Of a stretch of 64,000 nucleotides of DNA, positions 1-64,000 are shown one piece after another. How positions within the stretch are numbered: position 1 is the stretch's first letter; the number at the start of each line of letters is the position of its first letter. The notes beneath the pieces are model-generated. The model did not search any database. It saw nothing but the letters and a program-made list of their open reading frames with translations, and was not told the DNA's origin. Origin of the DNA: Paenibacillus andongensis (GTDB lineage: Bacteria; Bacillota; Bacilli; Paenibacillales; NBRC-103111); NCBI RefSeq assembly GCF_025369935.1, contig NZ_CP104467.1, positions 6,145,001-6,209,000 on the forward strand. The letters are read 5' to 3'. A program made the translations under genes and the position numbers.

Positions 1-619
1 CACGGCCTAGCGACCAGTCGGCCAGCGACGTGTGCTTGCCGAGCATATCGCCGAGGCCGGCCGCGATCATCGCCTGCGGCGCCTTCGCCAGAACCGCGAG
101 GTCGGCGAAGATGGCCTCCGGCGCGCAGGCCGGGATCGTCATCTTGAAGCCGCGGATGATGAGCGGCGCGCCTACTGACGCAAAGCCGTCCACTGACGGC
201 GCCGTCGGCACAGACAAGAACGGCCGCTTCGTGCGATGCGCCACGAAGCGCACGATGTCGTGGACGGTGCCCGCGCCCACGGCAACCAACACCTTGGATG
301 AAAGCGGCGTGTCCAGCATCACCTGGACAATCGCTTCTTCATCGGCCGCCACTTCCCCCATCGCGTTCTCACGAAGCACGCTCAGGCTCACCTTCACCTG
401 CGCGGCTTCCAGCAGCACGCGCAGCTTCTCTCCAGCCGCTTGATACGTCCTCCCGTCCGCGACAAGCGTCACTTCCCCATAGCCGGCTTCTTTCACATAC
501 CCGGCTACCTGAACTAGCGCCTCCCGTTCAATAACAATGCTCCGAATCGGCACTTCATGCCGTTGACCACATGCACATTCGAAGCCTCGTCCCAGCCAGG
601 CATCCAAAATCTCACTCAT
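1..619 (-). CDS. egsA: sn-glycerol-1-phosphate dehydrogenase (AraM/EgsA family), 3' part missing
   Basis: The reverse strand encodes 206 residues of an iron-alcohol-dehydrogenase-like protein and runs off the left edge, so its C-terminal half is absent. Visible family signatures are the nucleotide-binding stretch VAVGAGTVHDIVRF, the run SVPTAPSVDGFAS, and AGLGDMLGKHTSLADW, which are typical of glycerol-1-phosphate dehydrogenases (AraM of Bacillus, EgsA of archaea). These reduce dihydroxyacetone phosphate to sn-glycerol-1-phosphate with NAD(P)H. The start is the ATG at 617-619, preceded by GAGGAGG about 9 nt upstream. The segment is much richer in G and C than the neighbouring genes, with many GCG/GCC/CGC codons. 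The family assignment is firm; the physiological role in this organism is inferred. Confidence 0.88.
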   Translation of the reverse strand, partial: MSEILDAWLGRGFECACGQRHEVPIRSIVIEREALVQVAGYVKEAGYGEVTLVADGRTYQAAGEKLRVLLEAAQVKVSLSVLRENAMGEVAADEEAIVQVMLDTPLSSKVLVAVGAGTVHDIVRFVAHRTKRPFLSVPTAPSVDGFASVGAPLIIRGFKMTIPACAPEAIFADLAVLAKAPQAMIAAGLGDMLGKHTSLADWSLGR

Positions 620-703
620 CCCACTCGTCCTCCTCGGTCCCGTTGTTCTACTCGCTCCAACATGTACGTACAAGTGATTCTTCCCCTATTCTAACAAAAG
701 CTA

Positions 704-712
704 TGCTATAAT
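704..712 (+). promoter_or_regulatory. extended -10 promoter of the DUF2161 gene
   Basis: TGC followed by a perfect TATAAT (707-712) forms an extended -10 element. No good -35 hexamer is visible at 17 nt, which fits extended -10 promoters. The predicted start of transcription is near 719, about 45 nt before the ATG. Confidence 0.5.
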
Positions 713-764
713 GGAACACATTCTGGCTGCAATTGTTGTAACTAGAGAGGAGATCATTAACCTC

Positions 765-1511
765 ATGCCTATCCAAACAGAAACGGAGCTTTATGCACCG
801 ATTAAACAATATTTCGAGCAGCGAGGATACACCGTCCGCGCCGAGATTAAGCATTGCGACTTAGTTGCCATTCGCGGTGATGAGACGCCAATCATTGTCG
901 AATTGAAAAAAAGCTTCAATATTCCGCTCCTCGTGCAAGGCATCGATCGCTTGCGCCTGACGGATCAGGTCTATGTCGCTTTCGAGCTTCCCAATAAAGG
1001 ACGTGCGCCGCATCGACTGCAATGGGAAGAGATTCGACGTTTATGCCGCATGCTCGGCCTAGGTGTCCTGACTGTCCAATTTTTCAAACGCAAACAGCCC
1101 GCAGTGGATCTCGTCTGCGAGCCTACTCCCTATCTATTACGCCCAAATAAGCGCGCTGCCTTGAAAGTCGTCAACGAATTTCATGAACGAAGCGGGGATT
1201 ACAACGTCGGAGGCAGCTCTCAGCAGAAGCTCATGACTGCCTATCGCGAGAAATCACTTCATTGCGCCTACCTCATGCGTCAGCATGGACCACTCAGTCC
1301 TCGTCAGCTTCGCGATTACACAAGCAATAAAGCCGTGAGCTCCCTGCTTCAAAAAAACTACTATCGCTGGTTCGTACGCCAAAGCCGCGGCATTTATCAT
1401 ATTACCCCACTTGGGGAGCAGGCGTTAGCAGAGTATGCCCATGTTGTAACTGCTTTTCCAGGGGCGGAAACGTCCGACACGACTAAAATCTTATCTACTA
1501 TTAACCCTTAA
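765..1511 (+). CDS. DUF2161 family putative PD-(D/E)XK nuclease-fold protein
   Basis: A 248-residue soluble protein. The N-terminal part shows the pattern of a PD-(D/E)XK fold: an early acidic helix (ETELYAPIKQYFEQRGY), then EIKHCDLVAIRGDETPIIVELKK, where CDLVA and VELK provide the D and ExK catalytic positions. The C-terminal half is basic and resembles a winged-helix segment. This matches my recollection of DUF2161, annotated as a putative phosphodiesterase/nuclease of unknown substrate. The ATG at 765 is chosen because GAGAGGAGA lies 11 nt upstream; an in-frame ATG at 711 lies inside the -10 element and is not used. The stop overlaps the stop of the convergent flavoprotein gene by a few bases. 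Confidence 0.75.
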   Translation: MPIQTETELYAPIKQYFEQRGYTVRAEIKHCDLVAIRGDETPIIVELKKSFNIPLLVQGIDRLRLTDQVYVAFELPNKGRAPHRLQWEEIRRLCRMLGLGVLTVQFFKRKQPAVDLVCEPTPYLLRPNKRAALKVVNEFHERSGDYNVGGSSQQKLMTAYREKSLHCAYLMRQHGPLSPRQLRDYTSNKAVSSLLQKNYYRWFVRQSRGIYHITPLGEQALAEYAHVVTAFPGAETSDTTKILSTINP

Positions 1512-2458
1512 GAGCGAACTACAACGCGATGTATGTTCGCTTCTTCCTTTAACATCAGCAGTGCTTTGTTCATCCAGATCGCGGCCTGCGCCCCTTCTCC
1601 CATGGCAATCGTCACTTGCTCCGCATGAACACCTACGTCCCCAGCTGCCCAGACGAAGGGCACACTCGTCATTTTACTGCGGGGATCAGTAACAATGTGG
1701 CGATTCTCCAATCGCTCCGCGCCTAATTGCCGTGCCAAATCCGACTTCACTTCATTCCCGCCGAAGGCGATAAACCCGCGATCCGCAGCGATTCGCTCCC
1801 CATTTGCCAAAACAACACCGCGAAATAAGCCACTCTCTTCTGCCATCACCGCATCAATATCTTCCGCGACATAGGTGATTCTCTTTTCCTTCAACTTTGC
1901 TAAAAGCTCGCTCTTCACAGCTTTCTGCTCATGATTCACATAGGTAAGCTTGTCCGTACGCGTACTAAGCGTCAGGGCCATTCCCGCTCCTGAATCACCA
2001 GAACCCATCACAATAGTCTGTTTGTTTTTAATCTCATAGCCATCACAATCTGGACAGACGTAAACAGTTAACCCTAGACAGTTTTTCAGATTGGGCAGCT
2101 CGGGAATACGGTCCAAAAGTCCTGTAGCCAAGAGTAAAGTTGGAGCTTCATATCCCTTACCCGACTTCCCCCATAGCTCAAATCCATCTCCAGGTTTACC
2201 TTTGTTTACAGCTTGTACGACTTCATCATTAGCGAAAGTTACACCCAGCTTCTCAGCTTGAAGCCTCCCTAGTCGGCGAAGCTCTTCACCCGATACACCA
2301 TCCGGCCACCCCAAAAGGTTATGATAGCTTTTACATAAGGTAGACCGGCCATAGCCGGCGTCAATAACAAGCACACGATGCTCATATCTCCCTAATTGAA
2401 TTGCCGCTTGAAGTCCAGCAATACCTCCGCCAACAATCAGGCTGTCATACCGCTCCAT
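1508..2458 (-). CDS. thioredoxin-reductase-like FAD/NAD(P)-dependent oxidoreductase
   Basis: A 316-residue two-dinucleotide-binding flavoprotein. Residues 8-15 carry the FAD-binding VGGGIAGL motif, residues near 132-137 the redox-active CPDCDG pair, a second Rossmann motif (MGSGDSGAG) follows, and the C-terminal FVWAAGDVG is the usual second FAD contact. This is the thioredoxin reductase fold. Because the dithiol reads CPDC rather than the CATC common in TrxB, it is probably not the housekeeping enzyme but a paralogue such as those acting on small disulfides or ferredoxin. It stands alone, convergent with the DUF2161 gene. Exact substrate unknown. Confidence 0.82.
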   Translation of the reverse strand: MERYDSLIVGGGIAGLQAAIQLGRYEHRVLVIDAGYGRSTLCKSYHNLLGWPDGVSGEELRRLGRLQAEKLGVTFANDEVVQAVNKGKPGDGFELWGKSGKGYEAPTLLLATGLLDRIPELPNLKNCLGLTVYVCPDCDGYEIKNKQTIVMGSGDSGAGMALTLSTRTDKLTYVNHEQKAVKSELLAKLKEKRITYVAEDIDAVMAEESGLFRGVVLANGERIAADRGFIAFGGNEVKSDLARQLGAERLENRHIVTDPRSKMTSVPFVWAAGDVGVHAEQVTIAMGEGAQAAIWMNKALLMLKEEANIHRVVVRS

Positions 2459-2527
2459 AACCGCACGTCCTCTTCTCCTGTCATCTACTTCCTAGGATAT
2501 CCGAGTTAACGCGCTTTCATGCTCCGC

Positions 2528-3757
2528 TCATTGATTCTTAATCGACCATACCAGGGCAATTTGTGACATCGCTGCAATCATTAAAATCCATGGGATTAAG
2601 CCCCCATCCATATCACTGCCAAATGAGATTAAACAAATAATAGAAATCACACGTCCAACATTTAAGAAAAATTCCCTAACAACAACACTTTCTACTTTCA
2701 ATTGGCCTTTAAGCGGCAGCTTCGCAATGAGGCCATAATAATAGCCTGTCATTGTATTCCCTTGCAGCGGAGCGAAAATAGAGTGCAAAATCATGAAGCC
2801 TACAACGGTCCATACATTAACACTCCCTAGTAAAAATGAAACACCAATAAGGTAGCCGAGTGTTGATATCGCTAAATATAGACGAGCTTTACTAGCATTT
2901 GCATATTTGGATATAAAAATGCCCATTACGATCGATAGACTTGAGTATAATACACCGAGATAGCCGACAATATCTTCACGTGGCATCACCTTGAAAAGCA
3001 GAATATTCGGCAAGAAAAGCATTGTTCCTTGAAGCAAGCCCATTCCCAGGAATCCAAATAGCGCTTTCAACCAGTCACGTTCTTTCTTCATTATAAGACC
3101 AGTCAGTTTCAAGTAATAAACGCGATGATGTCCACTTGAAGCTTTAATTTTCAATGAAATCAGCGCAGCTAGTAAGAACATACAGAACGCAATAGAGAAG
3201 ACGATGGTGTAACCGCTAAGGCCTTCTTTTAAACGGATAATGAATCCGGCAAGCGCCGGCCCTGCTAAGGTTGCTGCTGTGAAAAAAATCATATTAAATG
3301 CCAGATAGCGAATCCGGTTCTGTTCGTTAGACACATCATACATCAGAGTTAAATAACCTACCCAGTAAAAAGCACTGGCAAGTCCATTAAAAATGGCAAA
3401 TAATATATAATATTCGACCAGTTTTTCCCCAGCTAGAATGACGCTCAAATAGAAAAGACCTATGAGCATGATACCTAGACGATACGATACCATCCGGTCT
3501 TTCTTCTTAATCATGAGGCCGCCAAGGGCAAAGCCAATCGGTGTCAAGATGAAAACGATCATACTGTATGTACCATTCACTACGACACTGTGCGTTAACC
3601 GCCATAAGTATAAGTTTAAGAACACGCCCGACATGGAAGCGCCAAACTGAAAAGTAGAATGAATAATTAATGAAATTACGGCCTCACGAGACAAATGCTT
3701 CTCACGCGGAAGTGAATTTCCTCTGCTATGCAGCCAAGACCTGATTCTGATTATCAT
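2528..3757 (-). CDS. MFS transporter
   Basis: About 410 residues with roughly twelve hydrophobic segments and short charged loops, including LMIKKKDRMVSYRLG after helix 2-3, as in major facilitator carriers. It resembles Bacillus YqgE/YfkF-like MFS proteins of unknown substrate. The reading frame is open further upstream, to 3814, but that would place the start inside the terminator of the upstream sugar-binding gene. The adjacent ATGs at 3760 and 3757 follow GGAGG by 3 and 6 nt, so 3757 is preferred. It lies just downstream of the sugar-transport operon but is separated from it by a strong terminator, so it is probably transcribed independently. Confidence 0.8.
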   Translation of the reverse strand: MIIRIRSWLHSRGNSLPREKHLSREAVISLIIHSTFQFGASMSGVFLNLYLWRLTHSVVVNGTYSMIVFILTPIGFALGGLMIKKKDRMVSYRLGIMLIGLFYLSVILAGEKLVEYYILFAIFNGLASAFYWVGYLTLMYDVSNEQNRIRYLAFNMIFFTAATLAGPALAGFIIRLKEGLSGYTIVFSIAFCMFLLAALISLKIKASSGHHRVYYLKLTGLIMKKERDWLKALFGFLGMGLLQGTMLFLPNILLFKVMPREDIVGYLGVLYSSLSIVMGIFISKYANASKARLYLAISTLGYLIGVSFLLGSVNVWTVVGFMILHSIFAPLQGNTMTGYYYGLIAKLPLKGQLKVESVVVREFFLNVGRVISIICLISFGSDMDGGLIPWILMIAAMSQIALVWSIKNQ

Positions 3758-3812
3758 CATAGACCTCCAGTCTTCTTCATTGTAACAGCCTATTCCTTTT
3801 CTGTTAAACAGC

Positions 3813-3842
3813 AAAAAGCCTCAGCATTGGCGCTGAGGCTTT
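3813..3842 (-). terminator. rho-independent terminator of the sugar ABC operon
   Basis: An 11-bp perfect stem (AAAGCCTCAGC / GCTGAGGCTTT) with a 6-nt loop, followed on the reverse strand by TTTTT, sits 20 nt after the stop of the binding-protein gene. Confidence 0.9.
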
Positions 3843-3861
3843 ATTACCACCCATTATGGAG

Positions 3862-5181
3862 TTACTTCTTAAGGCTATCCCATGTTTTCTGGAATTCCTC
3901 AAGCATTTGATCCTTCGTATACTTCTTCGCAACATACCCTTGCATAATGTCGCCGAATTTTTTACTGGAAGCTTCGCCGCCTGGGAATTTAAACCAGTTC
4001 CAGCTAAGTGTTTTACCAGCTTTGCTGTAAGCGATGATGTCAGCTGCCAAAGGTCCTAGAACTTTCTCGTCAGCAGGAATGGATTTGAAGGCAGGAATGA
4101 ATTTGAATTCTTCCGTAATGTATTTCTTACCGATATCAGAACTTACCATCCAGTTCAAGAATTTCTTCGCTTCGTCTTTCACAGCAGAGTTTTTGTTGAT
4201 AACCCAGTTGTTTGGTACACCAACGAACAATTTATCGTTCGCTGCAGCGTCATCGTTGATTGGCATTGGCAAGAAACCAATTTTGATGTTCGGGTTTGTT
4301 TTTGTAATTTGAACTTGAGTCCAGTTACCTTGTTGCGTCATTGCTGCTTTTCCTGTAGCAAAATCAGTTACTTGTGTATTGTAATCAGTTTGAAGCGGAT
4401 TTTTGTTACCGTATTTCAACTGAAGATCAAACAGTTTTGACCATTGGTTAAATACTTCGTTACCCGGAATTTTAGCAGTTCCTTTGTTCAAGCCATCAAT
4501 GAAGGCATTTGGATCCTTCTGGTAAGCAAACGGAAGGTTTACGAAGTGGTTACCCAGTACCCACCACTCGCCATAGCCGGTTTCAAATGGAGTAATTCCT
4601 TTTGCTTGAAGCTTTTTAGCTGCATCTTCGAGTTGAGTAAGGGTTTTTGGCAATTCGGTAATGCCGGCTTGTGCAAACAAATCTTTATTATATTGGAAAC
4701 CATAACCTTCAAGGTTCAACGGTTGGCCGTAAAGCTTACCATTTTTCGTCATTGGCTCTTTCGCTACATCTACAAGATCCTTAACCCATGGTTGATCGGA
4801 AAGATCCTCTAGGTTTTCAATCCATTTGTCCATATCCGAGAAACCACCGTTGTTGAAAATATCCGGTTTGTCACCCGAGTTGAATTTCGCAAGCAAAGCT
4901 GCGCCGTAGTCAGCACCGCCGCCTACTGTATCCACTTGAATTTTAACATTAGGATTCAGCTTTTGATATTCTTGAATTAATTTGCCAAGTTGATCGGCGA
5001 TTTCTACTTTGAATTGGAACATTTTAATTGTAACTGGTTTACCGCCTGCAGCAGGTGCTGCTGTTGCCGCTCCACCCGTTGTTGCTGATGGAGTTGGCGC
5101 TGTTTCTTTCTTCGCGCAGCCAGCAGCAACTAAAGATAGTGATAGTACAGCCGCCATACTGATCATTGTTAATTTTTTCAT
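3862..5181 (-). CDS. extracellular sugar-binding lipoprotein of an ABC transporter (CUT1 type)
   Basis: A 439-residue precursor. The N-terminus has a basic start, a hydrophobic core and the lipobox LVAAGC with the lipidated Cys at residue 22, followed by a Ser/Thr/Ala/Pro linker, so it is anchored outside the membrane. The mature part has the family 1 solute-binding fold (repeated Asn, Trp and Gly-rich ligand segments, e.g. PLNLEGYGFQYNKDLFAQAGI). It is the last gene of the permease-permease-binding protein operon and follows a 160-nt gap. No ATPase gene is present, as is usual for CUT1 systems sharing an MsmX-type ATPase. Substrate unknown, presumably an oligosaccharide. Confidence 0.9.
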   Translation of the reverse strand: MKKLTMISMAAVLSLSLVAAGCAKKETAPTPSATTGGAATAAPAAGGKPVTIKMFQFKVEIADQLGKLIQEYQKLNPNVKIQVDTVGGGADYGAALLAKFNSGDKPDIFNNGGFSDMDKWIENLEDLSDQPWVKDLVDVAKEPMTKNGKLYGQPLNLEGYGFQYNKDLFAQAGITELPKTLTQLEDAAKKLQAKGITPFETGYGEWWVLGNHFVNLPFAYQKDPNAFIDGLNKGTAKIPGNEVFNQWSKLFDLQLKYGNKNPLQTDYNTQVTDFATGKAAMTQQGNWTQVQITKTNPNIKIGFLPMPINDDAAANDKLFVGVPNNWVINKNSAVKDEAKKFLNWMVSSDIGKKYITEEFKFIPAFKSIPADEKVLGPLAADIIAYSKAGKTLSWNWFKFPGGEASSKKFGDIMQGYVAKKYTKDQMLEEFQKTWDSLKK

Positions 5182-5262
5182 TGAGGTAAAGCCTCCCTTT
5201 TAGTTTCAATCAGCTTACCCTGATAACGTTTCATTAACTCGTCATCAGCTTACATGGTTTAT

Positions 5263-5276
5263 TGTAAACACTTACT
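5263..5276. promoter_or_regulatory. possible catabolite-responsive (cre-like) site
   Basis: TGTAAACACTTACT matches the cre consensus TGWAANCGNTNWCA at 12 of 14 positions, deviating at one central and the last base. It lies 80 nt upstream of the binding-protein start, in the 160-nt gap that also holds a direct repeat ATCAGCTTAC (5209-5218 and 5244-5253). Weak evidence only. Confidence 0.3.
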
Positions 5277-5341
5277 TAAACCCTTAACACAGAGAATATT
5301 GAACATAAAGGTGGAAGATTTTGAACATATTTGCAAAACTG

Positions 5342-6178
5342 TTAACCTTTTACGGAACCAGCCGTAATGCCTTCAACAATATGTTTCTGCATCGCTAAGA
5401 AGAAAATAACGATCGGCAGGACCCCGAGTGTAAGACCAGCCAAGGCCAAATCCCATTGCTTCGTATATTGACCAAAGAAAGAAAACGTAGCTAAAGGTAT
5501 TGTTCTCAGGTCTGGACTATTTAACACGAGTGAAGGAAGCAAATAATCATTCCATATCCATAAACTGTTTAAGATAATGACTGTCGTAGACATGGGCTTT
5601 AACAGAGGGAACACAATTCGCCAAAACACGCCATACGGCGAGCAGCCATCAACAGTGGCCGACTCTTCAATTTCAAGTGGAATAGATTTAATAAAACCAT
5701 GGAATAAGAAGACGTTCAGGGAAACACCGAATCCGAAATAACAAACAATTAAACCGAATTTGCTGTCCATGAGTCCAACCTCATTCGCCACACGCACAAG
5801 CGGAATCATGATGGATTGAAACGGAATAACCATAGCAGCAACGAAAGCTATAAATACAAGATTGTTGAATTTGCTTGCTTTGCGCACCATGCGATAAGCA
5901 GCCATGGAACTAATCAACACTAGCCCCACATTACTAAGCACGGTAATAATTAAAGAGTTCAGAAATGCACTTGGGAACTTCATGATGGTCCATACCTTCG
6001 TATAGTTGTCAAGATATAAGCTTGACGGAAGCTTCGCAGTGCTGGCAGCCAGCTCCGGAAATGTCTTAAGGGAGTTGACGATGACAAAGTAGAAAGGGAC
6101 TAGAAATAAGAGTCCAATCAAGATGCCAAGCACCTCGAGAGTGAATAGTCGTCCAGAGTATTTTTTGACGGATTCCAT
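5342..6178 (-). CDS. sugar ABC transporter permease (MalG type)
   Basis: A 278-residue inner-membrane protein with about six transmembrane helices. The cytoplasmic loop EESATVDGCSPYGVFWRIVFPLLKP is the EAA motif that docks the ATPase. The C-terminus ends ...QKHIVEGITAGSVKG, characteristic of MalG-like CUT1 permeases. Its ATG shares one base with the stop of the upstream permease (TAATG), indicating translational coupling. It forms the pore with the preceding MalF-type subunit and takes substrate from the lipoprotein encoded downstream. Confidence 0.92.
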   Translation of the reverse strand: MESVKKYSGRLFTLEVLGILIGLLFLVPFYFVIVNSLKTFPELAASTAKLPSSLYLDNYTKVWTIMKFPSAFLNSLIITVLSNVGLVLISSMAAYRMVRKASKFNNLVFIAFVAAMVIPFQSIMIPLVRVANEVGLMDSKFGLIVCYFGFGVSLNVFLFHGFIKSIPLEIEESATVDGCSPYGVFWRIVFPLLKPMSTTVIILNSLWIWNDYLLPSLVLNSPDLRTIPLATFSFFGQYTKQWDLALAGLTLGVLPIVIFFLAMQKHIVEGITAGSVKG

Positions 6179-7062
6179 TAAACTTCAACCTCCTTGCGTT
6201 TCGTATACATGACTTGGATGGTCGAAATAATGGCCACAACAACGAAGAATACTAACGCTTTTGCTGTTCCTAAACCATAGTTGTTATTGCGGAACGCTTC
6301 TTGATAAATATTGATGGAAACCGATTCTGTTGAGTTGAACGGTCCACCTTTGGTTAAGGCAAAGTTCAGGTCAAACATCTTGAAGTTCCATGAAATGGTC
6401 AGGAACAAACATACGGTAACTGCCGGCATAATGAGTGGTACGATAATGTTCTTAAGCACTTGTAATCTTGTAGCACCATCAATATAAGCCGCTTCAACCA
6501 TATCTTTGGGCACATTCGATAGCGCCGCAATATAAATGATCATTAAGTAACCCGAACCTTGCCATATGCTAACAATAGCGATCGCCCAGAAAGCCGTCGG
6601 TGCATCACCTAACCACGGCAATTGGAAAAAGCTAAGATTCGTTAATTCACCTAAAGTCCCGAACCCTTTGACGAAAATAAACTGCCAAATGAAACCAAGT
6701 AGAAGTCCGCCAATAACGTTCGGCATGAAGAAAATAGTACGCAGTACATTTCTGGTTTTCAGTGCCTGAGTGAGCAAGAGCGCCAAAAGAAACCCGACAA
6801 GATTCGTGAGAATGACGTCCGTCACGGTTATTCTTGTTGTAAACCAGAATGCGTTGCGATAGTCGGTGTCATGAAAAAGAAGGTGCTTGAAATTGTCTAA
6901 GCCGTTGAACTTCACGGTTGTTGTCACACCATTCCACTCGGTAAATGAATAATAAATACTCATGAGAAAAGGAGTAACAACAATGAGCGCGAAAAAGATC
7001 AACGCTGGTCCGATAAACACCCATTGTTGGATAAGTCCTGCTAGCCCTTTGTTGTTCTTCAT
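6178..7062 (-). CDS. sugar ABC transporter permease (MalF/UgpA type)
   Basis: A 294-residue membrane protein, first gene of the operon, with about six transmembrane helices. The EAA loop reads VEAAYIDGATRLQVLKNIIVPLI, standard for CUT1 permeases. The ATG at 7060-7062 has GGGGG 8 nt upstream; an upstream in-frame start at 7089 lacks a good ribosome site. Downstream it overlaps the MalG-type gene by one base. The operon is divergent from a sensor kinase/AraC regulator pair, the usual arrangement for inducible oligosaccharide uptake in paenibacilli, so that pair is the likely activator. Confidence 0.92.
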   Translation of the reverse strand: MKNNKGLAGLIQQWVFIGPALIFFALIVVTPFLMSIYYSFTEWNGVTTTVKFNGLDNFKHLLFHDTDYRNAFWFTTRITVTDVILTNLVGFLLALLLTQALKTRNVLRTIFFMPNVIGGLLLGFIWQFIFVKGFGTLGELTNLSFFQLPWLGDAPTAFWAIAIVSIWQGSGYLMIIYIAALSNVPKDMVEAAYIDGATRLQVLKNIIVPLIMPAVTVCLFLTISWNFKMFDLNFALTKGGPFNSTESVSINIYQEAFRNNNYGLGTAKALVFFVVVAIISTIQVMYTKRKEVEV

Positions 7063-7170
7063 GGGAATTTCCCCCTTACGATTATGCAACTATACCTTAA
7101 GTATAAATCCCTTATTCTTGGTAAAACACAGATTCTCGTGATGCATTAGGTGGAATTTGTTGACCTCTCC

Positions 7171-7179
7171 TGCTACAAT
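7171..7179 (+). promoter_or_regulatory. extended -10 promoter of the sensor kinase gene
   Basis: TGC followed by TACAAT (7174-7179) forms an extended -10 element about 41 nt before the TTG start. On the other strand TATACT (complement of 7100-7105) is a plausible -10 for the divergent permease operon, but its -35 is weak. Confidence 0.45.
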
Positions 7180-7219
7180 GTAGGGTGAAAAGTATAAACA
7201 GAAACCGAGTTGATGCACC

Positions 7220-9040
7220 TTGTTTCGTCATAGTATACGCAATAAATTAATCCTATTTTTGCTCATTGCGACGTTAGTTCCATTTACTACATCCATTGTT
7301 GTTTCTTATATATTCACCAAGGAGAAAGTCACAGAAGACACGATTACAAATAATTCGGCTCTGATATCTCAAGCAAAAATGAATTTATTAAACTACTTAA
7401 ATGGTGTCGTCCAGGCGTCCACTACGATTTATACAGGTCAGTATTCATCTGTTGGTTATCTTTACGATATTCTGCAAACCGGGCAAGAAATCGATTATAT
7501 GAGTGATAAGGTTATCAAAAGCGGGCTGCAGGTCATGTCCCATTCGGTTAAAGAGATCAAACAAATTTATCTTTACGCCTCCGTTAGCGACCGTTCTTAT
7601 TTAGCGAGCAACGACATTCAAGGAAGCACGATCGGTAAATATGAATCTCTTCGGCAATTCCCCGAGAACAAAACCGTTTATTTTGAAACAACTCATGAAA
7701 GCCATAATTACAATATTGCACTTAATGTGTATTCTGCTCCAACCCCTGTCCTATCTATGCATCGTAAAATTATGTACTCCCCAAGTAACATCTCGATTGG
7801 TGAGCTGATCATTGACCTTCAGCTGAGTTTAGTCTCTGAAATATCTCAAAGCTTATTCACCCATGACCAAGAAGAACTGTATATCCTTGATGATAAGGGG
7901 TTCATCGTGTTCGGTCCTGACGTTTCTAAATGGGGACAACCTCTGGAAGAAAGCTGGGGAAATGAGGCGATTTATAGTAATCTCCAAAAAGGTTCCTATG
8001 AATGGAAAAAAGGCGCTTATGCGGGGATAAATATTTATGAAAAAATGAAAACTGACTATGTTGACTGGACGATCGTGAAACGGCTGCCCTATGAACAATT
8101 AACGAAAAATGCCCGACAGTTAACTTTAATTAATTCTTTAATCCTTACTTTGTTTATGCTGATTGTCATTGCCGGAACTATTTATATCAGTATTAAATTT
8201 ACAGAGCCTATCAAACAATTGATTCGTTATATTACACGCATACAGGTGGGACAGGTCCAGTTAGGCCAATTGAATGCCGATATCGAGCTCTCTCGAACGG
8301 ATGAAATGGGTATCCTCGCCAACCGCTTTCATGGCCTTATGCAGGACTTAAATCAAATGGTCATGCGCGAATATCGTCTTGAGCTTGCGAACAAATCGAA
8401 TCAGCTTATGGCACTTCAAGCTCAGATTAATCCGCACTTTTTGAATAACGCGCTCCAATCGATCGGAACACTAGCTTTGCAGCATGATGCACCAAAAGTC
8501 TACGCACTGATTTCATCTCTTGCCAAAATGATGCATTACAGCATGAACACGAATGAATCCGTCGTTCCTTTGCGTAAAGAAATCGATCATATTAAAGCCT
8601 ATCTCGAACTGCAAAAGCAGCGCTTCGAGCACCAATTCGAAATCATTTACGATATCGATGAAAGCACGAAAGCAATCTCGGTACCCAAGATGATCCTGCA
8701 ACCGCTTGTTGAAAATTATTTCAAACATGGCTTTAAACCGGGCTCAGCTACGGGCTTATTACGTATTGAAGCGGTGAAGCTTATCGTTCATGAGGACGAA
8801 TACTTGAAACTCATCGTCGAAGATAACGGAATTGGTATATCGGAGCAGAGGCTCCGCGAAGTAAGAAACAGACTGAATACCCCATCGATAACCGATGAGG
8901 CTTGTATTGGGCTTAGTAATGTGCTGACCAGAGTACAATTGTACTTCACTGATGATGCATTTCTTGATGTTGAGAACGTTCAGCCCCAAGGTCTACGGAT
9001 CGTGATCCATATTCCTATGAAAAAGGGAGCACTTGAATGA
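7220..9040 (+). CDS. sensor histidine kinase, YesM type
   Basis: A 606-residue membrane kinase. It has a transmembrane helix near residues 9-30, a large extracellular sensor region to about 295, a second helix (about 302-325), a HAMP linker, then the His_kinase motif ALQAQINPHFLNNALQSIG with the phospho-accepting His near residue 405, and a C-terminal HATPase with ENYFKHG and DNGIGI. This is the LytS/YesM class that pairs with AraC-type response regulators. The start is TTG at 7220 with only a weak SD; an ATG at 7213 is out of frame. It overlaps the regulator gene by 4 nt (ATGA) and is divergent from the sugar transporter it probably senses for. Confidence 0.9.
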   Translation: MFRHSIRNKLILFLLIATLVPFTTSIVVSYIFTKEKVTEDTITNNSALISQAKMNLLNYLNGVVQASTTIYTGQYSSVGYLYDILQTGQEIDYMSDKVIKSGLQVMSHSVKEIKQIYLYASVSDRSYLASNDIQGSTIGKYESLRQFPENKTVYFETTHESHNYNIALNVYSAPTPVLSMHRKIMYSPSNISIGELIIDLQLSLVSEISQSLFTHDQEELYILDDKGFIVFGPDVSKWGQPLEESWGNEAIYSNLQKGSYEWKKGAYAGINIYEKMKTDYVDWTIVKRLPYEQLTKNARQLTLINSLILTLFMLIVIAGTIYISIKFTEPIKQLIRYITRIQVGQVQLGQLNADIELSRTDEMGILANRFHGLMQDLNQMVMREYRLELANKSNQLMALQAQINPHFLNNALQSIGTLALQHDAPKVYALISSLAKMMHYSMNTNESVVPLRKEIDHIKAYLELQKQRFEHQFEIIYDIDESTKAISVPKMILQPLVENYFKHGFKPGSATGLLRIEAVKLIVHEDEYLKLIVEDNGIGISEQRLREVRNRLNTPSITDEACIGLSNVLTRVQLYFTDDAFLDVENVQPQGLRIVIHIPMKKGALE

Positions 9041-10665
9041 AAGTATTACTAGTTGATGATGAGAAACATGTGCGCGACGCCATTCGCCTGCTTGTAAATT
9101 GGGAGCAGCACGGCATAGAAACGATATTAGAAGCTCAAGATGGCGAATCGGCCATCCAGATCGTAAGTCGTGAACATCCAGCGATTATTATGACGGATAT
9201 GATGATGCCAATCATGAATGGCGTCAAATTGCTTGAGTGGCTGCATACGCATGCCCCTAACTCCAAAACGATCGTCATTAGCGGCCATGACGACTTCTCT
9301 CTGCTTCGCCATACGTTGCAGTATGGGGGAACGGACTATATTTTGAAGCCTATTGATCCTGAGCAGTTGAATGAAGCGTTAGATAAAGCCATTCAAGCTT
9401 GGAATAAGGATGAGGAGCTCCGTCATACCAATCGAGAGCTAAATATAGAAATGAACCAAATTAAGCCCATGTATTGGGACAAGTTGTTATCGAACATAAT
9501 TGCCGAACCCTCCGCTTATGATCAAGCGGCCGAGCAGCTCGAGAAAGAGCTTCATTTATCCCGGACAACTCGAGAATGTCGTGTCGCTATTTTATCTTTA
9601 GATACGATGGAACGGAGTGTGAAGAATAAGTTCAGTCATAATCTAGACTTACTTCTCTTCTCGCTAATTAATATATGTAATGAATTCCTCGTTAACGATC
9701 AACGCGGTTATGCTTTCCGCCATTGGACCAGTGATAACGAAATTGTATTGCTTCTATGGAAGGATCAATCTGGTTCTGAGTCATTTCTCGCAAAAATTAA
9801 TGAAGGGATACGAACCGCGCTTCATACCCGCGTGGATTTCGGTATTGGAAGCACACAAAGCTTTCCAACGAACATGGCTTTATCCTATCAGGAAGCCCGT
9901 AATGCCCTCAGACAGCGAAATCTCAAATCTAAGGAAACATGGATTCACAGTACATTACAAACAGCCAAAACGGTTCAACCGGCGCTTACTTTCAGCCAAT
10001 ACGAGGAACGGATTCAACTCGCTATACGCAGCGGCAGCATGGACCAAATTCAAGAAACAATTCAAGAATGGATGGACGCTGTCAAATTGAGCGAAACCAT
10101 TACACTTGAACAGCTCGACCATTGGTGGCGGGAATACAGGGTGATGAAGCGCCGTTGGGTGCAGCAATTTTTCTCTAACATTAGTGAAGATCAGGTCAAG
10201 CAGCTTCTCCTGGATGAACCATCCAGTTTGATCGTTCCGCTGGATGAATACGGTATCCTATCCCTCTCACTTTGGCAGCAGGAACTCACTCGGAGCATTG
10301 TTCACTTATCGAAGCTGCTTCTTGAGAGTCAGCAGAAGGACAAAAGTGTTATTTTTGAAATCGCCGAGTTCCTTGAGAAGCACTATCACGAAGATGTCTC
10401 GCTTCAGGATATTGCGAATCGATTCTACCTCAGCCGCGAGTACATCTCACGGAAATTCAAACAAGAGTTCGAGGTTAATCTTTCTGACTATTTAGGGCAA
10501 ATTCGTATGAGTAAAGCTAAGGTCTTGCTGCGCAACCCACATCTTCGGATTTCACAAGTAGCCGAGATGGTCGGTTACCAGGACGAGAAATATTTCAGCA
10601 AAGTTTTCAAAAAACTAGAGGGACTCACCCCGAATGAGTATCGAAAAACAACGAATTCTATCTAA
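9037..10665 (+). CDS. AraC-type two-component response regulator (YesN type)
   Basis: A 542-residue protein: receiver domain at residues 1-120 with phospho-acceptor Asp54 in IIMTDMMMP and the acidic pocket VDDE at 6-9; a long middle region; and two AraC helix-turn-helix units in the last 100 residues, including DVSLQDIANRFYLSREYISRKFKQE and the signature VGYQDEKYFSKVFKKLEGLTPNEYRK. It overlaps the kinase gene by 4 nt, so the two are co-translated. Predicted to activate the divergent sugar ABC operon when phosphorylated; that target is inferred from position only. Confidence 0.9.
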   Translation: MKVLLVDDEKHVRDAIRLLVNWEQHGIETILEAQDGESAIQIVSREHPAIIMTDMMMPIMNGVKLLEWLHTHAPNSKTIVISGHDDFSLLRHTLQYGGTDYILKPIDPEQLNEALDKAIQAWNKDEELRHTNRELNIEMNQIKPMYWDKLLSNIIAEPSAYDQAAEQLEKELHLSRTTRECRVAILSLDTMERSVKNKFSHNLDLLLFSLINICNEFLVNDQRGYAFRHWTSDNEIVLLLWKDQSGSESFLAKINEGIRTALHTRVDFGIGSTQSFPTNMALSYQEARNALRQRNLKSKETWIHSTLQTAKTVQPALTFSQYEERIQLAIRSGSMDQIQETIQEWMDAVKLSETITLEQLDHWWREYRVMKRRWVQQFFSNISEDQVKQLLLDEPSSLIVPLDEYGILSLSLWQQELTRSIVHLSKLLLESQQKDKSVIFEIAEFLEKHYHEDVSLQDIANRFYLSREYISRKFKQEFEVNLSDYLGQIRMSKAKVLLRNPHLRISQVAEMVGYQDEKYFSKVFKKLEGLTPNEYRKTTNSI

Positions 10666-10688
10666 AATTCTGTAAAAAATATGGAATA

Positions 10689-10697
10689 TGTTATACT
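10689..10697 (+). promoter_or_regulatory. extended -10 promoter for the coiled-coil/NAGPA pair
   Basis: TGT plus TATACT (10692-10697) lies 21 nt before the ATG of the coiled-coil gene and 24 nt after the regulator stop. No convincing -35 is seen. With start-codon spacing this short the 5' UTR would be about 14 nt. Confidence 0.4.
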
Positions 10698-10717
10698 AGT
10701 AAACAGAGGTGATTTTC

Positions 10718-11152
10718 ATGAACATGCCCATCGAGACTACGACTGCGAATTCTTTCCCTCGTGCTGCTTCGAAGGCTACCAAGGTAAGAAAGAAAACGTA
10801 CGTATACTTGTTTGTGGGTTGGGTCATGCTGATCGCAATCGGAGTGGCCGCCGCTATGATGTACACAGAGCATTTGAGGCAAAAAATTGCAACCGATATC
10901 GCCCAGCAAACCCAGCAACAACTGCAAGTGGTTCAACAAGACTATCAGAAGCAAGTTACCCAATTGAAAGATAGCGTTACGACCGACATGAAAGCTTTAC
11001 AGACAAAGGTAGACTCACTGAATGAATTACTGGCTTTCACGAAGGACAGCGCTAACAGCAAAACCGATAACAGCAACCAACTCTATACGCAGCTTGCCGA
11101 CGTTAAGAAGAAGCTGGAAGAACTGCAAAAAAATCTGGATGTGTTAAAGTAA
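10718..11152 (+). CDS. single-pass membrane coiled-coil protein
   Basis: A 144-residue protein that I do not recognise. About 25 cytoplasmic residues precede one strong transmembrane helix (YLFVGWVMLIAIGVAAAMM), after which almost the whole remainder is a Gln/Lys/Leu-rich coiled coil (QQTQQQLQVVQQDYQKQV, then LADVKKKLEELQKNLDVLK). The topology suggests an extracytoplasmic coiled coil. The ATG at 10718 has AGAGGTG 6 nt upstream; GTG at 10709 is an inferior alternative. Its stop overlaps the start of the NAGPA-domain gene (TAATG), so the two are probably co-expressed and may act together at the cell surface. Confidence 0.7.
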   Translation: MNMPIETTTANSFPRAASKATKVRKKTYVYLFVGWVMLIAIGVAAAMMYTEHLRQKIATDIAQQTQQQLQVVQQDYQKQVTQLKDSVTTDMKALQTKVDSLNELLAFTKDSANSKTDNSNQLYTQLADVKKKLEELQKNLDVLK

Positions 11153-12225
11153 TGAACGTAATAAGCATTCAACAAATAAACCGCGTGCTTCTACTTGCAT
11201 GCGCACCGTTTCTGGGGATGCTGATTTGGCTGCTTTTCGTTACGGCGAATGTCCCTATCAACCCGTTGGTACATAAGGCGTCTACGCCGATCTCTTTTCA
11301 ACAAGAAACGCTGACGCTGGATAACTTGCTGACCAAAGCAAATAGCGACGCGGTGCAAACCAAATCCATCATTCAGCAATATTTCCAGCTTTATGAGAAA
11401 AGTTCCGCAGAAGTAGCAGCCATGCTCCAAAACGCTGCAGCACAAGCTGCCAAACCCGGCATTATCTATGATACTCGAATAACCGCCAGGCTCGGCAGCC
11501 CAATTAGACAAGCTTCTTCCGGGAATATCGACTTGAAACTTTTCGCTTTGAATGAAAGCAACTATAAAGGTTATGCTCTTAAGGTTAACCTTAAGAGTGA
11601 TAAAGCCATTAAACTTGTGCTTGGCAAGGATAAAATTGGCTCCAGTGAAACAACGTTAGATGCAGTTACACGTTATGGGGCTATCGCCGGTGTGAATGCA
11701 GGAGGCTTTGCTGATGATAATAAAGGCAAACGCTATCCGCTCGACACAACCATCATGAATGGGAAGTATGTGAATGGCTTCTTTCCTACCAACAACGATA
11801 CGACCTTCATTGGCCTGAATAAAGACCGCAAGCTCATTGGCGGTAAGTTCAGTTCTCAGTCTGAGCTCGACAAATTGAACCCGCTTATGGGATCTACCTT
11901 CGTTCCGGTTCTCCTGAAGAACGGAAACAAGATGTCGATTCCCTATCAGTGGCAAAGTTCACCGGCAAGAGCAGCGCGGACCATCATGGCCAACTACAAG
12001 CACGATCAACTGTTGTTTATTGTGACCGACGGTTACGACGAGAGCGGCAATTCGGGAGCAACACTTGCTGAGCTGCAGGACAAAATGCAGCAATTAGGCA
12101 TCGTGGATGCTTATAATTTGGATGGGGGCGGCTCTACCACTTTAGTATGGGGGGGCAGCGTCCTCAATCGCCCGTCTGATGGGAAGCTTAGACCGCTAGC
12201 CACCAACTTTCTATTTTTTAAATAA
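11152..12225 (+). CDS. phosphodiester glycosidase (NAGPA/DUF2233) domain protein, exported
   Basis: A 357-residue protein with an N-terminal hydrophobic anchor or signal (LLLACAPFLGMLIWLLFVT, residues 9-27). From about residue 160 it shows the NAGPA fold signatures GVNAGGF, the GK-rich core, SSPARAARTIMA and NLDGGGSTTLVW near the C-terminus. This domain cleaves GlcNAc-phosphodiester bonds in the mammalian uncovering enzyme and occurs in bacterial exopolysaccharide or cell-wall proteins. It overlaps the coiled-coil gene by one base. Likely action: surface polymer or wall-glycan phosphodiester metabolism; substrate not known. Confidence 0.82.
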   Translation: MNVISIQQINRVLLLACAPFLGMLIWLLFVTANVPINPLVHKASTPISFQQETLTLDNLLTKANSDAVQTKSIIQQYFQLYEKSSAEVAAMLQNAAAQAAKPGIIYDTRITARLGSPIRQASSGNIDLKLFALNESNYKGYALKVNLKSDKAIKLVLGKDKIGSSETTLDAVTRYGAIAGVNAGGFADDNKGKRYPLDTTIMNGKYVNGFFPTNNDTTFIGLNKDRKLIGGKFSSQSELDKLNPLMGSTFVPVLLKNGNKMSIPYQWQSSPARAARTIMANYKHDQLLFIVTDGYDESGNSGATLAELQDKMQQLGIVDAYNLDGGGSTTLVWGGSVLNRPSDGKLRPLATNFLFFK

Positions 12226-12272
12226 CCGAAATTATTCACACTTTATTCGTTTCTTTTTTTAGAATGGTTGGG

Positions 12273-12278
12273 TATAAT
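12273..12278 (+). promoter_or_regulatory. -10 element before the repeat-bearing leader
   Basis: A perfect TATAAT with T-rich DNA upstream but no recognisable -35. It would start a transcript near 12285 whose leader consists almost entirely of the hairpin module at 12292-12331. Confidence 0.4.
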
Positions 12279-12291
12279 AAGCTTTAACGAA

Positions 12292-12331
12292 GATCCCAAG
12301 CGGAAAGACTTTGAGCAAGCTCAAAGATCCC
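12292..12331 (+). repeat. dispersed leader repeat, copy A (hairpin plus GATCCCTATAT before SD)
   Basis: The segment GATCCCAAGCGG-AAAGACTTTGAGC-AA-GCTCAAAGATCCC is nearly identical, in the same sense relative to the gene, to the tandem units in the thrS leader (55634-55733, reverse strand). The central CTTTGAGC/GCTCAAAG arms form an 8-bp stem. In both loci the unit is followed directly by CTATAT and then the SD (GGAGG at 12339-12343 here), so the similarity runs into the ribosome-binding site. Confidence 0.85.
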
Positions 12332-12350
12332 TATATATGGAGGTGCAGCA

Positions 12351-12458
12351 ATGTTCGGCTTATCAACAACATTTTGGCTCGTTAACACTGTTTTTGTATT
12401 ATTCATCGTCGCTATGATGACGGCTTCCTATAACGAGGATAAAACCAAAGGTCTATAA
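12351..12458 (+). CDS. 35-residue single-pass membrane peptide
   Basis: A small ORF with a strong ribosome site (GGAGG, 7 nt spacing) reads MFGLSTTFWLVNTVF followed by VLFIVAMMTASYNEDKTKGL. It is one transmembrane helix with a short charged cytoplasmic or external tail. It is not a member of a family I can name. Support for it being real: a promoter-like TATAAT, the conserved leader repeat, the SD, and a terminator 16 nt after the stop. The leader module shared with thrS is the most interesting property. Confidence 0.7.
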   Translation: MFGLSTTFWLVNTVFVLFIVAMMTASYNEDKTKGL

Positions 12459-12473
12459 ACAATTGAAATGCAA

Positions 12474-12524
12474 GAAAAAAAGCATCTGCTTTCTCTGTTA
12501 AGAGAAAACGATGCTTTTTCTTTT
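12474..12524. terminator. bidirectional terminator
   Basis: AAAAAAAGCATC and GATGCTTTTTC arms enclose an inner TTTCTCT/AGAGAAA stem. T-runs are present on both strands, so it can serve the 35-residue peptide gene and the convergent abrB-like gene. Confidence 0.85.
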
Positions 12525-12531
12525 ATTGCTC

Positions 12532-12789
12532 TTATGCTCGAACCTTTAGCAAGTTCATTTCAGTTACACATACGCCGCAAATATAGCGCTCTTTGAATTC
12601 ACTGACACTTTCCATACTTCCGCAGAACACACATTTTGGACGATATCTCTCCAGTATGATATGGTCACCCTGCACCAAAATTTCGACAGGATCTCCTTCA
12701 TTCATTTGATATCGTTTTCTTAACGATTTAGGCAGTACAATACGTCCCAATTGATCGACTTTACGAACGACTCCGGCTGGCTTCATCAT
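12532..12789 (-). CDS. AbrB/SpoVT-type transition-state regulator with C-terminal zinc-ribbon-like cysteines
   Basis: An 85-residue DNA-binding protein. Residues 4-52 are the swapped-hairpin AbrB domain (GVVRKVDQLGRIVLPKSLRKRY, then GDPVEILVQGDHIILERY). The tail carries CVFCG and CGVC pairs, a likely metal-binding knuckle also present in some AbrB-like proteins. Such proteins repress post-exponential genes in Bacillus by binding AT-rich promoters. It is close in length to AbrB (about 95 residues), but a paralogue such as Abh cannot be excluded, so no symbol is given. RBS AGAGGTG lies 7 nt before the ATG. Confidence 0.88.
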   Translation of the reverse strand: MMKPAGVVRKVDQLGRIVLPKSLRKRYQMNEGDPVEILVQGDHIILERYRPKCVFCGSMESVSEFKERYICGVCVTEMNLLKVRA

Positions 12790-12969
12790 AGGACTTCACC
12801 TCTCTTCCGCTCACGTTTTCCATGCTCTCTACTTCATCTAGCATATCTATACGGACTGATACGGATTAGTATTCGCCGTTATTTTAGAAACTCCTGCTAA
12901 TAACATGCTGAAACTTTCTTTTCCTGTCAAATATGTCGGCACAGCCCTAATATTGATAGGCCTTAAGCT

Positions 12970-13434
12970 CTAATCAAGACCAACGAAACCGGTTTGCCGC
13001 AAGCCCTCATACAGCATAATCGCTGCCGAATTCGATAAATTGAGCGATCTGACAGCATCTGACATCGGCAGCCGCAGCAAGGTTTCGGGATGTTGAGCTA
13101 ACAATTCCTCTGGAAGTCCTTTCGTTTCTTTGCCAAATACAAAAAAGTCTCCGTCCTGAAATGTAAATTCTGTGTAACGTTTGGTGGCCTTCGTTGTTGC
13201 AAAGAAAAAACGATGTTCTTTGTAAGCCTCTAGCACCTCATCAAATGAGTCATGATACTCGAGTTTAACCGAGTGCCAATAGTCTAATCCGGCGCGCTTT
13301 AAGGTCTTGTCATCCGTCTGGAAGCCTAGCGGTCTAACCAAGTGGAGATACGTGCCTGTCGCTGCGCAGGTTCTGGAAATGTTACCTGTGTTTGCAGGAA
13401 TCTCAGGTTCTACTAATACAATATGAAAAGCCAT
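12970..13434 (-). CDS. trmL: tRNA (cytidine(34)-2'-O)-methyltransferase TrmL
   Basis: A 154-residue SPOUT-class (trefoil-knot) methyltransferase. All three SpoU/SPOUT motifs are visible: VLVEPEIPANTGNISRTCAATG near the N-terminus, FFVFGKETKGLPEE in the middle, and LPMSDAVRSLNLSNSAAIMLYE at the C-terminus, which form the SAM-binding knot. It methylates the ribose of the wobble base in tRNA-Leu isoacceptors. The ATG at 13434 gives the normal family length (about 155); the frame is open further upstream, but without homology. The SD (GAGGTG) is 12 nt away. Monocistronic; the next 180 bp toward abrB contain nothing else I can identify. Confidence 0.92.
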   Translation of the reverse strand: MAFHIVLVEPEIPANTGNISRTCAATGTYLHLVRPLGFQTDDKTLKRAGLDYWHSVKLEYHDSFDEVLEAYKEHRFFFATTKATKRYTEFTFQDGDFFVFGKETKGLPEELLAQHPETLLRLPMSDAVRSLNLSNSAAIMLYEGLRQTGFVGLD

Positions 13435-13500
13435 CTCTGTCAAATTCACCTCATTCTCTATCCTATTATAAGCGAATGCGGAATGCAATTTTACACAGGG

Positions 13501-13517
13501 TTAACTTTATCTTAATA
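13501..13517 (+). promoter_or_regulatory. Pho-box-like direct repeat upstream of the PhoP-like regulator
   Basis: TTAACT (13501-13506) and TTAATA (13512-13517) are spaced 11 bp start to start, the periodicity of PhoP TT(A/C)ACA-type repeats in Bacillus. It lies 61 nt upstream of the regulator's ATG. Only two repeats are evident, so this is tentative. Confidence 0.35.
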
Positions 13518-13577
13518 TCTCGATGATAGAGCGCTGTCATAATAGAGTTATCCTCGATAAAAGGAGTCCACCCATCG

Positions 13578-14291
13578 ATGAAAAAGAAAATCCTGGTTGT
13601 TGACGACGAACCTTCCATCTCCATGCTTATAGAATTCAACTTGAAGCTTGTAGGCTTCGAAGTCCATTGTGTTTTCGATGGCGAAGCTGTGTTCGATGCT
13701 ATCCAAACGTTTCGCCCCGATCTCATCGTTCTCGACTTAATGCTGCCGAAGATGGACGGGTTCCAAGTGTGCCGCAAGCTTAGAAACCAGAATAACCTCG
13801 TTCCTATTATTATGCTTACAGCTATGCAAGATCTAACGGATAAAATTGCCGGCTTGGATAACGGTGCTGACGATTATATGACCAAACCCTTTTCACCTCA
13901 GGAGCTCATTTCTCGAATTCAGGCCATTCATCGTCGAATCCAAACCTTACCATCCTCGACAGAAAATGCGCCCATTACGATTGGCCAAATCGCCATTAAA
14001 GCCGATCAACGCGAAGTCATGGTGAATGGCTCCCCGATCGAACTTACACCTAAGGAATTCGAGCTGCTGCTCTTCCTGTGTAAGCATCGCGGCAAAGTCC
14101 TTAGCAGACAGCAGCTTCTCCATGGGGTGTGGGACTATCACTTCCTCGGAGATACCCGTATCGTCGATGTGCATATCTCTCATTTGAGAGATAAAATTGA
14201 GAACAATGCGCGCAATCCGGAATATATTATGACCATCAGGAACGTTGGCTATAAGCTAACTGAGCCTGTTGTGAAGGAATCTCTGGCTTAA
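13578..14291 (+). CDS. OmpR/PhoP-family response regulator (orphan)
   Basis: A 237-residue regulator: receiver domain (residues 1-120, acidic pocket DDE 9-11, phospho-acceptor Asp53 in IVLDLMLPKMDG, LTAMQD and Lys of MTKPFSP) and a C-terminal winged-helix domain ending in VDVHISHLRDKIE...IRNVGYKL. Closest in feel to Bacillus PhoP (240 residues). No histidine kinase gene is adjacent, so the partner is encoded elsewhere. RBS AAAGGAGT is well placed. A Pho-box-like repeat upstream would be consistent with autoregulation. Terminator follows at 14337. Confidence 0.88.
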   Translation: MKKKILVVDDEPSISMLIEFNLKLVGFEVHCVFDGEAVFDAIQTFRPDLIVLDLMLPKMDGFQVCRKLRNQNNLVPIIMLTAMQDLTDKIAGLDNGADDYMTKPFSPQELISRIQAIHRRIQTLPSSTENAPITIGQIAIKADQREVMVNGSPIELTPKEFELLLFLCKHRGKVLSRQQLLHGVWDYHFLGDTRIVDVHISHLRDKIENNARNPEYIMTIRNVGYKLTEPVVKESLA

Positions 14292-14336
14292 TGCCCTCTT
14301 CGCCTTTCCCTTCCGCATTCGGCGGAGCACCAATAC

Positions 14337-14384
14337 GAAAAGGGCTGTCCCTCAAGTCTACTTGAAGGCAGCCCTCTTTTTATT
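14337..14384 (+). terminator. terminator after the PhoP-like regulator
   Basis: AAAAGGGCTG-TCC-CTCAAG pairs with CTTGA-AGG-CAGCCCT, followed by TTTTT. The reverse complement also ends in a short T-run, so it may serve the convergent SGNH gene. Confidence 0.85.
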
Positions 14385-14429
14385 GAAATTTTGTTGGCTT
14401 TGTGGACAGCGCCTTTCTTTGTCTATCCC

Positions 14430-15065
14430 TTATTGTGCAGCCCCGACCGCCGTAAGCCAAGCTTTGGCTATTAGCGCATGCCCTGCCGGTGACGGGTGTA
14501 CGCCATCTGGCGCCCAGTAGCTGGAAGGTGCGAGCATCGAAGCCTGTGCGAATATGCCGTCAAGCGGAACCAAAAGGGCACCAAATTCCCGAGCCAACTC
14601 CCGGACGACATTGATTTTGGGATCGAGATCCTCACGCCACAGCTTTCGGTCTTCCGGCACTGGCAGTACGAATGGCTCGATCATAATAAGCTTGGCCCCA
14701 AGCTCCTCTTTCGTACGAACAAGCAGTTCCCGATAACCTTTTTCGAATTCTTCGGTAGATGTAGGATCGTTCCGGTCATATCGTCTCCAGCAGTCGTTAA
14801 TACCTATATAGATAGATACCCAACTCGGCCCCAGTTCGATACAATCCTCTCCCCAACGGGATCGGAGGTCTTTCACTCGATTCCCGCTAATTCCTCGGTT
14901 CAAGAATGTGACTTGTTGTTCCGGATAAGATGAACCGAACAGTGCGGCTGTCATCAAAGCATACCCTTTGCCCAAATCAGACGAATTATCCCTAACCCTT
15001 CCGGCATCCGTAATACTATCCCCTTGAAATAACACGATATCACCTTGCTTGAATGGCACTCCCAT
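14430..15065 (-). CDS. SGNH/GDSL-type esterase (carbohydrate deacetylase-like)
   Basis: A 211-residue hydrolase with the four SGNH blocks: FQGDSITDAGR (catalytic Ser), the Gly of NRGISGNR, GINDCW (Asn), and PDGVHPSPAGH (Asp/His). No signal peptide, so it acts inside the cell. It is the last gene of the oligosaccharide operon after the GH95-like hydrolase, which suggests it removes acetyl or other acyl groups from imported sugars, as in xylan or pectin side-chain use. The ATG at 15065 has AGGAGG about 10 nt upstream; longer frames overlap the GH95 gene and lack family similarity. Confidence 0.87.
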   Translation of the reverse strand: MGVPFKQGDIVLFQGDSITDAGRVRDNSSDLGKGYALMTAALFGSSYPEQQVTFLNRGISGNRVKDLRSRWGEDCIELGPSWVSIYIGINDCWRRYDRNDPTSTEEFEKGYRELLVRTKEELGAKLIMIEPFVLPVPEDRKLWREDLDPKINVVRELAREFGALLVPLDGIFAQASMLAPSSYWAPDGVHPSPAGHALIAKAWLTAVGAAQ

Positions 15066-15096
15066 TTTGCACATCCTCCTACACTGAATTAACCTT

Positions 15097-17295
15097 TTAA
15101 AATCCGTAAAGACGCCAAGGTTTATGTCCGCCAAAATAGCGGGCAACCTTCCGCGGAGATTCCACGGGAAAGATTCGCCAATCAGGCATCTCCGTACCTC
15201 GGGAAAGGATTGCTTCATCCCCTTTGTTCAAATCCAAAACGATTTCGTCTTCACCCGCTTTTACATAAACGGTATGCTCGGCAACTCTGGTTCCGGATAT
15301 CGTCCAGCGAATTACACCGGTCCAGCCTGTCCTGATAACACACGGCTCCCCGGCCAAACTCTTCACTCGAATCATTTGGGTTTCACCATCACGACGCACG
15401 GCGCTGACTAAGAATACCCCTTCGGTTCGCAAATTCTCGAAAGACGCTTCTTGCCACTCATCGGGCACTGCGGGGAATACCCGTATCTTGCCGCCCCAGC
15501 TTTGAAGCAGCATGTCGTGGATAGCTTCTGCACCAGCCAGTGGCGTTTCGATGACAGGCCCTGCTTCTTTATACATTGTATTCGGTTTCAAGAGCAGCAT
15601 CAACGATTGCAAATAACGCAGCGCCTCATCTCCTGAGCCGAGAATAGCAGCTATGGAAGCCGCCCCAGTAAGGCTGAAACCGCGCAAGTCGCCTTCCTTT
15701 CCAATCCAATGACGCAGTGAGGTAGCGATCAGCTTCCGATCCTCCTCATTGTCACAGCCGATCAAGTGGAGTGGAAAAATCGCAAGCAGATGACTGAAAT
15801 GTCGATGACCGTATGCTAGAGGCGTGTCTTGTCCAATCATGAACCCAGTCTCATCTACAGGTAACGGAGCCAACCTTTCCAGTACTTCCTTCCATTTCCC
15901 GGTAAGTGGATCATCCACCTTCAGCCGCTGGCATATTTCTAAAAGGGTCAGGCAGCCCCAGCGCAGCAAGGCTAGGTCGTAATGACAGTCGCGTACCTTT
16001 GTTTTCATAAAGGAGCCATATTCAGGTGAAATGGTAGGCGGAAGATGCAAGCAGCCGTCATTGCCTTCTTCAAGAATGTGAAGATAGTAGTTCACACTTC
16101 TGCGCAAAAGAGGAAATAACATGGTTTTGAGCATCTCTTCATCCATGCTGTACCGATACTGCCGCCACACATTATGGCAAATCCAGTTCAAATTCCCTAC
16201 TTCATCATCAACTTTAGCCCGCAAATCATAGCTGCAGCTGCGACCAAGTCCTGCGGAATCATGTCTGCAGGACTCCGGAACGTTGGTTATTAGATTTTCC
16301 ATGTTTTCGTCTAACGCGCGAACAAGAGACTTCCCTATGTCCAATCGATTAGCGGTATACACCGGTGAATAACTCATTTGCACATTCATATTGAACCAAA
16401 CACCCGGCCATGGCGATGAAGTAAGCCACGGACCTTGATTATCGATCAAGGGCTGATCCGCTCTCGTAGCTGAGGCCAATTTATACATTTGTATCCAATA
16501 GAAGCTTTGGAGCCGCCCATCCGGAATTGAGACGAAGCTTTGCCGATAATAGGCGTGCCACCAGTTACGATGAGCTTCCACCCACACATCGAAATCATCG
16601 TTAGAAGCTTGAACAACCGCATTTACCACTTTACCAATTGCAGCTTCGTTATACCCGTTAGTAACGGAAATGAAGCATATTCGGCGATTGGGCGACAACT
16701 GGACTTCCTTCCAGGCTGTCACACACCCATCCTTGCCTGAAAATCGCTGAATGCAAAGGTACACGCCATCTCTAGCCGTTTTTTCCACATCAGTTGCAGG
16801 TATATATTGATTTAAATTAAAGCCATCCGCATTTTTCAGCACGTGATCCACATCCGGGTATGCATACCACGCAAACTGCGCAGCGCTCTCCCCTTCTGAT
16901 GTCTCCATCTCGATGGCCATGACCGCTTCCTCGCTATGGATAATGGAGCGAAGCTTTACCTCGCCCCTTGTCGTCGTCAAATGAGCACGAAGCTCCGCGT
17001 TCCATAAGTCCACCCGCATACTAGTCGGATGATAAATCATGCCTTCCATCTCCAGATCAAGCTCACCAATGGGCACGCGTGGAGGAAATCCGGGCTTATC
17101 CGTCCGGTTTGCCGTTACATCTGTGCGTCCCGTTACAAAACGGAGCACGTGCCGTTTCTTGGCATTTTCCTCCCCATATACCATCGCACCGATCGAACCA
17201 TTGCCAATGAAGGCTCCTTCATCCCAACTAACGGGCTTTACTACCCACTCCATATCATTGTCGGCCATAAAATGTTCCCACTCGATGTCATTCAC
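15097..17295 (-). CDS. glycoside hydrolase, GH95-like (alpha-fucosidase/galactosidase family)
   Basis: A 732-residue soluble protein. It has an N-terminal beta-sandwich region beginning near WDEGAFIGNGSIGAMVYGE, a helical (alpha/alpha)6-type core with WPGVWFNMNVQMSYSP, PPTISPEYG, YGHRHFSHLLAIFP and GAEAIHDMLLQSWGGKIRVFPAVP, and a C-terminal beta domain. The last motif set is typical of GH95 and related GH65-like enzymes. No signal peptide is present, so it acts on imported oligosaccharides. Start is GTG at 17295 with GAGGAGG 9 nt upstream. It lies 15 nt after the permease gene. Exact linkage specificity cannot be read from the sequence. Confidence 0.82.
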   Translation of the reverse strand: MNDIEWEHFMADNDMEWVVKPVSWDEGAFIGNGSIGAMVYGEENAKKRHVLRFVTGRTDVTANRTDKPGFPPRVPIGELDLEMEGMIYHPTSMRVDLWNAELRAHLTTTRGEVKLRSIIHSEEAVMAIEMETSEGESAAQFAWYAYPDVDHVLKNADGFNLNQYIPATDVEKTARDGVYLCIQRFSGKDGCVTAWKEVQLSPNRRICFISVTNGYNEAAIGKVVNAVVQASNDDFDVWVEAHRNWWHAYYRQSFVSIPDGRLQSFYWIQMYKLASATRADQPLIDNQGPWLTSSPWPGVWFNMNVQMSYSPVYTANRLDIGKSLVRALDENMENLITNVPESCRHDSAGLGRSCSYDLRAKVDDEVGNLNWICHNVWRQYRYSMDEEMLKTMLFPLLRRSVNYYLHILEEGNDGCLHLPPTISPEYGSFMKTKVRDCHYDLALLRWGCLTLLEICQRLKVDDPLTGKWKEVLERLAPLPVDETGFMIGQDTPLAYGHRHFSHLLAIFPLHLIGCDNEEDRKLIATSLRHWIGKEGDLRGFSLTGAASIAAILGSGDEALRYLQSLMLLLKPNTMYKEAGPVIETPLAGAEAIHDMLLQSWGGKIRVFPAVPDEWQEASFENLRTEGVFLVSAVRRDGETQMIRVKSLAGEPCVIRTGWTGVIRWTISGTRVAEHTVYVKAGEDEIVLDLNKGDEAILSRGTEMPDWRIFPVESPRKVARYFGGHKPWRLYGF

Positions 17296-17310
17296 TGTCA
17301 GCAGCCTCCT

Positions 17311-18189
17311 CTAACCTTTAATCGCTCCGATCAGAGCGCCTTTGACGAAATATTTTTGGAGAAAAGGATATACAAGCAGAATCGGTACCGTTGCCACAAT
17401 AATGGTCGCGTACTTCAACGTAACCGTTAGCATGGCCGAGGCGCCGTCTGAGGCTCCTAAGTTGGAGCTTGCTTCCCCTTGGAGCAAAATTTCGCGCAGC
17501 ACAAGCTGCAGCGGATAGAGCGACCGGTCCTGCAAGAAAATCATCGCGTTAAACCAAGAATTCCAATGACTGACGCCATAATACAATAACATAACGGCAA
17601 TAACCGGCATGGAAAGCGGCAAAATGATTCGGAACAAAATGACAAAGTCATTCGCTCCATCTATTTTGGCCGACTCCTCCAACGCATCAGGAATCGCTTC
17701 GAACGCGGTTTTCATCAGAATGAGATTAAAGGTGTTAATCGCTTGAGGAATAATGAGTGCCCATAGCGAATCGACGAGTCCAACTCCTTTAATCGTCAAG
17801 TAGAGAGGAATCAATCCACCGCTGAAAAACATCGTGAACACGATAAATAGCAGAAGCGGTTTACGGTAAGCCAAGCTTTTCCTTGATAATGCGTAGGCCC
17901 CGAAAGCTGTAAGTACGATATTGAAAAACAGACCCACCAGCACTACAAAAAACGTATTCCCGTATCCTTTCAGGATCATGGGGTTTCGAAACACATTTGT
18001 GTAAGCATCCAGTGAAAATCCGAGCGGCCGCCATAAAATGCCTTTGTGCCCCATCAGAGCCCCAGCATCACTAACGGACGCAAACGCCACATAAACAATG
18101 GGATATATCGTAATGATCATTAAGAAAGTCAAGAAAATCACATTGATAGAATCAAAGCTTTTTTCTGAAAATGTTGCCCGATTCAGCAT
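17311..18189 (-). CDS. carbohydrate ABC transporter permease (LplC/YtcP type)
   Basis: A 292-residue membrane protein with about six helices. The EAA loop reads LEESAKIDGANDFVILFRIILPL, and the end QKYFVKGALIGAIKG is characteristic of LplC/YtcP permeases. AGGAGG lies 8 nt before the ATG. It pairs with the LplB-like permease encoded immediately upstream and with the LplA-like binding protein. Operon order (regulator, binding protein, permeases, hydrolases) indicates uptake of an oligosaccharide later cut by the GH95-like enzyme. Confidence 0.92.
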   Translation of the reverse strand: MLNRATFSEKSFDSINVIFLTFLMIITIYPIVYVAFASVSDAGALMGHKGILWRPLGFSLDAYTNVFRNPMILKGYGNTFFVVLVGLFFNIVLTAFGAYALSRKSLAYRKPLLLFIVFTMFFSGGLIPLYLTIKGVGLVDSLWALIIPQAINTFNLILMKTAFEAIPDALEESAKIDGANDFVILFRIILPLSMPVIAVMLLYYGVSHWNSWFNAMIFLQDRSLYPLQLVLREILLQGEASSNLGASDGASAMLTVTLKYATIIVATVPILLVYPFLQKYFVKGALIGAIKG

Positions 18190-18204
18190 GAGAATGCCTC
18201 CTTT

Positions 18205-19161
18205 CTACCATAAGCTAGTATCATTAAATTTACGGCTTAACCAGTTGGAACAAATGAGCAAAATAAAATTGATCACAGAGTTAAACAAGCCAACTGCTGA
18301 GCTAAAGCTATAATTGAAATCTTGTAAACCGACCCGGTACACGTAAGAAGATATCACATCGGCCGTTTCATAAGTGCCTGGATTGTAAAGCAAAATGATT
18401 TTTTCGAACCCGACGTTCATCATTTTTCCGATCTCCAAAATGAGCAGAATGATGATCGTCGGCATTAAGCCGGGAAGCGTCACATTCGTCATCTGTTTCC
18501 ATCTGCCTGCGCCGTCTATTTTAGCCGCTTCATATTGCTCCTGATCAATGCCGGTCAAAGCCGCCAAAAAGATGATCGTTCCCCAACCGATATGCTGCCA
18601 CACACCCGACGATACATAGACGGAACGGAAAAAGCTCGGTTCAAGTAAAAATGTCGTTCGCTCCCCGCCGAAAAAGGCAATCACATCATTTATGACGCCA
18701 TCACTGACGGTGAAATCTTTGATGATGCCGCAGATGACAACCAGTGAAATGAAATGAGGCATATACGTAAGGGTCTGAACCGTGCGTTTAAATAAGGCAT
18801 GTCTCACTTCATTGAGAAGAAGCGCTAGCACGATCGGTGCCGGGAATCCGAACAATAGCTGATAGAAGCTGATAAGTACTGTGTTTTTTATTGTCCTCCA
18901 GAAATAAGGTCCGGTAAAGAAGGCTTGAAAATGTTCAAAGCCTACCCAATCGCTCCCCCAAATGCCAAGTCGTGGAGAAAAATCCTTAAAGGCAATAATA
19001 GCTCCATACATCGGCCCATAATGAAAGATCACATAATAAAGCAGCACTGGGATGAGCATGACATAAAGCAGTTTATTTCTACGAATATCGATCAATATCC
19101 CTAGTCGGGATCTCTTTTTCGCAATGAAGGGAATGATTGTTTCAGGACTCATTGTGTTCAT
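18205..19161 (-). CDS. carbohydrate ABC transporter permease (LplB/YteP type)
   Basis: A 318-residue membrane protein. After a basic N-terminus (RRNKLLYVMLIPVLLYYVIFHYGPMYG, typical of LplB) there are about six transmembrane helices and the EAA loop YEAAKIDGAGRWKQMTNVTLPGL. The ribosome site GGGAGCAG precedes the ATG; a second ATG three codons in is possible. Sits 15 nt upstream of the LplC-type gene. No ATPase is encoded, so it presumably uses a shared MsmX-like subunit. Confidence 0.92.
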   Translation of the reverse strand: MNTMSPETIIPFIAKKRSRLGILIDIRRNKLLYVMLIPVLLYYVIFHYGPMYGAIIAFKDFSPRLGIWGSDWVGFEHFQAFFTGPYFWRTIKNTVLISFYQLLFGFPAPIVLALLLNEVRHALFKRTVQTLTYMPHFISLVVICGIIKDFTVSDGVINDVIAFFGGERTTFLLEPSFFRSVYVSSGVWQHIGWGTIIFLAALTGIDQEQYEAAKIDGAGRWKQMTNVTLPGLMPTIIILLILEIGKMMNVGFEKIILLYNPGTYETADVISSYVYRVGLQDFNYSFSSAVGLFNSVINFILLICSNWLSRKFNDTSLW

Positions 19162-19270
19162 TTCTCTGCTCCCTCTCTATCCTTGGGCTAATTTACTTGC
19201 AGGTGAATACCAACTACTTAGTATGAGAGGCGTAGTTTTCCGTATTCACCTGCAAGATGCCCTAAAGGTA

Positions 19271-20905
19271 TTATCTTTTGTTGTAGCGGTCAAGCGCATC
19301 CTGATAAATTTTCGTCACCTTATCGATACCCATTTCATTAATGCGTTTTACATACTCATCAAACTTCTCGACGGGTTCCTTGCCCATGATGAATTTCACG
19401 AACATTTCTTCTTTATAACTGGTAATCGCTGTGTTAAGTTTGGCCAATTCTTTACTTTCTTCTACCGTTGGAGTTATGAATAGTGGCATTACATGCTTAG
19501 CCGCGTCCGTTTCACCCCAAATTTTAATCGCTTCGTCCTGTTCCTTGAATGTGTTGAAGCTTTTTCGAACATCACCTAGAAAAGGGCCATTCGGTTTCGT
19601 ATATTGGGATACCATTTGTTGCAGGTTAAACTTCTCATTTTTAGTAATTTTTTCGCTAAATTTAGGGACATTGTTTTCCATCTTGTAGCTCTCGCCTTCA
19701 ATACCGAAGTTGAACAGCAGGCTGCCTTTTTCACCGTAAGCATAATCCAACCATTTAACGGCAAGCTCAGCATTCTTCGAATCGCCTGTTACCGCTTTGC
19801 TGGCAACCGGATTGTACTTGAAGTCACGCTGTCCGATAAAAGCGCGTTCCCCTTGCTTCAAGGTCGGATACGGAGCAGCAACCAGTTGGAATTTCGGGTT
19901 TTTCTTCTTCCCGGTATCCATCCATCTGCCCATGCCGCCGCTTAAAAGACCTACCGTTGCTCCCGCACTGTCACTCATTAATTTGTTGTCCAGCGCTTTG
20001 GAATCCGTGTTAAGCGCAAAGTCTTTATCAAGCAGTCCTTCCGCATACCATTTACGCAGCAAGGTCAAAGCATCTTTAAACTGCGGATCGATTGGACCGT
20101 ATCTGACTTTGCCTTGATCATCGATATAAAACAGATTAGCCGTTTTAAAGGCGCCAATGAAGGCGTCCTGAATGTTCAGCTCGTTACTATACTGGGCAGT
20201 AAACGGTGCGGATGCGCCTTTCTTTTCTTTAAATGCTTTTAATACCGTATACCATTCGTCGATCGTCGTCGGAACCTGCAGGTTTAATTCATCCAGCCAG
20301 TCCTTGCGAATCATCGGACCTCGGAACACTAACCCATTGTCGGGACGAATCATCGGGAATACGTAATATTTGCCGCTGTCCGTTTTGATCATCTTGTCTA
20401 ATTCCTTGTCTTGCTGAAGCAATTTCTTTAAGTTCGGCGCATTCTTGTCGATCAAATCATTAAGCGGAAGAATGACTTTATCTGCAATTGCTTTCTCGGG
20501 TCCGCCCGGATAAGCCGCAGTTCCGCCTCCACCCCAGTTATATTCAATAACATCCGGTAATTTATTAGATGCAATCATCAGATTGAACTGCTCCTTCGAT
20601 TGCCCATCTGCCGGATGTGTATACTTCACTTTCACACCGGTTTCTTTTTCAAGCTGCATGCCAAAAGGTGATTCCGCCAGATTTGGAACAAAAGATGCCA
20701 AGTTGGTGTCGATCTGCTCCCAAGACGTTAGCGTTTCTTGTGTACTGATTGGATACTTAACTCCAGCTGCTGTTGGAGCAGCAGATGCTTTAGGTGAAGA
20801 TGTGCTCACACCAGCCTCTTGTTTAGAACAACCAACGAACATACTAGATGCTACAACAACGCTTAATGCCATACTCAAAGACTTCTTGTTCACATATGTC
20901 CCCAT
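19271..20905 (-). CDS. LplA-like extracellular solute-binding lipoprotein
   Basis: A 544-residue precursor. The signal sequence ends in the lipobox FVGC with the lipidated Cys at residue 26, then a Ser/Ala/Pro linker. The large size (about 520 mature residues) and motifs such as NKLPDVIEYNWGGGG and IRKDWLDELNLQVPTTIDEWY are typical of LplA-type binding proteins of Bacillus/Paenibacillus oligosaccharide transporters. It heads the structural genes; a 196-nt gap containing a TGCAC-TTCG-GTGCA hairpin separates it from the regulator gene's terminator. Confidence 0.92.
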   Translation of the reverse strand: MGTYVNKKSLSMALSVVVASSMFVGCSKQEAGVSTSSPKASAAPTAAGVKYPISTQETLTSWEQIDTNLASFVPNLAESPFGMQLEKETGVKVKYTHPADGQSKEQFNLMIASNKLPDVIEYNWGGGGTAAYPGGPEKAIADKVILPLNDLIDKNAPNLKKLLQQDKELDKMIKTDSGKYYVFPMIRPDNGLVFRGPMIRKDWLDELNLQVPTTIDEWYTVLKAFKEKKGASAPFTAQYSNELNIQDAFIGAFKTANLFYIDDQGKVRYGPIDPQFKDALTLLRKWYAEGLLDKDFALNTDSKALDNKLMSDSAGATVGLLSGGMGRWMDTGKKKNPKFQLVAAPYPTLKQGERAFIGQRDFKYNPVASKAVTGDSKNAELAVKWLDYAYGEKGSLLFNFGIEGESYKMENNVPKFSEKITKNEKFNLQQMVSQYTKPNGPFLGDVRKSFNTFKEQDEAIKIWGETDAAKHVMPLFITPTVEESKELAKLNTAITSYKEEMFVKFIMGKEPVEKFDEYVKRINEMGIDKVTKIYQDALDRYNKR

Positions 20906-21063
20906 GTAAATCCCCCTCAGATGAATTGTTTCTATGCACTTCGGTGCACCGTGGTTTCATTATGTAACGAAAACCATGCAGCGGATATCGTTAAAACCGA
21001 AACTGCATCATTAAAATCGCTAATAATCAACCTTCAATTTACGCAATCGCTATGTAAAAACGG

Positions 21064-21092
21064 AAAAGCCGCGCAAGCATGCTTGTACGGCT
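21064..21092 (-). terminator. terminator of the AraC-type regulator gene
   Basis: An inverted repeat AGCCG-CGCAAGCATGCTTGT-CGGCT ends in TTTT on the reverse strand just after the regulator stop. The T-run is short, so termination may be partial, with read-through into the transporter genes. Confidence 0.6.
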
Positions 21093-21101
21093 CCTTTCAT
21101 G

Positions 21102-23417
21102 TCATTGAATATCTTTATATTTACCCGGTGTAATGCCCTCGAATTTCTTAAAAATCCGATTAAACGTATTCATGTCCGAGTATCCGACTTTTTTCGCAAT
21201 GTCCGTGACAGATAAGACTTGAAGAGCAAGCAGCCGCTTTGCTTCTTCTAATCGGGTTCTGCTGATAAAATCAAGCAGCGCTTCGCCCGTCTGTGCTTTG
21301 AACTGTTTGGATAAATAGGAAGGCGTTAGCCCAAATTTATCGCCTACCATTGAGATGTTCAGATTCTCCTCAGCGTAATTGCTTTTGACATACAGGGTGA
21401 CCTGCTGGCTAAGTTGGTTGTGATCCTGCCCACGGTCATCTTGAACGAATTGGCACACCTGGCTCAGTACTTCTCGAATCTGAACCTTCATTTCTTTGAT
21501 CGTTGAACTGCTCATCAATCGGTCAATTTGATCTGTTTCGATAAACGCCCGATTACTGCTGTTCGTACCGATTTCATCCATCGTTTTCAGCAAGGTGCTG
21601 GTCAAATCGAACATGAGACACTTAGCGAGCGGAACGGACAAGGACGCGTCCGACACATTAATCTCGATGATTTCGTTAATGATCGCATTCGATTTCTCAA
21701 AATCGCCTGATTTCACAAAATTAATCAGCTGATGCTCTACAGGCAATGGATAATAATAGCTTCTGGATTGCCTAATCGTTTCTGAACTCGGTAAATCCTC
21801 GTACCCAATAATTTCTCCGCTCCCCATAACGAGCCTGTACTCCAAGGCTGCCAAGGTTTGCTGGTAAGCTGTAGGGATCCCATACATCTCCTGATGGATG
21901 CCGCTGATCGCCACAGTCAAATGGACATGGAAATGGTCCAGCAAGAATGATTTCACCTGCTCGGCAATGTGCTTCAACTCTTGCGAATCCGGATCTGTCC
22001 CGAAATTTACGATGCACGCTTGCATATTGTCTACTTCCGTAATGAAGGCCCGATTGTGATGACCGATCACTTCTTCAGCGACGTTCATAATAATGAAATG
22101 CAGCATCCTCACCTTCTCGGGAGCCGCATATTCGTCGATCTCAAACTTGCCGAAATGCTCGATGTGGAATAACAGAACAGCAAAATACGGCGATGCCAGC
22201 TGAATATCGTGAGCTGCAAGCGATTCGTGTATGGGGACATTTTGTTCCAAACGGCCTTTCAGCAGCCCCTGAAGAAAATGCGAACGAATAGCATCACGAT
22301 GCTGATGCAGCCGGCGGTCAATCTGTTCTTTTTCTGCGAACGTATTGTTCAACGCATCCTGTAAAAATCCGTACTCATTCGAGCCTTCATGAAAGGATAT
22401 CCCTGATTTCACAGAAAAGCTCCGAATAAGCAAGTTGATTGGGCCATAATTTTTTCTCAAAAAGAGATAGGTGACAAGTCCCCCCATGATAAGGCTCAAG
22501 ATCACACTGGCGTAAATCAGCTTCTTCATGTATTTCATCTTATCGTCAAATAATTCGGCGGGAATCGTTGATATGTATTTCCACCCTGTGCTGCTAGAGG
22601 TGATATAGGAAACGGCTGACCTTTTGCCGGAATCCGCACTGAGAAACATCCCATTTTTACCAGAAAGCTTATCGTAATCCAGAAAGTCCATCCTAGATTC
22701 AAAGCCAGTTGAAGCAACTAGACGGTTTTCCTTATCTAAAACAGCTATCGAGGTTTTATCCGACGTGGATGGGATATTATCCAGAAGCTTCGAATCCTTA
22801 ATCACAAACATGATGACCGCGCCTGGATGATCCGGGTTGGCGAGTATGACGGATTTCGCATACATCACTGCTTTGACTGCATGGCCGTCTTCCCTAAACG
22901 TGATGGGTGCATATTCCTGGATGTAAGGCTTCTCAAAGAACTTAGCCCACTCCTCATAACTCATCCCGTCTTTCTCGCGTATCTTTTCGTACAGCATGCG
23001 GCTGTTTGTGTGATCACGTGTGGATATCACCGTGTCGCTGTTCCTGTAGTAGATGTAGATTTGTTCAATGAAATCATTCGCTGTCTGGTATACCCGCAGA
23101 TCGTTAGCGATGCTGACCAGATCGTAATAGTCGTTATCCGTCAAAGGCTTCACCGTGTTCATGAAACCGGTTACCAATTTACTCAAAGCAATTTCCAAGC
23201 TTAATCGTTCTATACCGCGAAGGCTGTTATCTATCGCCTGTTCCATCTGCTCCAGAGCTGAATTGTTCGCACGGTTGACTTCCGATTCCACGACGTGCCA
23301 GGCTGCTGCGTATAGAATCCCACTTATAATAATCGGGATCAAAAGTACAGAGATATATGAGATGAGCCACGTGACAATAACACTGCGTTTGTTGAACCGG
23401 ATTCGAGCAAGACTCAT
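21102..23417 (-). CDS. membrane-bound AraC-family transcriptional regulator
   Basis: A 771-residue one-component regulator. One transmembrane helix near residues 15-37, an extracytoplasmic Cache-like sensor region, a second helix near 290-310 (MKKLIYASVILSLIMGGLVTYLF), a long cytoplasmic region, and two AraC helix-turn-helix units at the C-terminus ending VGYSDMNTFNRIFKKFEGITPGKYKDIQ. This architecture senses an extracellular sugar and binds DNA directly. The ATG at 23417 has GAGGGG upstream; the frame is open for 58 more codons without features. It lies upstream of the transporter and hydrolase genes, which it presumably activates. Confidence 0.86.
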   Translation of the reverse strand: MSLARIRFNKRSVIVTWLISYISVLLIPIIISGILYAAAWHVVESEVNRANNSALEQMEQAIDNSLRGIERLSLEIALSKLVTGFMNTVKPLTDNDYYDLVSIANDLRVYQTANDFIEQIYIYYRNSDTVISTRDHTNSRMLYEKIREKDGMSYEEWAKFFEKPYIQEYAPITFREDGHAVKAVMYAKSVILANPDHPGAVIMFVIKDSKLLDNIPSTSDKTSIAVLDKENRLVASTGFESRMDFLDYDKLSGKNGMFLSADSGKRSAVSYITSSSTGWKYISTIPAELFDDKMKYMKKLIYASVILSLIMGGLVTYLFLRKNYGPINLLIRSFSVKSGISFHEGSNEYGFLQDALNNTFAEKEQIDRRLHQHRDAIRSHFLQGLLKGRLEQNVPIHESLAAHDIQLASPYFAVLLFHIEHFGKFEIDEYAAPEKVRMLHFIIMNVAEEVIGHHNRAFITEVDNMQACIVNFGTDPDSQELKHIAEQVKSFLLDHFHVHLTVAISGIHQEMYGIPTAYQQTLAALEYRLVMGSGEIIGYEDLPSSETIRQSRSYYYPLPVEHQLINFVKSGDFEKSNAIINEIIEINVSDASLSVPLAKCLMFDLTSTLLKTMDEIGTNSSNRAFIETDQIDRLMSSSTIKEMKVQIREVLSQVCQFVQDDRGQDHNQLSQQVTLYVKSNYAEENLNISMVGDKFGLTPSYLSKQFKAQTGEALLDFISRTRLEEAKRLLALQVLSVTDIAKKVGYSDMNTFNRIFKKFEGITPGKYKDIQ

Positions 23418-23566
23418 TGGATTACCCCTCATCGCCATGATGTAACTGCTTTCACCACCATTATACAGAAAATATCGAAGGATTGAAGTTATTTCATTTT
23501 TTCCGAACATTTGAATGGAATTCACCTCTTCTTCAGAGGCTTCGTAAGGGCTATAGTGGTTACCCA

Positions 23567-23585
23567 TGTTGTAATTTCTACAACA
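23567..23585. promoter_or_regulatory. 19-bp palindrome, TGTTGTA-N5-TACAACA (site 1)
   Basis: Perfect 7-bp arms separated by ATTTC. The same arm sequence recurs at 23619 and as half-sites nearby, which is the pattern of a dimeric repressor operator array. The cognate factor is not recognised. Confidence 0.6.
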
Positions 23586-23618
23586 TTTCACACGCCCAAA
23601 GGCAATTTTACTCTTTGA

Positions 23619-23637
23619 TGTTGCAGTTTGTACAACA
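23619..23637. promoter_or_regulatory. 19-bp palindrome, TGTTGCA-N5-TACAACA (site 2)
   Basis: Second copy of the palindrome with one arm mismatch. Its centre is 52 bp from that of site 1, close to five helical turns, so both sites face the same side of the DNA. Confidence 0.6.
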
Positions 23638-23746
23638 TTTCGAACCCATTTATGGCGAAATGGCCTCTATGAAGCCCAATTTGTTGTACATTACATTATG
23701 AAACAATCAGAGGAGAGAGGTTTTTTACAACATCTTCTGAACAACA

Positions 23747-23775
23747 AAGGACCTGACGAAAACCGTCAGGTCCTT
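23747..23775 (-). terminator. terminator of the nrdIEF operon
   Basis: A 12-bp stem AAGGACCTGACG / CGTCAGGTCCTT with a 5-nt loop lies 9 nt after the nrdF stop. The T-run is modest (TTTG). Confidence 0.8.
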
Positions 23776-23783
23776 CTGTATAT

Positions 23784-24770
23784 TCAATCCCCAAAAAGGA
23801 AATCATCATCCGTCAACGCTTCAACGTGAATCGTGCGGACATAGCCGTTCCCTTTTTTCGAGAAAAAGTCATGCTGCTTCGTCTTCGTGCTCAGACCGTT
23901 AAGAACAATCGGATTAATATCCTCTTCTTCGAACATGGGATCTACACCCAAGTTCATGAACGCTTTATTCGCATTGTAGCGTAAGAAAGCTTTCACTTCT
24001 TCTGCCAAGCCCAAAGATCCGTAGAGACTTTCAGTATAGCTTTCCTCATTGGCATGAAGCTCCTTCAGCAGGGCGCACAATGTCGCATACGCCTCATCCT
24101 GCTCAGCAGGGCTTAACTCTGCATAAACCTCTTGTGCCAATACACCGATATACAGACCGTGAATACTCTCATCGCGTAAAATCAAATCGATGATTTCACC
24201 ACTGCTCGTCATTTTACCCTGTCCGGCTAAGTAAAGCGGATAATAGAAGCCGCTATAGAACAAGTAGCTTTCGAGCAGGACAGATGCTGCCATAGCCAAA
24301 TACAGCTCTTTAGGAGTTCCAATGTTTTCGTAGAAATGGGAAATCTTATTTGCCTTGAACTGCAAGTAAGGATTGCGTTCCACCCAAAGGAACAGCTCAT
24401 TGATTTCTTCCGTTGTAGACAACGTGGTGAAAATACTGCTGTATGACTTCGCATGTATTTGTTCCATCATACCCATGAAGCTTAGCACAGCTTTGCGCTG
24501 GAGCCCATCGACATGTTCAAGAATCTTCGGCATGCCAACGCCGCCTTGCATGGTATCGAGCAGCGTAAGGCCCCCGAGTACTTTCATGTAAAGCTCACGC
24601 TCCGCACCGCTTAATGTGATCCATGACATTTTATCATCAGATAATGGGATTTCCTCATCTGTCCAGAACTGCATAATATTTTGATTCCAGAAAGTGATCG
24701 TAAAATCATCATCGGGACGATTCCAGTTCACAGCTTTCTTGGCATTATTTAGGGTAGTGGCCGTACTCAT
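23784..24770 (-). CDS. nrdF: class Ib ribonucleoside-diphosphate reductase, beta subunit
   Basis: A 328-residue R2-type subunit. It carries the dinuclear-metal carboxylates and histidines of the ferritin-like fold, including [16 protein letters not shown] and [19 protein letters not shown], and the conserved C-terminal tail ending in acidic/aromatic DDDFLFGD, which docks into the alpha subunit. It generates the tyrosyl radical used by NrdE, with Mn activated through NrdI. It lies 22 nt after nrdE and is the last gene of nrdI-nrdE-nrdF. The operon does not include nrdH. Confidence 0.96.
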
Positions 24771-24792
24771 ATATTTTCAATCCCCTTCCAAA

Positions 24793-27494
<2,702 letters not shown>

Positions 27495-27529
27495 TTTATA
27501 TCAATATATTGTGTTTGTCAACGAGTAAA

Positions 27530-27761
27530 AAGCCTCATTTTGACTACTAAAATACGTAAACCTAGACAGGACGTGGCTCGGAAGGCTTTGAAAATATTTT
27601 TTCGATTTCGACTTGATTTTTTGAATTTGTCGAATACAAGATTAGGGCTTTGAGCTCACTAGATATTGATCCATTCCATTCCAAAATATAGGCTCATTAA
27701 GCCGTCTCAGAGTCCGTCTAAGGTCTTTGATAGTGAAGATGCCACATTCCTATCCAGAAAC
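27530..27761. other. intergenic DNA between the nrd promoter and the serC terminator
   Basis: About 230 bp of AT-rich sequence. I see no ORF, RNA gene or clear repeat in it. Confidence 0.4.
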
Positions 27762-27805
27762 AAAAAAAGCTATTCACACGCACACGAGGGTGCCGTGAAT
27801 AGCTT
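27762..27805 (-). terminator. terminator of serC
   Basis: AGCTATTCAC and GTGAATAGCT arms, with an inner CACCC/GGGTG-like stem, are followed by seven T residues on the reverse strand, 12 nt after the serC stop. Confidence 0.88.
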
Positions 27806-27816
27806 CATCTTATTTC

Positions 27817-28905
27817 TTAACCGTTGCGTTTTTGGAAATCGTTCATGAATTCAGCGAGCGCTTTGCATGAGGCATAAGGAACAGCATTATACGTAGATGC
27901 TCTCAAACCACCTACACTGCGATGACCCTTCAACCCAACAAATCCGTTCTGCTCGGTTTCCTTGATGAACTTCTTCTCGAGCTCTTCATCCTGCAAGCGG
28001 AACGTGATATTCATCGCGGAACGACTGCCCGCATCAACAGGTCCACGGTAGAAACCACCGCTTTGATCGATTGCGCTATAAATGAGACCTGATTTCTCAA
28101 GGTTATTTTTCTGAATGACAGCTAGTCCACCTTGTTCCTGAATCCATTTCAATACTAGGTTCATCATGTAGATGGAATAAACGGGTGGTGTATTGTACAG
28201 GGAATTGTTTTTGCTATGGATTTCGTAGCGAAGCATGGTTGGAATCGTTTTAGGCAGATCCTGTAATAAATCTTCCTTAACAATAACCACAGTTACACCA
28301 GAAGGACCTAGATTCTTTTGCGCACCTGCATAGATCATACCGAATTTAGAAACATCAACTGGACGGCTCAAGATATCGCTGGACATGTCCCCAATTAACG
28401 GCACATTCCCTGTATCCGGAAAGCTTTGGAACTGAGCGCCTTCAATTGTTTCATTCGAAGTCAGATGCAGATAAGCGGAATCCGGATGAATGTTGATTTC
28501 ATGCAAGTCCGGAATTTTCATAAATTTCTGTTCTTTCGAACTTGCAGCGATGGCAACTTCTCCGAAAATGCTTGCTTCCTGAATAGCTTTCTCCGCCCAT
28601 GCACCTGTAAGCACATAGCTGCCTACTTTACCTGGCTTTAGAAAATTAAGCGGAATCATGGCGAATTGTGTACTCGCACCACCTTGCAGAAATTGCACTT
28701 GGTACCCATCAGGGATGCTAAAAATTTGTTTCAACAATTGTTGTGTTTCATTATGTACTTGCTCGAACTCCGCGCTGCGGTGAGAGATTTCCATAATGGA
28801 CATGCCGATGCCTTTAAATTCGACAAGCTCCTCTTGTGCTTTCTGCAGTACTTCGAGCGGTAATGCTGCAGGCCCTGCGTTAAAGTTATAGGCCCTATTT
28901 CCCAT
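27817..28905 (-). CDS. serC: phosphoserine aminotransferase
   Basis: A 362-residue PLP-dependent class V aminotransferase, the normal length for SerC. It begins MGNRAYNFNAGPAALP; VNAGP-type residues and the GASTQFAMIPLNF segment bind substrate, and GMIYAGAQKNLGPSGVTVVIV contains the Schiff-base lysine (AQKN). It converts 3-phosphohydroxypyruvate plus glutamate into phosphoserine, the second step of serine synthesis. The ATG at 28905 has AAGGTG upstream; the frame is open 21 codons further without family similarity. It stands alone here, without serA. Confidence 0.95.
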   Translation of the reverse strand: MGNRAYNFNAGPAALPLEVLQKAQEELVEFKGIGMSIMEISHRSAEFEQVHNETQQLLKQIFSIPDGYQVQFLQGGASTQFAMIPLNFLKPGKVGSYVLTGAWAEKAIQEASIFGEVAIAASSKEQKFMKIPDLHEINIHPDSAYLHLTSNETIEGAQFQSFPDTGNVPLIGDMSSDILSRPVDVSKFGMIYAGAQKNLGPSGVTVVIVKEDLLQDLPKTIPTMLRYEIHSKNNSLYNTPPVYSIYMMNLVLKWIQEQGGLAVIQKNNLEKSGLIYSAIDQSGGFYRGPVDAGSRSAMNITFRLQDEELEKKFIKETEQNGFVGLKGHRSVGGLRASTYNAVPYASCKALAEFMNDFQKRNG

Positions 28906-29046
28906 GAATGACCACACCTTTGCTTTTTGTATTATGGCTATGATAGCAATATTCTCTTCATGCATCAAGTAAAACCTCAGTTGGCAATGCTAGGAGAAGT
29001 ACGAAGAAGTGAACAGATTTGGATACAAAAGGAGCTTAATTTACTT

Positions 29047-29781
29047 ATGACATGGCTTGATACAATCGGAGAAAGTTCTACAAACGCTGTAAATTCTGAA
29101 AACTCTAACACCTCAAAATCCACGAATGCCTCAACGATTACAAACTCCAACACTTTAAGTTCAACGAACACCTCAAGTTCAACGAAAGCCTCAAGTTCAA
29201 CGAACGCCTCCGAGATGTATCGGCTGTTCGTAGGCATTCGCCTCCCGCAAGACGTCCAGCGGGTGCTCGACATATGGAAAGGCAGCATCCAGAAGGTGCT
29301 GCCTTTCCAAAAGTGGACACATCCGCAGGATGTCCACGTCACGTTAAGCTTCCTCGGCGACGCATCCGCCGAGACGGCCGAAGCGCTGGCGGCCGACCTC
29401 CGCCAGCTTGCAGCAGCTGCGCAGCCGCTGACCCTGCACGCCGAGGGCCTCGGCGTGTTCGGACCTCCGGCTGCGCCGTCGATCCTCTGGGCGGGCATCG
29501 CCGGCGACCTCGATGCGCTGGCTGCGCTGCAGCGCGAAGTCGCGGGCGTCTGCGCCCGCCACGGCTTCCCGGCCGAGGCTCGCGCCTACCGGCCGCACCT
29601 TACACTAGCCCGCCGCTACCGCGCAGCGGCGGGGCCTTTCAAGCGCTCCGCCCTAGCGTCGGCTGAGGCGCCTGCCGGCGGCTGGCCCGTGTGGCAGGTA
29701 GAGGACATCGTCCTCTACCGCAGCCACTTGGGCCGTCAGCCGTCGTACGAGCCGCTAGGCGTATTCCCATTTGAGGAATGA
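29047..29781 (+). CDS. thpR: RNA 2',3'-cyclic phosphodiesterase (ThpR/LigT) with Ser/Thr/Asn-rich N-terminal extension
   Basis: The last 188 residues (from MYRLFVGIRLPQDV) are a complete 2H phosphoesterase with both catalytic tetrapeptides, HVTLSFLG and HLTLARR. The family hydrolyses 2',3'-cyclic phosphates to 2'-phosphates in RNA. Unusually, the frame continues upstream through about 50 residues of Ser/Thr/Asn repeats encoded by 18-nt tandem units (near 29150-29208). The ATG at 29047 is chosen because AAGGAG lies 12 nt upstream; the domain-start ATG at 29215 has no SD. From 29220 the gene is strongly GC-rich, unlike its repeat-coding 5' part. Functional assignment firm, start uncertain. Confidence 0.8.
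   Translation: MTWLDTIGESSTNAVNSENSNTSKSTNASTITNSNTLSSTNTSSSTKASSSTNASEMYRLFVGIRLPQDVQRVLDIWKGSIQKVLPFQKWTHPQDVHVTLSFLGDASAETAEALAADLRQLAAAAQPLTLHAEGLGVFGPPAAPSILWAGIAGDLDALAALQREVAGVCARHGFPAEARAYRPHLTLARRYRAAAGPFKRSALASAEAPAGGWPVWQVEDIVLYRSHLGRQPSYEPLGVFPFEE
29150..29208 (+). repeat. 18-nt tandem repeat encoding Ser/Thr/Asn-rich hexads
   Basis: Three adjacent copies of a unit close to TCAAGTTCAACGAACGCC, preceded by more degenerate copies, encode hexads of the type SSTNAS. Because the unit is a multiple of three, copy number changes would keep the reading frame. Confidence 0.8.
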
Positions 29782-29879
29782 TTCCTGCTACTTGGAATTA
29801 ATATCTTGTTTTTGTATAACTTTCAAGAATTCTACAAACAATTGAACCGATTGGATTTAATTAAAGAGGAGGAACCGAT

Positions 29880-30734
29880 GTGCCCGAATGGATTGAAATT
29901 TTTTTAAAAACATTATTAGCGGTTGTCGTGCTTTTTGTTATGACAAAGCTGTTGGGTAAAAGACAAGTTTCTCAACTTTCCTTGTTCGAATACATAACCG
30001 GTATTACAATTGGTAATCTCGCGGCTTACATATCATTGGAGACAGATTGGTATTTAGGGTTAGTGTCCTTAGCCGCTTGGGTTGCGTGTTCATTAGGAAT
30101 TGAATTTTTGCAGCTAAAAAGCAAAAAAATGCGGGATTTTATTGATGGTAAAGGAACCGTGCTCATTCGAGACGGAAAAATTTTGGAAGATAATTTAAAA
30201 AAAGAACGACTCACCACCGATGAACTTATGGAGCAGTTAAGAAAGAAATCGGCATTTAAAGTAGCTGAAGTTGAATTTGCGATCATGGAACCAGATGGGG
30301 ATATTAATGTCCTATTAGCTCGAAAAAACCAACCGTTGACTGCCAAACATTTGGGCATCCAAGTTGCACCTGAAGAGGAACCCCAAGCAGTTATCATGGA
30401 CGGTGAGATCATGGATGAAGCGTTAGCTACCATCGGTTTTAACCGGGGATGGCTTAAGACCGAACTAGATAAATTGGGTGTGACGATTGAAAATGTATTT
30501 CTAGGTCAAGTCGATTCTTACGGCCAATTGTATGTGGATTTATTTGACGACAAGATTATGGTACCTGTGCCACAGGAGAAAGCAAGCCTATTTGCAACTT
30601 TAAAAAAGTGCGAAAGCGATCTAATGCTGTTTGGGCTTACTACGAATAATAAAGCTGCCAAAGAGATGTATGAACAATGTTCGAAGCAAATGGAGGAAAT
30701 CATCACACAATTGAAACCAGTACTTAAGCGTTAA
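29880..30734 (+). CDS. DUF421 (YetF-like) membrane protein
   Basis: A 284-residue protein with three N-terminal transmembrane helices (LLAVVVLFVMTKLLGKRQVSQLS is the family's start) followed by two soluble DUF421-type beta domains (GKGTVLIRDGKIL; VAEVEFAIMEPDGDINVLL; and IMDGEIMDEALATIGF with NVFLGQVDSYGQLYVDLFDD). This matches Bacillus YetF/YdfR/YrbG/YkjA/YcaP family proteins, which include spore-membrane paralogues, but the biochemical role is unknown. Start is GTG at 29880, with AGAGGAGG 7 nt upstream; an overlapping out-of-frame ATG is dismissed. Confidence 0.88.
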   Translation: MPEWIEIFLKTLLAVVVLFVMTKLLGKRQVSQLSLFEYITGITIGNLAAYISLETDWYLGLVSLAAWVACSLGIEFLQLKSKKMRDFIDGKGTVLIRDGKILEDNLKKERLTTDELMEQLRKKSAFKVAEVEFAIMEPDGDINVLLARKNQPLTAKHLGIQVAPEEEPQAVIMDGEIMDEALATIGFNRGWLKTELDKLGVTIENVFLGQVDSYGQLYVDLFDDKIMVPVPQEKASLFATLKKCESDLMLFGLTTNNKAAKEMYEQCSKQMEEIITQLKPVLKR

Positions 30735-30750
30735 AACTTTCAGTGCTTGA

Positions 30751-31371
30751 CTAATCGAGCAGCGTCTGCGCTGTATGGTTACGGGCAAGCTCGAACATCC
30801 GCAGCAGCTGCTCTACGGTGTTTCGCTCTACCGAAAGCGGCGGCAGCTCGCCTTCGCCGAAGAACTGAGCGCCGGTCGTTTCCAGACCGGCTTCAAGTGC
30901 TTCCCCGCCCACCAACTCGCACAAGATGAACATCTTGTATACGTGGTTGGCCGAGGGTGGGTGCGCGTGGCGCTTCTTGTCGAAGACCGCCAGCAAACGT
31001 ACCGGCTTGACGTCGTAGCCGGCCTCCTCGCGGGTCTCCTTGACGGCGACCTCCGACGGTGTGAGGCCGATGTCCGCCCAGCCCCCGGGCAAAGCCCAAG
31101 CACCGTCGGCTCTTTCCTTCACAAGCAGCAGCTTGTTCTCTCTCAATACGACGGCCCGAATATCCACTTTCGGCGTCTGATACCCCGTGTCGCTGGCGAA
31201 TAAAGCTGTCACCTTATCGATCGGTGTCTCCGAGAAATAACTCATCATCTCCACGCTGATCTTGCGCAGCGCCTCGTATCGCTCCAAGTCATAACCATTC
31301 TCACCGTAGGTAAGCCCGGCTTGACTAATTGCCTGAATCTCTTTGGCCCAATCTAACCATGGGATGTTCAT
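30751..31371 (-). CDS. Nudix hydrolase with N-terminal Nudix_N2 domain
   Basis: A 206-residue protein. The first 60 residues form the helical extension typical of Firmicute Nudix hydrolases (WLDWAKEIQAISQAGLTYGENGYDLERYE), and the Nudix box follows: GWADIGLTPSEVAVKETREEAGYD, with its metal-binding EExG core. It probably cleaves a nucleoside diphosphate derivative such as ADP-ribose. The coding sequence is GC-rich. Its ATG overlaps the stop of the upstream mug gene by 4 nt (ATGA), so both may belong to one repair or sanitation operon. Confidence 0.9.
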   Translation of the reverse strand: MNIPWLDWAKEIQAISQAGLTYGENGYDLERYEALRKISVEMMSYFSETPIDKVTALFASDTGYQTPKVDIRAVVLRENKLLLVKERADGAWALPGGWADIGLTPSEVAVKETREEAGYDVKPVRLLAVFDKKRHAHPPSANHVYKMFILCELVGGEALEAGLETTGAQFFGEGELPPLSVERNTVEQLLRMFELARNHTAQTLLD

Positions 31372-31895
31372 CCGTTCCCCAACTCCGTTTCGATATATGC
31401 TTTGATGCCGCTATAAATAGCAACCATCTCCTCAAGCTTCATCCGAACAAGCCCACTAGAAGAGGGACATACATAGTCGATCACACCTTCAACCATCGGA
31501 TCTAGTTGACTCCCCCAACTCATCCCCCTACGGCCGCTATACTGCTCGTATACCCCTTTTCCTACAAAACAGGCAACACTTGGTCGAAAGGCCTGAATCT
31601 TTTGTTTTAAAATAAGTCGACCTTCCCGGTATTCCTCAGGCGTAATTTCTGCAGCCGTTAACGAAGGACGAGCCACGACATTTGTAAAGCCATACCCGAG
31701 CTTCAGCAGATCCCCATCTTCTTGGGGTTTATACTGCCGAGGTGTTAATCCTGCTTGAAATAGGATCCGATAAAAGCGATTGTTCGGATTCGCATAATGA
31801 TGACCCGTTTCTCCGGATCGTATACTGGGGTTATACCCCACGAAAAGTATCCTTAAACCCTCTTGCAGATGATCCGAAATAGGCTCTATGCTCAT
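31368..31895 (-). CDS. mug: mismatch-specific uracil/thymine DNA glycosylase (MUG family)
   Basis: A 175-residue family-2 uracil-DNA glycosylase. Signatures are ILFVGYNPSIRSGETGHHYANPNNRFY (motif 1, where the catalytic Asn is in GYNPS) and PSSSGLVR (motif 2, substrate wedge). It removes U or ethenocytosine opposite G. The ATG at 31895 is chosen because GGAGGTG lies 8 nt upstream and the length then fits the family (about 170); the frame is open to 31982, into the neighbouring terminator. Overlaps the Nudix gene by 4 nt. Confidence 0.9.
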   Translation of the reverse strand: MSIEPISDHLQEGLRILFVGYNPSIRSGETGHHYANPNNRFYRILFQAGLTPRQYKPQEDGDLLKLGYGFTNVVARPSLTAAEITPEEYREGRLILKQKIQAFRPSVACFVGKGVYEQYSGRRGMSWGSQLDPMVEGVIDYVCPSSSGLVRMKLEEMVAIYSGIKAYIETELGNG

Positions 31896-31966
31896 CCTTA
31901 AAGCACCTCCACCAGCACGACGAAATTTTTCCTTTTTTAATAGGTTACCATGAACGACTAAAAACC

Positions 31967-31995
31967 AAAAGCCGAGACACAAGGCCCCGGCTTTC
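31967..31995 (-). terminator. terminator after the DUF1501 gene
   Basis: AAAGCCG / CGGCTTT stem with a short T-run on the reverse strand, immediately at the stop codon (31997) of the DUF1501 gene. Confidence 0.75.
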
Positions 31996-31996
31996 C

Positions 31997-33226
31997 TTAT
32001 ATAAACTTTAAAGACTCATAGGACTTGCCTAGCACAGCGGTGGTATCGCCTTTTAACCATTTATCAATCACCGTGCTGTAAACGGAGCGGAAATCAACCT
32101 CATACTTCAAATCTCCATTGTCCAAATTGCTCAGGCTCGGGTACGCGCCATAAAGACCACCGTTCACCTTCCCTCCAATTACAAACATCGGAGCTGCTGT
32201 TCCATGGTCTGTTCCGCCGCTTCCGTTCTCCTTCACCCTGCGCCCAAACTCCGAAAACATCATCACCACAACACGGTCCTGCAGTCCTTGCGCCTCCAGG
32301 TCTTTGTAGAACGCTGTCAGACCCTCGTCGACTTGAGTCAGCACTTTGGCATGCTGTACCTTCTCATCGGCATGATCATCGAAACCGCCGATCTGCACAT
32401 TGAATATTCGAGTGCCCGATTTACCGGCCAGCAGCTTGGATACTAGTTGGAGATCCCTTGCAAAATTAGATTTCGGATACTCCACTTTATTTGCATAGGT
32501 AGCCGTTAAAGCTTGAATTGCTTCAACACTTTTGAAAGCCTCATATCCGCGCCCTGATACGACACGCAGCTGTTCCATCTGATTCTGTACACCATACATC
32601 TCCAAGAATGCTTTAGTGATCCGATTTTTGTCCATCATCGCCGTTTTCGGATCAATCAGATGATAGGATTCTAATGATTGGATAACAGGAAAGCTCATCT
32701 TCTCCGAAGCAAAAGCCTTACTCCCTGCGCCAACCTGTATCGCTTTAAGCGGATTGCTGCTATCCCGCAAAGAAGACTCTGCATAGCGTGCAAGCCAACC
32801 GCTGCGACTCATCTTCGCTGGTTCGGCTGTCTGCCAAATTTCCATCGAGCGGAAATGAGAGTGATCGGGTCCTGGATATCCAACTCCCTGTATGACAGCC
32901 ATTTTCCCAAGCTTATAAAGTGCAGCAAGGCCAACTAAACTCGGATGCAAGCCTACTTGATTATCTAACGCAAGCACATCCTTCTGCTGGTAAGCAAGCG
33001 TCGGCCGCGCATCATAGTAAATCCCTTGTCCATAAGGGATTAGCGTATTAATGCCATCATTCCCGCCACTTAACTGAACAACAACAAGCACAGGTTCATC
33101 AACATCATCGTCAAAACCGCCAGCCAAGATCGATTTTCCCGTTTGCGTAAATAAAGCTCCGCCTAGCCCTAAAGTCGCAAACATAGCCGTACCTTTAAGC
33201 AGAAAATCCCTTCTCGATAATTTCAC
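31997..33226 (-). CDS. DUF1501 domain protein with twin-arginine signal
   Basis: A 409-residue protein. The N-terminus MKLSRRDFLLKGTAMFATLGLGGALF has the Tat motif SRRDFL and a hydrophobic core, so it is probably exported folded. The body shows DUF1501 hallmarks of the alkaline-phosphatase-like fold: VVQLSGGNDGINTLIPY near the start, SHFRSMEIWQTA, IGGFDDHADE and VVMMFSEFGRRVKENGSGGTDHGTAAPMFVIGG. Encoded 15 nt downstream of its usual partner DUF1800. The pair is widespread but functionally uncharacterised; a secreted metal-dependent hydrolase is a guess from the fold. Confidence 0.9.
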   Translation of the reverse strand: MKLSRRDFLLKGTAMFATLGLGGALFTQTGKSILAGGFDDDVDEPVLVVVQLSGGNDGINTLIPYGQGIYYDARPTLAYQQKDVLALDNQVGLHPSLVGLAALYKLGKMAVIQGVGYPGPDHSHFRSMEIWQTAEPAKMSRSGWLARYAESSLRDSSNPLKAIQVGAGSKAFASEKMSFPVIQSLESYHLIDPKTAMMDKNRITKAFLEMYGVQNQMEQLRVVSGRGYEAFKSVEAIQALTATYANKVEYPKSNFARDLQLVSKLLAGKSGTRIFNVQIGGFDDHADEKVQHAKVLTQVDEGLTAFYKDLEAQGLQDRVVVMMFSEFGRRVKENGSGGTDHGTAAPMFVIGGKVNGGLYGAYPSLSNLDNGDLKYEVDFRSVYSTVIDKWLKGDTTAVLGKSYESLKFI

Positions 33227-33241
33227 TTTTCTCCCCCCTCG

Positions 33242-34561
33242 CTATTTCATTTGAGCTTCCGGGCTAATCAGCACTAATTGAAGCAAGCCTCTGAGGCCCG
33301 CATTCTTTTGCTTAGTATGTATAATCGTGTCTTCTGCGTAAGCACTTAAACCCTGTAAAGTCTTTTCCGATAAATCAGTAATTCCCATACGCTGACTCCA
33401 CAATTTCACCCATTCTTCCAGACGTTCCTGTTGTTCAGGTGTATAGTCTGCCGATGAGAGCACCTTGCCGTTTAGCTGCTTGGCGATGGACTCGGCAAAC
33501 TGGTACCTTGATAATAAGGCGTTTGTATTCAGCCATGAGGCGCCTCCTCTCCAGCCTGCAACATCCGGAGGTGAATACAGCTCCTGTCCCATCCTCCTCA
33601 TCGCTTGTGCATGCCCCTTCGAAACGGTTAATTTACAGCATTTAAGAATTCCCGCAACATAGTCTGCCGGTGTTTTGATGAGAGATAACCGCAATTTCTC
33701 CTCATAGAATTCGTCGGATAGGAATAGTTCTCGGAGCACTTCCCCCACAGTAGCCTTATCTGAGATATGTTCGGCAACTTTTTGAATCCAACTTTCAGAG
33801 GGGCTATCCGTAGCAAAATATTTGAGCAGCTTCGTAGCAAGAAAGATCGGCAGCGTTTTTTGATGGAAAATAATTTCAATCACATCATCCGCATTCAGCT
33901 TCCCCGTTTCTTCCAGCAGCGTTTTCGTGTCATTGTCGTGTTGTTTGGGATTATAATCTACTATATTTTCCTTCTTATCATATGTCCATCCCGTGAAAGC
34001 GCGCGCCGCTTCCTTCACATCAGTCTCTGTATAGTGACCGATACCTAACGTGAATAGCTCCATGGCTTCGCGGGCATAATTCTCATTCGGCTTGCCTTTT
34101 TTATTTCGATTCACATCTAGCCAAATCATCATAGCTGGGTCTTTGCCAATGGCAAGTACGAGTTCTTTGAAATTTCCCAGCGCATATTTGCGAAAAAGTG
34201 CATTTTGTTGAACCATTAACGTGACATCTTTAACCTTGTAATTCGCCGTCGCAAAATGTCCATGCCAAAACAACGTCATCTTCTCGATGAGCGGAGCATT
34301 TGAATATACCATTCGATATAACCAATACATTTGTTGATCGGCTAATTGCAGCGGATCTAATGCTTTCTTGCCATCAGCGGTTAATTGATCAAATGGAGTT
34401 AGCGATGGTGCCTGATCGATCAAAGCTTCTCCGGCAATAAGACGTCGCACCGTTTCCTCACGACCAAGAGCCATACAAGCAGTAACTTCTTCCCCAGTGG
34501 AACCAAATCCGGCTCGATGTAATAAATGAACGACTTCCTTGTTAGTCCATGGTACTCCCAT
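33242..34561 (-). CDS. DUF1800 domain protein
   Basis: A 439-residue mainly helical protein. Family features are HLLHRAGFGSTGEEV at the start, MTLFWHGHFATANYKVKD, NENYAREAMELFTLGIGHYTETDVKEAARAFTGW (the EF-hand-like conserved core), and SPPDVAGWRGGASWLN. No signal peptide is obvious with this start. The ATG at 34561 is chosen because GGGGGAGATC precedes it; the frame is open to 34639. It is translated just before DUF1501, the conserved gene order. Function unknown. Confidence 0.9.
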   Translation of the reverse strand: MGVPWTNKEVVHLLHRAGFGSTGEEVTACMALGREETVRRLIAGEALIDQAPSLTPFDQLTADGKKALDPLQLADQQMYWLYRMVYSNAPLIEKMTLFWHGHFATANYKVKDVTLMVQQNALFRKYALGNFKELVLAIGKDPAMMIWLDVNRNKKGKPNENYAREAMELFTLGIGHYTETDVKEAARAFTGWTYDKKENIVDYNPKQHDNDTKTLLEETGKLNADDVIEIIFHQKTLPIFLATKLLKYFATDSPSESWIQKVAEHISDKATVGEVLRELFLSDEFYEEKLRLSLIKTPADYVAGILKCCKLTVSKGHAQAMRRMGQELYSPPDVAGWRGGASWLNTNALLSRYQFAESIAKQLNGKVLSSADYTPEQQERLEEWVKLWSQRMGITDLSEKTLQGLSAYAEDTIIHTKQKNAGLRGLLQLVLISPEAQMK

Positions 34562-34625
34562 GATCTCCCCCCTCGCCCTATTTTCCAAACTGTACCACAT
34601 AAATGTGTCAAAAGTGTGTGGAAAT

Positions 34626-34661
34626 AAAAAACAAACCAAGATAACATCCTTGGTTTGTTTT
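34626..34661 (-). terminator. terminator of the FMN reductase gene
   Basis: A 13-bp stem AAAACAAACCAAG / CTTGGTTTGTTTT with T-runs on both strands, 10 nt after the reductase stop. Confidence 0.85.
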
Positions 34662-34671
34662 ATTCGAGCAA

Positions 34672-35223
34672 CTATGCTTTCACAGCTAACTGTTTGGTTA
34701 AATCGAGGAATGAACCAACTACACGACGAACACGTTTATCGACATCTGGATGGATATCTTGAAATGTTACACCTGTTTGGAAGCTCTTCCGCTGGTCGCC
34801 TCCAATAGATAGCCAATCTGGACAGTTAATGCCATGCAGATTGCGTACAATGGTTTGCAGCTGCGTCAGAGAGCTTACAGCAATTGCCCCGCCTGCTGAA
34901 CTGATAGATAAGACAACCTTATTACTGAAGTGGTCTTGTCCCAAATGATCAAGCGCATTTTTCAAAACACCGGAAATTCCACTATGATATTCCGGTGTTG
35001 CTAGTACGATCCCCTCTGCTTCAAACATGGCTTCCTTTAATTTCTCTAGAGCTTCGTGCCCTGCGTTAGCATCATCTGGGGAATAGAAAGGTAGCGGTGT
35101 TTGATACAAGTCAATCAATGTCACCTGATGGCCCTCTAGGGTCGCAAGATGCTTGATATATTCAGCAAGTCTTGTACTTGTCGCTGATCTCTGATTACTT
35201 CCTGCTATTATAGTAATTTTCAT
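34672..35223 (-). CDS. NADPH-dependent FMN reductase (flavodoxin-like)
   Basis: A 183-residue flavoprotein. The N-terminal ITIIAGSNQRSATSTRLAEYI is the FMN phosphate loop and ATPEYHSGISGVLKNALDHL the second flavin-binding loop, as in azoreductase and SsuE-like enzymes. Reduces quinones, azo dyes or flavins at the expense of NAD(P)H; the natural substrate is unclear. Monocistronic, with terminators on both sides and no operator recognised upstream. Confidence 0.88.
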   Translation of the reverse strand: MKITIIAGSNQRSATSTRLAEYIKHLATLEGHQVTLIDLYQTPLPFYSPDDANAGHEALEKLKEAMFEAEGIVLATPEYHSGISGVLKNALDHLGQDHFSNKVVLSISSAGGAIAVSSLTQLQTIVRNLHGINCPDWLSIGGDQRKSFQTGVTFQDIHPDVDKRVRRVVGSFLDLTKQLAVKA

Positions 35224-35330
35224 ACTAATCGTCCTTCCATATCTGATTCATGCATTCATTATACTTCAATTTCCATCAAATTACATCGCTAATTACAATA
35301 ATTATTAAAAGATCTTTATTATCAATAAAT

Positions 35331-35373
35331 GAAAAAGCTGCCTCCTCCATAGAAAACTATGAAAGAAGCAGCT
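35331..35373 (-). terminator. terminator of glnA
   Basis: A long imperfect stem (AAAAAGCTGC...CATAG / CTATG...GCAGCT) with five T residues on the reverse strand, about 30 nt after the glnA stop. Confidence 0.85.
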
Positions 35374-35403
35374 CGTATGATATTCATGTATAAGTGCTAA
35401 AGA

Positions 35404-36828
35404 TTAGCAATCGAAGTAAAGGTTGTATTCGTGCGGGTGAATGCGGATTGCTACAGCTTTCGCTTCGCCACGTTTCAATTCGATATAGTTATCGATGAAA
35501 TCTTGTGTGAACACGCCGCCTTCAGTTAAGAAGTCGGAATCAGCTGCAAGAGCATCCAAAGCTTCATCTAGCGTACCAGGAACGCTGCGGATCTCAGCTT
35601 TCTCTGCATCGGACATTTCATAGATGTTCGTATCGAAAGGACCGTATCCAAGAGCGCGCGGATCGATTTTCTTTTTGATACCGTCAAGACCTGCCATCAA
35701 CATAGCTGCGAAAGCAAGGTATGGGTTAGCTGTGCTATCCGGTGTACGGAATTCGATACGACAACCTTTAGGTGTCACAGCTGCGATTGGAATACGAACT
35801 GCTGCGGAACGGTTACCTTTGGAGAATACAAGGTTAACCGGCGCTTCGTAACCAGGAACCAGACGTTTAAAGGAGTTTGTACTTGGGTTTGTCAAAGCGA
35901 TCAAAGCTGGTGCGTGGTAAAGAATACCACCGATATAGTTGATTGCCATTTCACTCAGGTTAGCATATGCTCCTTTTTCATAGAACAAAGGCTCGCTGCC
36001 ATCGAAAATGGACATGTGAACGTGCATACCGCTACCATTATCACCAAACAGTGGTTTAGGCATGAAAGTTGCTACTTTACCGTATTCTCTAGCTGTGTTT
36101 GCAACGATATATTTGTATTTGAGCAGGTTATCTGCTGTTTTAGTCAATGTGTCAAAACGGAAGTTAATTTCAGCTTGACCAGCTGTAGCCACTTCGTGAT
36201 GGTGACGTTCGATGCGAAGACCTGCGTCAGCAAGTTTGTTACACATTTCGGAACGAATGTCTTGTTGGGAATCAATTGGAGCTACTGGAACGTAACCGCC
36301 TTTTACTGGAACTTTATAAGCAAGGTTTCCGCCTTCTTCTTTGCGTCCAGTGTTCCAACCAGCTTCTTCGGAATCAACTTCGAAGTAGGATTTGTTCATA
36401 CCATTTTCGTAACGAACGTCATCAAAAATGAAGAACTCGGATTCTGGTGCGAAGAATGCAGTTGTACCTACACCCGTTGTTTGCAGATATTCTTCTGCTT
36501 TTTGAGCGATGCTGCGTGGATCGCGATCATAACGCTCGCCTTCAGGTGTGTGGATGTTGCTCATGATAATCAAAGTCGGGTGAGCTGTGAAAGGATCAAC
36601 ATAAGCCGTTTCCGTATCTGGCATCATGACCATGTCAGATTGTTCAATACCACGGAATCCTGGGATGGATGAACCGTCAAAAGCTACCCCATTCACGAAA
36701 GTATCTTCGTCTACTTCAGTAGCAGGCAAAGAGATATGTTGTGCTTTACCAGAAAGACCTACGAAACGAAAATCTACCCACTCAATATTTTTTTCCTTGA
36801 TAAGGTTCAACACATTTTGAACTGACAT
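35404..36828 (-). CDS. glnA: type I glutamine synthetase (long form)
   Basis: A 474-residue enzyme. Visible are VNGVAFDGSSIPGF in the N-terminal beta-grasp region, FFAPESEFFIFDDV and GGYVPVAPIDSQQDIR (ATP/metal site), HHHEVATAGQAEINFRFD, MPKPLFGDNGSGMHVHMS, and NRSAAVRIP. Its length and the HHHEVATAGQ-region insert place it with the long GSI-beta-like form rather than the 444-residue Bacillus GlnA. A Tyr is present in the region equivalent to the adenylylation loop (NIYEMSDAEK). ATG at 36828 with GGGAGGG upstream. No glnR is adjacent, so this may be a second paralogue. Confidence 0.93.
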   Translation of the reverse strand: MSVQNVLNLIKEKNIEWVDFRFVGLSGKAQHISLPATEVDEDTFVNGVAFDGSSIPGFRGIEQSDMVMMPDTETAYVDPFTAHPTLIIMSNIHTPEGERYDRDPRSIAQKAEEYLQTTGVGTTAFFAPESEFFIFDDVRYENGMNKSYFEVDSEEAGWNTGRKEEGGNLAYKVPVKGGYVPVAPIDSQQDIRSEMCNKLADAGLRIERHHHEVATAGQAEINFRFDTLTKTADNLLKYKYIVANTAREYGKVATFMPKPLFGDNGSGMHVHMSIFDGSEPLFYEKGAYANLSEMAINYIGGILYHAPALIALTNPSTNSFKRLVPGYEAPVNLVFSKGNRSAAVRIPIAAVTPKGCRIEFRTPDSTANPYLAFAAMLMAGLDGIKKKIDPRALGYGPFDTNIYEMSDAEKAEIRSVPGTLDEALDALAADSDFLTEGGVFTQDFIDNYIELKRGEAKAVAIRIHPHEYNLYFDC

Positions 36829-36907
36829 TTTAAAAACCCTCCCATTTCCGTACATTCAACGTACTTTACATGATTAATGTTCAACTTTTGGTTGTTATCT
36901 TGCACAT

Positions 36908-36937
36908 ATTATATAGCGATTAAGCTTACACAGTCAA
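36908..36937 (-). promoter_or_regulatory. glnA promoter
   Basis: On the reverse strand TTGACT (36932-36937), an 18-nt spacer and a perfect TATAAT (36908-36913). A 10-bp inverted repeat, AGCTTACACA (36923-36932) and TGTGTAAGCT (36964-36973), overlaps the spacer and -35, with arms 41 bp apart; it does not match the GlnR TGTNA-N7-TNACA box. Confidence 0.75.
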
Positions 36938-37021
36938 TACTTATGTCAGGTATTTTTTAAAGATGTGTAAGCTATGCTCACACTAATTCATATATTTGTC
37001 CTTCTTCTATCCAAAAACAGG

Positions 37022-37053
37022 AAAACTGGCTTCCTCTTTCGAGGAAACCAGTC
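37022..37053 (-). terminator. terminator of aroF
   Basis: ACTGG-TTCCTC / GAGGAA-CCAGT stem with a TTTC loop and TTTT on the reverse strand, about 20 nt after the aroF stop. Confidence 0.85.
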
Positions 37054-37071
37054 AATTTGGAACTATTTCCG

Positions 37072-38115
37072 TTACGCCAAGATAGCTTCTTTATGGGTAT
37101 CAAACTTTTTACCTAGCAGCGGAGCAAGCTTCTCAAGATCAACGAGCAAATTAGCGAATTGATCAGGGAACAAGGATTGAACGCCATCGCCAGTCATTGA
37201 ATTGTCTGGATCTGTGTGCATTTCGATGATCAAACCATCTGCTCCTGCGGCTACGGATGCCTTTGTCATAGGAACAACAAGCTCTCTACGGCCAGTACCG
37301 TGACTCGGATCAGAGATCACTGGAAGATGACTCAACTGTTTAAGAACCGGAATGGCAGATAAATCCAGTGTATTCCGTGTGTACGTTTCGAATGTTCGGA
37401 TTCCGCGCTCACAGAGCATAACATTCGGGTTACCGCCAGCAAGAATGTATTCAGCAGCATTCAAGAATTCATCGTAAGTGGAGCTGAAGCCACGTTTGAG
37501 CAGTACAGGCGTTTGAATGGTTCCGAGCTTGCGAAGTAAATCAAAGTTTTGCATATTACGTGTACCAACTTGCAGGATATCCGCGTATTGGGCGCATACA
37601 TCAACATACTCAGGTGTCATTACTTCTGTAATAGTAAGAAGTCCATGCTTCTTACCCGCTTCAGCCATCATGATCAAGCCCTCTACTCCAACACCTTGGA
37701 AGCTATATGGACCTGTTCTTGGCTTGAATGCGCCACCGCGCAGAACTTGACCTCCCGCCGCTTTCACTAAACGTGCGATCTCATCAATCTGTTCTGGCGT
37801 TTCTACAGCGCAAGGGCCGCCCATAACAACAAGCTGCTCGCCACCGATTTCAACACCTTTAATTTTGATAACTGTATCAGCCGGATGAAAGTCACGGCTT
37901 GCTAATTTATAGGATTTCGAAATTTTCACAACTTGCTCTACTCCTGACATTTGACGCAACTGTTCTGCTAATTTAGGATCGGCTTGACCGATAATTCCGA
38001 TTACTGTGCGATCCTCACCTTTGGAGACGTGAGCTTGAACACCTTGCTTTTCTATGAATTGTACAATTTCCTGAATACGCTCATCTGATGTTTTGTTGGA
38101 TGTAATGGCGATCAT
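37072..38115 (-). CDS. aroF: 3-deoxy-7-phosphoheptulonate synthase (DAHP synthase), N-terminally extended
   Basis: A 347-residue enzyme of the type I-beta class. Residues 1-70 form the ferredoxin-like regulatory domain (IAITSNKTSDERIQEIVQFIE), and the catalytic TIM barrel follows with VVMGGPCAVETPEQI, LRGGAFKPRTGPYSFQG, QVGTRNMQNFDLL, LLKRGFSSTYDEFLNAAEYI and VISDPSHGTGRRELV. It condenses PEP and erythrose-4-phosphate in the first shikimate step; the N-terminal domain confers feedback control by Tyr or Phe in relatives. ATG at 38115 with GGAGC 10 nt upstream. Stands alone. Confidence 0.94.
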   Translation of the reverse strand: MIAITSNKTSDERIQEIVQFIEKQGVQAHVSKGEDRTVIGIIGQADPKLAEQLRQMSGVEQVVKISKSYKLASRDFHPADTVIKIKGVEIGGEQLVVMGGPCAVETPEQIDEIARLVKAAGGQVLRGGAFKPRTGPYSFQGVGVEGLIMMAEAGKKHGLLTITEVMTPEYVDVCAQYADILQVGTRNMQNFDLLRKLGTIQTPVLLKRGFSSTYDEFLNAAEYILAGGNPNVMLCERGIRTFETYTRNTLDLSAIPVLKQLSHLPVISDPSHGTGRRELVVPMTKASVAAGADGLIIEMHTDPDNSMTGDGVQSLFPDQFANLLVDLEKLAPLLGKKFDTHKEAILA

Positions 38116-38245
38116 CTTAAACACGCTCCTTATTTATATGGGTTAAATCACTTGATTACTTCAACGCTTGTTCGCTTCTACGCTTTTAACCGCTAAAGTA
38201 AATATACAACGCCTGACGAGTTTTCGTCAAGCGCTAATTTATTTA

Positions 38246-38791
38246 CTATTCATTTGTATTTGAAGGCGCAAGTTGATCTTTACGGATTCTACGTTTTTCT
38301 TTGCGACGATTCGTATGGTATTTAAGTAAGAGCATCACTGGGAAGTAAGCAATGATTCCGAGTACCAACCCAACCACCATACCGCCTACTATCAAATCCA
38401 AACCACTTCTAATAATGTTAGAAAGCATGTGTGGTAAATGATGGATCAGATAAATCTTAAAGTGCTTCGGTACCAACCAATCCCCCACTTGCTTATTGAG
38501 AATCGAGAATGGAATATATATCACTTTTCCAAACACAAAACCAATTAAGGCCGCAGGTAAATTAGCTCTTAATAAATAAACCAACGGAAAGATAAGAGCG
38601 AATGCAAAACCGGCTGTAGGTAAAGTAAACATCTCTACAAACAATCCAATTGAAAAGCCGCGTGCTACCTTGGAAGGACCGCCTTTGGCACGTAAGAGAA
38701 GTAAATATTTGTATCTAAACCAGCGCTTCGTGCTTTTCCAATCGTAGCGAGCTTTCACTTTCATCATTTTCACCTTCTGAGTGCTTTGCAT
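38246..38791 (-). CDS. DUF2062 membrane protein
   Basis: A 181-residue protein with a basic amphipathic N-terminus (KRWFRYKYLLLLRAKGGPSKVARGFSIGLFVEMFTLP, the DUF2062 signature) and about three transmembrane helices, ending in a Lys/Arg-rich tail. Related domains occur beside glycosyltransferases; function unknown. The start is uncertain: the ATG at 38791 lacks a clear SD, while ATGs at 38767 and 38764 follow AAGGTG at 3 and 6 nt. Lies 37 nt downstream of ispH reading direction neighbours, so transcription may be separate. Confidence 0.8.
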   Translation of the reverse strand: MQSTQKVKMMKVKARYDWKSTKRWFRYKYLLLLRAKGGPSKVARGFSIGLFVEMFTLPTAGFAFALIFPLVYLLRANLPAALIGFVFGKVIYIPFSILNKQVGDWLVPKHFKIYLIHHLPHMLSNIIRSGLDLIVGGMVVGLVLGIIAYFPVMLLLKYHTNRRKEKRRIRKDQLAPSNTNE

Positions 38792-38827
38792 GCTGGTCTC
38801 AATCCCGCCCTGTGGAATAAATAAGGA

Positions 38828-39784
38828 TCACTCACTACTAGCCACTTTGGATTTAACAGCCGGAATGAGCTTCTTCATATTAATAGTACGTGTAATTCCC
38901 CAACTGGTTTCATCTTTCGCATCAAAGCCTTCCAAATAGGAAATGACCTCTTTGGTTATAGGTGTCGGAGTGGAAGCACCCGATGTAACACCTACCTTGC
39001 GCACATTGGCTAACCACGTGCGATTCAGCTCAGTGATATCAGATATTCTATACGCTCTTACGCCTGCAATTTCCTCTGAAACTTGCGCTAAGCGGTTCGA
39101 ATTATTACTTTTCGGATCTCCAACTACGATAACCAGATCGACTTCCTTCGCTTGTTCAGCTACCGCTTCTTGTCTAACCTGCGTCGCTAGACAGATCTCA
39201 TTATGGATCTCAGCTTTTGGGAATAGTTCCAGTAAACGATTCATAATATGCTTAATGTCCCATTGGCTCATTGTTGTTTGGTTCGTAATAATAATACGCT
39301 CTGCTTTAATGTCTAGCTGGTCTGCTTCTTCAAGCCTCTCGATGAGGTGTACCTTATCAGGAGCTACACCTACTGCGCCTTCCGGCTCAGGATGAGCTTT
39401 CTTCCCGATATAGATAACTTCATAGCCATCGGCTACTTTTTCTCGAATTAAATCGTGTGTCTTCGTTACATCCGGGCAGGTTGCATCCACAACGGTTAAG
39501 CCCTTGTCTCGGGCTCTGCGTCTTACCTCAGGAGAAACCCCGTGAGCAGTGAAAATAACCGTCCCTGTTTCGATTTGTTCTAATATTTCAAGCCGGTTCT
39601 CACCATCTAATGTGATGACACCTTCTTCTTTGAAGAAATCAGTGACATGCGCATTATGAACAATCATGCCTAATATATAAATGGGTCTGGGAAGATTTAA
39701 GTTTTTAGCAGTTTGCATAGCAAGTGCCATAGCATCTACAACGCCATAACAATAGCCTCTGGGTGATATTCGGACTACTTCCAT
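38828..39784 (-). CDS. ispH: 4-hydroxy-3-methylbut-2-enyl diphosphate reductase
   Basis: A 318-residue iron-sulfur enzyme of the MEP isoprenoid pathway, making IPP and DMAPP. The three cluster cysteines are visible in [23 protein letters not shown] and [10 protein letters not shown], and the substrate residues in [31 protein letters not shown] and [14 protein letters not shown] at 39784 with AGGTGG upstream; a GTG three codons earlier overlaps that SD and is rejected. Followed by the DUF2062 gene in the same direction. Confidence 0.95.
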
Positions 39785-39830
39785 TTCTTCCACCTGCCTA
39801 AGAAAACATATTTACTTTCATTATAGCTGA

Positions 39831-41303
39831 TTATACAGAGAGAGGAAAGTTTGCTGGAAGCCAAATCATAAAGGTACTTCCCTCGTCTTTGCGCGTTGTC
39901 ACTTCAATAGACCCACCGTGTTCATCAATAATCCATTTGGCGATCGATAATCCAAGTCCAGTTCCAGAGGTAAGTCCCCTCGATAAATCTGCGCGATAAA
40001 ATCTGTCGAAAATATGAGGAATATCCTCTTTATCCATGCCTATTCCCGTATCAGTAATCCGAATACCAATAAAGCTTTCCGTACGCGACGCCTCGAACCT
40101 TACAGTTCCAATGGGTGTATATTTGAATGCATTCTCGATGAAAATAAACAACAATTGCTGCAAGTAATCCCTGTTCCCTTGCACAACCACATGTTCTAAT
40201 GCATCTAGATCACCCACTTGCCAATCAGCGGTATGCTCGAGCAATTGAGCACGTCTTACCACTTCTTGAACGAGCGGCATCATCTCAACAGGCTTCTTTT
40301 CCATAAGAACGCCGGCATCTGCTCTCGCCAGAGCCAGAAGATCATTGACTAGTCTGCTCATGCGCTGCGCTTCGCCTGCAATATCATGCATAGCCTCGAG
40401 TGACATCTGCATTTGATCAGGAGTAGCAAGTTCTGTACTCCCTGATGTTTGCTTCCACATCTTTTCCAACAAGTCAACATTTCCTCGAATTGTTGTAAGC
40501 GGTGTTCTCAGCTCATGAGAAGCGTCCGATACGAACCTTCGCTGGGCACGGTATGCTTCATCTAACTCCAGATAGCTAATCTCAATCCGAGAGAGCATCC
40601 CATTGATCGTCTCTGTCAAACGCCCAATCTCATCAAGTGGACCGTCATATTGAATACGCTTCTCCAGATCATCGCTGCTTCCAATTTGATTCGCGGCGTC
40701 AATGACGCGTTCGATCGGCTTGAGCGCTTTACGCGCCAAGAACCAGCCAAGTGAAGCTGCCACAATAATCGTGAGTAAGGCCCAAATCATCAGGGTATAC
40801 CGTAGGGTAACGGACGTTTTTTCATAGCTGCCAATCGGTACAGCGGCTTGAAGTATTCCGATAAGTTGGTTTTGGTTATCTGATCGGATCGCCTGATTAT
40901 AAATGAGGAAGTCCTGCCCAAGCACCTTGGTCTTTTCGAAAAAACCATCCTCGGAGTTTAATTTATCAATCGTATTTTTCGCTAAAGGCAAAGAAACATC
41001 ATAGAATTGTAAGTTAGCCGAGCGATTAAAGCTCTTGAGTGACACATTATATAATTGCAGAAACGTATTCGTAGAGTAGAAATCTCTGCTTTCCAGTTCC
41101 AAATCAACGACGAGTCCTTTTTGTGAAAGGGCAATGCTCTTCTGAATACGCAAGGAGCTATTGCCAGCCTCCCTTTTCAGATCTTGGCGAATTTGATCGT
41201 ATAGAAAATAATTCAAGAAAAAATAAAGAACAATGCCGAAGAGCAGCATGGTGAGTGCTAATATCCCAGAATACCAAAGCGTTAGCCGCAAGCGAAGAGA
41301 CAT
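39831..41303 (-). CDS. HAMP-domain sensor histidine kinase
   Basis: A 490-residue kinase: transmembrane helix 1 (about 11-33), extracytoplasmic sensor to about 165, helix 2 (168-190), HAMP linker, HisKA motif FVSDASHELRTPLTTIRGNVD with phospho-accepting His263, and HATPase blocks (ENAFKYTP, DTGIGM, GTGLGLSIAKWI). The SD GAGGGG lies at the end of the regulator gene and no base is wasted between the two, so they are co-translated. Related to CssS/YycG-like kinases; located downstream of htrA, so envelope stress sensing is plausible but not shown. Confidence 0.92.
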   Translation of the reverse strand: MSLRLRLTLWYSGILALTMLLFGIVLYFFLNYFLYDQIRQDLKREAGNSSLRIQKSIALSQKGLVVDLELESRDFYSTNTFLQLYNVSLKSFNRSANLQFYDVSLPLAKNTIDKLNSEDGFFEKTKVLGQDFLIYNQAIRSDNQNQLIGILQAAVPIGSYEKTSVTLRYTLMIWALLTIIVAASLGWFLARKALKPIERVIDAANQIGSSDDLEKRIQYDGPLDEIGRLTETINGMLSRIEISYLELDEAYRAQRRFVSDASHELRTPLTTIRGNVDLLEKMWKQTSGSTELATPDQMQMSLEAMHDIAGEAQRMSRLVNDLLALARADAGVLMEKKPVEMMPLVQEVVRRAQLLEHTADWQVGDLDALEHVVVQGNRDYLQQLLFIFIENAFKYTPIGTVRFEASRTESFIGIRITDTGIGMDKEDIPHIFDRFYRADLSRGLTSGTGLGLSIAKWIIDEHGGSIEVTTRKDEGSTFMIWLPANFPLSV

Positions 41304-41304
41304 A

Positions 41305-41994
41305 TTAAGAATCCCCTCTCAATACGTAACCTGCCCCCCGAACCGTTTGAATCAATCGTTTATGGCCAAATTCTTCGGTTTTTTGGCGCAGCAGCGCGAT
41401 ATAAACCTCCAGAACATTGGATTCACCGCTATAATCGTAGCCCCATATTTTTTCCATAATAATATCCCGTGACAGGACACGCTTCGGATTCTGCATGAAC
41501 AAGTGGAGTAAATCAAATTCCTTGGTTGTTAACTCAATCAGTTTCTCCCCGCGAAAAACCTCACGTGTATCCAAATCCAAAATGGTATCCTCATAACTCA
41601 ATCTATTCGTCTGCTGCTCAGGACGCTCCGTTCTCCTCCTAAGAAGTACACGCACTCTAGCCAGCAGCTCTTCAAGCGCAAACGGCTTGACCAAATAATC
41701 GTCTGCCCCGAGATCCAAGCCTTTCACGCGATCACTGATTTCATCTTTCGCTGTAAGCATAAGAATCGGTACCTCGCTGCCGCTTTCACGCACTCGACGT
41801 ACGACCTCCCAGCCATCAATTTGCGGCATCATAACGTCTAAGATCAGCAGATGTGGTTCCGATGTCAGCATTTGCTTAAGACCATCTGCACCGTTGGTCG
41901 CTGTAACGACCGAATATCCTTCAAAAGCTAAACCCCGTCTCAGCATAGACGTAATTTTCTCATCATCATCAATAACCATTATGTTCTCTCTCAT
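41305..41994 (-). CDS. OmpR-family response regulator
   Basis: A 229-residue regulator with receiver domain (acidic pocket IDDDE, Asp53 in LILDVMMPQIDGWE, Lys in YLVKPFALEELLARV) and a winged-helix effector (LTTKEFDLLHLFMQNPKRVLSRDIIMEKIWG ... IQTVRGAGYVLRG). The ATG at 41994 follows GGGGGG 9 nt upstream; the frame is open to 42030. First gene of the regulator-kinase pair, 143 nt downstream of htrA, which is a likely target by analogy with CssRS-htrA in Bacillus. Confidence 0.92.
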   Translation of the reverse strand: MRENIMVIDDDEKITSMLRRGLAFEGYSVVTATNGADGLKQMLTSEPHLLILDVMMPQIDGWEVVRRVRESGSEVPILMLTAKDEISDRVKGLDLGADDYLVKPFALEELLARVRVLLRRRTERPEQQTNRLSYEDTILDLDTREVFRGEKLIELTTKEFDLLHLFMQNPKRVLSRDIIMEKIWGYDYSGESNVLEVYIALLRQKTEEFGHKRLIQTVRGAGYVLRGDS

Positions 41995-42137
41995 CGGCTT
42001 TGGCCCCCCTTCTTTCAACCATTGTAACAAATTCAGCTATCCAAGCAAAAAGAAGCAGAGCCTGCAAGCTTGCGGCCGCGGGACTCCACTTCCTTTTATT
42101 CCGAACTAACCTTTATTTATCTCTAATTTATCTTTTA

Positions 42138-43733
42138 TTATTGGGCAGGGGTCTCGGCTAGCGCGTTTTTATCCCCAACAGTAATCGGCACTTCCATACG
42201 CTTGCCGTCTCGAATAAGTCCCAAAGTGACCTTGTCGCCAACTTTCGCTGCCTGAACTTTAGTAATCAATTCCTGCGAATTTTTCACTTTGGCTCCGTTG
42301 ATATCCACAATGACATCGTATTGACGCAGACCCGCTTGGAAAGCAGGGCTTTTACGTTGAACGCTGCCGACTAATGCCCCATCGGTGTTCGAAAGCTTCA
42401 ATTCACTTACCCAGTCTTTACCAATATCTTGCAGACCTACACCTAAGTAAGGAACCGGCTCTTTAGGAATTTGAACATTATTTTTAAGATTTTCAAGAAC
42501 GGAAGAAATTGTGCTAGTAGGAATGGCGAAGCCAATTCCTTGCGCTTGTGAACTAACGGCCGTATTAATACCAATAACTTCACCATTCAAGTTCAGTAAA
42601 GGTCCGCCGGAGTTACCAGGGTTAATGGAAGCGTCCGTTTGCAGTAAGTGCTTATACTCGCGAGTCCCTTTGGAATCTGGAATGCTGATAGGACGCTCCT
42701 TCGCACTAAGCACACCTACCGTAACCGTGTGGTCGAAACCGTATGGATTACCGATAGCAACAACCCAATCTCCCACATTCACATCTTCAGCTTTACCAAG
42801 CGGGAGGATCGGAAACTCTTTATCTCCCTCGATTTTGAGTACTGCCAAATCCAAATCGTAGCTGTTGCCTAATAATTTAGCTTTAAATGGCTTATCATAA
42901 CCTTCTACCGTAACTTGAATTTCATCAGCGCCGTCAACAACGTGCTCATTGGTTAAAATATATCCGGTTTTTTCGAAAATAAACCCTGTTCCCATACCTG
43001 CGGGCTGAAGTTCACCGCTGCCAGAGTTATTCTGATTGCTCTTAGGCGTTGTATTTCCACCGCCATTATCTCCAAAGAATTGACGGAAGAACGGATCATC
43101 GAAGAGGGAATTGCCGCCACGGCTTGTTTGCTTCGGTTTCACGAGAGATTCAACCTTAACGATGGCAGGCCCAGCGTTCTGTGCAATAGCCGAAATGTTA
43201 CCTGGGCGAACGACATCTAGCCCAACATTTTTCACTTCGCCGCCATTACTGCTTCCGTTCTTCGTAGCAGCTGCTGTAGAGCTGCCCGAAGCTAAAGGCT
43301 GATTGCCAGTAAACAAATTCATTTTATCAGCGCTGAACATAAGTGCACCAACGACCAAGGCGCCTGCCATGAAAGCCGCGAAAATACTTTTCACAGATGA
43401 ACGCTTTCTTGCGTTCGGATCCCAAGGACCCGAGCCTTGCGGAGCGCTTGCTTCCGGTCCAAAACTGAAAGGCCGTAAGTTCTTAGGGGGAGTAACTTCA
43501 ACGCTGGATGTTCCTTCCGTACCAGACGCAGAAGTTGTAAGCGAATGTCCTTCGTTTTCTTCGTTAAAAGCTGATTTGTAAGGGCCATACGAATAATAGT
43601 AGGACGGTCTTGCTTTGTTAGGATCTTGTGCGTCTTGATGATTTGAATCATTTCGATTAACGCTATCGTTGTTATTGCTATTGTTGTTCTGCGACTTAAA
43701 GAAGTCGCTATAATCTTTCTTATTGTCTTCCAT
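42138..43733 (-). CDS. HtrA/DegP-type membrane-anchored serine protease
   Basis: A 531-residue protein. A long Asn/Ser/Pro-rich cytoplasmic N-terminus (1-110) is followed by one transmembrane helix (about 113-135), a linker, the trypsin-like domain with catalytic triad His264 (TNEHVV), Asp295 (DLAVLK) and Ser375 (NPGNSGGP), and one PDZ domain (about 425-520). Degrades or refolds misfolded secreted proteins outside the membrane. ATG at 43733 with GGAGGT upstream. The N-terminal tail is longer than in Bacillus HtrA/HtrB. Followed by a two-component system that may control it. Confidence 0.93.
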   Translation of the reverse strand: MEDNKKDYSDFFKSQNNNSNNNDSVNRNDSNHQDAQDPNKARPSYYYSYGPYKSAFNEENEGHSLTTSASGTEGTSSVEVTPPKNLRPFSFGPEASAPQGSGPWDPNARKRSSVKSIFAAFMAGALVVGALMFSADKMNLFTGNQPLASGSSTAAATKNGSSNGGEVKNVGLDVVRPGNISAIAQNAGPAIVKVESLVKPKQTSRGGNSLFDDPFFRQFFGDNGGGNTTPKSNQNNSGSGELQPAGMGTGFIFEKTGYILTNEHVVDGADEIQVTVEGYDKPFKAKLLGNSYDLDLAVLKIEGDKEFPILPLGKAEDVNVGDWVVAIGNPYGFDHTVTVGVLSAKERPISIPDSKGTREYKHLLQTDASINPGNSGGPLLNLNGEVIGINTAVSSQAQGIGFAIPTSTISSVLENLKNNVQIPKEPVPYLGVGLQDIGKDWVSELKLSNTDGALVGSVQRKSPAFQAGLRQYDVIVDINGAKVKNSQELITKVQAAKVGDKVTLGLIRDGKRMEVPITVGDKNALAETPAQ

Positions 43734-43874
43734 AGTTCTTACCTCCATTTGATTAATAAGTTATAAGTGCATGTTCCTGAAGGGTTATGTCTTGTTCTCT
43801 GTAGCTCTATCATGCACCCACAACCTTAAACGAATATTAAAAAACAATAAAATGGAGGTAAAAAAAGGTCTAAT

Positions 43875-44288
43875 TTACTGTATCCAAGCTTGTTCCACTT
43901 TATGGAGCAGACCAGTTGCTTCTTTCACCCATTTATCTTCGATTTTGGCATCAGGATCAAGCGGAGTTTGGAATTGATCGATCAATGCGCCATAGGTTTC
44001 AGCTTCGGCACCCTGATCAAGTCCTTTATTATAAACATGCTTCAGCACGAAAGGAGTTCCGACTTTGACGATCGCATCCGTTGATTCGGCGTCGCCATCA
44101 ATCCTTCCAGTCACAACTTGAAAAGGAATACGCAGCCAAACTAGATGCTCTTCATCTAAATAGTGATCGAAATAGCCATGATCGTATTCCCAATTGCCGC
44201 CCAGAGCGAAATCAAATTCATGCAGGTGCTCACGGACACTATCGAAGGATTCTTGAACCTGCTCCAATGATGATGATAATGTTTTCAT
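43875..44288 (-). CDS. YugN-like family protein
   Basis: A 137-residue soluble protein resembling the uncharacterised Bacillus YugN family: acidic and aromatic, with GGNWEYDHGYFDHYLDEEHLVWLRIPF and a central conserved LKHVYNKGLDQGAEAETYG. No catalytic motif is visible. It lies between htrA and the liaFSR genes, and does not overlap either. Function unknown. Confidence 0.82.
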   Translation of the reverse strand: MKTLSSSLEQVQESFDSVREHLHEFDFALGGNWEYDHGYFDHYLDEEHLVWLRIPFQVVTGRIDGDAESTDAIVKVGTPFVLKHVYNKGLDQGAEAETYGALIDQFQTPLDPDAKIEDKWVKEATGLLHKVEQAWIQ

Positions 44289-44375
44289 TCAGACACTCCT
44301 TAAGCGCTCATATTATTTTACTTACGCATAGAATGTGTCAAAATCTAGTTTTTATGTGTGGTACGTTCCTTATTG

Positions 44376-45026
44376 TCAAACCAAGCCTTTGCGGTGCGCG
44401 TAAATCGCAAGCTGCGTCCGATCCTCTAATTCACACTTCATTAGAAGATTGCTGACGTGTGTTTTAACCGTTTTGATACTAATAAAAAGCTCTTCTGAAA
44501 TGTCTTTATTACTCTTCCCCTCTGCAATCAAAAGCAATACTTCTCTCTCTCGCGAAGTCAACCCTTCTTCCTCGGGTATACTATTACGCTGCCTAATTCC
44601 TCTTGTAAGCGCCAAGGACACCTCTGAATTCATAACTGGCATACCGCGGTAAGCGCTCAGAATCGCATGAATCAATTGGTCGGATGAAACCGTCTTCAAC
44701 ATATAACTGATGGCACCTGATTCGACAGCTTCGAGAACCTTCGCTTCCTCCAAGAAGCTGGTCAGCATAATGACCTTAATCTGTGGATATTTACCGCAAA
44801 TCAACTTGGTGGCGCCTATACCATCCAGAACAGGCATGGTTAGATCCATCAAAATGACATCCGGCAAAAGATGAGAGAGTTCCTGATTTAACTTATCGAA
44901 CGCGTCCTGGCCATTGCTTGCTTCCCCTATAACTTCCAATCCGGGTTCCAACGAGATGTAGGTTCGAAGCCCAACCCGAACCATATCGTGATCATCTACG
45001 ATCATCACTTTAATGTTACTGCTCAT
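44376..45026 (-). CDS. liaR: LiaR-like NarL-family response regulator
   Basis: A 216-residue regulator: receiver domain with Asp61 in VILMDLTMPVLDG and a C-terminal LuxR-type helix-turn-helix, LTSREREVLLLIAEGKSNKDISEELFISIKTVKTHVSNLLMK. Overlaps liaS by 11 nt, with GGGAGA before the ATG. Together with the LiaF-like and LiaS-like proteins it forms the LiaFSR lipid-II/cell-envelope stress system. Symbol given by gene context plus similarity. Confidence 0.9.
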   Translation of the reverse strand: MSSNIKVMIVDDHDMVRVGLRTYISLEPGLEVIGEASNGQDAFDKLNQELSHLLPDVILMDLTMPVLDGIGATKLICGKYPQIKVIMLTSFLEEAKVLEAVESGAISYMLKTVSSDQLIHAILSAYRGMPVMNSEVSLALTRGIRQRNSIPEEEGLTSREREVLLLIAEGKSNKDISEELFISIKTVKTHVSNLLMKCELEDRTQLAIYAHRKGLV

Positions 45027-46083
45027 TTGTTTCTCCCTCTCTATCCTTTATTAGCAAGATCGACTGTCCCGTAAACCGCGGAATGCGTACTCTAACTCTT
45101 GTCCCTGATCCTAACTTGCTGTCTATCTCCACTTCGCCACCAAGCTTTTGCGCTCGCTCTCTCATTGTCGATAAACCATGTGAAGCCGATGGGATGTCTC
45201 TGCGTTCAAAGCCTTGACCGTCATCCTGCAGCTGAAGCACATATTGATGCTCTCTTTCATATATAGCTAGGCGAACTTGTTTGGCAGAAGCATGCTTAAC
45301 TACGTTTGCAAGACCTTCTTGTATAATGAGGAAAAATTGATGTTCAATCGCTTCAGATATCGATTCATGGAGAGAAACATCAAGCTTGCCCTGCAGCTCA
45401 TGGTTTCGGCAATATTCCGGAAACCATTTCTCCAGGGCATCTTGTAAGCTCATATCCCCCAGTTCGATCGGTCTCAATTGCGAAATGAGTCCACGCATCT
45501 GCTTCTGGGCATGGTGAGACATTTGAATAAGCTGATTCATTACGCCCGGTGCCGCATCCGGGTTTCTCTCTAGAATTTTGGGTAAAGAGGATGCTGACAT
45601 ATGAATAGCGAACAGCTCTTGACTAACCGTATCGTGTAAATCCCGCGCCAGTCGGCGTCTTTCTTCAAGAACAGCATTTTCCGTGAGCTCTTGATCCCGA
45701 ATCGCCTCTGCCTCGCCCAATTTCTGCAGCAGTTGAATACGCTCTTCAACGGCAGAGGCCATGTTATTAAAAGCATCATACAAATACAAGAATGGTTCTA
45801 CGGGTTCCATCTCAATCCGACTGGAGAAATTCCCCTTGGACAATTCGAGCATGGCGACATGGAGCTCATCAACTTTGCGCTGCCATCTTTTGGTTGCAAC
45901 ATAACCCACCGTTAGACAGACCAAGAGAATGGCTATGACAAACCACATTCGGAACTGCCATGAAACAAGTTCATCTTTATAATATTCAAGCACAATATAG
46001 ATGCTAGATACCGTGAGTAAACTCGAGACGAGAAAGTAATTCAGCAGCTGCCACTTCATATTGAACATTCGCAATTTGTACAT
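45016..46083 (-). CDS. liaS: LiaS-like sensor histidine kinase
   Basis: A 355-residue kinase with two closely spaced transmembrane helices near the N-terminus (LLNYFLVSSLLTVSSIYIVLEY and FVIAILLVCLTVGYV), so almost no external domain (an intramembrane sensor), then a HAMP region, the HisKA_3 motif EERRRLARDLHDTVSQELFAIHMS with its phospho-accepting His, and HATPase blocks (EGLANVVKHA, DDGQGFE, GLSTMRERA). Nine bases separate it from liaF. Its activity is expected to be restrained by LiaF. Confidence 0.9.
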   Translation of the reverse strand: MYKLRMFNMKWQLLNYFLVSSLLTVSSIYIVLEYYKDELVSWQFRMWFVIAILLVCLTVGYVATKRWQRKVDELHVAMLELSKGNFSSRIEMEPVEPFLYLYDAFNNMASAVEERIQLLQKLGEAEAIRDQELTENAVLEERRRLARDLHDTVSQELFAIHMSASSLPKILERNPDAAPGVMNQLIQMSHHAQKQMRGLISQLRPIELGDMSLQDALEKWFPEYCRNHELQGKLDVSLHESISEAIEHQFFLIIQEGLANVVKHASAKQVRLAIYEREHQYVLQLQDDGQGFERRDIPSASHGLSTMRERAQKLGGEVEIDSKLGSGTRVRVRIPRFTGQSILLIKDREGETNEQ

Positions 46084-46092
46084 GCTCCATCC

Positions 46093-47208
46093 TTAACCTA
46101 TCTTTTTGATTGTAATGTCACCTATAAACATGCTCGTGGTTACAATTATTTTCCGATCAGCCTCTTCATATTGCGAGGTCTGCGTTCTCACACTGCGCAG
46201 AAACCCGCTTTCACGCCGATCAAGCACTTTCATATCTCCGATAAAAGAACTTGCCATAACGCGAACTTCAACATCAATATCATTAGGAATGAATATTTTC
46301 ACATCACCAATAAATGCTGAAACATGAATCGTTGTTTCTCCTAAGGGAATGGCTGCGCGAGTAAGATCTATGACGGAATCACCAATAAAATGTGAGATTT
46401 GAATCGGCTTCAGTTCCCAAGCTTCTTGTCCCAGATGCACATCTCCGATAAAACCATGCCGATGAAGGACATCACCAGAGTCGAAGTTACGTACGAAATC
46501 ATCGTACTTGTGCCCATGATGTTTATAAGCATGCGTTTGCGGTTGCCCCGGCGGCTGAGGCGGCTTACTTAGATCTGGTACCCCCGGTGCTTCAGGCACT
46601 TCCCACATATGTTGATCATGAAATTCGCCATGAATATCCTTGAGTACGGCTTTTTCCTCGTCACTGAGTTCATGCTTCACTTCATTAAAAGCAGATTTAC
46701 GATTATGCTCCTTATCAGTTGTAGGCGATGGTGCTCCATCACTCCACTTGGGTTGATCCCATGGATTTCTATATTTCTCATGCTGCAATCTTCTAGCTTC
46801 ACGCCTTGCCTTTTTAACCTGATCTTTCGCTTCTTTAATAGAAGGCCAATCCGGTGACTCTTTCTTACTAGGTTTAAAAATCACACTCAATCCGAATAGA
46901 ATTAAAGCAACAGGCCCCAAAATCTGAAACATCTCGCCCAGCGATCGATCGGTCAGCTTTAAATTCTTCAGAAGAAAGATTGTTCCCACACAGCATACGA
47001 GTAAACTCCAAATTGAGCCTCCCCAATGATACTTACGCTGCCAAACAAATCCAGCGAGACCGTAGAAAATAAGAATGACAGGCCAATAAGTGGAAAACAT
47101 ATAAGCAAGATCAATTTCAATAATCCCTAATTGGTTTAGTAAAAAAAGGACGCCTGCCGTTACGAGGACAAGTCCCCAAATTATTCTTTGAAACATATGC
47201 GGATTCAT
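46093..47208 (-). CDS. liaF: LiaF-like membrane regulator, unusually long
   Basis: A 371-residue protein. The N-terminal third has about four transmembrane helices (GLVLVTAGVLFLLNQLGII...). A charged, Pro/His-rich linker of roughly 110 residues follows (about 140-255), then the C-terminal domain with five FIGD repeats (GFIGDVHL, HFIGDSVI, AFIGDVKI, SFIGDMKV, MFIGDITI), the beta-helical LiaF/DUF2154-like fold. Bacillus LiaF is about 240 residues, so the linker is an expansion. Inhibits LiaS in unstressed cells. ATG at 47208 with GGAGGAA upstream; first gene of liaF-liaS-liaR. Confidence 0.85.
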   Translation of the reverse strand: MNPHMFQRIIWGLVLVTAGVLFLLNQLGIIEIDLAYMFSTYWPVILIFYGLAGFVWQRKYHWGGSIWSLLVCCVGTIFLLKNLKLTDRSLGEMFQILGPVALILFGLSVIFKPSKKESPDWPSIKEAKDQVKKARREARRLQHEKYRNPWDQPKWSDGAPSPTTDKEHNRKSAFNEVKHELSDEEKAVLKDIHGEFHDQHMWEVPEAPGVPDLSKPPQPPGQPQTHAYKHHGHKYDDFVRNFDSGDVLHRHGFIGDVHLGQEAWELKPIQISHFIGDSVIDLTRAAIPLGETTIHVSAFIGDVKIFIPNDIDVEVRVMASSFIGDMKVLDRRESGFLRSVRTQTSQYEEADRKIIVTTSMFIGDITIKKIG

Positions 47209-47383
47209 ACTTTCTTCCTCCATTTGTGTACAACGTTGTTAAGATACCTCTAGTTTATAAGATACAGCCATGAATGAAAAGAGACGAGAGATTGAAGGTT
47301 TCCTCGGTCTAGAGACTGAGACTTTGCAGAATCACATGAATAACTCACATCATTATTTCAAAAAACGAACAATAACCATCATA

Positions 47384-47437
47384 TGTTATGTATTCTTACG
47401 CATTCCGTTGACATGTTTATCATCAGAACCGTATAAT
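47384..47437 (+). promoter_or_regulatory. amtB promoter with GlnR/TnrA-type box
   Basis: A consensus sigma-A promoter, TTGACA (47408-47413), 18-nt spacer, TATAAT (47432-47437). Upstream, 47384-47400 reads TGTTA-TGTATTC-TTACG, one mismatch from the GlnR/TnrA box TGTNA-N7-TNACA. Its centre is about 52 bp before the predicted transcription start, the location used for activation by TnrA in Bacillus. Confidence 0.8.
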
Positions 47438-47477
47438 TGGTGCAAACAATTCCTCAAACATAAGGAGAGATCAGATT

Positions 47478-48767
47478 ATGGATGCAATCCAACAGCTATC
47501 TAGCGGCCTAGATACCATATGGGTGGTTCTGACAGCTGCCATGATTCTATTGATGGAAGGCGGCTTCGCATTATTGGAGGCAGGCTTCGTTAGACAAAAA
47601 AATGCAGTAAGTATCATTATGAAAGTGTTTGTTGATATCTCTTTCGGAGCACTTATTTTTTACTTATTCGGTTTCGCCCTTATGTACGGGAAAGATGTTT
47701 CAGGACTAATCGGAACTACCGGCTTCTTCATGGGAGGAGATTTAACACATATCGTTTTAAATATCTCACATGAGACTTATTGGTTATTCCAGTGCGCCTT
47801 TGTTATCGCAGTTATCTCAATCGTATCTGGGGCTGTAGCTGAGCGCATCAATTTCCGTGCGTACATTCTGTATACCATTGCAATGACTGGTTTAATTTAT
47901 CCCATTGCTGGCCATTGGGTATGGGCCGTCAATGGATGGCTCGGCAAATTAGGCATGGTTGATTTCGCAGGTTCAGCTGTCATTCACGCACTTGGCGGCT
48001 TCTCCGCTCTTGCCGCAGCAATGATCATTGGTCCACGGATTGGCAAATTTTCTGCTGGCGGCACGGCTAACATTGTACCACCTTCTAATTTGCCACTTGC
48101 CTCAGTAGGCGCATTTATCCTTTGGTTCGGATGGTTTGGCTTTAACTCGGGAAGCACACTAAGCGCCACCAATACTTCGATTGGCCACATTGCAGTAACC
48201 ACCATGCTGGCGGCAGCAGCGGGCAGCGCAACGTGTATCCTATTCACCATGATGCGTTACCGCAAAGCCGATCCTCCCATGGTTATCAACGGCGCTCTTG
48301 CAGGACTCGTTGGCATTACCGCAGGCTGTGCTTTCGTTAGTGATGCAGCAGCCATCTTGATCGGTGCCATATGCGGGATCGCCATGGTTTATGCAACGGA
48401 AATGCTAGAAGCTAGAAAGATTGATGATCCAGTCGGTGCTTTCCCTGTTCATGGTATCAGCGGCAGCATCGGGACTCTAGCTGTAGGATTATTCGCACAG
48501 CCTGACGCTATTCGGGAAGGCACTGCTGGTTTATTTTATGGCGGGGGCTTCAGCCTTCTAGGTGTTCAAGCATTAGGTCTTGTTACCATTTGTATATGGG
48601 GATTCGTTATTACATGGGGTTGTATGAAGCTCATTCAACTGATCGTTCCACTGCGAGTTAGCAGAGATGAGGAATTAGTCGGATTAGACGTCGGTATCCA
48701 CGGAGTGCCGGCTTACAGCCAAGAGGATGGATTCCTGGACTTAGAACAACTAAAGAAAGGTCAGTGA
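47478..48767 (+). CDS. amtB: ammonium transporter
   Basis: A 429-residue Amt/MEP/Rh channel with eleven predicted helices and no long signal sequence. Characteristic segments are WVVLTAAMILLMEGGFALLEAGFVRQKNAV, FQCAFVIAVISIVSGAVAERI, VHALGGFSALAAAMIIGPR (first pore His region), WFGWFGFNSGST and PVHGISGSIGTLAVGLFA (second pore His). AAGGAGAGA lies 9 nt before the ATG. Expected to be induced in nitrogen limitation through the upstream GlnR/TnrA-type box. No glnK (PII) gene follows, where one is often found; an IS element is there instead. Confidence 0.95.
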   Translation: MDAIQQLSSGLDTIWVVLTAAMILLMEGGFALLEAGFVRQKNAVSIIMKVFVDISFGALIFYLFGFALMYGKDVSGLIGTTGFFMGGDLTHIVLNISHETYWLFQCAFVIAVISIVSGAVAERINFRAYILYTIAMTGLIYPIAGHWVWAVNGWLGKLGMVDFAGSAVIHALGGFSALAAAMIIGPRIGKFSAGGTANIVPPSNLPLASVGAFILWFGWFGFNSGSTLSATNTSIGHIAVTTMLAAAAGSATCILFTMMRYRKADPPMVINGALAGLVGITAGCAFVSDAAAILIGAICGIAMVYATEMLEARKIDDPVGAFPVHGISGSIGTLAVGLFAQPDAIREGTAGLFYGGGFSLLGVQALGLVTICIWGFVITWGCMKLIQLIVPLRVSRDEELVGLDVGIHGVPAYSQEDGFLDLEQLKKGQ

Positions 48768-48768
48768 G

Positions 48769-48795
48769 AAACCTCAGGCTGTGCCTTTGGTTTTT
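48769..48795 (+). terminator. terminator of amtB
   Basis: AACC-TC-AGGC / GCCT-TT-GGTT stem, loop TGT, followed by TTTTT, immediately after the amtB stop. Confidence 0.8.
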
Positions 48796-48927
48796 CGTAT
48801 AGACCCCAATGTTCGAGGAAAACTATTACTCAATGCCTAAAATAACTGCGAAACCTCCTAGGCCCCCTAATTAAACTGGAGTCCTCCCACCCAATAATTT
48901 AAACTAGGGACAAGGAGATGATTCAGT

Positions 48928-49248
48928 ATGGGGAAAAGGCTGAAAGAAGAAGCACGGCTTAAAATTGTTAAGGAAGCATTGGCTGGTATTAAGGTGGGGG
49001 TATTAGCCCGCATGTATGACATCCATCCTGAAACCATCCGTTTGTGGATCAGAGATCACCGTGACTCTATTCCTCCGGAAGAAATCCCAGTGGCTGACGA
49101 GCATCTGCAAGAATTGCAGCGTCTACAAGATGTAGAACAACGCTATGAAAAAGCCGTTAAAGTACTTGGCGAGAAAGAGCTAGAGCTTGAGATCCTGCGC
49201 GAATTGCTAAAAAAGAAAGACCCCGCTTATCCGAGAAATTCGAAGTAG
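48928..49248 (+). CDS. IS3-family transposase OrfA
   Basis: A 106-residue protein with an N-terminal helix-turn-helix of the transposase_8 type (EEARLKIVKEALAGIKVGVLARMYDIHPETIRLWIRDH) that recognises the terminal repeats, and a C-terminal coiled-coil or leucine-zipper region (ELQRLQDVEQRYEKAVKVLGEKELELEILRELLKKK) for dimerisation. GGAG precedes the ATG. The slippery heptamer lies at its 3' end, where a fraction of ribosomes should shift to make OrfAB. Confidence 0.9.
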   Translation: MGKRLKEEARLKIVKEALAGIKVGVLARMYDIHPETIRLWIRDHRDSIPPEEIPVADEHLQELQRLQDVEQRYEKAVKVLGEKELELEILRELLKKKDPAYPRNSK

Positions 49249-49270
49249 CAGAACCATTTATTAAGCGGGG
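49209..49270 (+). promoter_or_regulatory. programmed -1 frameshift signal of the IS
   Basis: The heptamer A-AAA-AAG occurs at 49209-49215 in the orfA frame. Five bases downstream, CCCCGCTTA (49221-49229) pairs perfectly with TAAGCGGGG (49262-49270), a 9-bp stem acting as the stimulator. Slippage joins orfA to the -1 frame in which orfB is open. Confidence 0.85.
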
Positions 49271-50180
49271 TGAACCAGTAGCGTTGGTTCTGCGTATCCT
49301 TGGCCTTTCAGAGTCCACCTATTACGATCGTAAGAAGAGAGCTACCACCCCGCTATCTGAATGTTCCAAAGAAAGCCGGAGAGGGCGCCCTGTGCCTGGA
49401 TACTCACATACGTTTACGGGTGAACAAGTGTGTGACGAACAAATCAACGCGTGGCTGCTTGAGCTCATAGAGGGCGAAGAACATGTCTATGGCTACAAGC
49501 TTCTTGCACAATGTATTCGTGACCAATATAACGTGAGGCTGGACAAAAAGAAATCGTATCGCTTATGCAAAGAGTTAGGCATTCTTCAAAAGCCACGCCA
49601 GCGCATACAGACACATCCGCGCAGGCTGCCGAAGAACCGAGTAGTAACAGGCTCCAACCAATTATGGCAAATGGATATCAAGTACGGATACGTCATTGGA
49701 CAGGAGCGATTCTTTTATATGCTCAGCATCATTGATGTGTTTGACCGTGTCGTCGTTAAACAGTACAGAGGTCCGGTATGTGAGGCCAAGCATGCGGTCC
49801 AGACGCTTTGTTATGCGATACAGAGCCGGCTAAACCCTGGAGAAGAGATGCCTGTAATCCGTACAGATAACGGCCCGCAATTCGTAAGCAAACTGTTTGG
49901 AGATATGTGCGAGTGCCTAGACGTCGTCCATGAACGCATTCCGCCAAGGACGCCGAATATGAATGCTTACATTGAGTCGTTTCACAGTCTACTTGAACGT
50001 CACTTGTTCGGCATAAGAGACTTCATGACCTTTGAAGAGGCTTATGATGCACTCGATCGTTACATGGACTTCTACAATAACCGCAGGATGCATGGTAGTT
50101 TAAACCGAAAACCTCCGAAGATGTTTTCAGCATGGGTCAAGACGCTGGATGACACTTCTGCCTTTCATAAAGCGATGTAA
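49215..50180 (+). CDS. IS3-family transposase OrfB (catalytic DDE part, reached by frameshift)
   Basis: The -1 frame reads from the slip site through ERPRLSEKFEVAEPFIKRGEP into VLRILGLSESTYYDRKK and the rve integrase core. Catalytic residues are Asp in LWQMDIKYGY, Asp in VIRTDNGPQFVSK, and Glu in NAYIESFHSLLERHLF. The C-terminus has YMDFYNNRRMHGSLNRKPP, the usual end of IS3 transposases. The only candidate independent start is TTG at 49284, without a good SD, so the OrfAB fusion is the likely main product. Confidence 0.9.
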   Translation, partial: ERPRLSEKFEVAEPFIKRGEPVALVLRILGLSESTYYDRKKRATTPLSECSKESRRGRPVPGYSHTFTGEQVCDEQINAWLLELIEGEEHVYGYKLLAQCIRDQYNVRLDKKKSYRLCKELGILQKPRQRIQTHPRRLPKNRVVTGSNQLWQMDIKYGYVIGQERFFYMLSIIDVFDRVVVKQYRGPVCEAKHAVQTLCYAIQSRLNPGEEMPVIRTDNGPQFVSKLFGDMCECLDVVHERIPPRTPNMNAYIESFHSLLERHLFGIRDFMTFEEAYDALDRYMDFYNNRRMHGSLNRKPPKMFSAWVKTLDDTSAFHKAM

Positions 50181-50447
50181 TAGCTTGAAAAAACGCGATA
50201 TTCTACGCATGAATCATTTTTGGTGGGCAAGACTCCGGTTTTAGGGGGCCTAGCCGCGATCTCCAGGAATTTACGAATATGAGCTAACAAAAGAAAAAAA
50301 GCATGTACATTTGCAGGTTTACCAAACCCACAGTCACGCCTTCTCGTTAAAGTTCACTCCTGCCCAAAAGAAAAAAAAAGACCTCTCAGCTGCCGACTAC
50401 GTGAGGTCTGGGTTGAGGGCCGATAAGCCCTAACTAGACCTTTCGAA

Positions 50448-50511
50448 TACTTTCTTAATACAAACAAAAAACCTTCCATATGGAAGGTTTTTTGTTTGTA
50501 TTAAGAAAGTA
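50448..50511. terminator. 64-bp perfect palindrome acting as a bidirectional terminator
   Basis: Perfect 32-bp arms meet at CCATATGG with no unpaired loop; TTTTTT and AAAAAA blocks lie inside each arm next to the GC-containing AACCTTCC/GGAAGGTT core. The reverse-strand gene's last codons and stop (50501-50503) lie inside it. Core plus T-run works as a terminator in both directions, but the outer 20-bp extension of each arm is more than termination needs. Confidence 0.85.
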
Positions 50512-50878
50512 GCTCTTCAATCTCATCCGGCACTGAGATTACATCGCCTGGTTTGGATTCATTCATAATTTGTCTCGCATGGGCAATTTCAGCTCGAAGC
50601 TTCCTAACTTGCTCCATAGGTTTCTTCACATAATGAATATATTCGACAGCAAGATGATGGTCAGGTTTCTTACCAGAAAACATGCGGCGAAATGATGACA
50701 TCGTCTGATAAGCGCGCTCTTCTTTCATTCTTTTGATTTCATAGCGCTCCACTACCTGCTCAATATCCAGGACCTGCTGTTCCTTGCGGACAATGTAAGC
50801 TTCCAAGAAAGGAAATACCTCTGCAGCTTTCCTTGGCGTTCTTTGAGGTTTTCCATCCAATCGCAAAGCATTCAGCAT
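50501..50878 (-). CDS. hypothetical protein
   Basis: A 125-residue, highly charged, predicted mostly helical cytoplasmic protein; no signal peptide or membrane segment. I do not recognise it. Two Lys/Glu/Gln-rich helices are apparent (YIVRKEQQVLDIEQVVERYEIKRMKEERAYQ and KKPMEQVRKLRAEIAHARQIMNESK), suggesting coiled-coil association. The ATG at 50878 follows AGGTGAG 5 nt upstream; a GTG two codons earlier overlaps that SD. It lies after the chemotaxis receptor gene in the same direction, and its 3' end is embedded in the palindrome. Confidence 0.7.
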   Translation of the reverse strand: MLNALRLDGKPQRTPRKAAEVFPFLEAYIVRKEQQVLDIEQVVERYEIKRMKEERAYQTMSSFRRMFSGKKPDHHLAVEYIHYVKKPMEQVRKLRAEIAHARQIMNESKPGDVISVPDEIEELLS

Positions 50879-50956
50879 GATCACTCACCTATCTCCCCGT
50901 GTCAAGATTTATAACAGTAATCTTATTTTACACCAAAATATGCGATTTGAGAACCT

Positions 50957-52486
50957 TTATTTCAATATTAAATCGATTCCTACAACACCAACAGAGGTTC
51001 CTGTGTCATCTATTATCGCTTTTGACATGGTGATACATGGTTTTTTTGTAATAGCTGACACGTATTCCGGAGAAACGAAGAGTTCTCCCCCCATCGCACG
51101 CTTCCACCACTCTCTGCCCTTTGCATTGACAAGACCTGCCTCAGGCATCGAATAGATGAAGGTTCCGTCCGCTCGGTTAGACCAGATGGCTTCAATTCCG
51201 GCCGTTTTCTGCAAAACAGTGCTTAAATGGGAAGCATGCTTAACATCAAGTAATGAGGTTATGTCAGGTATTAGGACAAGTGAACTAAGAACTTGCTTCA
51301 TTTCATGGATATTTCCATGAATCGTGCCTTCTTTATTTTGCATACCCACTGCTTGTATCGCTTGTATCAGTTCCTTAGAGGAACGATCCAGATTTTGGTT
51401 GATATGCTGCAGCATCGATACTTCATGGCGCTGCTTCTTCATTTGATCCAAGGTAATCTCCACGCTAGACATCGTCTCATTCATTAAATCAACAACTTGA
51501 CCAAGTGATGTTCTCGTACCTGAGACAAGCGTGGACTGATGTTGGGAAGAGCTGGTTGTACTCGATACAAGATTATTGACATTCAGAATCAACCCGAAGA
51601 TCGTATCGATCTTGTCTTTGATTATTTTCATTTCTGAGATCCCATGAGCGACAGATGCTTTCTCTTCAGCAACCGCTGTTACAACTTGGGAAACACCGCT
51701 CTCGATGGATGCCAATAGTTCCGAAGATTTCGTAACCGCTTCATGACTTTGTGTAGCCAGCTTCTTAATTTCCTGAGCGACCACAGAAAAGCCTCGTCCA
51801 TGCTCACCCGCTCTGGCCGCTTCAATAGAAGCATTAAGCGCGAGCAGCGAGGTTTGAGAAACCACTTCCGTAATAAATGTATTGATTTCTTCAATCTTAG
51901 AAGTATGTCCTGTCAAATCCTGAATCTTCTTCTGCATAGTATCATTATTCATATGCAGATCATTCATGACTTCATCCGTGGCATTCAATGACCGGCATAC
52001 ATCGACTACTGTATCTTTGGTTTGCTCACTCTCTTGATGCATATGTAAGGATGAATCTAGAATTTGGTCTGCTGCAGCCGCTACTTGCTGGATCGCAGCG
52101 AATGCTTCCTGCAGCTGTCCAACCGCTTGGTTACTTCGAATCTTCAGATCCTCTTCTCCTTGGATCGAAGCATCGGCTATGCGAAGCAGTTGTCCGATCG
52201 ATCGATTGACTTCCTCAACAGCAGCTGCTAATCTGTCCGCGACTACCTGAGATTCTTGTATAAACGTTCGGAACTGCTCTTGTTGGCCTTTATTAACTTG
52301 GCTAATTGAAGACCTTGATGATCTGGAACTTAGCCACGCAATAATACCCATAAACAAAAAAACAGCCAAACTTGCAGCCGTAAACCATCGAGAGGAAGTA
52401 AATAACGCGAGAACACTTACCGTAATACCAATGAGAATAAGGGCATACAACCAAGCTTTGTGTTTCATCTCAGCATGCATAAGCAA
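50957..52486 (-). CDS. methyl-accepting chemotaxis protein with C-terminal Cache-like domain
   Basis: A 509-residue receptor. Two short transmembrane helices at the N-terminus ([16 protein letters not shown] and [16 protein letters not shown]) with almost no external loop, then a coiled-coil signalling domain with the hairpin [33 protein letters not shown]. Unusually, the final 130 residues ([31 protein letters not shown]...GVVGIDLIL) resemble a Cache/PAS-type ligand pocket placed after the signalling tip in the cytoplasm. TTG at 52486 has AGGAG 6 nt upstream; ATG at 52480 is the alternative. No CheW-family genes are nearby. Confidence 0.88.
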
Positions 52487-52556
52487 TTGGAACTCCTCCC
52501 AATAGGAACCTAAATGTTAGTTTTTGTTACATTATATCGAAAATAGAAGATGTTGA

Positions 52557-52608
52557 AAAGCAATAAAAAACAGAGACCTTTTCAGATCTCTGTTCTTTTA
52601 TTGCTTTT
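52557..52608 (-). terminator. terminator upstream of the chemotaxis receptor gene
   Basis: A 21-bp stem with one bulge (AAAAGCAATAAAA / TTTTATTGCTTTT plus CAGAGA/TCTCTG), with T-runs on both strands. It follows the mini gamma-SASP gene. Confidence 0.82.
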
Positions 52609-52626
52609 AAGCTTATTGATAGTTCA

Positions 52627-52755
52627 TTATTTATTTTGGTTTTGAGTATTCGTTTGTTGCTGCTTGTTCGCTACCGATGTTTCCGCAGCAAATTCTACGT
52701 CTTGAGCTACATTCGAGCTCAAATTTTTATTCTTGTTATTCTTGTTCTTAGCCAT
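52627..52755 (-). CDS. short gamma-type small acid-soluble spore protein
   Basis: A 42-residue Asn/Lys/Gln-rich ORF: MAKNKNNKNKNLSS, then NVAQDVEFAAETSVANKQQQ. The EFAAETSVANKQQQ segment resembles the FASETNVQQVRKQNQQ repeat of gamma-SASP (SspE), a spore amino-acid reserve protein, but with only one repeat instead of two or three. GGAGGTGATT lies 6 nt before the ATG, an optimal ribosome site. Terminator follows at 52608. It is shorter than the Bacillus proteins. Spore-specific expression is inferred. Confidence 0.72.
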   Translation of the reverse strand: MAKNKNNKNKNLSSNVAQDVEFAAETSVANKQQQTNTQNQNK

Positions 52756-52840
52756 GTTCAATCACCTCCTGTAAGATTAGGTTTTCCCAAACAGGAGATT
52801 TTATGTTGGAAATGTTCGCATATTGAAAAGCTGCTTTTCG

Positions 52841-53494
52841 TTAAAGGGCTTTGGTAGGTGCGATTATCTCATCTTTTAGTTGATTCCAGATGAGCTCGGT
52901 CACTTTCCCTTGTCCCTCTTTGACGATAAATACTTTAACCGTCCTCTTGCCCCATTCTTTGTAAACCTGATCCTTTGTGTCGAAATACAGATCAATTTTC
53001 TTACCTTTAATTGCACTTCCTGTATCTGCAACAACGCCATAGCCATAACCGGGAATAAACAAGACAGTTCCAAGCGGGAAAACGCTCGTGTCTGCAGCGA
53101 TCGTTGATAAGGATTTATCATCCCGCTTTACTTTAATACCTGAATACGTGATCCCATACTCAGGATGGTCCGGATTTTTCCCTGTTGATTCCTTACCTGC
53201 AAAATAACCGGTGGCTGTCACTTCGACTGCTTTGAGCTTGGACAAATCTGAGTCTAACTTCGGAACATAACGATAGTTGATTTGCTGCAGGTTTTCTTGC
53301 CCGACCGGCTGTGAAACAGGTGCCGTTTTGGCCAGAATAACCTTTTGCTGTTGATCTTGTATATGGGTGACGGTATTTGCCGTCGTGTAGCTTTGGTTGC
53401 TTTTGCCCGTCGTCTCTTGTCCGAAAAGTGCCATCAGAACAACGATGATCGACGCACTAAACCATTTAGACTGAGTCAAAAAATTGGTTAACAT
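52841..53494 (-). CDS. exported 3D-domain protein (YuiC-like)
   Basis: A 217-residue protein with an N-terminal hydrophobic signal or anchor (residues 10-25), a 65-residue linker, and a C-terminal double-psi beta-barrel 3D domain: [71 protein letters not shown], with the three conserved Asp residues in [17 protein letters not shown]. Relatives are MltA-fold lytic transglycosylases or stationary-phase survival (Sps/YuiC) proteins. The SD is distant (GGAGGT 16 nt). The leader contains a 10-bp hairpin. Confidence 0.85.
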
Positions 53495-53542
53495 TACTAT
53501 TATTTAATACCTCCCCTACTATTGCAGGTTGTCCAATACCTA

Positions 53543-53585
53543 CCACCTTTAAACCTTCGGATGCAGACTCACTGTTTAAGGTGCC
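53543..53585 (-). other. hairpin in the leader of the 3D-domain gene
   Basis: CACCTTTAAAC and GTTTAAGGTG arms flank a 19-nt loop about 60-100 nt upstream of the gene start. No T-run follows, so it is not a terminator. Considered as a c-di-AMP riboswitch and rejected. Confidence 0.4.
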
Positions 53586-53631
53586 CTAATCACGCTCCCC
53601 TATACATACCCAATTAACTGAATTTGAAAAC

Positions 53632-53662
53632 AAAAAAGCAGAGAAGAATATCTTCTCTGCTT
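53632..53662 (-). terminator. terminator of thrS
   Basis: A 12-bp stem AAGCAGAGAAGA / TCTTCTCTGCTT and six T residues on the reverse strand, 20 nt after the thrS stop. Confidence 0.9.
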
Positions 53663-53681
53663 CATTTATAGGTTATGAGTC

Positions 53682-55616
53682 TTAAAGCTTCTTGCTTATT
53701 TCCTCGTTAATCATGCCAATGACTTGTTCAATCGGATGGGTACCTAGATCCCCTTGACCACGTTTTCGAATAGATAAGCTTTCGCTCTTCACTTCGTTTT
53801 CACCGACAACTAGCATATAAGGAATTTTCTCCAACTGCGCTTCTCTAATCTTATAACCCAACTTCTCATTGCGATTATCTGCTTCAACACGAATACCAGC
53901 TTCGCGTAGACGCTCAGTCACGAGATTCGAGAATTCTTCGAATGCCGGAGACACCGGAATGACCTTGGCTTGGATAGGCATTAACCAAGTTGGCAGCGCA
54001 CCAGCGAAATTCTCAAGCAAGAAGGCTGTCATACGCTCCATAGTACTGATAATCCCTCTGTGAATAACGACTGGACGATGTTTTTGACCATCTTCGCCTG
54101 TGTATTCAAGCTGGAAGCGTTCTGGGAGCAAGAAATCAATTTGCGCTGTTGAAAGTGTTTCTTCTTTCTTGAGTGCTGTTTTGATTTGAACGTCAAGTTT
54201 AGGACCATAGAAGGCAGCTTCACCCTCAGCCTCGTAGAAAGGAAGCCCTAACTCTTCTACAACTTCACGCAGCATGCGTTGGGAAGTTTCCCACATTTGA
54301 TCATCTTGGAAATACTTTTCAGTATCCTTAGGATCCCGATAGGAGAGACGGAAACGGTAGTCTGTAATTCCGAAATCCGCATAAACCTGACGAATCAAGT
54401 TCACAACGCGGGAGAACTCTTCTTTAATTTGATCCAAACGACAGAAAATATGAGCGTCATTCAGTGTCATGGCACGAACACGGTGTAGACCTGTTAAAGC
54501 TCCTGACATTTCATAACGGTGCATAGTGCCAAGCTCAGCAATTCGAATCGGCAGATCACGGTAGCTGCGCATATCGCTTTTATAAACCATCATGTGATGC
54601 GGACAGTTCATTGGACGTAGAACAAGCTCTTCGTTGTCCATCACCATTTTCGGGAACATATCCTCGCTGTAATGATCCCAGTGACCAGATGTTTTGTACA
54701 ACTCAACATTAGCGAGAACTGGCGTGTAAACGTGTTGGTAACCCAAACGCTCTTCCAGGTCGACAATATAACGTTCCATTGTACGTCTTAATTTAGCACC
54801 GTTTGGCAGCCAAAGCGGCAATCCTTGCCCAACCTCGCGTGAAAAAGCAAACATTTTAAGCTCTTTGCCCAACTTACGGTGATCACGTTTCTTCGCCTCT
54901 TCCAATAGATGCAAATGCTCATCCAACTGCGCTTTCTTAGGGAAAGCAGTGCCGTAAATACGCTGCAGCATTTTGTTCTTCGCATCTCCGCGCCAGTAAG
55001 CACCGGCAACGCTCAATAATTTGAATGCTTTGATTCGGCCTGTTGATGGAAGATGCGGCCCGCGGCATAAATCAAAGAATTCACCTTGGTCATAGATCGT
55101 TAGTACCGAGTCTTCCGGCAGGTCACGAATCAATTCCAGCTTAAACGGATCTTCCATTTCAGTGAAAATGCGAATCGCTTCCTCACGGGAAACAACACGG
55201 CGAGTAATCGCCAAATTCTCACCTGAAATACGCTCCATTTCCTTCTCGATTTTCACCAAATCTTCAGGATTAAGCGGTGTTTCCAAATCGATATCATAGT
55301 AAAATCCGTCTTCAATGACAGGTCCAATCCCTAATTTAACAGCTTTCTCACCATAAATACGTTTAATCGCCTGAGCCATCAAATGCGCTGTGCTGTGACG
55401 ATACATCTCTAATCCCGCTTCACTATCGAGTGTTAGAATTTCTACGTCTGCATCATTTTCCAGAGAGAACGACAGATCCACGGATTTCCCGTTAACTTTG
55501 CCGCCAATCGCATTTTTCTTCAGTCCGGATGAAATGGATTCCGCCACTTGTTCAATGGTCGTCCCAACCGCGTACTCTCTAACCGCGCCATCTGGTAATT
55601 TCACTTGTACAACCAT
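53682..55616 (-). CDS. thrS: threonyl-tRNA synthetase
   Basis: A 644-residue class II synthetase: N-terminal TGS domain ([17 protein letters not shown]), editing domain with [20 protein letters not shown], catalytic core with the zinc-binding [12 protein letters not shown], class II motifs [37 protein letters not shown] and [16 protein letters not shown], and a C-terminal anticodon-binding domain. ATG at 55616 with AGGAGG 8 nt upstream. The frame is open 65 codons further, but only because the 36-nt leader repeat lacks stops. Controlled by the T-box upstream. Confidence 0.96.
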
Positions 55617-55633
55617 GTTTGTTCCTCCTAATA

Positions 55634-55735
55634 TAGGGATCTTTGAGCGTAGCTCAAAGTCTCTCCGCTTTGGGATCTTTGAGCACAACTCAAAGTCTCT
55701 CCGCTTTGGGATCTTTGAGCGTAGCTCAAAGTCCG
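55634..55735 (-). repeat. 36-nt tandem repeat in the thrS leader, about 2.8 copies
   Basis: Three copies of the CTTTGAGC-N2-3-GCTCAAAG hairpin are linked by GATCCCAAAGCGGAGAG spacers with a strict 36-nt period. They lie between the T-box terminator and the SD. The copy nearest the gene is followed by CTATATTAGGAGG, matching copy A at 12292. The middle copy has a mutated arm (ACTTTGAG-TTGT-GCTCAAAG). There are no unique spacers, so this is not a CRISPR. Confidence 0.88.
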
Positions 55736-55744
55736 ATTTTAGTA

Positions 55745-56040
55745 CATTTTTGAACGCAAAAAAGCACACTGCATCCCATAAGGGACGAGTGCGCTCAGCT
55801 CGTGGTTCCACCCTAGTTCGATTCGCTGCATGCCCATAGGGGTAAGGCGAATCCTCATCAGCATTCGGTAACGGGAATGATTCCGGTATTGTATACTAAC
55901 GATCCTGCTAGTCAGGTCGAATTCCACAATACGGCTACAAAGGGGTAAACGATCTGAATAGCTGAAGGAGATTGCAGCCTAGTCTCCTCTCTCTGAGCAG
56001 TTCTTGCAGAAAGTTCATGTCTTTGATAGTAACGCCTTCG
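55745..56040 (-). ncRNA. T-box riboswitch of thrS
   Basis: The reverse-strand leader contains the T-box core AGGGTGGAACCACG (55801-55814), a stem I with the AGAGAG-type motif near its 5' end, and the intrinsic terminator just before 55758. Uncharged tRNA-Thr pairing to the core should stabilise the antiterminator and allow thrS transcription. I could not assign the specifier codon with confidence. Confidence 0.88.
55758..55795 (-). terminator. T-box-controlled terminator
   Basis: GCGCACT..TCCC / GGGA..AGTGTGC stem and six T residues, directly downstream of the T-box core with which it competes for pairing. Confidence 0.88.
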
Positions 56041-56046
56041 ATCCCT

Positions 56047-56075
56047 ATTATAATTGCCTCCATGCTCAAGGTCAA
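56047..56075 (-). promoter_or_regulatory. thrS promoter
   Basis: TTGACC (56070-56075), a 17-nt spacer, and perfect TATAAT (56047-56052) on the reverse strand. The -35 overlaps the ytxC stop codon. The predicted transcript starts near 56040, just before the T-box stem I. Confidence 0.85.
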
Positions 56076-57013
56076 GGGGACAGTTGATCTTGTTTCTTGG
56101 CTTCACCCAAGAAGATGTCACAAGTCCGGCAATAAGAACAGACCGTTGTTCGATCTTCAAATATTTGTCTAATCGTCTTGATGATCGTTAATTCGGGATC
56201 TCGCGTATGGATGTAGATATTTGCCGGAGATACCGTAATGAGTGTGCTGACAATCATGTCCTCGAAATTAATATCTTTTTCAAGCACTTCTAACTTAAAG
56301 GTTGTATCGAATTCATTCGCGTCTATGAGTTCAAGCTGATCATTCAGGATGACAAACTCATGCCCGCCTTTATGTATAAGATGAGCAACAGGGATCTTAG
56401 CTTCCTGAATATATACAAAGTACTGCAATAGTGATATAAATTCCTGATACTGGCGATCCATCATAAATTCATCAATGGCATACTCAGCTATCTCTCGAAG
56501 CTCTTCGGTATAATCCTGTAAGCGAAATTTGAGGAAGCCATCCAAGCTTAGCCGAGGGGATTCCTCCAGAGACTGTGTGAGCTGCTCCGTTAACATTTGT
56601 TTGCGGCGAAGTTTTGCTGAGCTGCCATTCAAAATAGGCAATTCCTCAATTACAGTTTCCACACACATGGATTGCTTACAGTACCCTTCTATGGCTTCCA
56701 AATCGTCTATGGCTTCATATTTAAATTCTTTAACAATCAAAGCACGCAAAATAAGCAGCTCTTTCTCTGCGATGATATGATCAGCCAATACGCCAGCTAG
56801 TCCATCCCTTACTTCCTTATGAATGGAAGATATTTCACTTTCCTTCATCCTCACTTCTATTCGAATGTAAGCATGTGTTTCATGTAAATCAAATGGGACA
56901 GTTACTCCACTTTCAGCGATATGTAAAAGCTTCAGCTCACGTTCTATCTGAGCGCTTAGCGAACGTACATAGGCCTCATCGGCATTCATGACAACAATGG
57001 CAAACAGTTCCAT
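56072..57013 (-). CDS. ytxC: YtxC-like sporulation-associated protein
   Basis: A 313-residue, largely helical protein of the YtxC family (putative sporulation protein), encoded just upstream of thrS as in Bacillus. Visible family stretches are DGFLKFRLQDYTEELREIAEYAIDEFMMDRQYQEFISLLQYFVYIQE and HLIHKGGHEFVILNDQ. No signal sequence or membrane helix. Biochemical role unknown. The C-terminal end carries CSYCRTCDIFLG, a Cys-rich patch. The thrS promoter starts within its stop codon. Confidence 0.88.
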   Translation of the reverse strand: MELFAIVVMNADEAYVRSLSAQIERELKLLHIAESGVTVPFDLHETHAYIRIEVRMKESEISSIHKEVRDGLAGVLADHIIAEKELLILRALIVKEFKYEAIDDLEAIEGYCKQSMCVETVIEELPILNGSSAKLRRKQMLTEQLTQSLEESPRLSLDGFLKFRLQDYTEELREIAEYAIDEFMMDRQYQEFISLLQYFVYIQEAKIPVAHLIHKGGHEFVILNDQLELIDANEFDTTFKLEVLEKDINFEDMIVSTLITVSPANIYIHTRDPELTIIKTIRQIFEDRTTVCSYCRTCDIFLGEAKKQDQLSP

Positions 57014-57171
57014 AGGCTAACTCCTTTCATCAATACATCCTCCTCCTAAGAGTATATGGTCGATAGGAATCAGATATACAACGAACAATTTGCCATTTCC
57101 ATTCTTCATTTTTTTGTCAAATCTATTGGTTTATCCATTCTTTTTATTTGTAAAAGCTTCTATCTGTAAAG

Positions 57172-57199
57172 AAAAAGCCTCCAAATTGGAGGCTTTTTT
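57172..57199. terminator. bidirectional terminator
   Basis: AAAAAGCCTCC / GGAGGCTTTTTT stem with a 5-nt AT loop, T-runs on both strands. It follows the 35-residue peptide gene at 57207. Confidence 0.88.
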
Positions 57200-57206
57200 G
57201 TAGTTA

Positions 57207-57314
57207 TTATCCTAAGTATGATTCAAAAATACTTTTGACAAGCAAGAATGGAAGTGCACCAATTGAGACAAAAGCATAAAAAAATCCTTGAAGAAAATTT
57301 TTGAATAATTTCAC
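57207..57314 (-). CDS. 35-residue hydrophobic peptide
   Basis: A small ORF with GTG start: MKLFKNFLQGFFYAF, then VSIGALPFLLVKSIFESYLG. One hydrophobic segment follows a basic N-terminus, so it may be a membrane peptide. GGAAGTGA lies 5 nt before the GTG, and a strong terminator follows within 10 nt, which supports a real gene. No family recognised; the promoter is not clear. Confidence 0.55.
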   Translation of the reverse strand: MKLFKNFLQGFFYAFVSIGALPFLLVKSIFESYLG

Positions 57315-57443
57315 AAGAATCACTTCCCATCTTTTTTGTCTAAATTGTGAACTAATTCAATTATACTCTTTTTTCAAAAACAAACATGAAAATTACATTA
57401 ATTTTTTCACAACTTGTCCAAGTAAATGCATGTGCATTTAAAA

Positions 57444-57470
57444 CAAAAGAGAGCAGCCGTAGCTGCTCTC
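57444..57470 (-). terminator. terminator of mqnC
   Basis: A 9-bp stem GAGAGCAGC / GCTGCTCTC with a CGTA loop, followed by TTTTGTTTT on the reverse strand. Confidence 0.88.
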
Positions 57471-57484
57471 CAAATGACATTCGT

Positions 57485-58621
57485 TTAGTTTTGCATCACG
57501 AAATCTTTATCAATAACGAGCGACTCATCGTCAAACACTCGCAATGTTTGATACTTCGTATTGCGCTGTGCTGGAATTTTCCCTGCTTCGCGAATGATTT
57601 GCAGCGTGGAGTTAACGTTGACCTTGTGTGTCGTACCCGCCGCGGAGACCACGTTCTCCTCAATCATCGTACTTCCAAAGTCGTTACAGCCATAGCTTAG
57701 CGTTTGCTTGCCCACTTCAGGTCCCATCGTCACCCACGACGATTGGAAGTTAGGAATGTTATCCAGCATAATTCGGCTAATAGCCAACGTCTTCAAATAC
57801 TCTTCAGGCGTGACTTTCTCAGCCTTCATGTTCGTATTATCCGGTTGGAATGTCCACGGAATAAAAGCGAGGAAGCCTGGTGTATTGAGCTTCTGGAACA
57901 GGACATCATCTTGCGCATCACGGATACGCAGCATATGAAGCGCACGTTCTTCCATGGATTCGCCAAAACCGATAACCATAGTACCTGTCGTATGCATTCC
58001 AATTTTATGAGCGGTTTGCATAACGTCCATCCAATCGCGCCATGAACCTTTTAGCTTACTAATTTTGCGTCTAGTGCGATCATCTAGAATTTCTGCACCG
58101 CCACCTGGCAAAGAATCGAGTCCAGCTTCGTGCAATTGACGAACGACTTCCTCGAGAGATAAACCGTCCGAAACATCCTTCATTTTCATAATTTCAGCCG
58201 GTGAGAAAGAATGCATTGTAATGTCAAAACGTTTCTTAATTTCTCTAAGGATATTCGTGTAATAGCTGAATGGAAGATTCGGATTCGTGCCGCCCTGCAT
58301 AAGGATTTCGGTCCCATCTACATCCAGCGTCTCTTGGATCTTCTGGAAGATGGTTTCATCCGGCAATACATAACCTTCTGATGAACCCGGTGGACGGTAA
58401 AACGCACAAAATCTGCAATAAACGTCACAAATATTCGTATAGTTAATATTCCGCCCAATGACGAATGTCGTTATGGGATCGGGATGCCATTTCTTCATTA
58501 TCTGATTGGCGGTGTCGCCAATCTTCTCTATTTGATCGGATTCGAACAGCGTAATACATTCCTCTACATCAATTCGTCCGCCTGACTGTGCTTTATTTAA
58601 GATGCGATCAATCGGTTTCAT
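57485..58621 (-). CDS. mqnC: cyclic dehypoxanthine futalosine synthase
   Basis: A 378-residue radical SAM enzyme. The cluster-binding CxxxCxxC is Cys65-Cys69-Cys72 in NICDVYCRFCAFYR, then QGGTNPNLPFSYY, SLPGGGAEILDDRTRR and GFGESMEERALHML. It makes cyclic dehypoxanthinylfutalosine in the futalosine route to menaquinone, a pathway B. subtilis lacks but paenibacilli use. No other mqn gene is in the window. Terminator at 57444-57470. Confidence 0.95.
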   Translation of the reverse strand: MKPIDRILNKAQSGGRIDVEECITLFESDQIEKIGDTANQIMKKWHPDPITTFVIGRNINYTNICDVYCRFCAFYRPPGSSEGYVLPDETIFQKIQETLDVDGTEILMQGGTNPNLPFSYYTNILREIKKRFDITMHSFSPAEIMKMKDVSDGLSLEEVVRQLHEAGLDSLPGGGAEILDDRTRRKISKLKGSWRDWMDVMQTAHKIGMHTTGTMVIGFGESMEERALHMLRIRDAQDDVLFQKLNTPGFLAFIPWTFQPDNTNMKAEKVTPEEYLKTLAISRIMLDNIPNFQSSWVTMGPEVGKQTLSYGCNDFGSTMIEENVVSAAGTTHKVNVNSTLQIIREAGKIPAQRNTKYQTLRVFDDESLVIDKDFVMQN

Positions 58622-58681
58622 AGCTACTCACTCCTTTACTTTCTGAAAGCTTGTATCCACTCATCGTACCATATTCATGCC

Positions 58682-58707
58682 AAAAAAGCAGCAATATGCT
58701 GCTTTTA
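58682..58707 (-). terminator. terminator of the metA-metI-metC operon
   Basis: AAAAGCAGC-AATAT-GCTGCTTTT stem with TTTTTT on the reverse strand, 50 nt after the metC stop. Confidence 0.85.
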
Positions 58708-58757
58708 CCAAGGTGTATGCCATTTGAAATATGACTAATTTTCGAATTCATGGAGGT

Positions 58758-59930
58758 CTAACCGCGAAGGGCTTGTTCCAAATCTTCAATAATGTCTTCG
58801 ATATCTTCAAGCCCTACCGAATAGCGCACAAGACCGTCCGTAATGCCGCGCAGTAAGCGAACTTCCTTCGGCATCGAGGCATGTGACATCATAGCCGGAT
58901 AGGATAAGATACTCTCCACTGCGCCCAAGCTTACCGCAACAAGTGGAATACGTACTTTGCTTAATAGCTTTTTCGCTTTCTCGCCGGATCCAACATCGAA
59001 CGAAACAACCGCTCCATAGCCTAAAGACTGCTTTTCATGAGCTTCTCTACGAGGGTGGTTTGGAAGTCCAGGGTAGTAAACAACATCAATATCAGGCTGC
59101 TCTGAAAGCCAATTTGCCAATCTACGGGCACTAGTTTCGGACATTTCCATACGAGCTCGCAAGGTCTTCATCCCACGGATCAACAGCCAAGAATCTTGAA
59201 TGCCGAGCACATTCCCCATGCCATTCTGGATTTGTTTCATTCTGCGACCTAAATTGTCATTAGCAACTACAGCTAGCCCAGCAAGAACGTCACTGTGTCC
59301 GCCGAGGAACTTTGTTGCGCTATGCAGCACAATATCGATACCCAGCTCGATTGGCCGCTGATGGTAAGGGGTCATGAACGTATTATCCAGCATCGTAAGC
59401 AAATCGTGCTCTTTAGCAAAAGTAGCAACTTCGGCGATGTCTGTAATTCGGAGTGTCGGATTCGAAGGTGTCTCGATAAATACGGCTCTTGTGTTAGATC
59501 GCAGCGCTGCACGTACTTGGCTTATATCGGTCATATCAACGAATGTTGACTCAACACCCATACGATTCATAATCGTTGTCAGCAGGCGATAAGTACCACC
59601 ATAAACATCTTCGGTACAAATAACATGATCACCCTGCGACAACAGCATGAAAGCTGATGAAATAGCCGCCATACCTGAGGCGAAAGCGAAGCCGCGTGTA
59701 CCGCCTTCGAGTAATGCAATGTAGTCTTCCAAAGCTTGTCGGGTTGGATTACCAGAACGCGTATAGTCATACTCTGGCGAGACTTCTAAGTCGGCTTGAT
59801 GAAAGGTCGAGGCTTGATACAGAGGCACACTGGATGCCCCTGTCGCTTCATCGATCTCTCCACCGAAATGAATGAGCTTCGTTGCGAATTTGCCATGCGG
59901 CTTACGTTTATCATCTTGTGGATGGCTCAT
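58758..59930 (-). CDS. metC: cystathionine beta-lyase (Cys/Met PLP-dependent family)
   Basis: A 390-residue PLP enzyme. Features: YDYTRSGNPTRQALE, ASGMAAISSAFMLLSQGDHVICTEDVYGGTYRL, VFIETPSNPTLRITD, and the Schiff-base Lys in VLHSATKFLGGHSDVLAG. Together with the adjacent MetI-like protein it fits the metI-metC pair, converting O-acylhomoserine plus cysteine through cystathionine to homocysteine. The overlap TAATG with metI indicates coupling. A gamma-lyase activity cannot be excluded from sequence. Confidence 0.9.
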   Translation of the reverse strand: MSHPQDDKRKPHGKFATKLIHFGGEIDEATGASSVPLYQASTFHQADLEVSPEYDYTRSGNPTRQALEDYIALLEGGTRGFAFASGMAAISSAFMLLSQGDHVICTEDVYGGTYRLLTTIMNRMGVESTFVDMTDISQVRAALRSNTRAVFIETPSNPTLRITDIAEVATFAKEHDLLTMLDNTFMTPYHQRPIELGIDIVLHSATKFLGGHSDVLAGLAVVANDNLGRRMKQIQNGMGNVLGIQDSWLLIRGMKTLRARMEMSETSARRLANWLSEQPDIDVVYYPGLPNHPRREAHEKQSLGYGAVVSFDVGSGEKAKKLLSKVRIPLVAVSLGAVESILSYPAMMSHASMPKEVRLLRGITDGLVRYSVGLEDIEDIIEDLEQALRG

Positions 59931-61099
59931 TACAGCGAATCTCCTTCCAATTCGGCTTGCGCCTTGCTGAGGGCATTCGAAAGATCCGCGATCAGATCAT
60001 CAATATGCTCGATGCCAACAGAGAAGCGTAAAAGACGGTCATCTACACCGATTTGTTGACGAATTTCGAGTGGAATATCTGCATGTGTTTGCACAGCCGG
60101 ATAGGTCATAAGTGATTCGACACCGCCTAAGCTTTCCGCGAAAGCAATGAGCTGGATGTGACGAAGAATCGGTTCAATCAGTCTCGCATCCGTTACTTTA
60201 AAAGAGAAAATGCCCGTGTTTCCACTCGACTGCTTATTTTGAATTTCATAACCAGGGTGTGTTTCAAGTGCTGGGTAGTAAACTTCACCGATCAGCGGGT
60301 GTTCCAATAAGAACTTCGCGATGGCCGTTGCATTCTGCTCATGACGCTCCATACGAAGCGCAAGCGTCTTCATTCCCCTCATAAGGAGCCAGCTATCTTG
60401 CGGTCCAAGCACAGCACCAATGGAATTGTGCAGGAAAGCCATCTGCTCTGAGAGTTCTTTGCCCTTGGTCACGATGAGACCAGCGAGTACGTCATTATGA
60501 CCGCCGAGGTACTTGGTTGCGCTATGAATGACGATATCAGCACCAAGCTCAATAGGGCGTTGAAGATATGGTGTTAACAACGTGTTATCGACAATTGATA
60601 CGATACCCTTCTTACGAGCCCATGTACACACAAGTTCAAGGTCTGTAATCATCATCAGCGGATTCGTCGGTGTCTCAATGACAAGCCCTTTGGTATTCGG
60701 CTGGTACGCCGCTTCCAGCCCATCTAAATCATTCGTATCAACATACGTAGCGGTCACACCGAAGCGCGACATGATTTTCTCAAGCAGACGATACGTACCG
60801 CCATATAAATCCAAGGAAACAATCAGATGATCTCCTTGGCTGAAATAAGCGAATATGGTTTGCAGCGCAGCCATTCCTGAGGAACAAGCAAAGCCTGCAT
60901 CTCCTGACTCTAGTTGAGCAATAGCATCCTCGAGCACCTTGCGAGTCGGGCTTTTGGTACGTGCATAGTCGAATCCTGTACTTTGCCCAAGCTTCGGATG
61001 ACGGAAAGCAGTAGCTTGGTAGACTGGGAAGCTGATAGCTCCAGTAACGGGTTCTTGAATAGAGCCAATTTGGGCGAGACGACTTTCGATTTTCAACAA
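59930..61099 (-). CDS. metI: cystathionine gamma-synthase / O-acylhomoserine thiolyase
   Basis: A 389-residue PLP enzyme, a paralogue of the next gene: FDYARTKSPTRKVLE, CSSGMAALQTIFAYFSQGDHLIVSLDLYGGTYRL, VIETPTNPLMMITD, and the Schiff-base Lys in VIHSATKYLGGHNDVLAG. MetI of Bacillus joins O-acetylhomoserine with cysteine or sulfide. It lies 34 nt after metA and shares one base with metC. Under S-box control from the riboswitch ahead of metA. Confidence 0.9.
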   Translation of the reverse strand: MLKIESRLAQIGSIQEPVTGAISFPVYQATAFRHPKLGQSTGFDYARTKSPTRKVLEDAIAQLESGDAGFACSSGMAALQTIFAYFSQGDHLIVSLDLYGGTYRLLEKIMSRFGVTATYVDTNDLDGLEAAYQPNTKGLVIETPTNPLMMITDLELVCTWARKKGIVSIVDNTLLTPYLQRPIELGADIVIHSATKYLGGHNDVLAGLIVTKGKELSEQMAFLHNSIGAVLGPQDSWLLMRGMKTLALRMERHEQNATAIAKFLLEHPLIGEVYYPALETHPGYEIQNKQSSGNTGIFSFKVTDARLIEPILRHIQLIAFAESLGGVESLMTYPAVQTHADIPLEIRQQIGVDDRLLRFSVGIEHIDDLIADLSNALSKAQAELEGDSL

Positions 61100-61133
61100 A
61101 GGGAGTTCCTCCTTAAGGGTATATGGGTTCGAA

Positions 61134-62078
61134 TTACAATTGCGAGCTTGCCAAGCTTTCGTTGATGTTCGTGTTCAGTTCAAAAGGCGTTTCTTGATAG
61201 ACATAGTAATTCAACCAATTGGAGAAAAGCAGGTTCGCATGAGCTCTCCAAGTATTATAAGGCTGTCTGCTCGGATCATTATTCGGGTAATAATTTTTAG
61301 GAATATCGATGGAAAGCCCTTTACTGACATCCCGATCGTATTCCCATTTCAATGAACAAGCATCATATTCCGAATGTCCGGTTACGAAAATATGCTTTCC
61401 ATCTCGCGTTGCGGCGATATAAACACCGGATTCTTCAGATTCCGATAAAATCTCCAAATCCGGACATTGCTCAATGTCTTCACGACGAATATCCGTATGA
61501 CGCGACTGCGGTACATAAAAGACTTCATCAAAGCCGCGCAGCAGCTTTGTATTCGGTACCTGAACGGTATGAGGAAATACACCGAACATCTTAGTATCGA
61601 GCGCAAACTTTCGCACACCGAAATGATGATATAAGCCCGCTTGAGCTGCCCAGCAAATATGCAGAGTAGAAGTGACGTTATGCTTACTCCAATTCAGGAT
61701 TTGCGTCAATTCCTCCCAGTAATTCACATCTTCAAACTCCATCTGTTCAACAGGAGCCCCCGTGATAATCATACCATCCAGCTTTTCATCTTTAATATCG
61801 TCAAATGTTTTATAAAACATTTCCAAATGCTCAACGGAAGTGTTCTTAGAAGTATGAGTTTTAGGATGCAGAAGCACGAATTCCACCTGCAATGGCGTAT
61901 TCCCGATTAAGCGCAACAGCTGCGTCTCCGTCGTTTCTTTCGTTGGCATCAAATTCAATAATGCAATTCGAAGTGGACGTATATCCTGGTGATACGCGAC
62001 AGATTCGTCCATGGTGAAGATGTTCTCTTGGTTTAAAATTTCTTTGGCAGGCAGGTTGTCAGGAATCTTGATCGGCAT
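61134..62078 (-). CDS. metA: homoserine O-acyltransferase (MetA)
   Basis: A 314-residue enzyme that activates homoserine in methionine synthesis. Motifs: [15 protein letters not shown], the catalytic Cys in [35 protein letters not shown] and [19 protein letters not shown]. Firmicute MetA generally uses acetyl-CoA, so acetyl rather than succinyl transfer is likely but not provable here. ATG at 62078 with AGGAGTG upstream. First gene of the S-box operon. Confidence 0.94.
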
Positions 62079-62121
62079 CCTGTTCACTCCTCTTCATAAG
62101 TTTTAAATGGGTATTAAACGC

Positions 62122-62156
62122 AAAAATGACCTTCTCTGGAATCAGAGAAAGGCCAT
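62122..62156 (-). terminator. S-box-controlled terminator
   Basis: GGCCTTTCTCTG / CAGAGAAGGTC stem followed by TTTTTG on the reverse strand, just downstream of the SAM aptamer and before metA. It should form when SAM is bound. Confidence 0.88.
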
Positions 62157-62181
62157 GGAAAATCAAAGTCAATGTCCTTCT

Positions 62182-62307
62182 CTTATCTCCCAGATTCGCT
62201 TTAATCAGCGTTTCCGCAAGAATTAGCACCGTGCATCCCTTTGCTTGCAAAGGTTTGTCGGTTGCCGGGTGTCATAGGGCTAGTCCCTCCACCTACTCTT
62301 GATAAGA
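62182..62307 (-). ncRNA. SAM-I (S-box) riboswitch of metA-metI-metC
   Basis: The reverse strand carries the conserved S-box pieces: CTTATCAAGAG (P1 and K-turn start), GGTGGAGGGACT, GCCCTATGA, ACCCGGCAACC, GGTGCTAATTC and the closing GAGATAAG. Terminator downstream at 62122-62156. High SAM should stop transcription of the methionine operon. Confidence 0.96.
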
Positions 62308-62332
62308 AAATGTAACGTATGCGATTAAAATT

Positions 62333-62360
62333 ATCATACTATAAATTCAACCAAAGTCAA
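62333..62360 (-). promoter_or_regulatory. metA operon promoter
   Basis: TTGACT (62355-62360), a 16-nt spacer and TATGAT (62333-62338) on the reverse strand, about 25 nt upstream of the S-box start. Confidence 0.75.
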
Positions 62361-62430
62361 GGCATGAAATGATTGTCTAGAGAAGTTAGAGCAAAGAAAT
62401 TGCATCGGTCTGTCCACTTACAATAAAATC

Positions 62431-62445
62431 GATACAAAATGTATC
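62431..62445. promoter_or_regulatory. 15-bp palindrome upstream of the small hypothetical gene
   Basis: GATACA-AAA-TGTATC, perfect 6-bp arms, lies about 110 nt upstream of the gene at 62555. It is a possible operator for an unknown repressor; no consensus matched. Confidence 0.35.
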
Positions 62446-62554
62446 AAACTAATATGTTTAAGCAATCATAAAAACGGGTTATATGATATTAAACCATTAA
62501 AACAATCATATACATAACAACATTCTATTGATAAACCATGAAAAGAGGTCACCT

Positions 62555-62782
62555 ATGTCAACCCAAACGATCGACAGCTTCTCCGCTTTTGCTTCATTGA
62601 ATCGCTTTTTCGCCCTCATTGAAACCACAAAACCAACCATACAACAAGCTGAGGATGCCGCAGCCCTGTTATGCCGTATCTACGGTGCTAACAGTGAAGA
62701 AGAACTGCTGCAGCGTGGTGATCCTGAATTAATTGAGATTTACAAAGAAATTAAAAACAAAATTTTGAAAGCCGCCATGTAG
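62555..62782 (+). CDS. hypothetical protein
   Basis: A 75-residue soluble, probably all-helical acidic protein: FSAFASLNRFFALIETTKPT, then EDAAALLCRIYGANSEEELLQRGDPELIEIYKEIKNKILKAAM. I do not recognise it. AGAGGTCACC is placed 4 nt before the ATG (an in-frame ATG at 62528 has no SD). Its stop lies in a terminator that begins at 62770. Nothing in its surroundings suggests a role. Confidence 0.65.
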   Translation: MSTQTIDSFSAFASLNRFFALIETTKPTIQQAEDAAALLCRIYGANSEEELLQRGDPELIEIYKEIKNKILKAAM

Positions 62783-62801
62783 TCATGGTGGCTATTTTTT
62801 T
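62770..62801 (+). terminator. terminator of the small hypothetical gene
   Basis: AGCCGCCATG-TAGT-CATGGTGGCT stem and seven T residues; the stop codon TAG lies in the loop. Confidence 0.88.
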
Positions 62802-62873
62802 GACACCGCCTCCGTGTTATTTCCATACATTATCTAAACGACACTTTACCCAATTTCTGCAAACTTTTATGGC

Positions 62874-62902
62874 TTGAAACGTAATATATGAAGGGTTATA
62901 CT
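62874..62902 (+). promoter_or_regulatory. corA promoter
   Basis: TTGAAA (62874-62879), a 17-nt spacer and TATACT (62897-62902). The predicted start near 62909 gives a 176-nt leader before corA. Confidence 0.78.
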
Positions 62903-62942
62903 AGACAAGTATTCGACACGGACGAAAAAGGAGGGCATACGT

Positions 62943-63041
62943 TTGGACGGAGAACCGAGGAGTAGAACCTGCAAGGATCTTGAACAATTTAATAGTGTAG
63001 GAATGCAGTCGGTTATTCCTTCATCCGGAGCCTTGCTCTAA
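62943..63041 (+). CDS. 32-codon upstream ORF in the corA leader
   Basis: A TTG-initiated ORF, reading MDGEPRSRTCKDLEQF then NSVGMQSVIPSSGALL, with a strong SD (AGGAGGG at 62929-62935) exactly 7 nt from the start, ending 43 nt before the corA ATG. The SD is better placed than at many genes of this window, which is why I regard it as translated. Its codons 20-24 lie in the 5' arm of a long stem. The peptide has no recognised homologue. Confidence 0.6.
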   Translation: MDGEPRSRTCKDLEQFNSVGMQSVIPSSGALL

Positions 63042-63065
63042 CTGATGAACTAACCGACTGATTCC
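63000..63065 (+). promoter_or_regulatory. long stem-loop in the corA leader
   Basis: GGAAT-G-CAGTCGGTTA (63000-63015) pairs with TAACCGACTGATTCC (63051-63065) to form a 15-bp stem with a single-base bulge and a 35-nt loop. The loop contains the uORF stop. No T-run follows, so it is not a simple terminator; corA's SD lies 5 nt downstream. Not an M-box: the conserved M-box motifs are absent. Confidence 0.7.
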
Positions 63066-63084
63066 ATTCAAAGGGGTGGATCAG

Positions 63085-64000
63085 ATGAAAACACGGTGGG
63101 TTCAGAATGGCATTTTTACGTTGGTTGATGACGTGACTGTCGCCCTAACACCTCCAGAAAGAGGCTTTTATTGGATTGATGCAGGGGTAGAGGACTTAGA
63201 GATCCTTCAACCTTTGTTCCATCTTCATGATTTGGCCGTGGAGGATTGCTTAAGCGAAGAGGAACAACGTCCCAAAATTGAGTTCTACGATTCGCATTAT
63301 TTTATCGTTATTAATAGTATTCGATTTGATGATGAAGAAATTTTCCTTCGCGCACTTAATCTATTTCTAAGCAAACATGTCATTATTACCGTTACTAGAC
63401 AAAAAATTAATGAACTTCGAGCTTTGAAACCTTTTCTCTGGGAAGAGGAAGTAAACAGCGCTGATCGTTTTCTATACCATCTGGTCGATCTTGTCGTCGA
63501 TAATTATGTGGCGGTCGGTGACCGTATCGAGGCCAAGATTGAAAAGCTGGAAGAAGATATCTTGGTAGCAACGAAGAAGTCGCATTTGAATGAAATTATC
63601 GGTCTTCGTTCAGAGATTCTATGGCTCAAAAAAGTGCTAGTTCCTCAGCGCGATGTGATTGGAACACTTGGCAAGAAAGAGCTTAGACTGATCGACCATC
63701 AGCTGCAAAAATATTTCGGAGACATTTATGAAAATGCCGTAAAGATCGTGGATACGTTTGATACGCTGCGCGATCTCATGGGCAACTTACGAGAAGCCTA
63801 TCAGTCTAGCGTCGCTAACCGAGCGAATGAGATCATGCGTGTTTTCACAGCAACTTCGACGATCTTCATGCCTTTGACATTCATTACCGGCGTGTTCGGG
63901 ATGAATTTTGATAACATTCTCGGTCTTCATGTGGCTCATGGCGATGAAATTGTATTGGCGTTCATGGGTGCATTGGGCATAGGCATGTATGTATTATTTC
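63085..64000 (+). CDS. corA: CorA-type magnesium/cobalt transporter, 3' end beyond the window
   Basis: At least 305 residues. A large cytoplasmic N-terminal domain rich in acidic residues (LHDLAVEDCLSEEEQRPKIEFYDSHYFIVI), a long helical stalk (KIEKLEEDIL ... RANEIMRVFTATSTIFMPLTFITGVFGMNFD), and the pore signature GMN in GVFGMNFDN. The second transmembrane helix begins at the window edge. Imports Mg2+ with feedback gating by cytoplasmic Mg2+. Expression is expected to depend on the unusual leader described above. Confidence 0.93.
   Translation, partial: MKTRWVQNGIFTLVDDVTVALTPPERGFYWIDAGVEDLEILQPLFHLHDLAVEDCLSEEEQRPKIEFYDSHYFIVINSIRFDDEEIFLRALNLFLSKHVIITVTRQKINELRALKPFLWEEEVNSADRFLYHLVDLVVDNYVAVGDRIEAKIEKLEEDILVATKKSHLNEIIGLRSEILWLKKVLVPQRDVIGTLGKKELRLIDHQLQKYFGDIYENAVKIVDTFDTLRDLMGNLREAYQSSVANRANEIMRVFTATSTIFMPLTFITGVFGMNFDNILGLHVAHGDEIVLAFMGALGIGMYVLF

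Follow-up and report, generated by a model that had tools for sequence, protein, structure and literature searches.

The window, i.e., the whole stretch of 64,000 nucleotides that was analysed, lies on the 7.64-Mb chromosome of a Paenibacillus of the P. alginolyticus group. It carries two unrelated genes that share a leader, one encoding a 35-residue (35-aa) membrane peptide and the other being thrS. The features of both leaders are as follows.

12273 to 12278, plus strand: TATAAT, putative -10 box of an extended promoter (TTGGGTATAATAA) of the 35-aa gene, assigned from the consensus
12288 to 12297, plus strand: truncated left-hand unit CGAAGATCCC, found at the same place in congeners G012, G026 and G027
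12298 to 12308, plus strand: linker AAGCGGAAAGA (consensus AAAGCGGAGAGA), read from the sequence
12309 to 12326, plus strand: palindromic hairpin CTTTGAGC-AA-GCTCAAAG (covariance model match in the own-genome search, E 3.8e-8)
12327 to 12338, plus strand: conserved right flank ATCCC plus TATATAT, the right end of the repeat
12339 to 12343, plus strand: Shine-Dalgarno sequence (SD) GGAGG of the 35-aa gene, present in repeat-free congeners too
12351 to 12458, plus strand: gene of the 35-aa membrane peptide (MFGLSTTFWLV...), conserved in all 30 congeners
55614 to 55616, minus strand: thrS start codon (TIGR00418)
55624 to 55628, minus strand: thrS SD, pre-existing in congeners with an empty site
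55641 to 55659, minus strand: thrS hairpin unit 1, gene-proximal
55677 to 55695, minus strand: thrS hairpin unit 2, imperfect, sense CTTTGAGTTGTGCTCAAAG, with one T-G pair
55713 to 55731, minus strand: thrS hairpin unit 3, distal, without the GAGAGA flank
55778 to 56041, minus strand: thrS T-box leader upstream of the repeat array (RF00230; L025:1679-1942, minus strand)

The shared leader had been described in a first-pass annotation, and the common hairpin, right flank, SD and ATG spacing were confirmed. Both leaders run GATCCC-TATAT-(A/T)(T/A)-GGAGG with the ATG 7 nt past GGAGG, and GATCCCTATAT, the SD and the SD-ATG spacing are common to the two. The hairpin formed by CTTTGAGC and GCTCAAAG is found once before the 35-aa gene (12309-12326) and in two exact copies in the thrS leader (55641-55659 and 55713-55731); shuffles gave 0.00 exact matches expected by chance. 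The unit content had to be corrected. The copy before the 35-aa gene includes the additional truncated unit (12288-12297) and amounts to "0.3 + 1" units; that before thrS has three, the imperfect one (55677-55695) lying between the two exact ones in an array with a 36-nt period and 2.7 copies according to TRF. Downstream of the -10 box, the 5' leader of the 35-aa gene consists of the repeat almost throughout, and the TATAAT motif is at the same place in nearly all 30 congeners. The thrS array sits between the SD and the T-box leader (Rfam RF00230, E 4.8e-15; 74.3 bits, under the curated cut-off of 93). The 35-aa gene is itself conserved nearly letter for letter in 30 of 30 congeners and is preceded by a conserved putative extended -10 promoter; its product had no NCBIfam match. 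A SAM riboswitch (RF00162, E 5.7e-13) lies elsewhere in the window (62180-62308, minus strand).

The unit of about 36 nt is composed of GAGAGACTTT, an inner stem that varies as long as it is paired, a loop of 2-8 nt, AAAGATCCC and the linker. Units stand alone or form tandem arrays with a 36-nt period; TATATTAGGAGG and the start codon come next, and each internal unit bears the SD-like GGAGAGA. The exact hairpin was found 36 times in the 7.64-Mb chromosome, the reversed control pattern 0 times. A covariance model built from 26 diverse units detected 86 units in 55 arrays in its own genome (E up to 1), excluding one extra entry that represents the same site on the opposite strand. Arrays comprised 1-9 units there and up to 11 in relatives. 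The repeat was present in 28 of 30 genomes of the same genus, but in only 3 of 74 other genomes of the family, with 2 to >60 copies; the named matches belonged to Paenibacillus of the alginolyticus group and one Cohnella. A plasmid, phage or viral vehicle was rejected, since the searched viral contigs, plasmids and phages held no match. In Rfam 15 at the gathering score, only the SAM riboswitch was matched in the window, and a relaxed search returned chance matches and the neighbouring T-box only, so that no Rfam family accounts for the repeat. Nothing relevant was found in open-licence PMC papers. On Rfam and these papers, it is provisionally regarded as an undescribed family.

Orthologous leaders were found in both empty and filled states. 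Among the 30 congeners, the thrS site was filled in G000, G019, G026 and G027 and empty in the others, with the SD present in both states. At the 35-aa gene, a full or partial repeat was present in G000, G012, G019, G026, G027 and G028, and the site was empty elsewhere (e.g., TTTAACCCTATAGGAGG). In a comparison of twenty further leaders, each in up to 10 genomes, empty/filled pairs were also observed at pgpA, at amine-oxidase-like, arsB-like, gyrI-like, permease, flavin reductase and IMPDH-like genes and at the gene of locus L046. The cleanest pair is that of the flavin reductase gene, where the unit entered CTAGTA/AAGGTGG (the slash marks the insertion point) with no loss and no duplication; in other pairs, a duplication of GGAG or TAGG is ambiguous. 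At pgpA, the empty ACATGCG/TAGGAGG compares with the filled ACATAGCT-unit-TAGGAGG, and at the gyrI-like gene the empty TTCAACCC/CTATTTAGGAGG compares with TTCAACCC-36-nt unit-TATATTAGGAGG. The empty permease site reads GAGCGG/GGGAT. The right insertion boundary was constant and the left one varied by several nucleotides; at the 35-aa gene of G012, G026 and G027, the left end begins within the hairpin. Such variable left ends fit a fixed-end transposon poorly, and the idea of an invariant 2-bp duplication (TA) at the target was dropped, as it is not seen at the left ends. Since orthologous empty and filled sites exist, the sequence comparisons show that the repeat moved and entered immediately 5' of (T)AGG(AGG), at a ribosome binding site already there. 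Losses and repeated gains are not distinguishable everywhere, since the distribution of filled and empty sites at a given gene does not cleanly follow the species. The unit number of arrays differs among species, and hairpins were identical in 62% of unit pairs within an array compared to 15% between arrays, which fits local duplication.

Empty sites were also seen at rRNA genes. Of the nine 23S operons, eight carried the empty sequence TA/GGTTAAGC or one close to it (once AGC/GGTTAAGC), and in the ninth the unit was placed exactly before GGTTAAGC. A derivation of the repeat from a 23S processing stem was rejected, since a 5' copy occurs in this one operon of nine, the site being empty in the rest. 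Separately, positions 1-1640 of L244 (genome 1495800-1497440) match the 3' part of 23S rRNA with 98.7% identity; the 23S 5' end was found at only nine other places, and the stretch may represent a tenth rrn operon, either partial or divergent.

The position relative to genes was counted for arrays whose last unit has a GAGC stem, an SD and a start being sought up to 45 nt from the ATCCC end. Such an SD and start followed in sense in 86 of 108 arrays (19/26 in the own genome, 67/82 in relatives), at 17-42 nt, mostly 17-27 nt, before the start codon, compared to an antisense SD and start off the left end in 4 of 108 (2/26 and 2/82). This association may partly mirror the training of the model on SD-linked copies, although internal units were in the training set as well. 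The hairpin base mostly lies 22-27 nt upstream of the start codon. Copies with other stems were less tied to starts (6/27) and include some that abut 23S, 5S or tRNA genes, which are older copies, or that lie antisense in the rplU-obg region. Downstream genes include ftsE, lon, aspS, thrS, melA, rsfA and sufD, as well as genes for an ECF sigma factor, FloA, a CitMHS/ArsB transporter, an IMPDH-like protein, PgpA, flavin reductase and sugar ABC components. Since these are mixed housekeeping genes, a single regulon behind the repeat is unlikely.

Other elements were observed at similar sites. A second, unrelated palindrome, GCTTACGAAG-N-AGTTTTCT-N-GAAAACTCTAAGGAGG, lies directly before SDs in six of the nine copies seen (L103:+, L105:-, L108:+, L128:-, L296:+ and L302:+, including those in front of the 35-aa gene in G020 and G013); the other three are located beside the first repeat, upstream of an ECF sigma gene. 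That another hairpin shares this type of site suggests something special about the position as well as about the element. The first repeat lies, in several species, within or immediately upstream of a different T-box leader, GCTAGC.GGATCG...AACTAGGGTGGTACCACGGG (L056, L079, L099, L111 and L167), and the right end of some copies adjoins yet another repeated sequence, CCCACAAAGTGAAGCTAAGCTCTGAAG, which may itself be mobile (L080, L090, L109 and L233).

Taken together, the locus is probably occupied by a non-autonomous mobile palindromic repeat of one Paenibacillus genus that rides SD sites and acts secondarily as a 5'-leader hairpin. The first-pass annotation had left the choice between an RNA element acting in cis and a mobile palindromic unit that had taken over the ribosome site. 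The mobile part is borne out by empty and filled sites, pre-existing SDs, many copies and one orientation; a regulatory RNA role was not apparent across the family and is possible at lon.

With orthologous empty and occupied sites at multiple unrelated loci, the repeat belongs to the broad class of mobile interspersed palindromic repeats, of which it is provisionally a variant whose sequence and SD habit match no described family. BOX of Streptococcus pneumoniae (boxA-boxB(n)-boxC) is likewise a short interspersed repeat with a variable number of central hairpins, predicted to form in RNA, and can join T-box leaders (PMC3049150), resembling the T-box composites seen here. However, BOX elements have terminal inverted repeats, duplicate their target and are enriched between convergent genes (PMC3049150), whereas the present repeat has a single unit type with a 36-nt period, no separate flank modules like boxA and boxC, no clear target duplication, an SD location and one orientation. 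MITEs such as RUP, Correia and Nezha are also non-autonomous, palindromic and confined to a species or genus. In contrast to these DDE derivatives, the hairpin is the sole inverted repeat and no target duplication is consistent, as the flavin reductase pair illustrates; no transposase lay between the inspected copies, and neither an autonomous copy nor a parent element was met among them.

A plausible alternative, though short of probable, is that the repeat was spread and kept as an mRNA stabiliser that raises expression, a hairpin plus SD in the manner of aprE, ermC and cryIIIA. According to PMC3997798, which cites STAB-SD and aprE work, mRNA of Firmicutes can be stabilised by a 5' stem-loop and/or a strong SD. 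The distance of the hairpin base from the start codon and the SD-like motif of the internal units are consistent with this. However, the hairpin is weak (-6 to -8.5 kcal/mol), and predicted SD accessibility did not differ between filled and empty alleles (Wilcoxon p = 0.42, 18 genes); on this prediction, insulation of the SD by the hairpin was rejected. The known leaders (aprE, ermC, STAB-SD of cryIIIA) share with the repeat the hairpin and SD at the mRNA 5' end, but serve single genes, whereas the repeat is dispersed. For a hairpin with an SD in the mRNA, stabilisation would be the most likely effect.

A true cis-regulatory RNA, i.e., a regulon leader in which GAGAGACUUU-hairpin-AAAGAUCCC is the site recognised by a protein or RNase and which genes gained on joining the regulon, is rather unlikely. 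In its favour, the place upstream of the SD is fixed, and the flanks and outer stem (CTTT/AAAG) are nearly invariant while the inner stem needs pairing alone and varies with compensation. Over 106 distinct units, 95% of the eight stem pairs were standard, and 81 double changes compared with 20 ± 3 in shuffles and at most 12 in slid controls. Thus, the expectation that many copies would precede start codons with compensatory changes held. Covariation alone is no proof of an RNA role, since DNA template switching between palindrome arms, as described in PMC8604942, also evens out both arms. Single departures from pairing showed no RNA-strand bias, neither family-wide (G-U 16, A-C 14) nor in terminal units at SDs (8:6), apart from a hint at lon. 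Moreover, the targets are without shared function, occupancy at most genes varies between close species, copies adjoin rRNA and tRNA genes or occur antisense, and no Rfam family matches. At lon, 23 of 30 species retain the repeat, and there is one remnant. Identity there was 0.98 in the flank GAGACTTT, 0.89 in AAAGATCC and 0.71 in the inner part, but only 0.37 (ungapped) in the 20 nt upstream of the repeat. All 144 cells of the lon stem are standard pairs (100%), one position being G-C, A-U or U-A, and one-sided changes were G-U only; the stem changes were counted as about five independent events. Since the repeat is kept, its flanks are conserved and single changes are G-U only, retention of the lon copy for an RNA function is possible, and from their sequences some copies are probably useful.

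Mobilisation as a REP-type element by a Y1 (RAYT/IS200-like) transposase, with CCTA/CCTT as short one-strand target on the antisense strand, is improbable. The clean pairs and the constant right boundary would suit it, and REP/BIME elements are likewise small hairpins with a short purine-rich flank in many extragenic copies. However, the Y1 domain PF01797 was absent from the high-copy genomes G019, G021, G026 and G027, with one weak partial match in G000, and the arrays are direct rather than inverted repeats and stand at SDs. A role of the repeat as a leader-region DNA operator, bound by a transcription factor, is very improbable: it is palindromic and recurs upstream of genes, but its loop varies from 2 to 8 nt and the inner half-sites are free to vary while paired.

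For the mobile repeat at SD sites, the following course is proposed. The right end CCCTATAT evidently inserts against (T)AGG(AGG), in practice the SD of existing genes, and the filled leaders indicate that SD and SD-ATG spacing stay intact. Arrays would then grow through local tandem duplication. The bias in position and orientation may arise from the target sequence, with every copy ending in an SD-like tail, and selection against copies that harm expression may add to it; pure selection instead of target choice could also produce the orientation bias. Movement may proceed via a single-strand transposase other than Y1 or by copying from SD to SD through short homology and template switching. 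The latter, a selfish hairpin without its own transposase, is a tentative and somewhat doubtful proposal: each copy ends in a consensus SD, and short homology would let the unit copy to other genes, always in sense and at the ribosome site. This hypothesis would account for position and orientation as well as for the variable left ends, with no enzyme required. In mRNA, the hairpin base, about 22-27 nt before the start codon, would lie just outside the initiating ribosome, and hairpin and SD could shield the 5' end from RNases, a use for which the lon copy seems to have been kept.

Interspersed bacterial repeats usually settle where harm is small. This repeat instead enters at the translation start, where a gene is most sensitive, and leaves it unbroken. 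If SD-to-SD copying is true, it would yield a gene leader that is transferable and variable in copy number. With leaders of 0-11 hairpin units, the related species form a natural series that could serve to test how mobile repeats become regulatory leaders and whether SD sequences are targets of mobile DNA.

Follow-up and report, generated by a model that had tools for sequence, protein, structure and literature searches.

A conserved leader open reading frame upstream of corA in Paenibacillus and related Gram-positive bacteria: a putative ribosome-sensed attenuator resembling enteric mgtQ and mgtL

In enteric bacteria, short upstream open reading frames (uORFs) take part in the control of genes for Mg2+ transporters. 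In Salmonella, residues Asp2 and Glu5 of mgtQ reduce translation of this uORF and raise that of MgtB by way of the pairings 1:2, 2:3 and 3:4, the last of which hides the Shine-Dalgarno (SD) sequence (PMC8092293). For the MgtL peptide, which begins with the EPDP motif, both Glu2 and Asp4 are needed; ribosomes halt once residue 3 occupies the P site (PMC11282234). The corA leader of enterics likewise contains a uORF, corL (PMC11552253), and a corA RNA motif has been reported from gamma-proteobacteria only (PMC6429828). In the literature that we found, ribosome-based sensing of Mg2+ by leader peptides (MgtL, MgtQ, CorL) is restricted to enterics. No paper on the Paenibacillus corA leader or on peptides with the motif described here was found, most subscription journals lying outside the search.

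Here, we describe the leader of a corA gene from Paenibacillus that is located at the end of the window, i.e., the whole stretch of 64,000 nucleotides that was analyzed. Its elements are the following:

62874..62902 (+), promoter of the corA leader, TTGAAA-17-TATACT, 10/12 matches in a consensus scan, both hexamers retained in the genus alignment
62927..62935 (+), SD sequence of the uORF, AAAGGAGGG, 8 nt separating GGAGG from the TTG at 62943
62943..63041 (+), uORF for the leader peptide MDGEPRSRTCKDLEQFNSVGMQSVIPSSGALL (MDGEPRSRTC...), TTG start, 32 codons, stop at 63039-63041
62943..62957 (+), N-terminal motif M-[D/E]-G-[D/E]-(R)P within the uORF
62949..62958 (+), arm 1, GGAGAACCGA, pairs with the arm 2 region 63009-63019 in the absence of a ribosome (pairing probability in the window 0.99)
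63000..63015 (+), arm 2, distal uORF codons 20-24 plus one base, 5' arm of a 15-bp stem with one bulged G
63051..63065 (+), arm 3, 3' arm of the 15-bp stem, its end CTGATTCC doubling as anti-SD arm
63058..63084 (+), hairpin 3:4, CTGATTCCATTCAAAGGGGTGGATCAG, sequesters the corA SD and excludes stem 2:3, -10.9 kcal/mol
63070..63079 (+), SD sequence of corA, AAAGGGGTGG
63085..64000 (+), corA for a magnesium/cobalt transporter, NCBIfam TIGR00383 above cut-off, ATG at 63085, continuing past the end of the window

The leader RNA is expected to start near 62909. An earlier note, written from the letters of this DNA alone, had described a promoter in front of the leader, a 32-codon uORF with an SD sequence and a 15-bp stem on codons 20-24 that holds the uORF stop in its loop, and all three were borne out. 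The duplex of the stem reaches -32.9 kcal/mol compared with -13.6 for shuffled sequences, and arm 3 ends 4-5 nt 5' of the corA SD; the window leader as a whole folds only moderately better than its shuffles (z -1.68). Of the architecture proposed in the note, the overlap between uORF and stem stands, but the element that hides the corA SD is the second hairpin (63058-63084) and not the 15-bp stem, which competes with it. The window RNA can, as judged by modelled folding, adopt either 1:2 together with 3:4, with the corA SD sequestered, or 2:3, with the SD freed. A pairing of TTCATC (63020-63025) with GATGAA across the corA start codon, also suggested in the note, found no support: the folds leave the start mostly unpaired (0.88), TTCATC has an alternative partner in a GATGAA within its own loop, and TTCATC itself is not retained genus-wide.

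That this leader is not an M-box had been stated before and agrees with our searches. The covariance model of the M-box (ykoK, RF00380), which controls Mg2+ transport genes in Bacilli, as is proposed here for the corA leader, matched neither the leader nor any other site in the window's genome, and a search of the leader (62909-63084) against Rfam with E values up to 1 yielded no family. M-boxes are present in 25 of 104 family genomes.

The surroundings of the leader contain further regulatory elements. A SAM riboswitch (RF00162, 65 bits; 62180-62308, minus strand) is situated 5' of two minus-strand genes, one metA-like (61134-62087) and one similar to genes for cystathionine synthases/lyases (59930-61099). 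Just upstream of the corA promoter, a small ORF (75-84 aa; 62555-62782, plus strand) is followed by a strong terminator-like hairpin (62770-62793). The window's genome encodes three more CorA paralogs (C1:3709924, 1726236 and 6589587) with 29-33% identity; a model of the uORF motif has its single match in this genome at the corA gene of the window.

According to the note, poor conservation of the uORF start, its SD or the stem would have spoken against the proposal. This could be ruled out, as all three are kept across the order. Within the genus, the leader is present in 30/30 genomes, and the alignment shows the promoter, the SD, the start and the first codons to be retained; TTG and ATG exchange as start codon at five loci, and most length differences within the central part of the uORF come in multiples of three. 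In one leader (L020), a 1-nt insertion shifts the frame of the uORF while the stem is retained. The uORF SD varies among relatives (e.g., AAAGGGGTG or GAGGTG). For searches in the family and the class we used R1, a model built from sequence alone that covers the 5' part of the leader. At E<=0.01, R1 had a single match in each of 85 of the 104 family genomes, some nine of these matches being weak, and CorA was found in 100 of the 104. A scan of 84,980 species genomes with the exact pattern returned 38 matches, all from Paenibacillus, and from these named hits the order treated here is inferred to be Paenibacillales; the motif lies upstream of corA wherever the fetched stretch includes this gene, and for the few remaining matches the fetched stretch contained no corA. 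At the class level, the R1 matches outside the order were weak and none adjoins a corA gene, and collections of phages and plasmids contained no match. The first transcribed bases, AGACAAGTATTCGACA (62902-62919), are strongly conserved in the genus and recognizable in the family, beyond what belongs to the promoter.

Beyond the family, the same kind of uORF occurs upstream of CorA orthologs in every family of the order that was sampled, with divergent nucleotides. The peptides start, for example, with MEGDPSS, MDGDPRP, MDGDRPRS, MDGDRPKP, MEGDHPRP, MDAEPSA, MDGERSQP or MDSDPRS. Acidic residues occupy both positions 2 and 4 in 172 of 174 leaders, the other two having Asn at position 4, and Pro is found at position 5 or 6 in 167/174 and absent in seven. 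Among 86 non-redundant leaders, the start codon is ATG in 78, TTG in seven and GTG in one, with no other swaps; codon 2 is GAC in 71, GAA in 11 and GAT in four; codon 3 is GGA, GGG, GGC or GGT in 82, and codon 4 is GAC, GAT, GAA or GAG in 84. Synonymous changes at the order level comprise GAC/GAT, GGA/GGG/GGC/GGT and CCG/CCA; in addition, Asp and Glu replace each other at codons 2 and 4, and in-frame insertions of 3 nt occur (MDGDRP, RRSS). The pattern by which the order loci were searched itself demands D/E at position 2 and D/E/N at position 4, so that the fair measure is the rate of recovery: it was met at 62 of 64 order loci compared with 0.8% of dinucleotide shuffles, and in one of the 16 leaders that served as controls, 15 of them from a Brevibacillus-like family (f23) and one from another family, all outside the order. 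One of the two loci without a match (L217) belongs to a fragmentary genome, and the other (L232) reads MDGADP. In f23 a CorA ortholog is present and the region upstream of it is different; several of its members (L257-L259, L262-L267) have another conserved small ORF (...PPSRxALRSAYELILTxIWPRL...) that ends just 5' of corA.

The remainder of the peptide drifts in sequence, in length (27-56 codons for the whole uORF in the 174 leaders) and sometimes in frame, and the distal part appears to matter only as an RNA arm. The pairing of the arms is well kept: in the genus, 92.5% of the cells of stem 2:3 (15 pairs) and 96.4% of those of helix 3:4 (7 pairs) are maintained. RNAalifold derived only a weak consensus with almost no covariation from the genus alignment, because the arms barely vary there. 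Between genera, the arms differ and pairing persists, as in L222 (GAAAACAGTCGGT/ATCGACTGTTTTC), L062 (CCGTTTC/GAAACGG), L223, where GTTTTCGCTCTT pairs with AAGGAGTGAAAAC over the SD, and L276 (CTGATTTTTTCC/GGAGTGAATCAG). Stem 2:3 is more stable than in shuffled sequences both in 45 family leaders (z -3.19) and in 86 order leaders (mean z -2.74, p 2e-15); for the 3:4 duplex, the effect in the 86 order leaders is smaller (z -0.85, p 7e-8), and the overlap between the partners of 2:3 and 3:4 slightly exceeds that in shuffles (0.83 vs 0.79, p 0.008). Since the leaders are related, these p-values overstate independence. In the family, the share of the corA SD that is paired in a local hairpin did not exceed that in shuffles (z 0.06), and 3:4 is therefore the weaker of the two helices. 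Pairing 1:2 was marginal across the family and not significant against shuffles (z -0.32, p 0.08).

How a ribosome on the uORF would affect these pairings was modelled by equilibrium folding with the ribosome placed on given codons, the states of the window leader being taken from the partition function. Without a ribosome, 1:2 has a predicted probability of 0.99, 2:3 of 0 and 3:4 of 0.64. With the ribosome at codons 1-3, 2:3 rises to about 0.80 and 3:4 falls to 0.05; the values are 0.37 and 0.35 at codon 5, and 0.73 and 0.12 at codon 8. From codon 12 onward 3:4 is back at 0.60-0.64, and at codon 20 it stands at 0.64 with 2:3 at 0. In 81 leaders, moving the modelled ribosome from codon 18 to codon 3 is predicted to open the corA SD (+0.090 vs -0.038 for shuffles, p 1.5e-12); the difference exceeds that of the leader's own shuffles in 70 of the 81, and greater accessibility is likewise predicted for a ribosome at codon 5 in the family. 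The predicted change in accessibility is modest and depends on the assumption of equilibrium folding.

The reading that we favor, and consider rather more probable than its negation, is that the leader is a ribosome-sensed translational attenuator of corA that is organized like mgtQ and carries a destabilizing motif like that of MgtL. The sequence of events would begin with the acidic-Gly-acidic-(Arg)-Pro start of the peptide, which is observed throughout the order. At low Mg2+, ribosomes would pause on or fall off these early codons, and at sufficient Mg2+ they would read through; this step, and with it the identity of the signal and the direction of the response, is inferred from the experiments on enteric MgtL and MgtQ. 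A ribosome held early would let arm 2 pair with arm 3, so that the corA SD is exposed and corA translated, while a ribosome reading on would cover arm 2 and let arm 3 fold onto the corA SD (3:4), so that corA is repressed; both outcomes rest on pairing potential and modelling. This core logic does not depend on arm 1, which would set only the ribosome-free outcome. In the window leader without a ribosome, 1:2 would form and the predicted state is OFF. Complete drop-off would therefore switch the window's corA off, and pausing rather than loss of the ribosome may be needed there. Translation of the uORF is itself inferred, from conservation only, with neither expression nor ribosome-profiling nor Mg2+ data available for a Paenibacillus. 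Two acidic residues may also be a weak destabilizer on a Gram-positive ribosome. Ribosomes of B. subtilis lacking EF-P stall on Asp-Pro repeats, and YfmR and YkpA assist at such or at charged motifs (PMC11381351), which makes early destabilization plausible in Gram-positives.

The analogy to mgtL and corL drawn in the note turned out to be closer than claimed, the positions of the acidic codons (2 and 4) being those of MgtL and the arrangement of arms that of Salmonella mgtQ. Shared with mgtQ are early acidic residues, the alternative of 1:2 plus 3:4 or 2:3, the position of 3:4 over the SD of a Mg2+ transporter gene and, as proposed here, translational control in which impaired translation of the uORF raises the transporter. 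A conserved uORF (its translation being inferred) precedes a Mg2+ transporter gene and encodes acidic residues near its start, and 2:3 and 3:4 are mutually exclusive with 3:4 over the SD in the window and in the order; 1:2 is only marginal outside the window's clade. In contrast, mgtQ has 8 codons, lies between mgtC and mgtB in an operon and controls MgtB, whereas the corA uORF has 27-56 codons of unrelated sequence and is part of a 5' leader in Gram-positives. With mgtL of Salmonella and E. coli, the leader has in common its place in the mRNA leader of a Mg2+ transporter gene and acidic codons 2 and 4 followed by Pro (EPDP vs DGEP/DGDP/EGDP). Position and chemistry of the MgtL motif are thus kept (D/E at 2 and 4, P at 5/6), although residue 3 is Gly and not Pro. 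Homology to MgtL cannot be claimed, since the target is corA and not mgtA, which is controlled by Rho-dependent termination, the window lacks a site resembling an intrinsic terminator, and no similarity is evident outside the motif. The enteric corL resembles the uORF in its location in a corA leader, its TTG start (in E. coli) and its conserved N-terminus, but contains few acidic or Pro residues and is Rho-dependent. Because the similarity is confined to the motif, gene and phylum differ and the window has no termination signal, the leader would work like mgtQ/mgtL but is not classed as a member of either.

An obvious alternative keeps the uORF sensor and replaces its output: stem 2:3 would act as a terminator, intrinsic or Rho-dependent, instead of freeing the SD. 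Rho does act at the enteric mgtA and corA leaders (PMC11552253), and T tracts exist in leaders of other families, and five Paenibacillus sensu stricto-like leaders (L240, L276-L279) have at least six T after the 3' arm (CAAGCTGATTTTTTCC). We nevertheless regard a transcriptional output as unlikely. An intrinsic terminator, sought as a stem with a U tract on its 3' side, upstream of the gene, is absent from the window leader, the longest T run in most family leaders is 2-4, and the T run of the L240/L276-L279 type itself pairs with the corA SD region (CTGATTTTTTCC with GGAGTGAATCAG). Moreover, with a terminating 2:3, early pausing would turn corA off unless an antiterminator exists. In these five leaders, the T run ending the 3' arm could, given its complementarity to the corA SD, be part of a long-loop terminator or an anti-SD.

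The nucleotides of uORF codons 2-8 (62943-62966; L001-L086) are almost frozen within the family, where only 6% of these codons are synonymous and non-consensus, compared with 36% of corA codons 2-14 in the same species; this constraint goes beyond the peptide and is unexplained. Together with the conserved 5' end of the RNA, the scarcity of synonymous changes would suit a box that is mainly an RNA element, an aptamer or a protein-binding site, and is translated only incidentally. This reading is improbable in our view: at the order level synonymous changes do occur while D/E-G-D/E stays, the SD is kept, start codons are swapped only for other start codons, and the sole constant sequence is short and without a match in Rfam. 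An additional RNA-level role of the box is, judging from the sequences, nevertheless likely, as the frozen nucleotides are not accounted for by a mechanism based on the peptide alone. There is very little to recommend attenuation by the supply of Arg or Pro, as for mgtP; codons for both are conserved near the start, but they form no run of a single residue, many leaders have other residues in place of Arg6 and Pro, the acidic ones being retained, and the target is a Mg2+ transporter. A functional micropeptide, to which the conserved first residues might point, is hardly credible when the distal half differs so widely in length and sequence and a frameshifted uORF (L020) still keeps its stem.

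We return to the ribosome-sensed attenuator. That an MgtL-type sensor arose independently in an entire order of Gram-positives, one in which M-[D/E]-G-[D/E]-(R)P stalls or destabilizes the early ribosome at low Mg2+ and thereby frees the corA SD, is a proposal that we hold with slightly better than even confidence. The same spacing of acidic codons 2 and 4 and an SD-exposing switch throughout this order would demonstrate an origin of the mechanism outside enterics and, if true, destabilization by an early acidic nascent chain would be a general bacterial sensor of Mg2+ and not an enteric peculiarity. The natural variants MDGDP, MEGDP, MDGDRP, MDGDRS, MDAEP and MDGNP would provide material for tests of what destabilizes Gram-positive ribosomes, and the mechanism would explain how Mg2+ uptake is controlled in species without an M-box.
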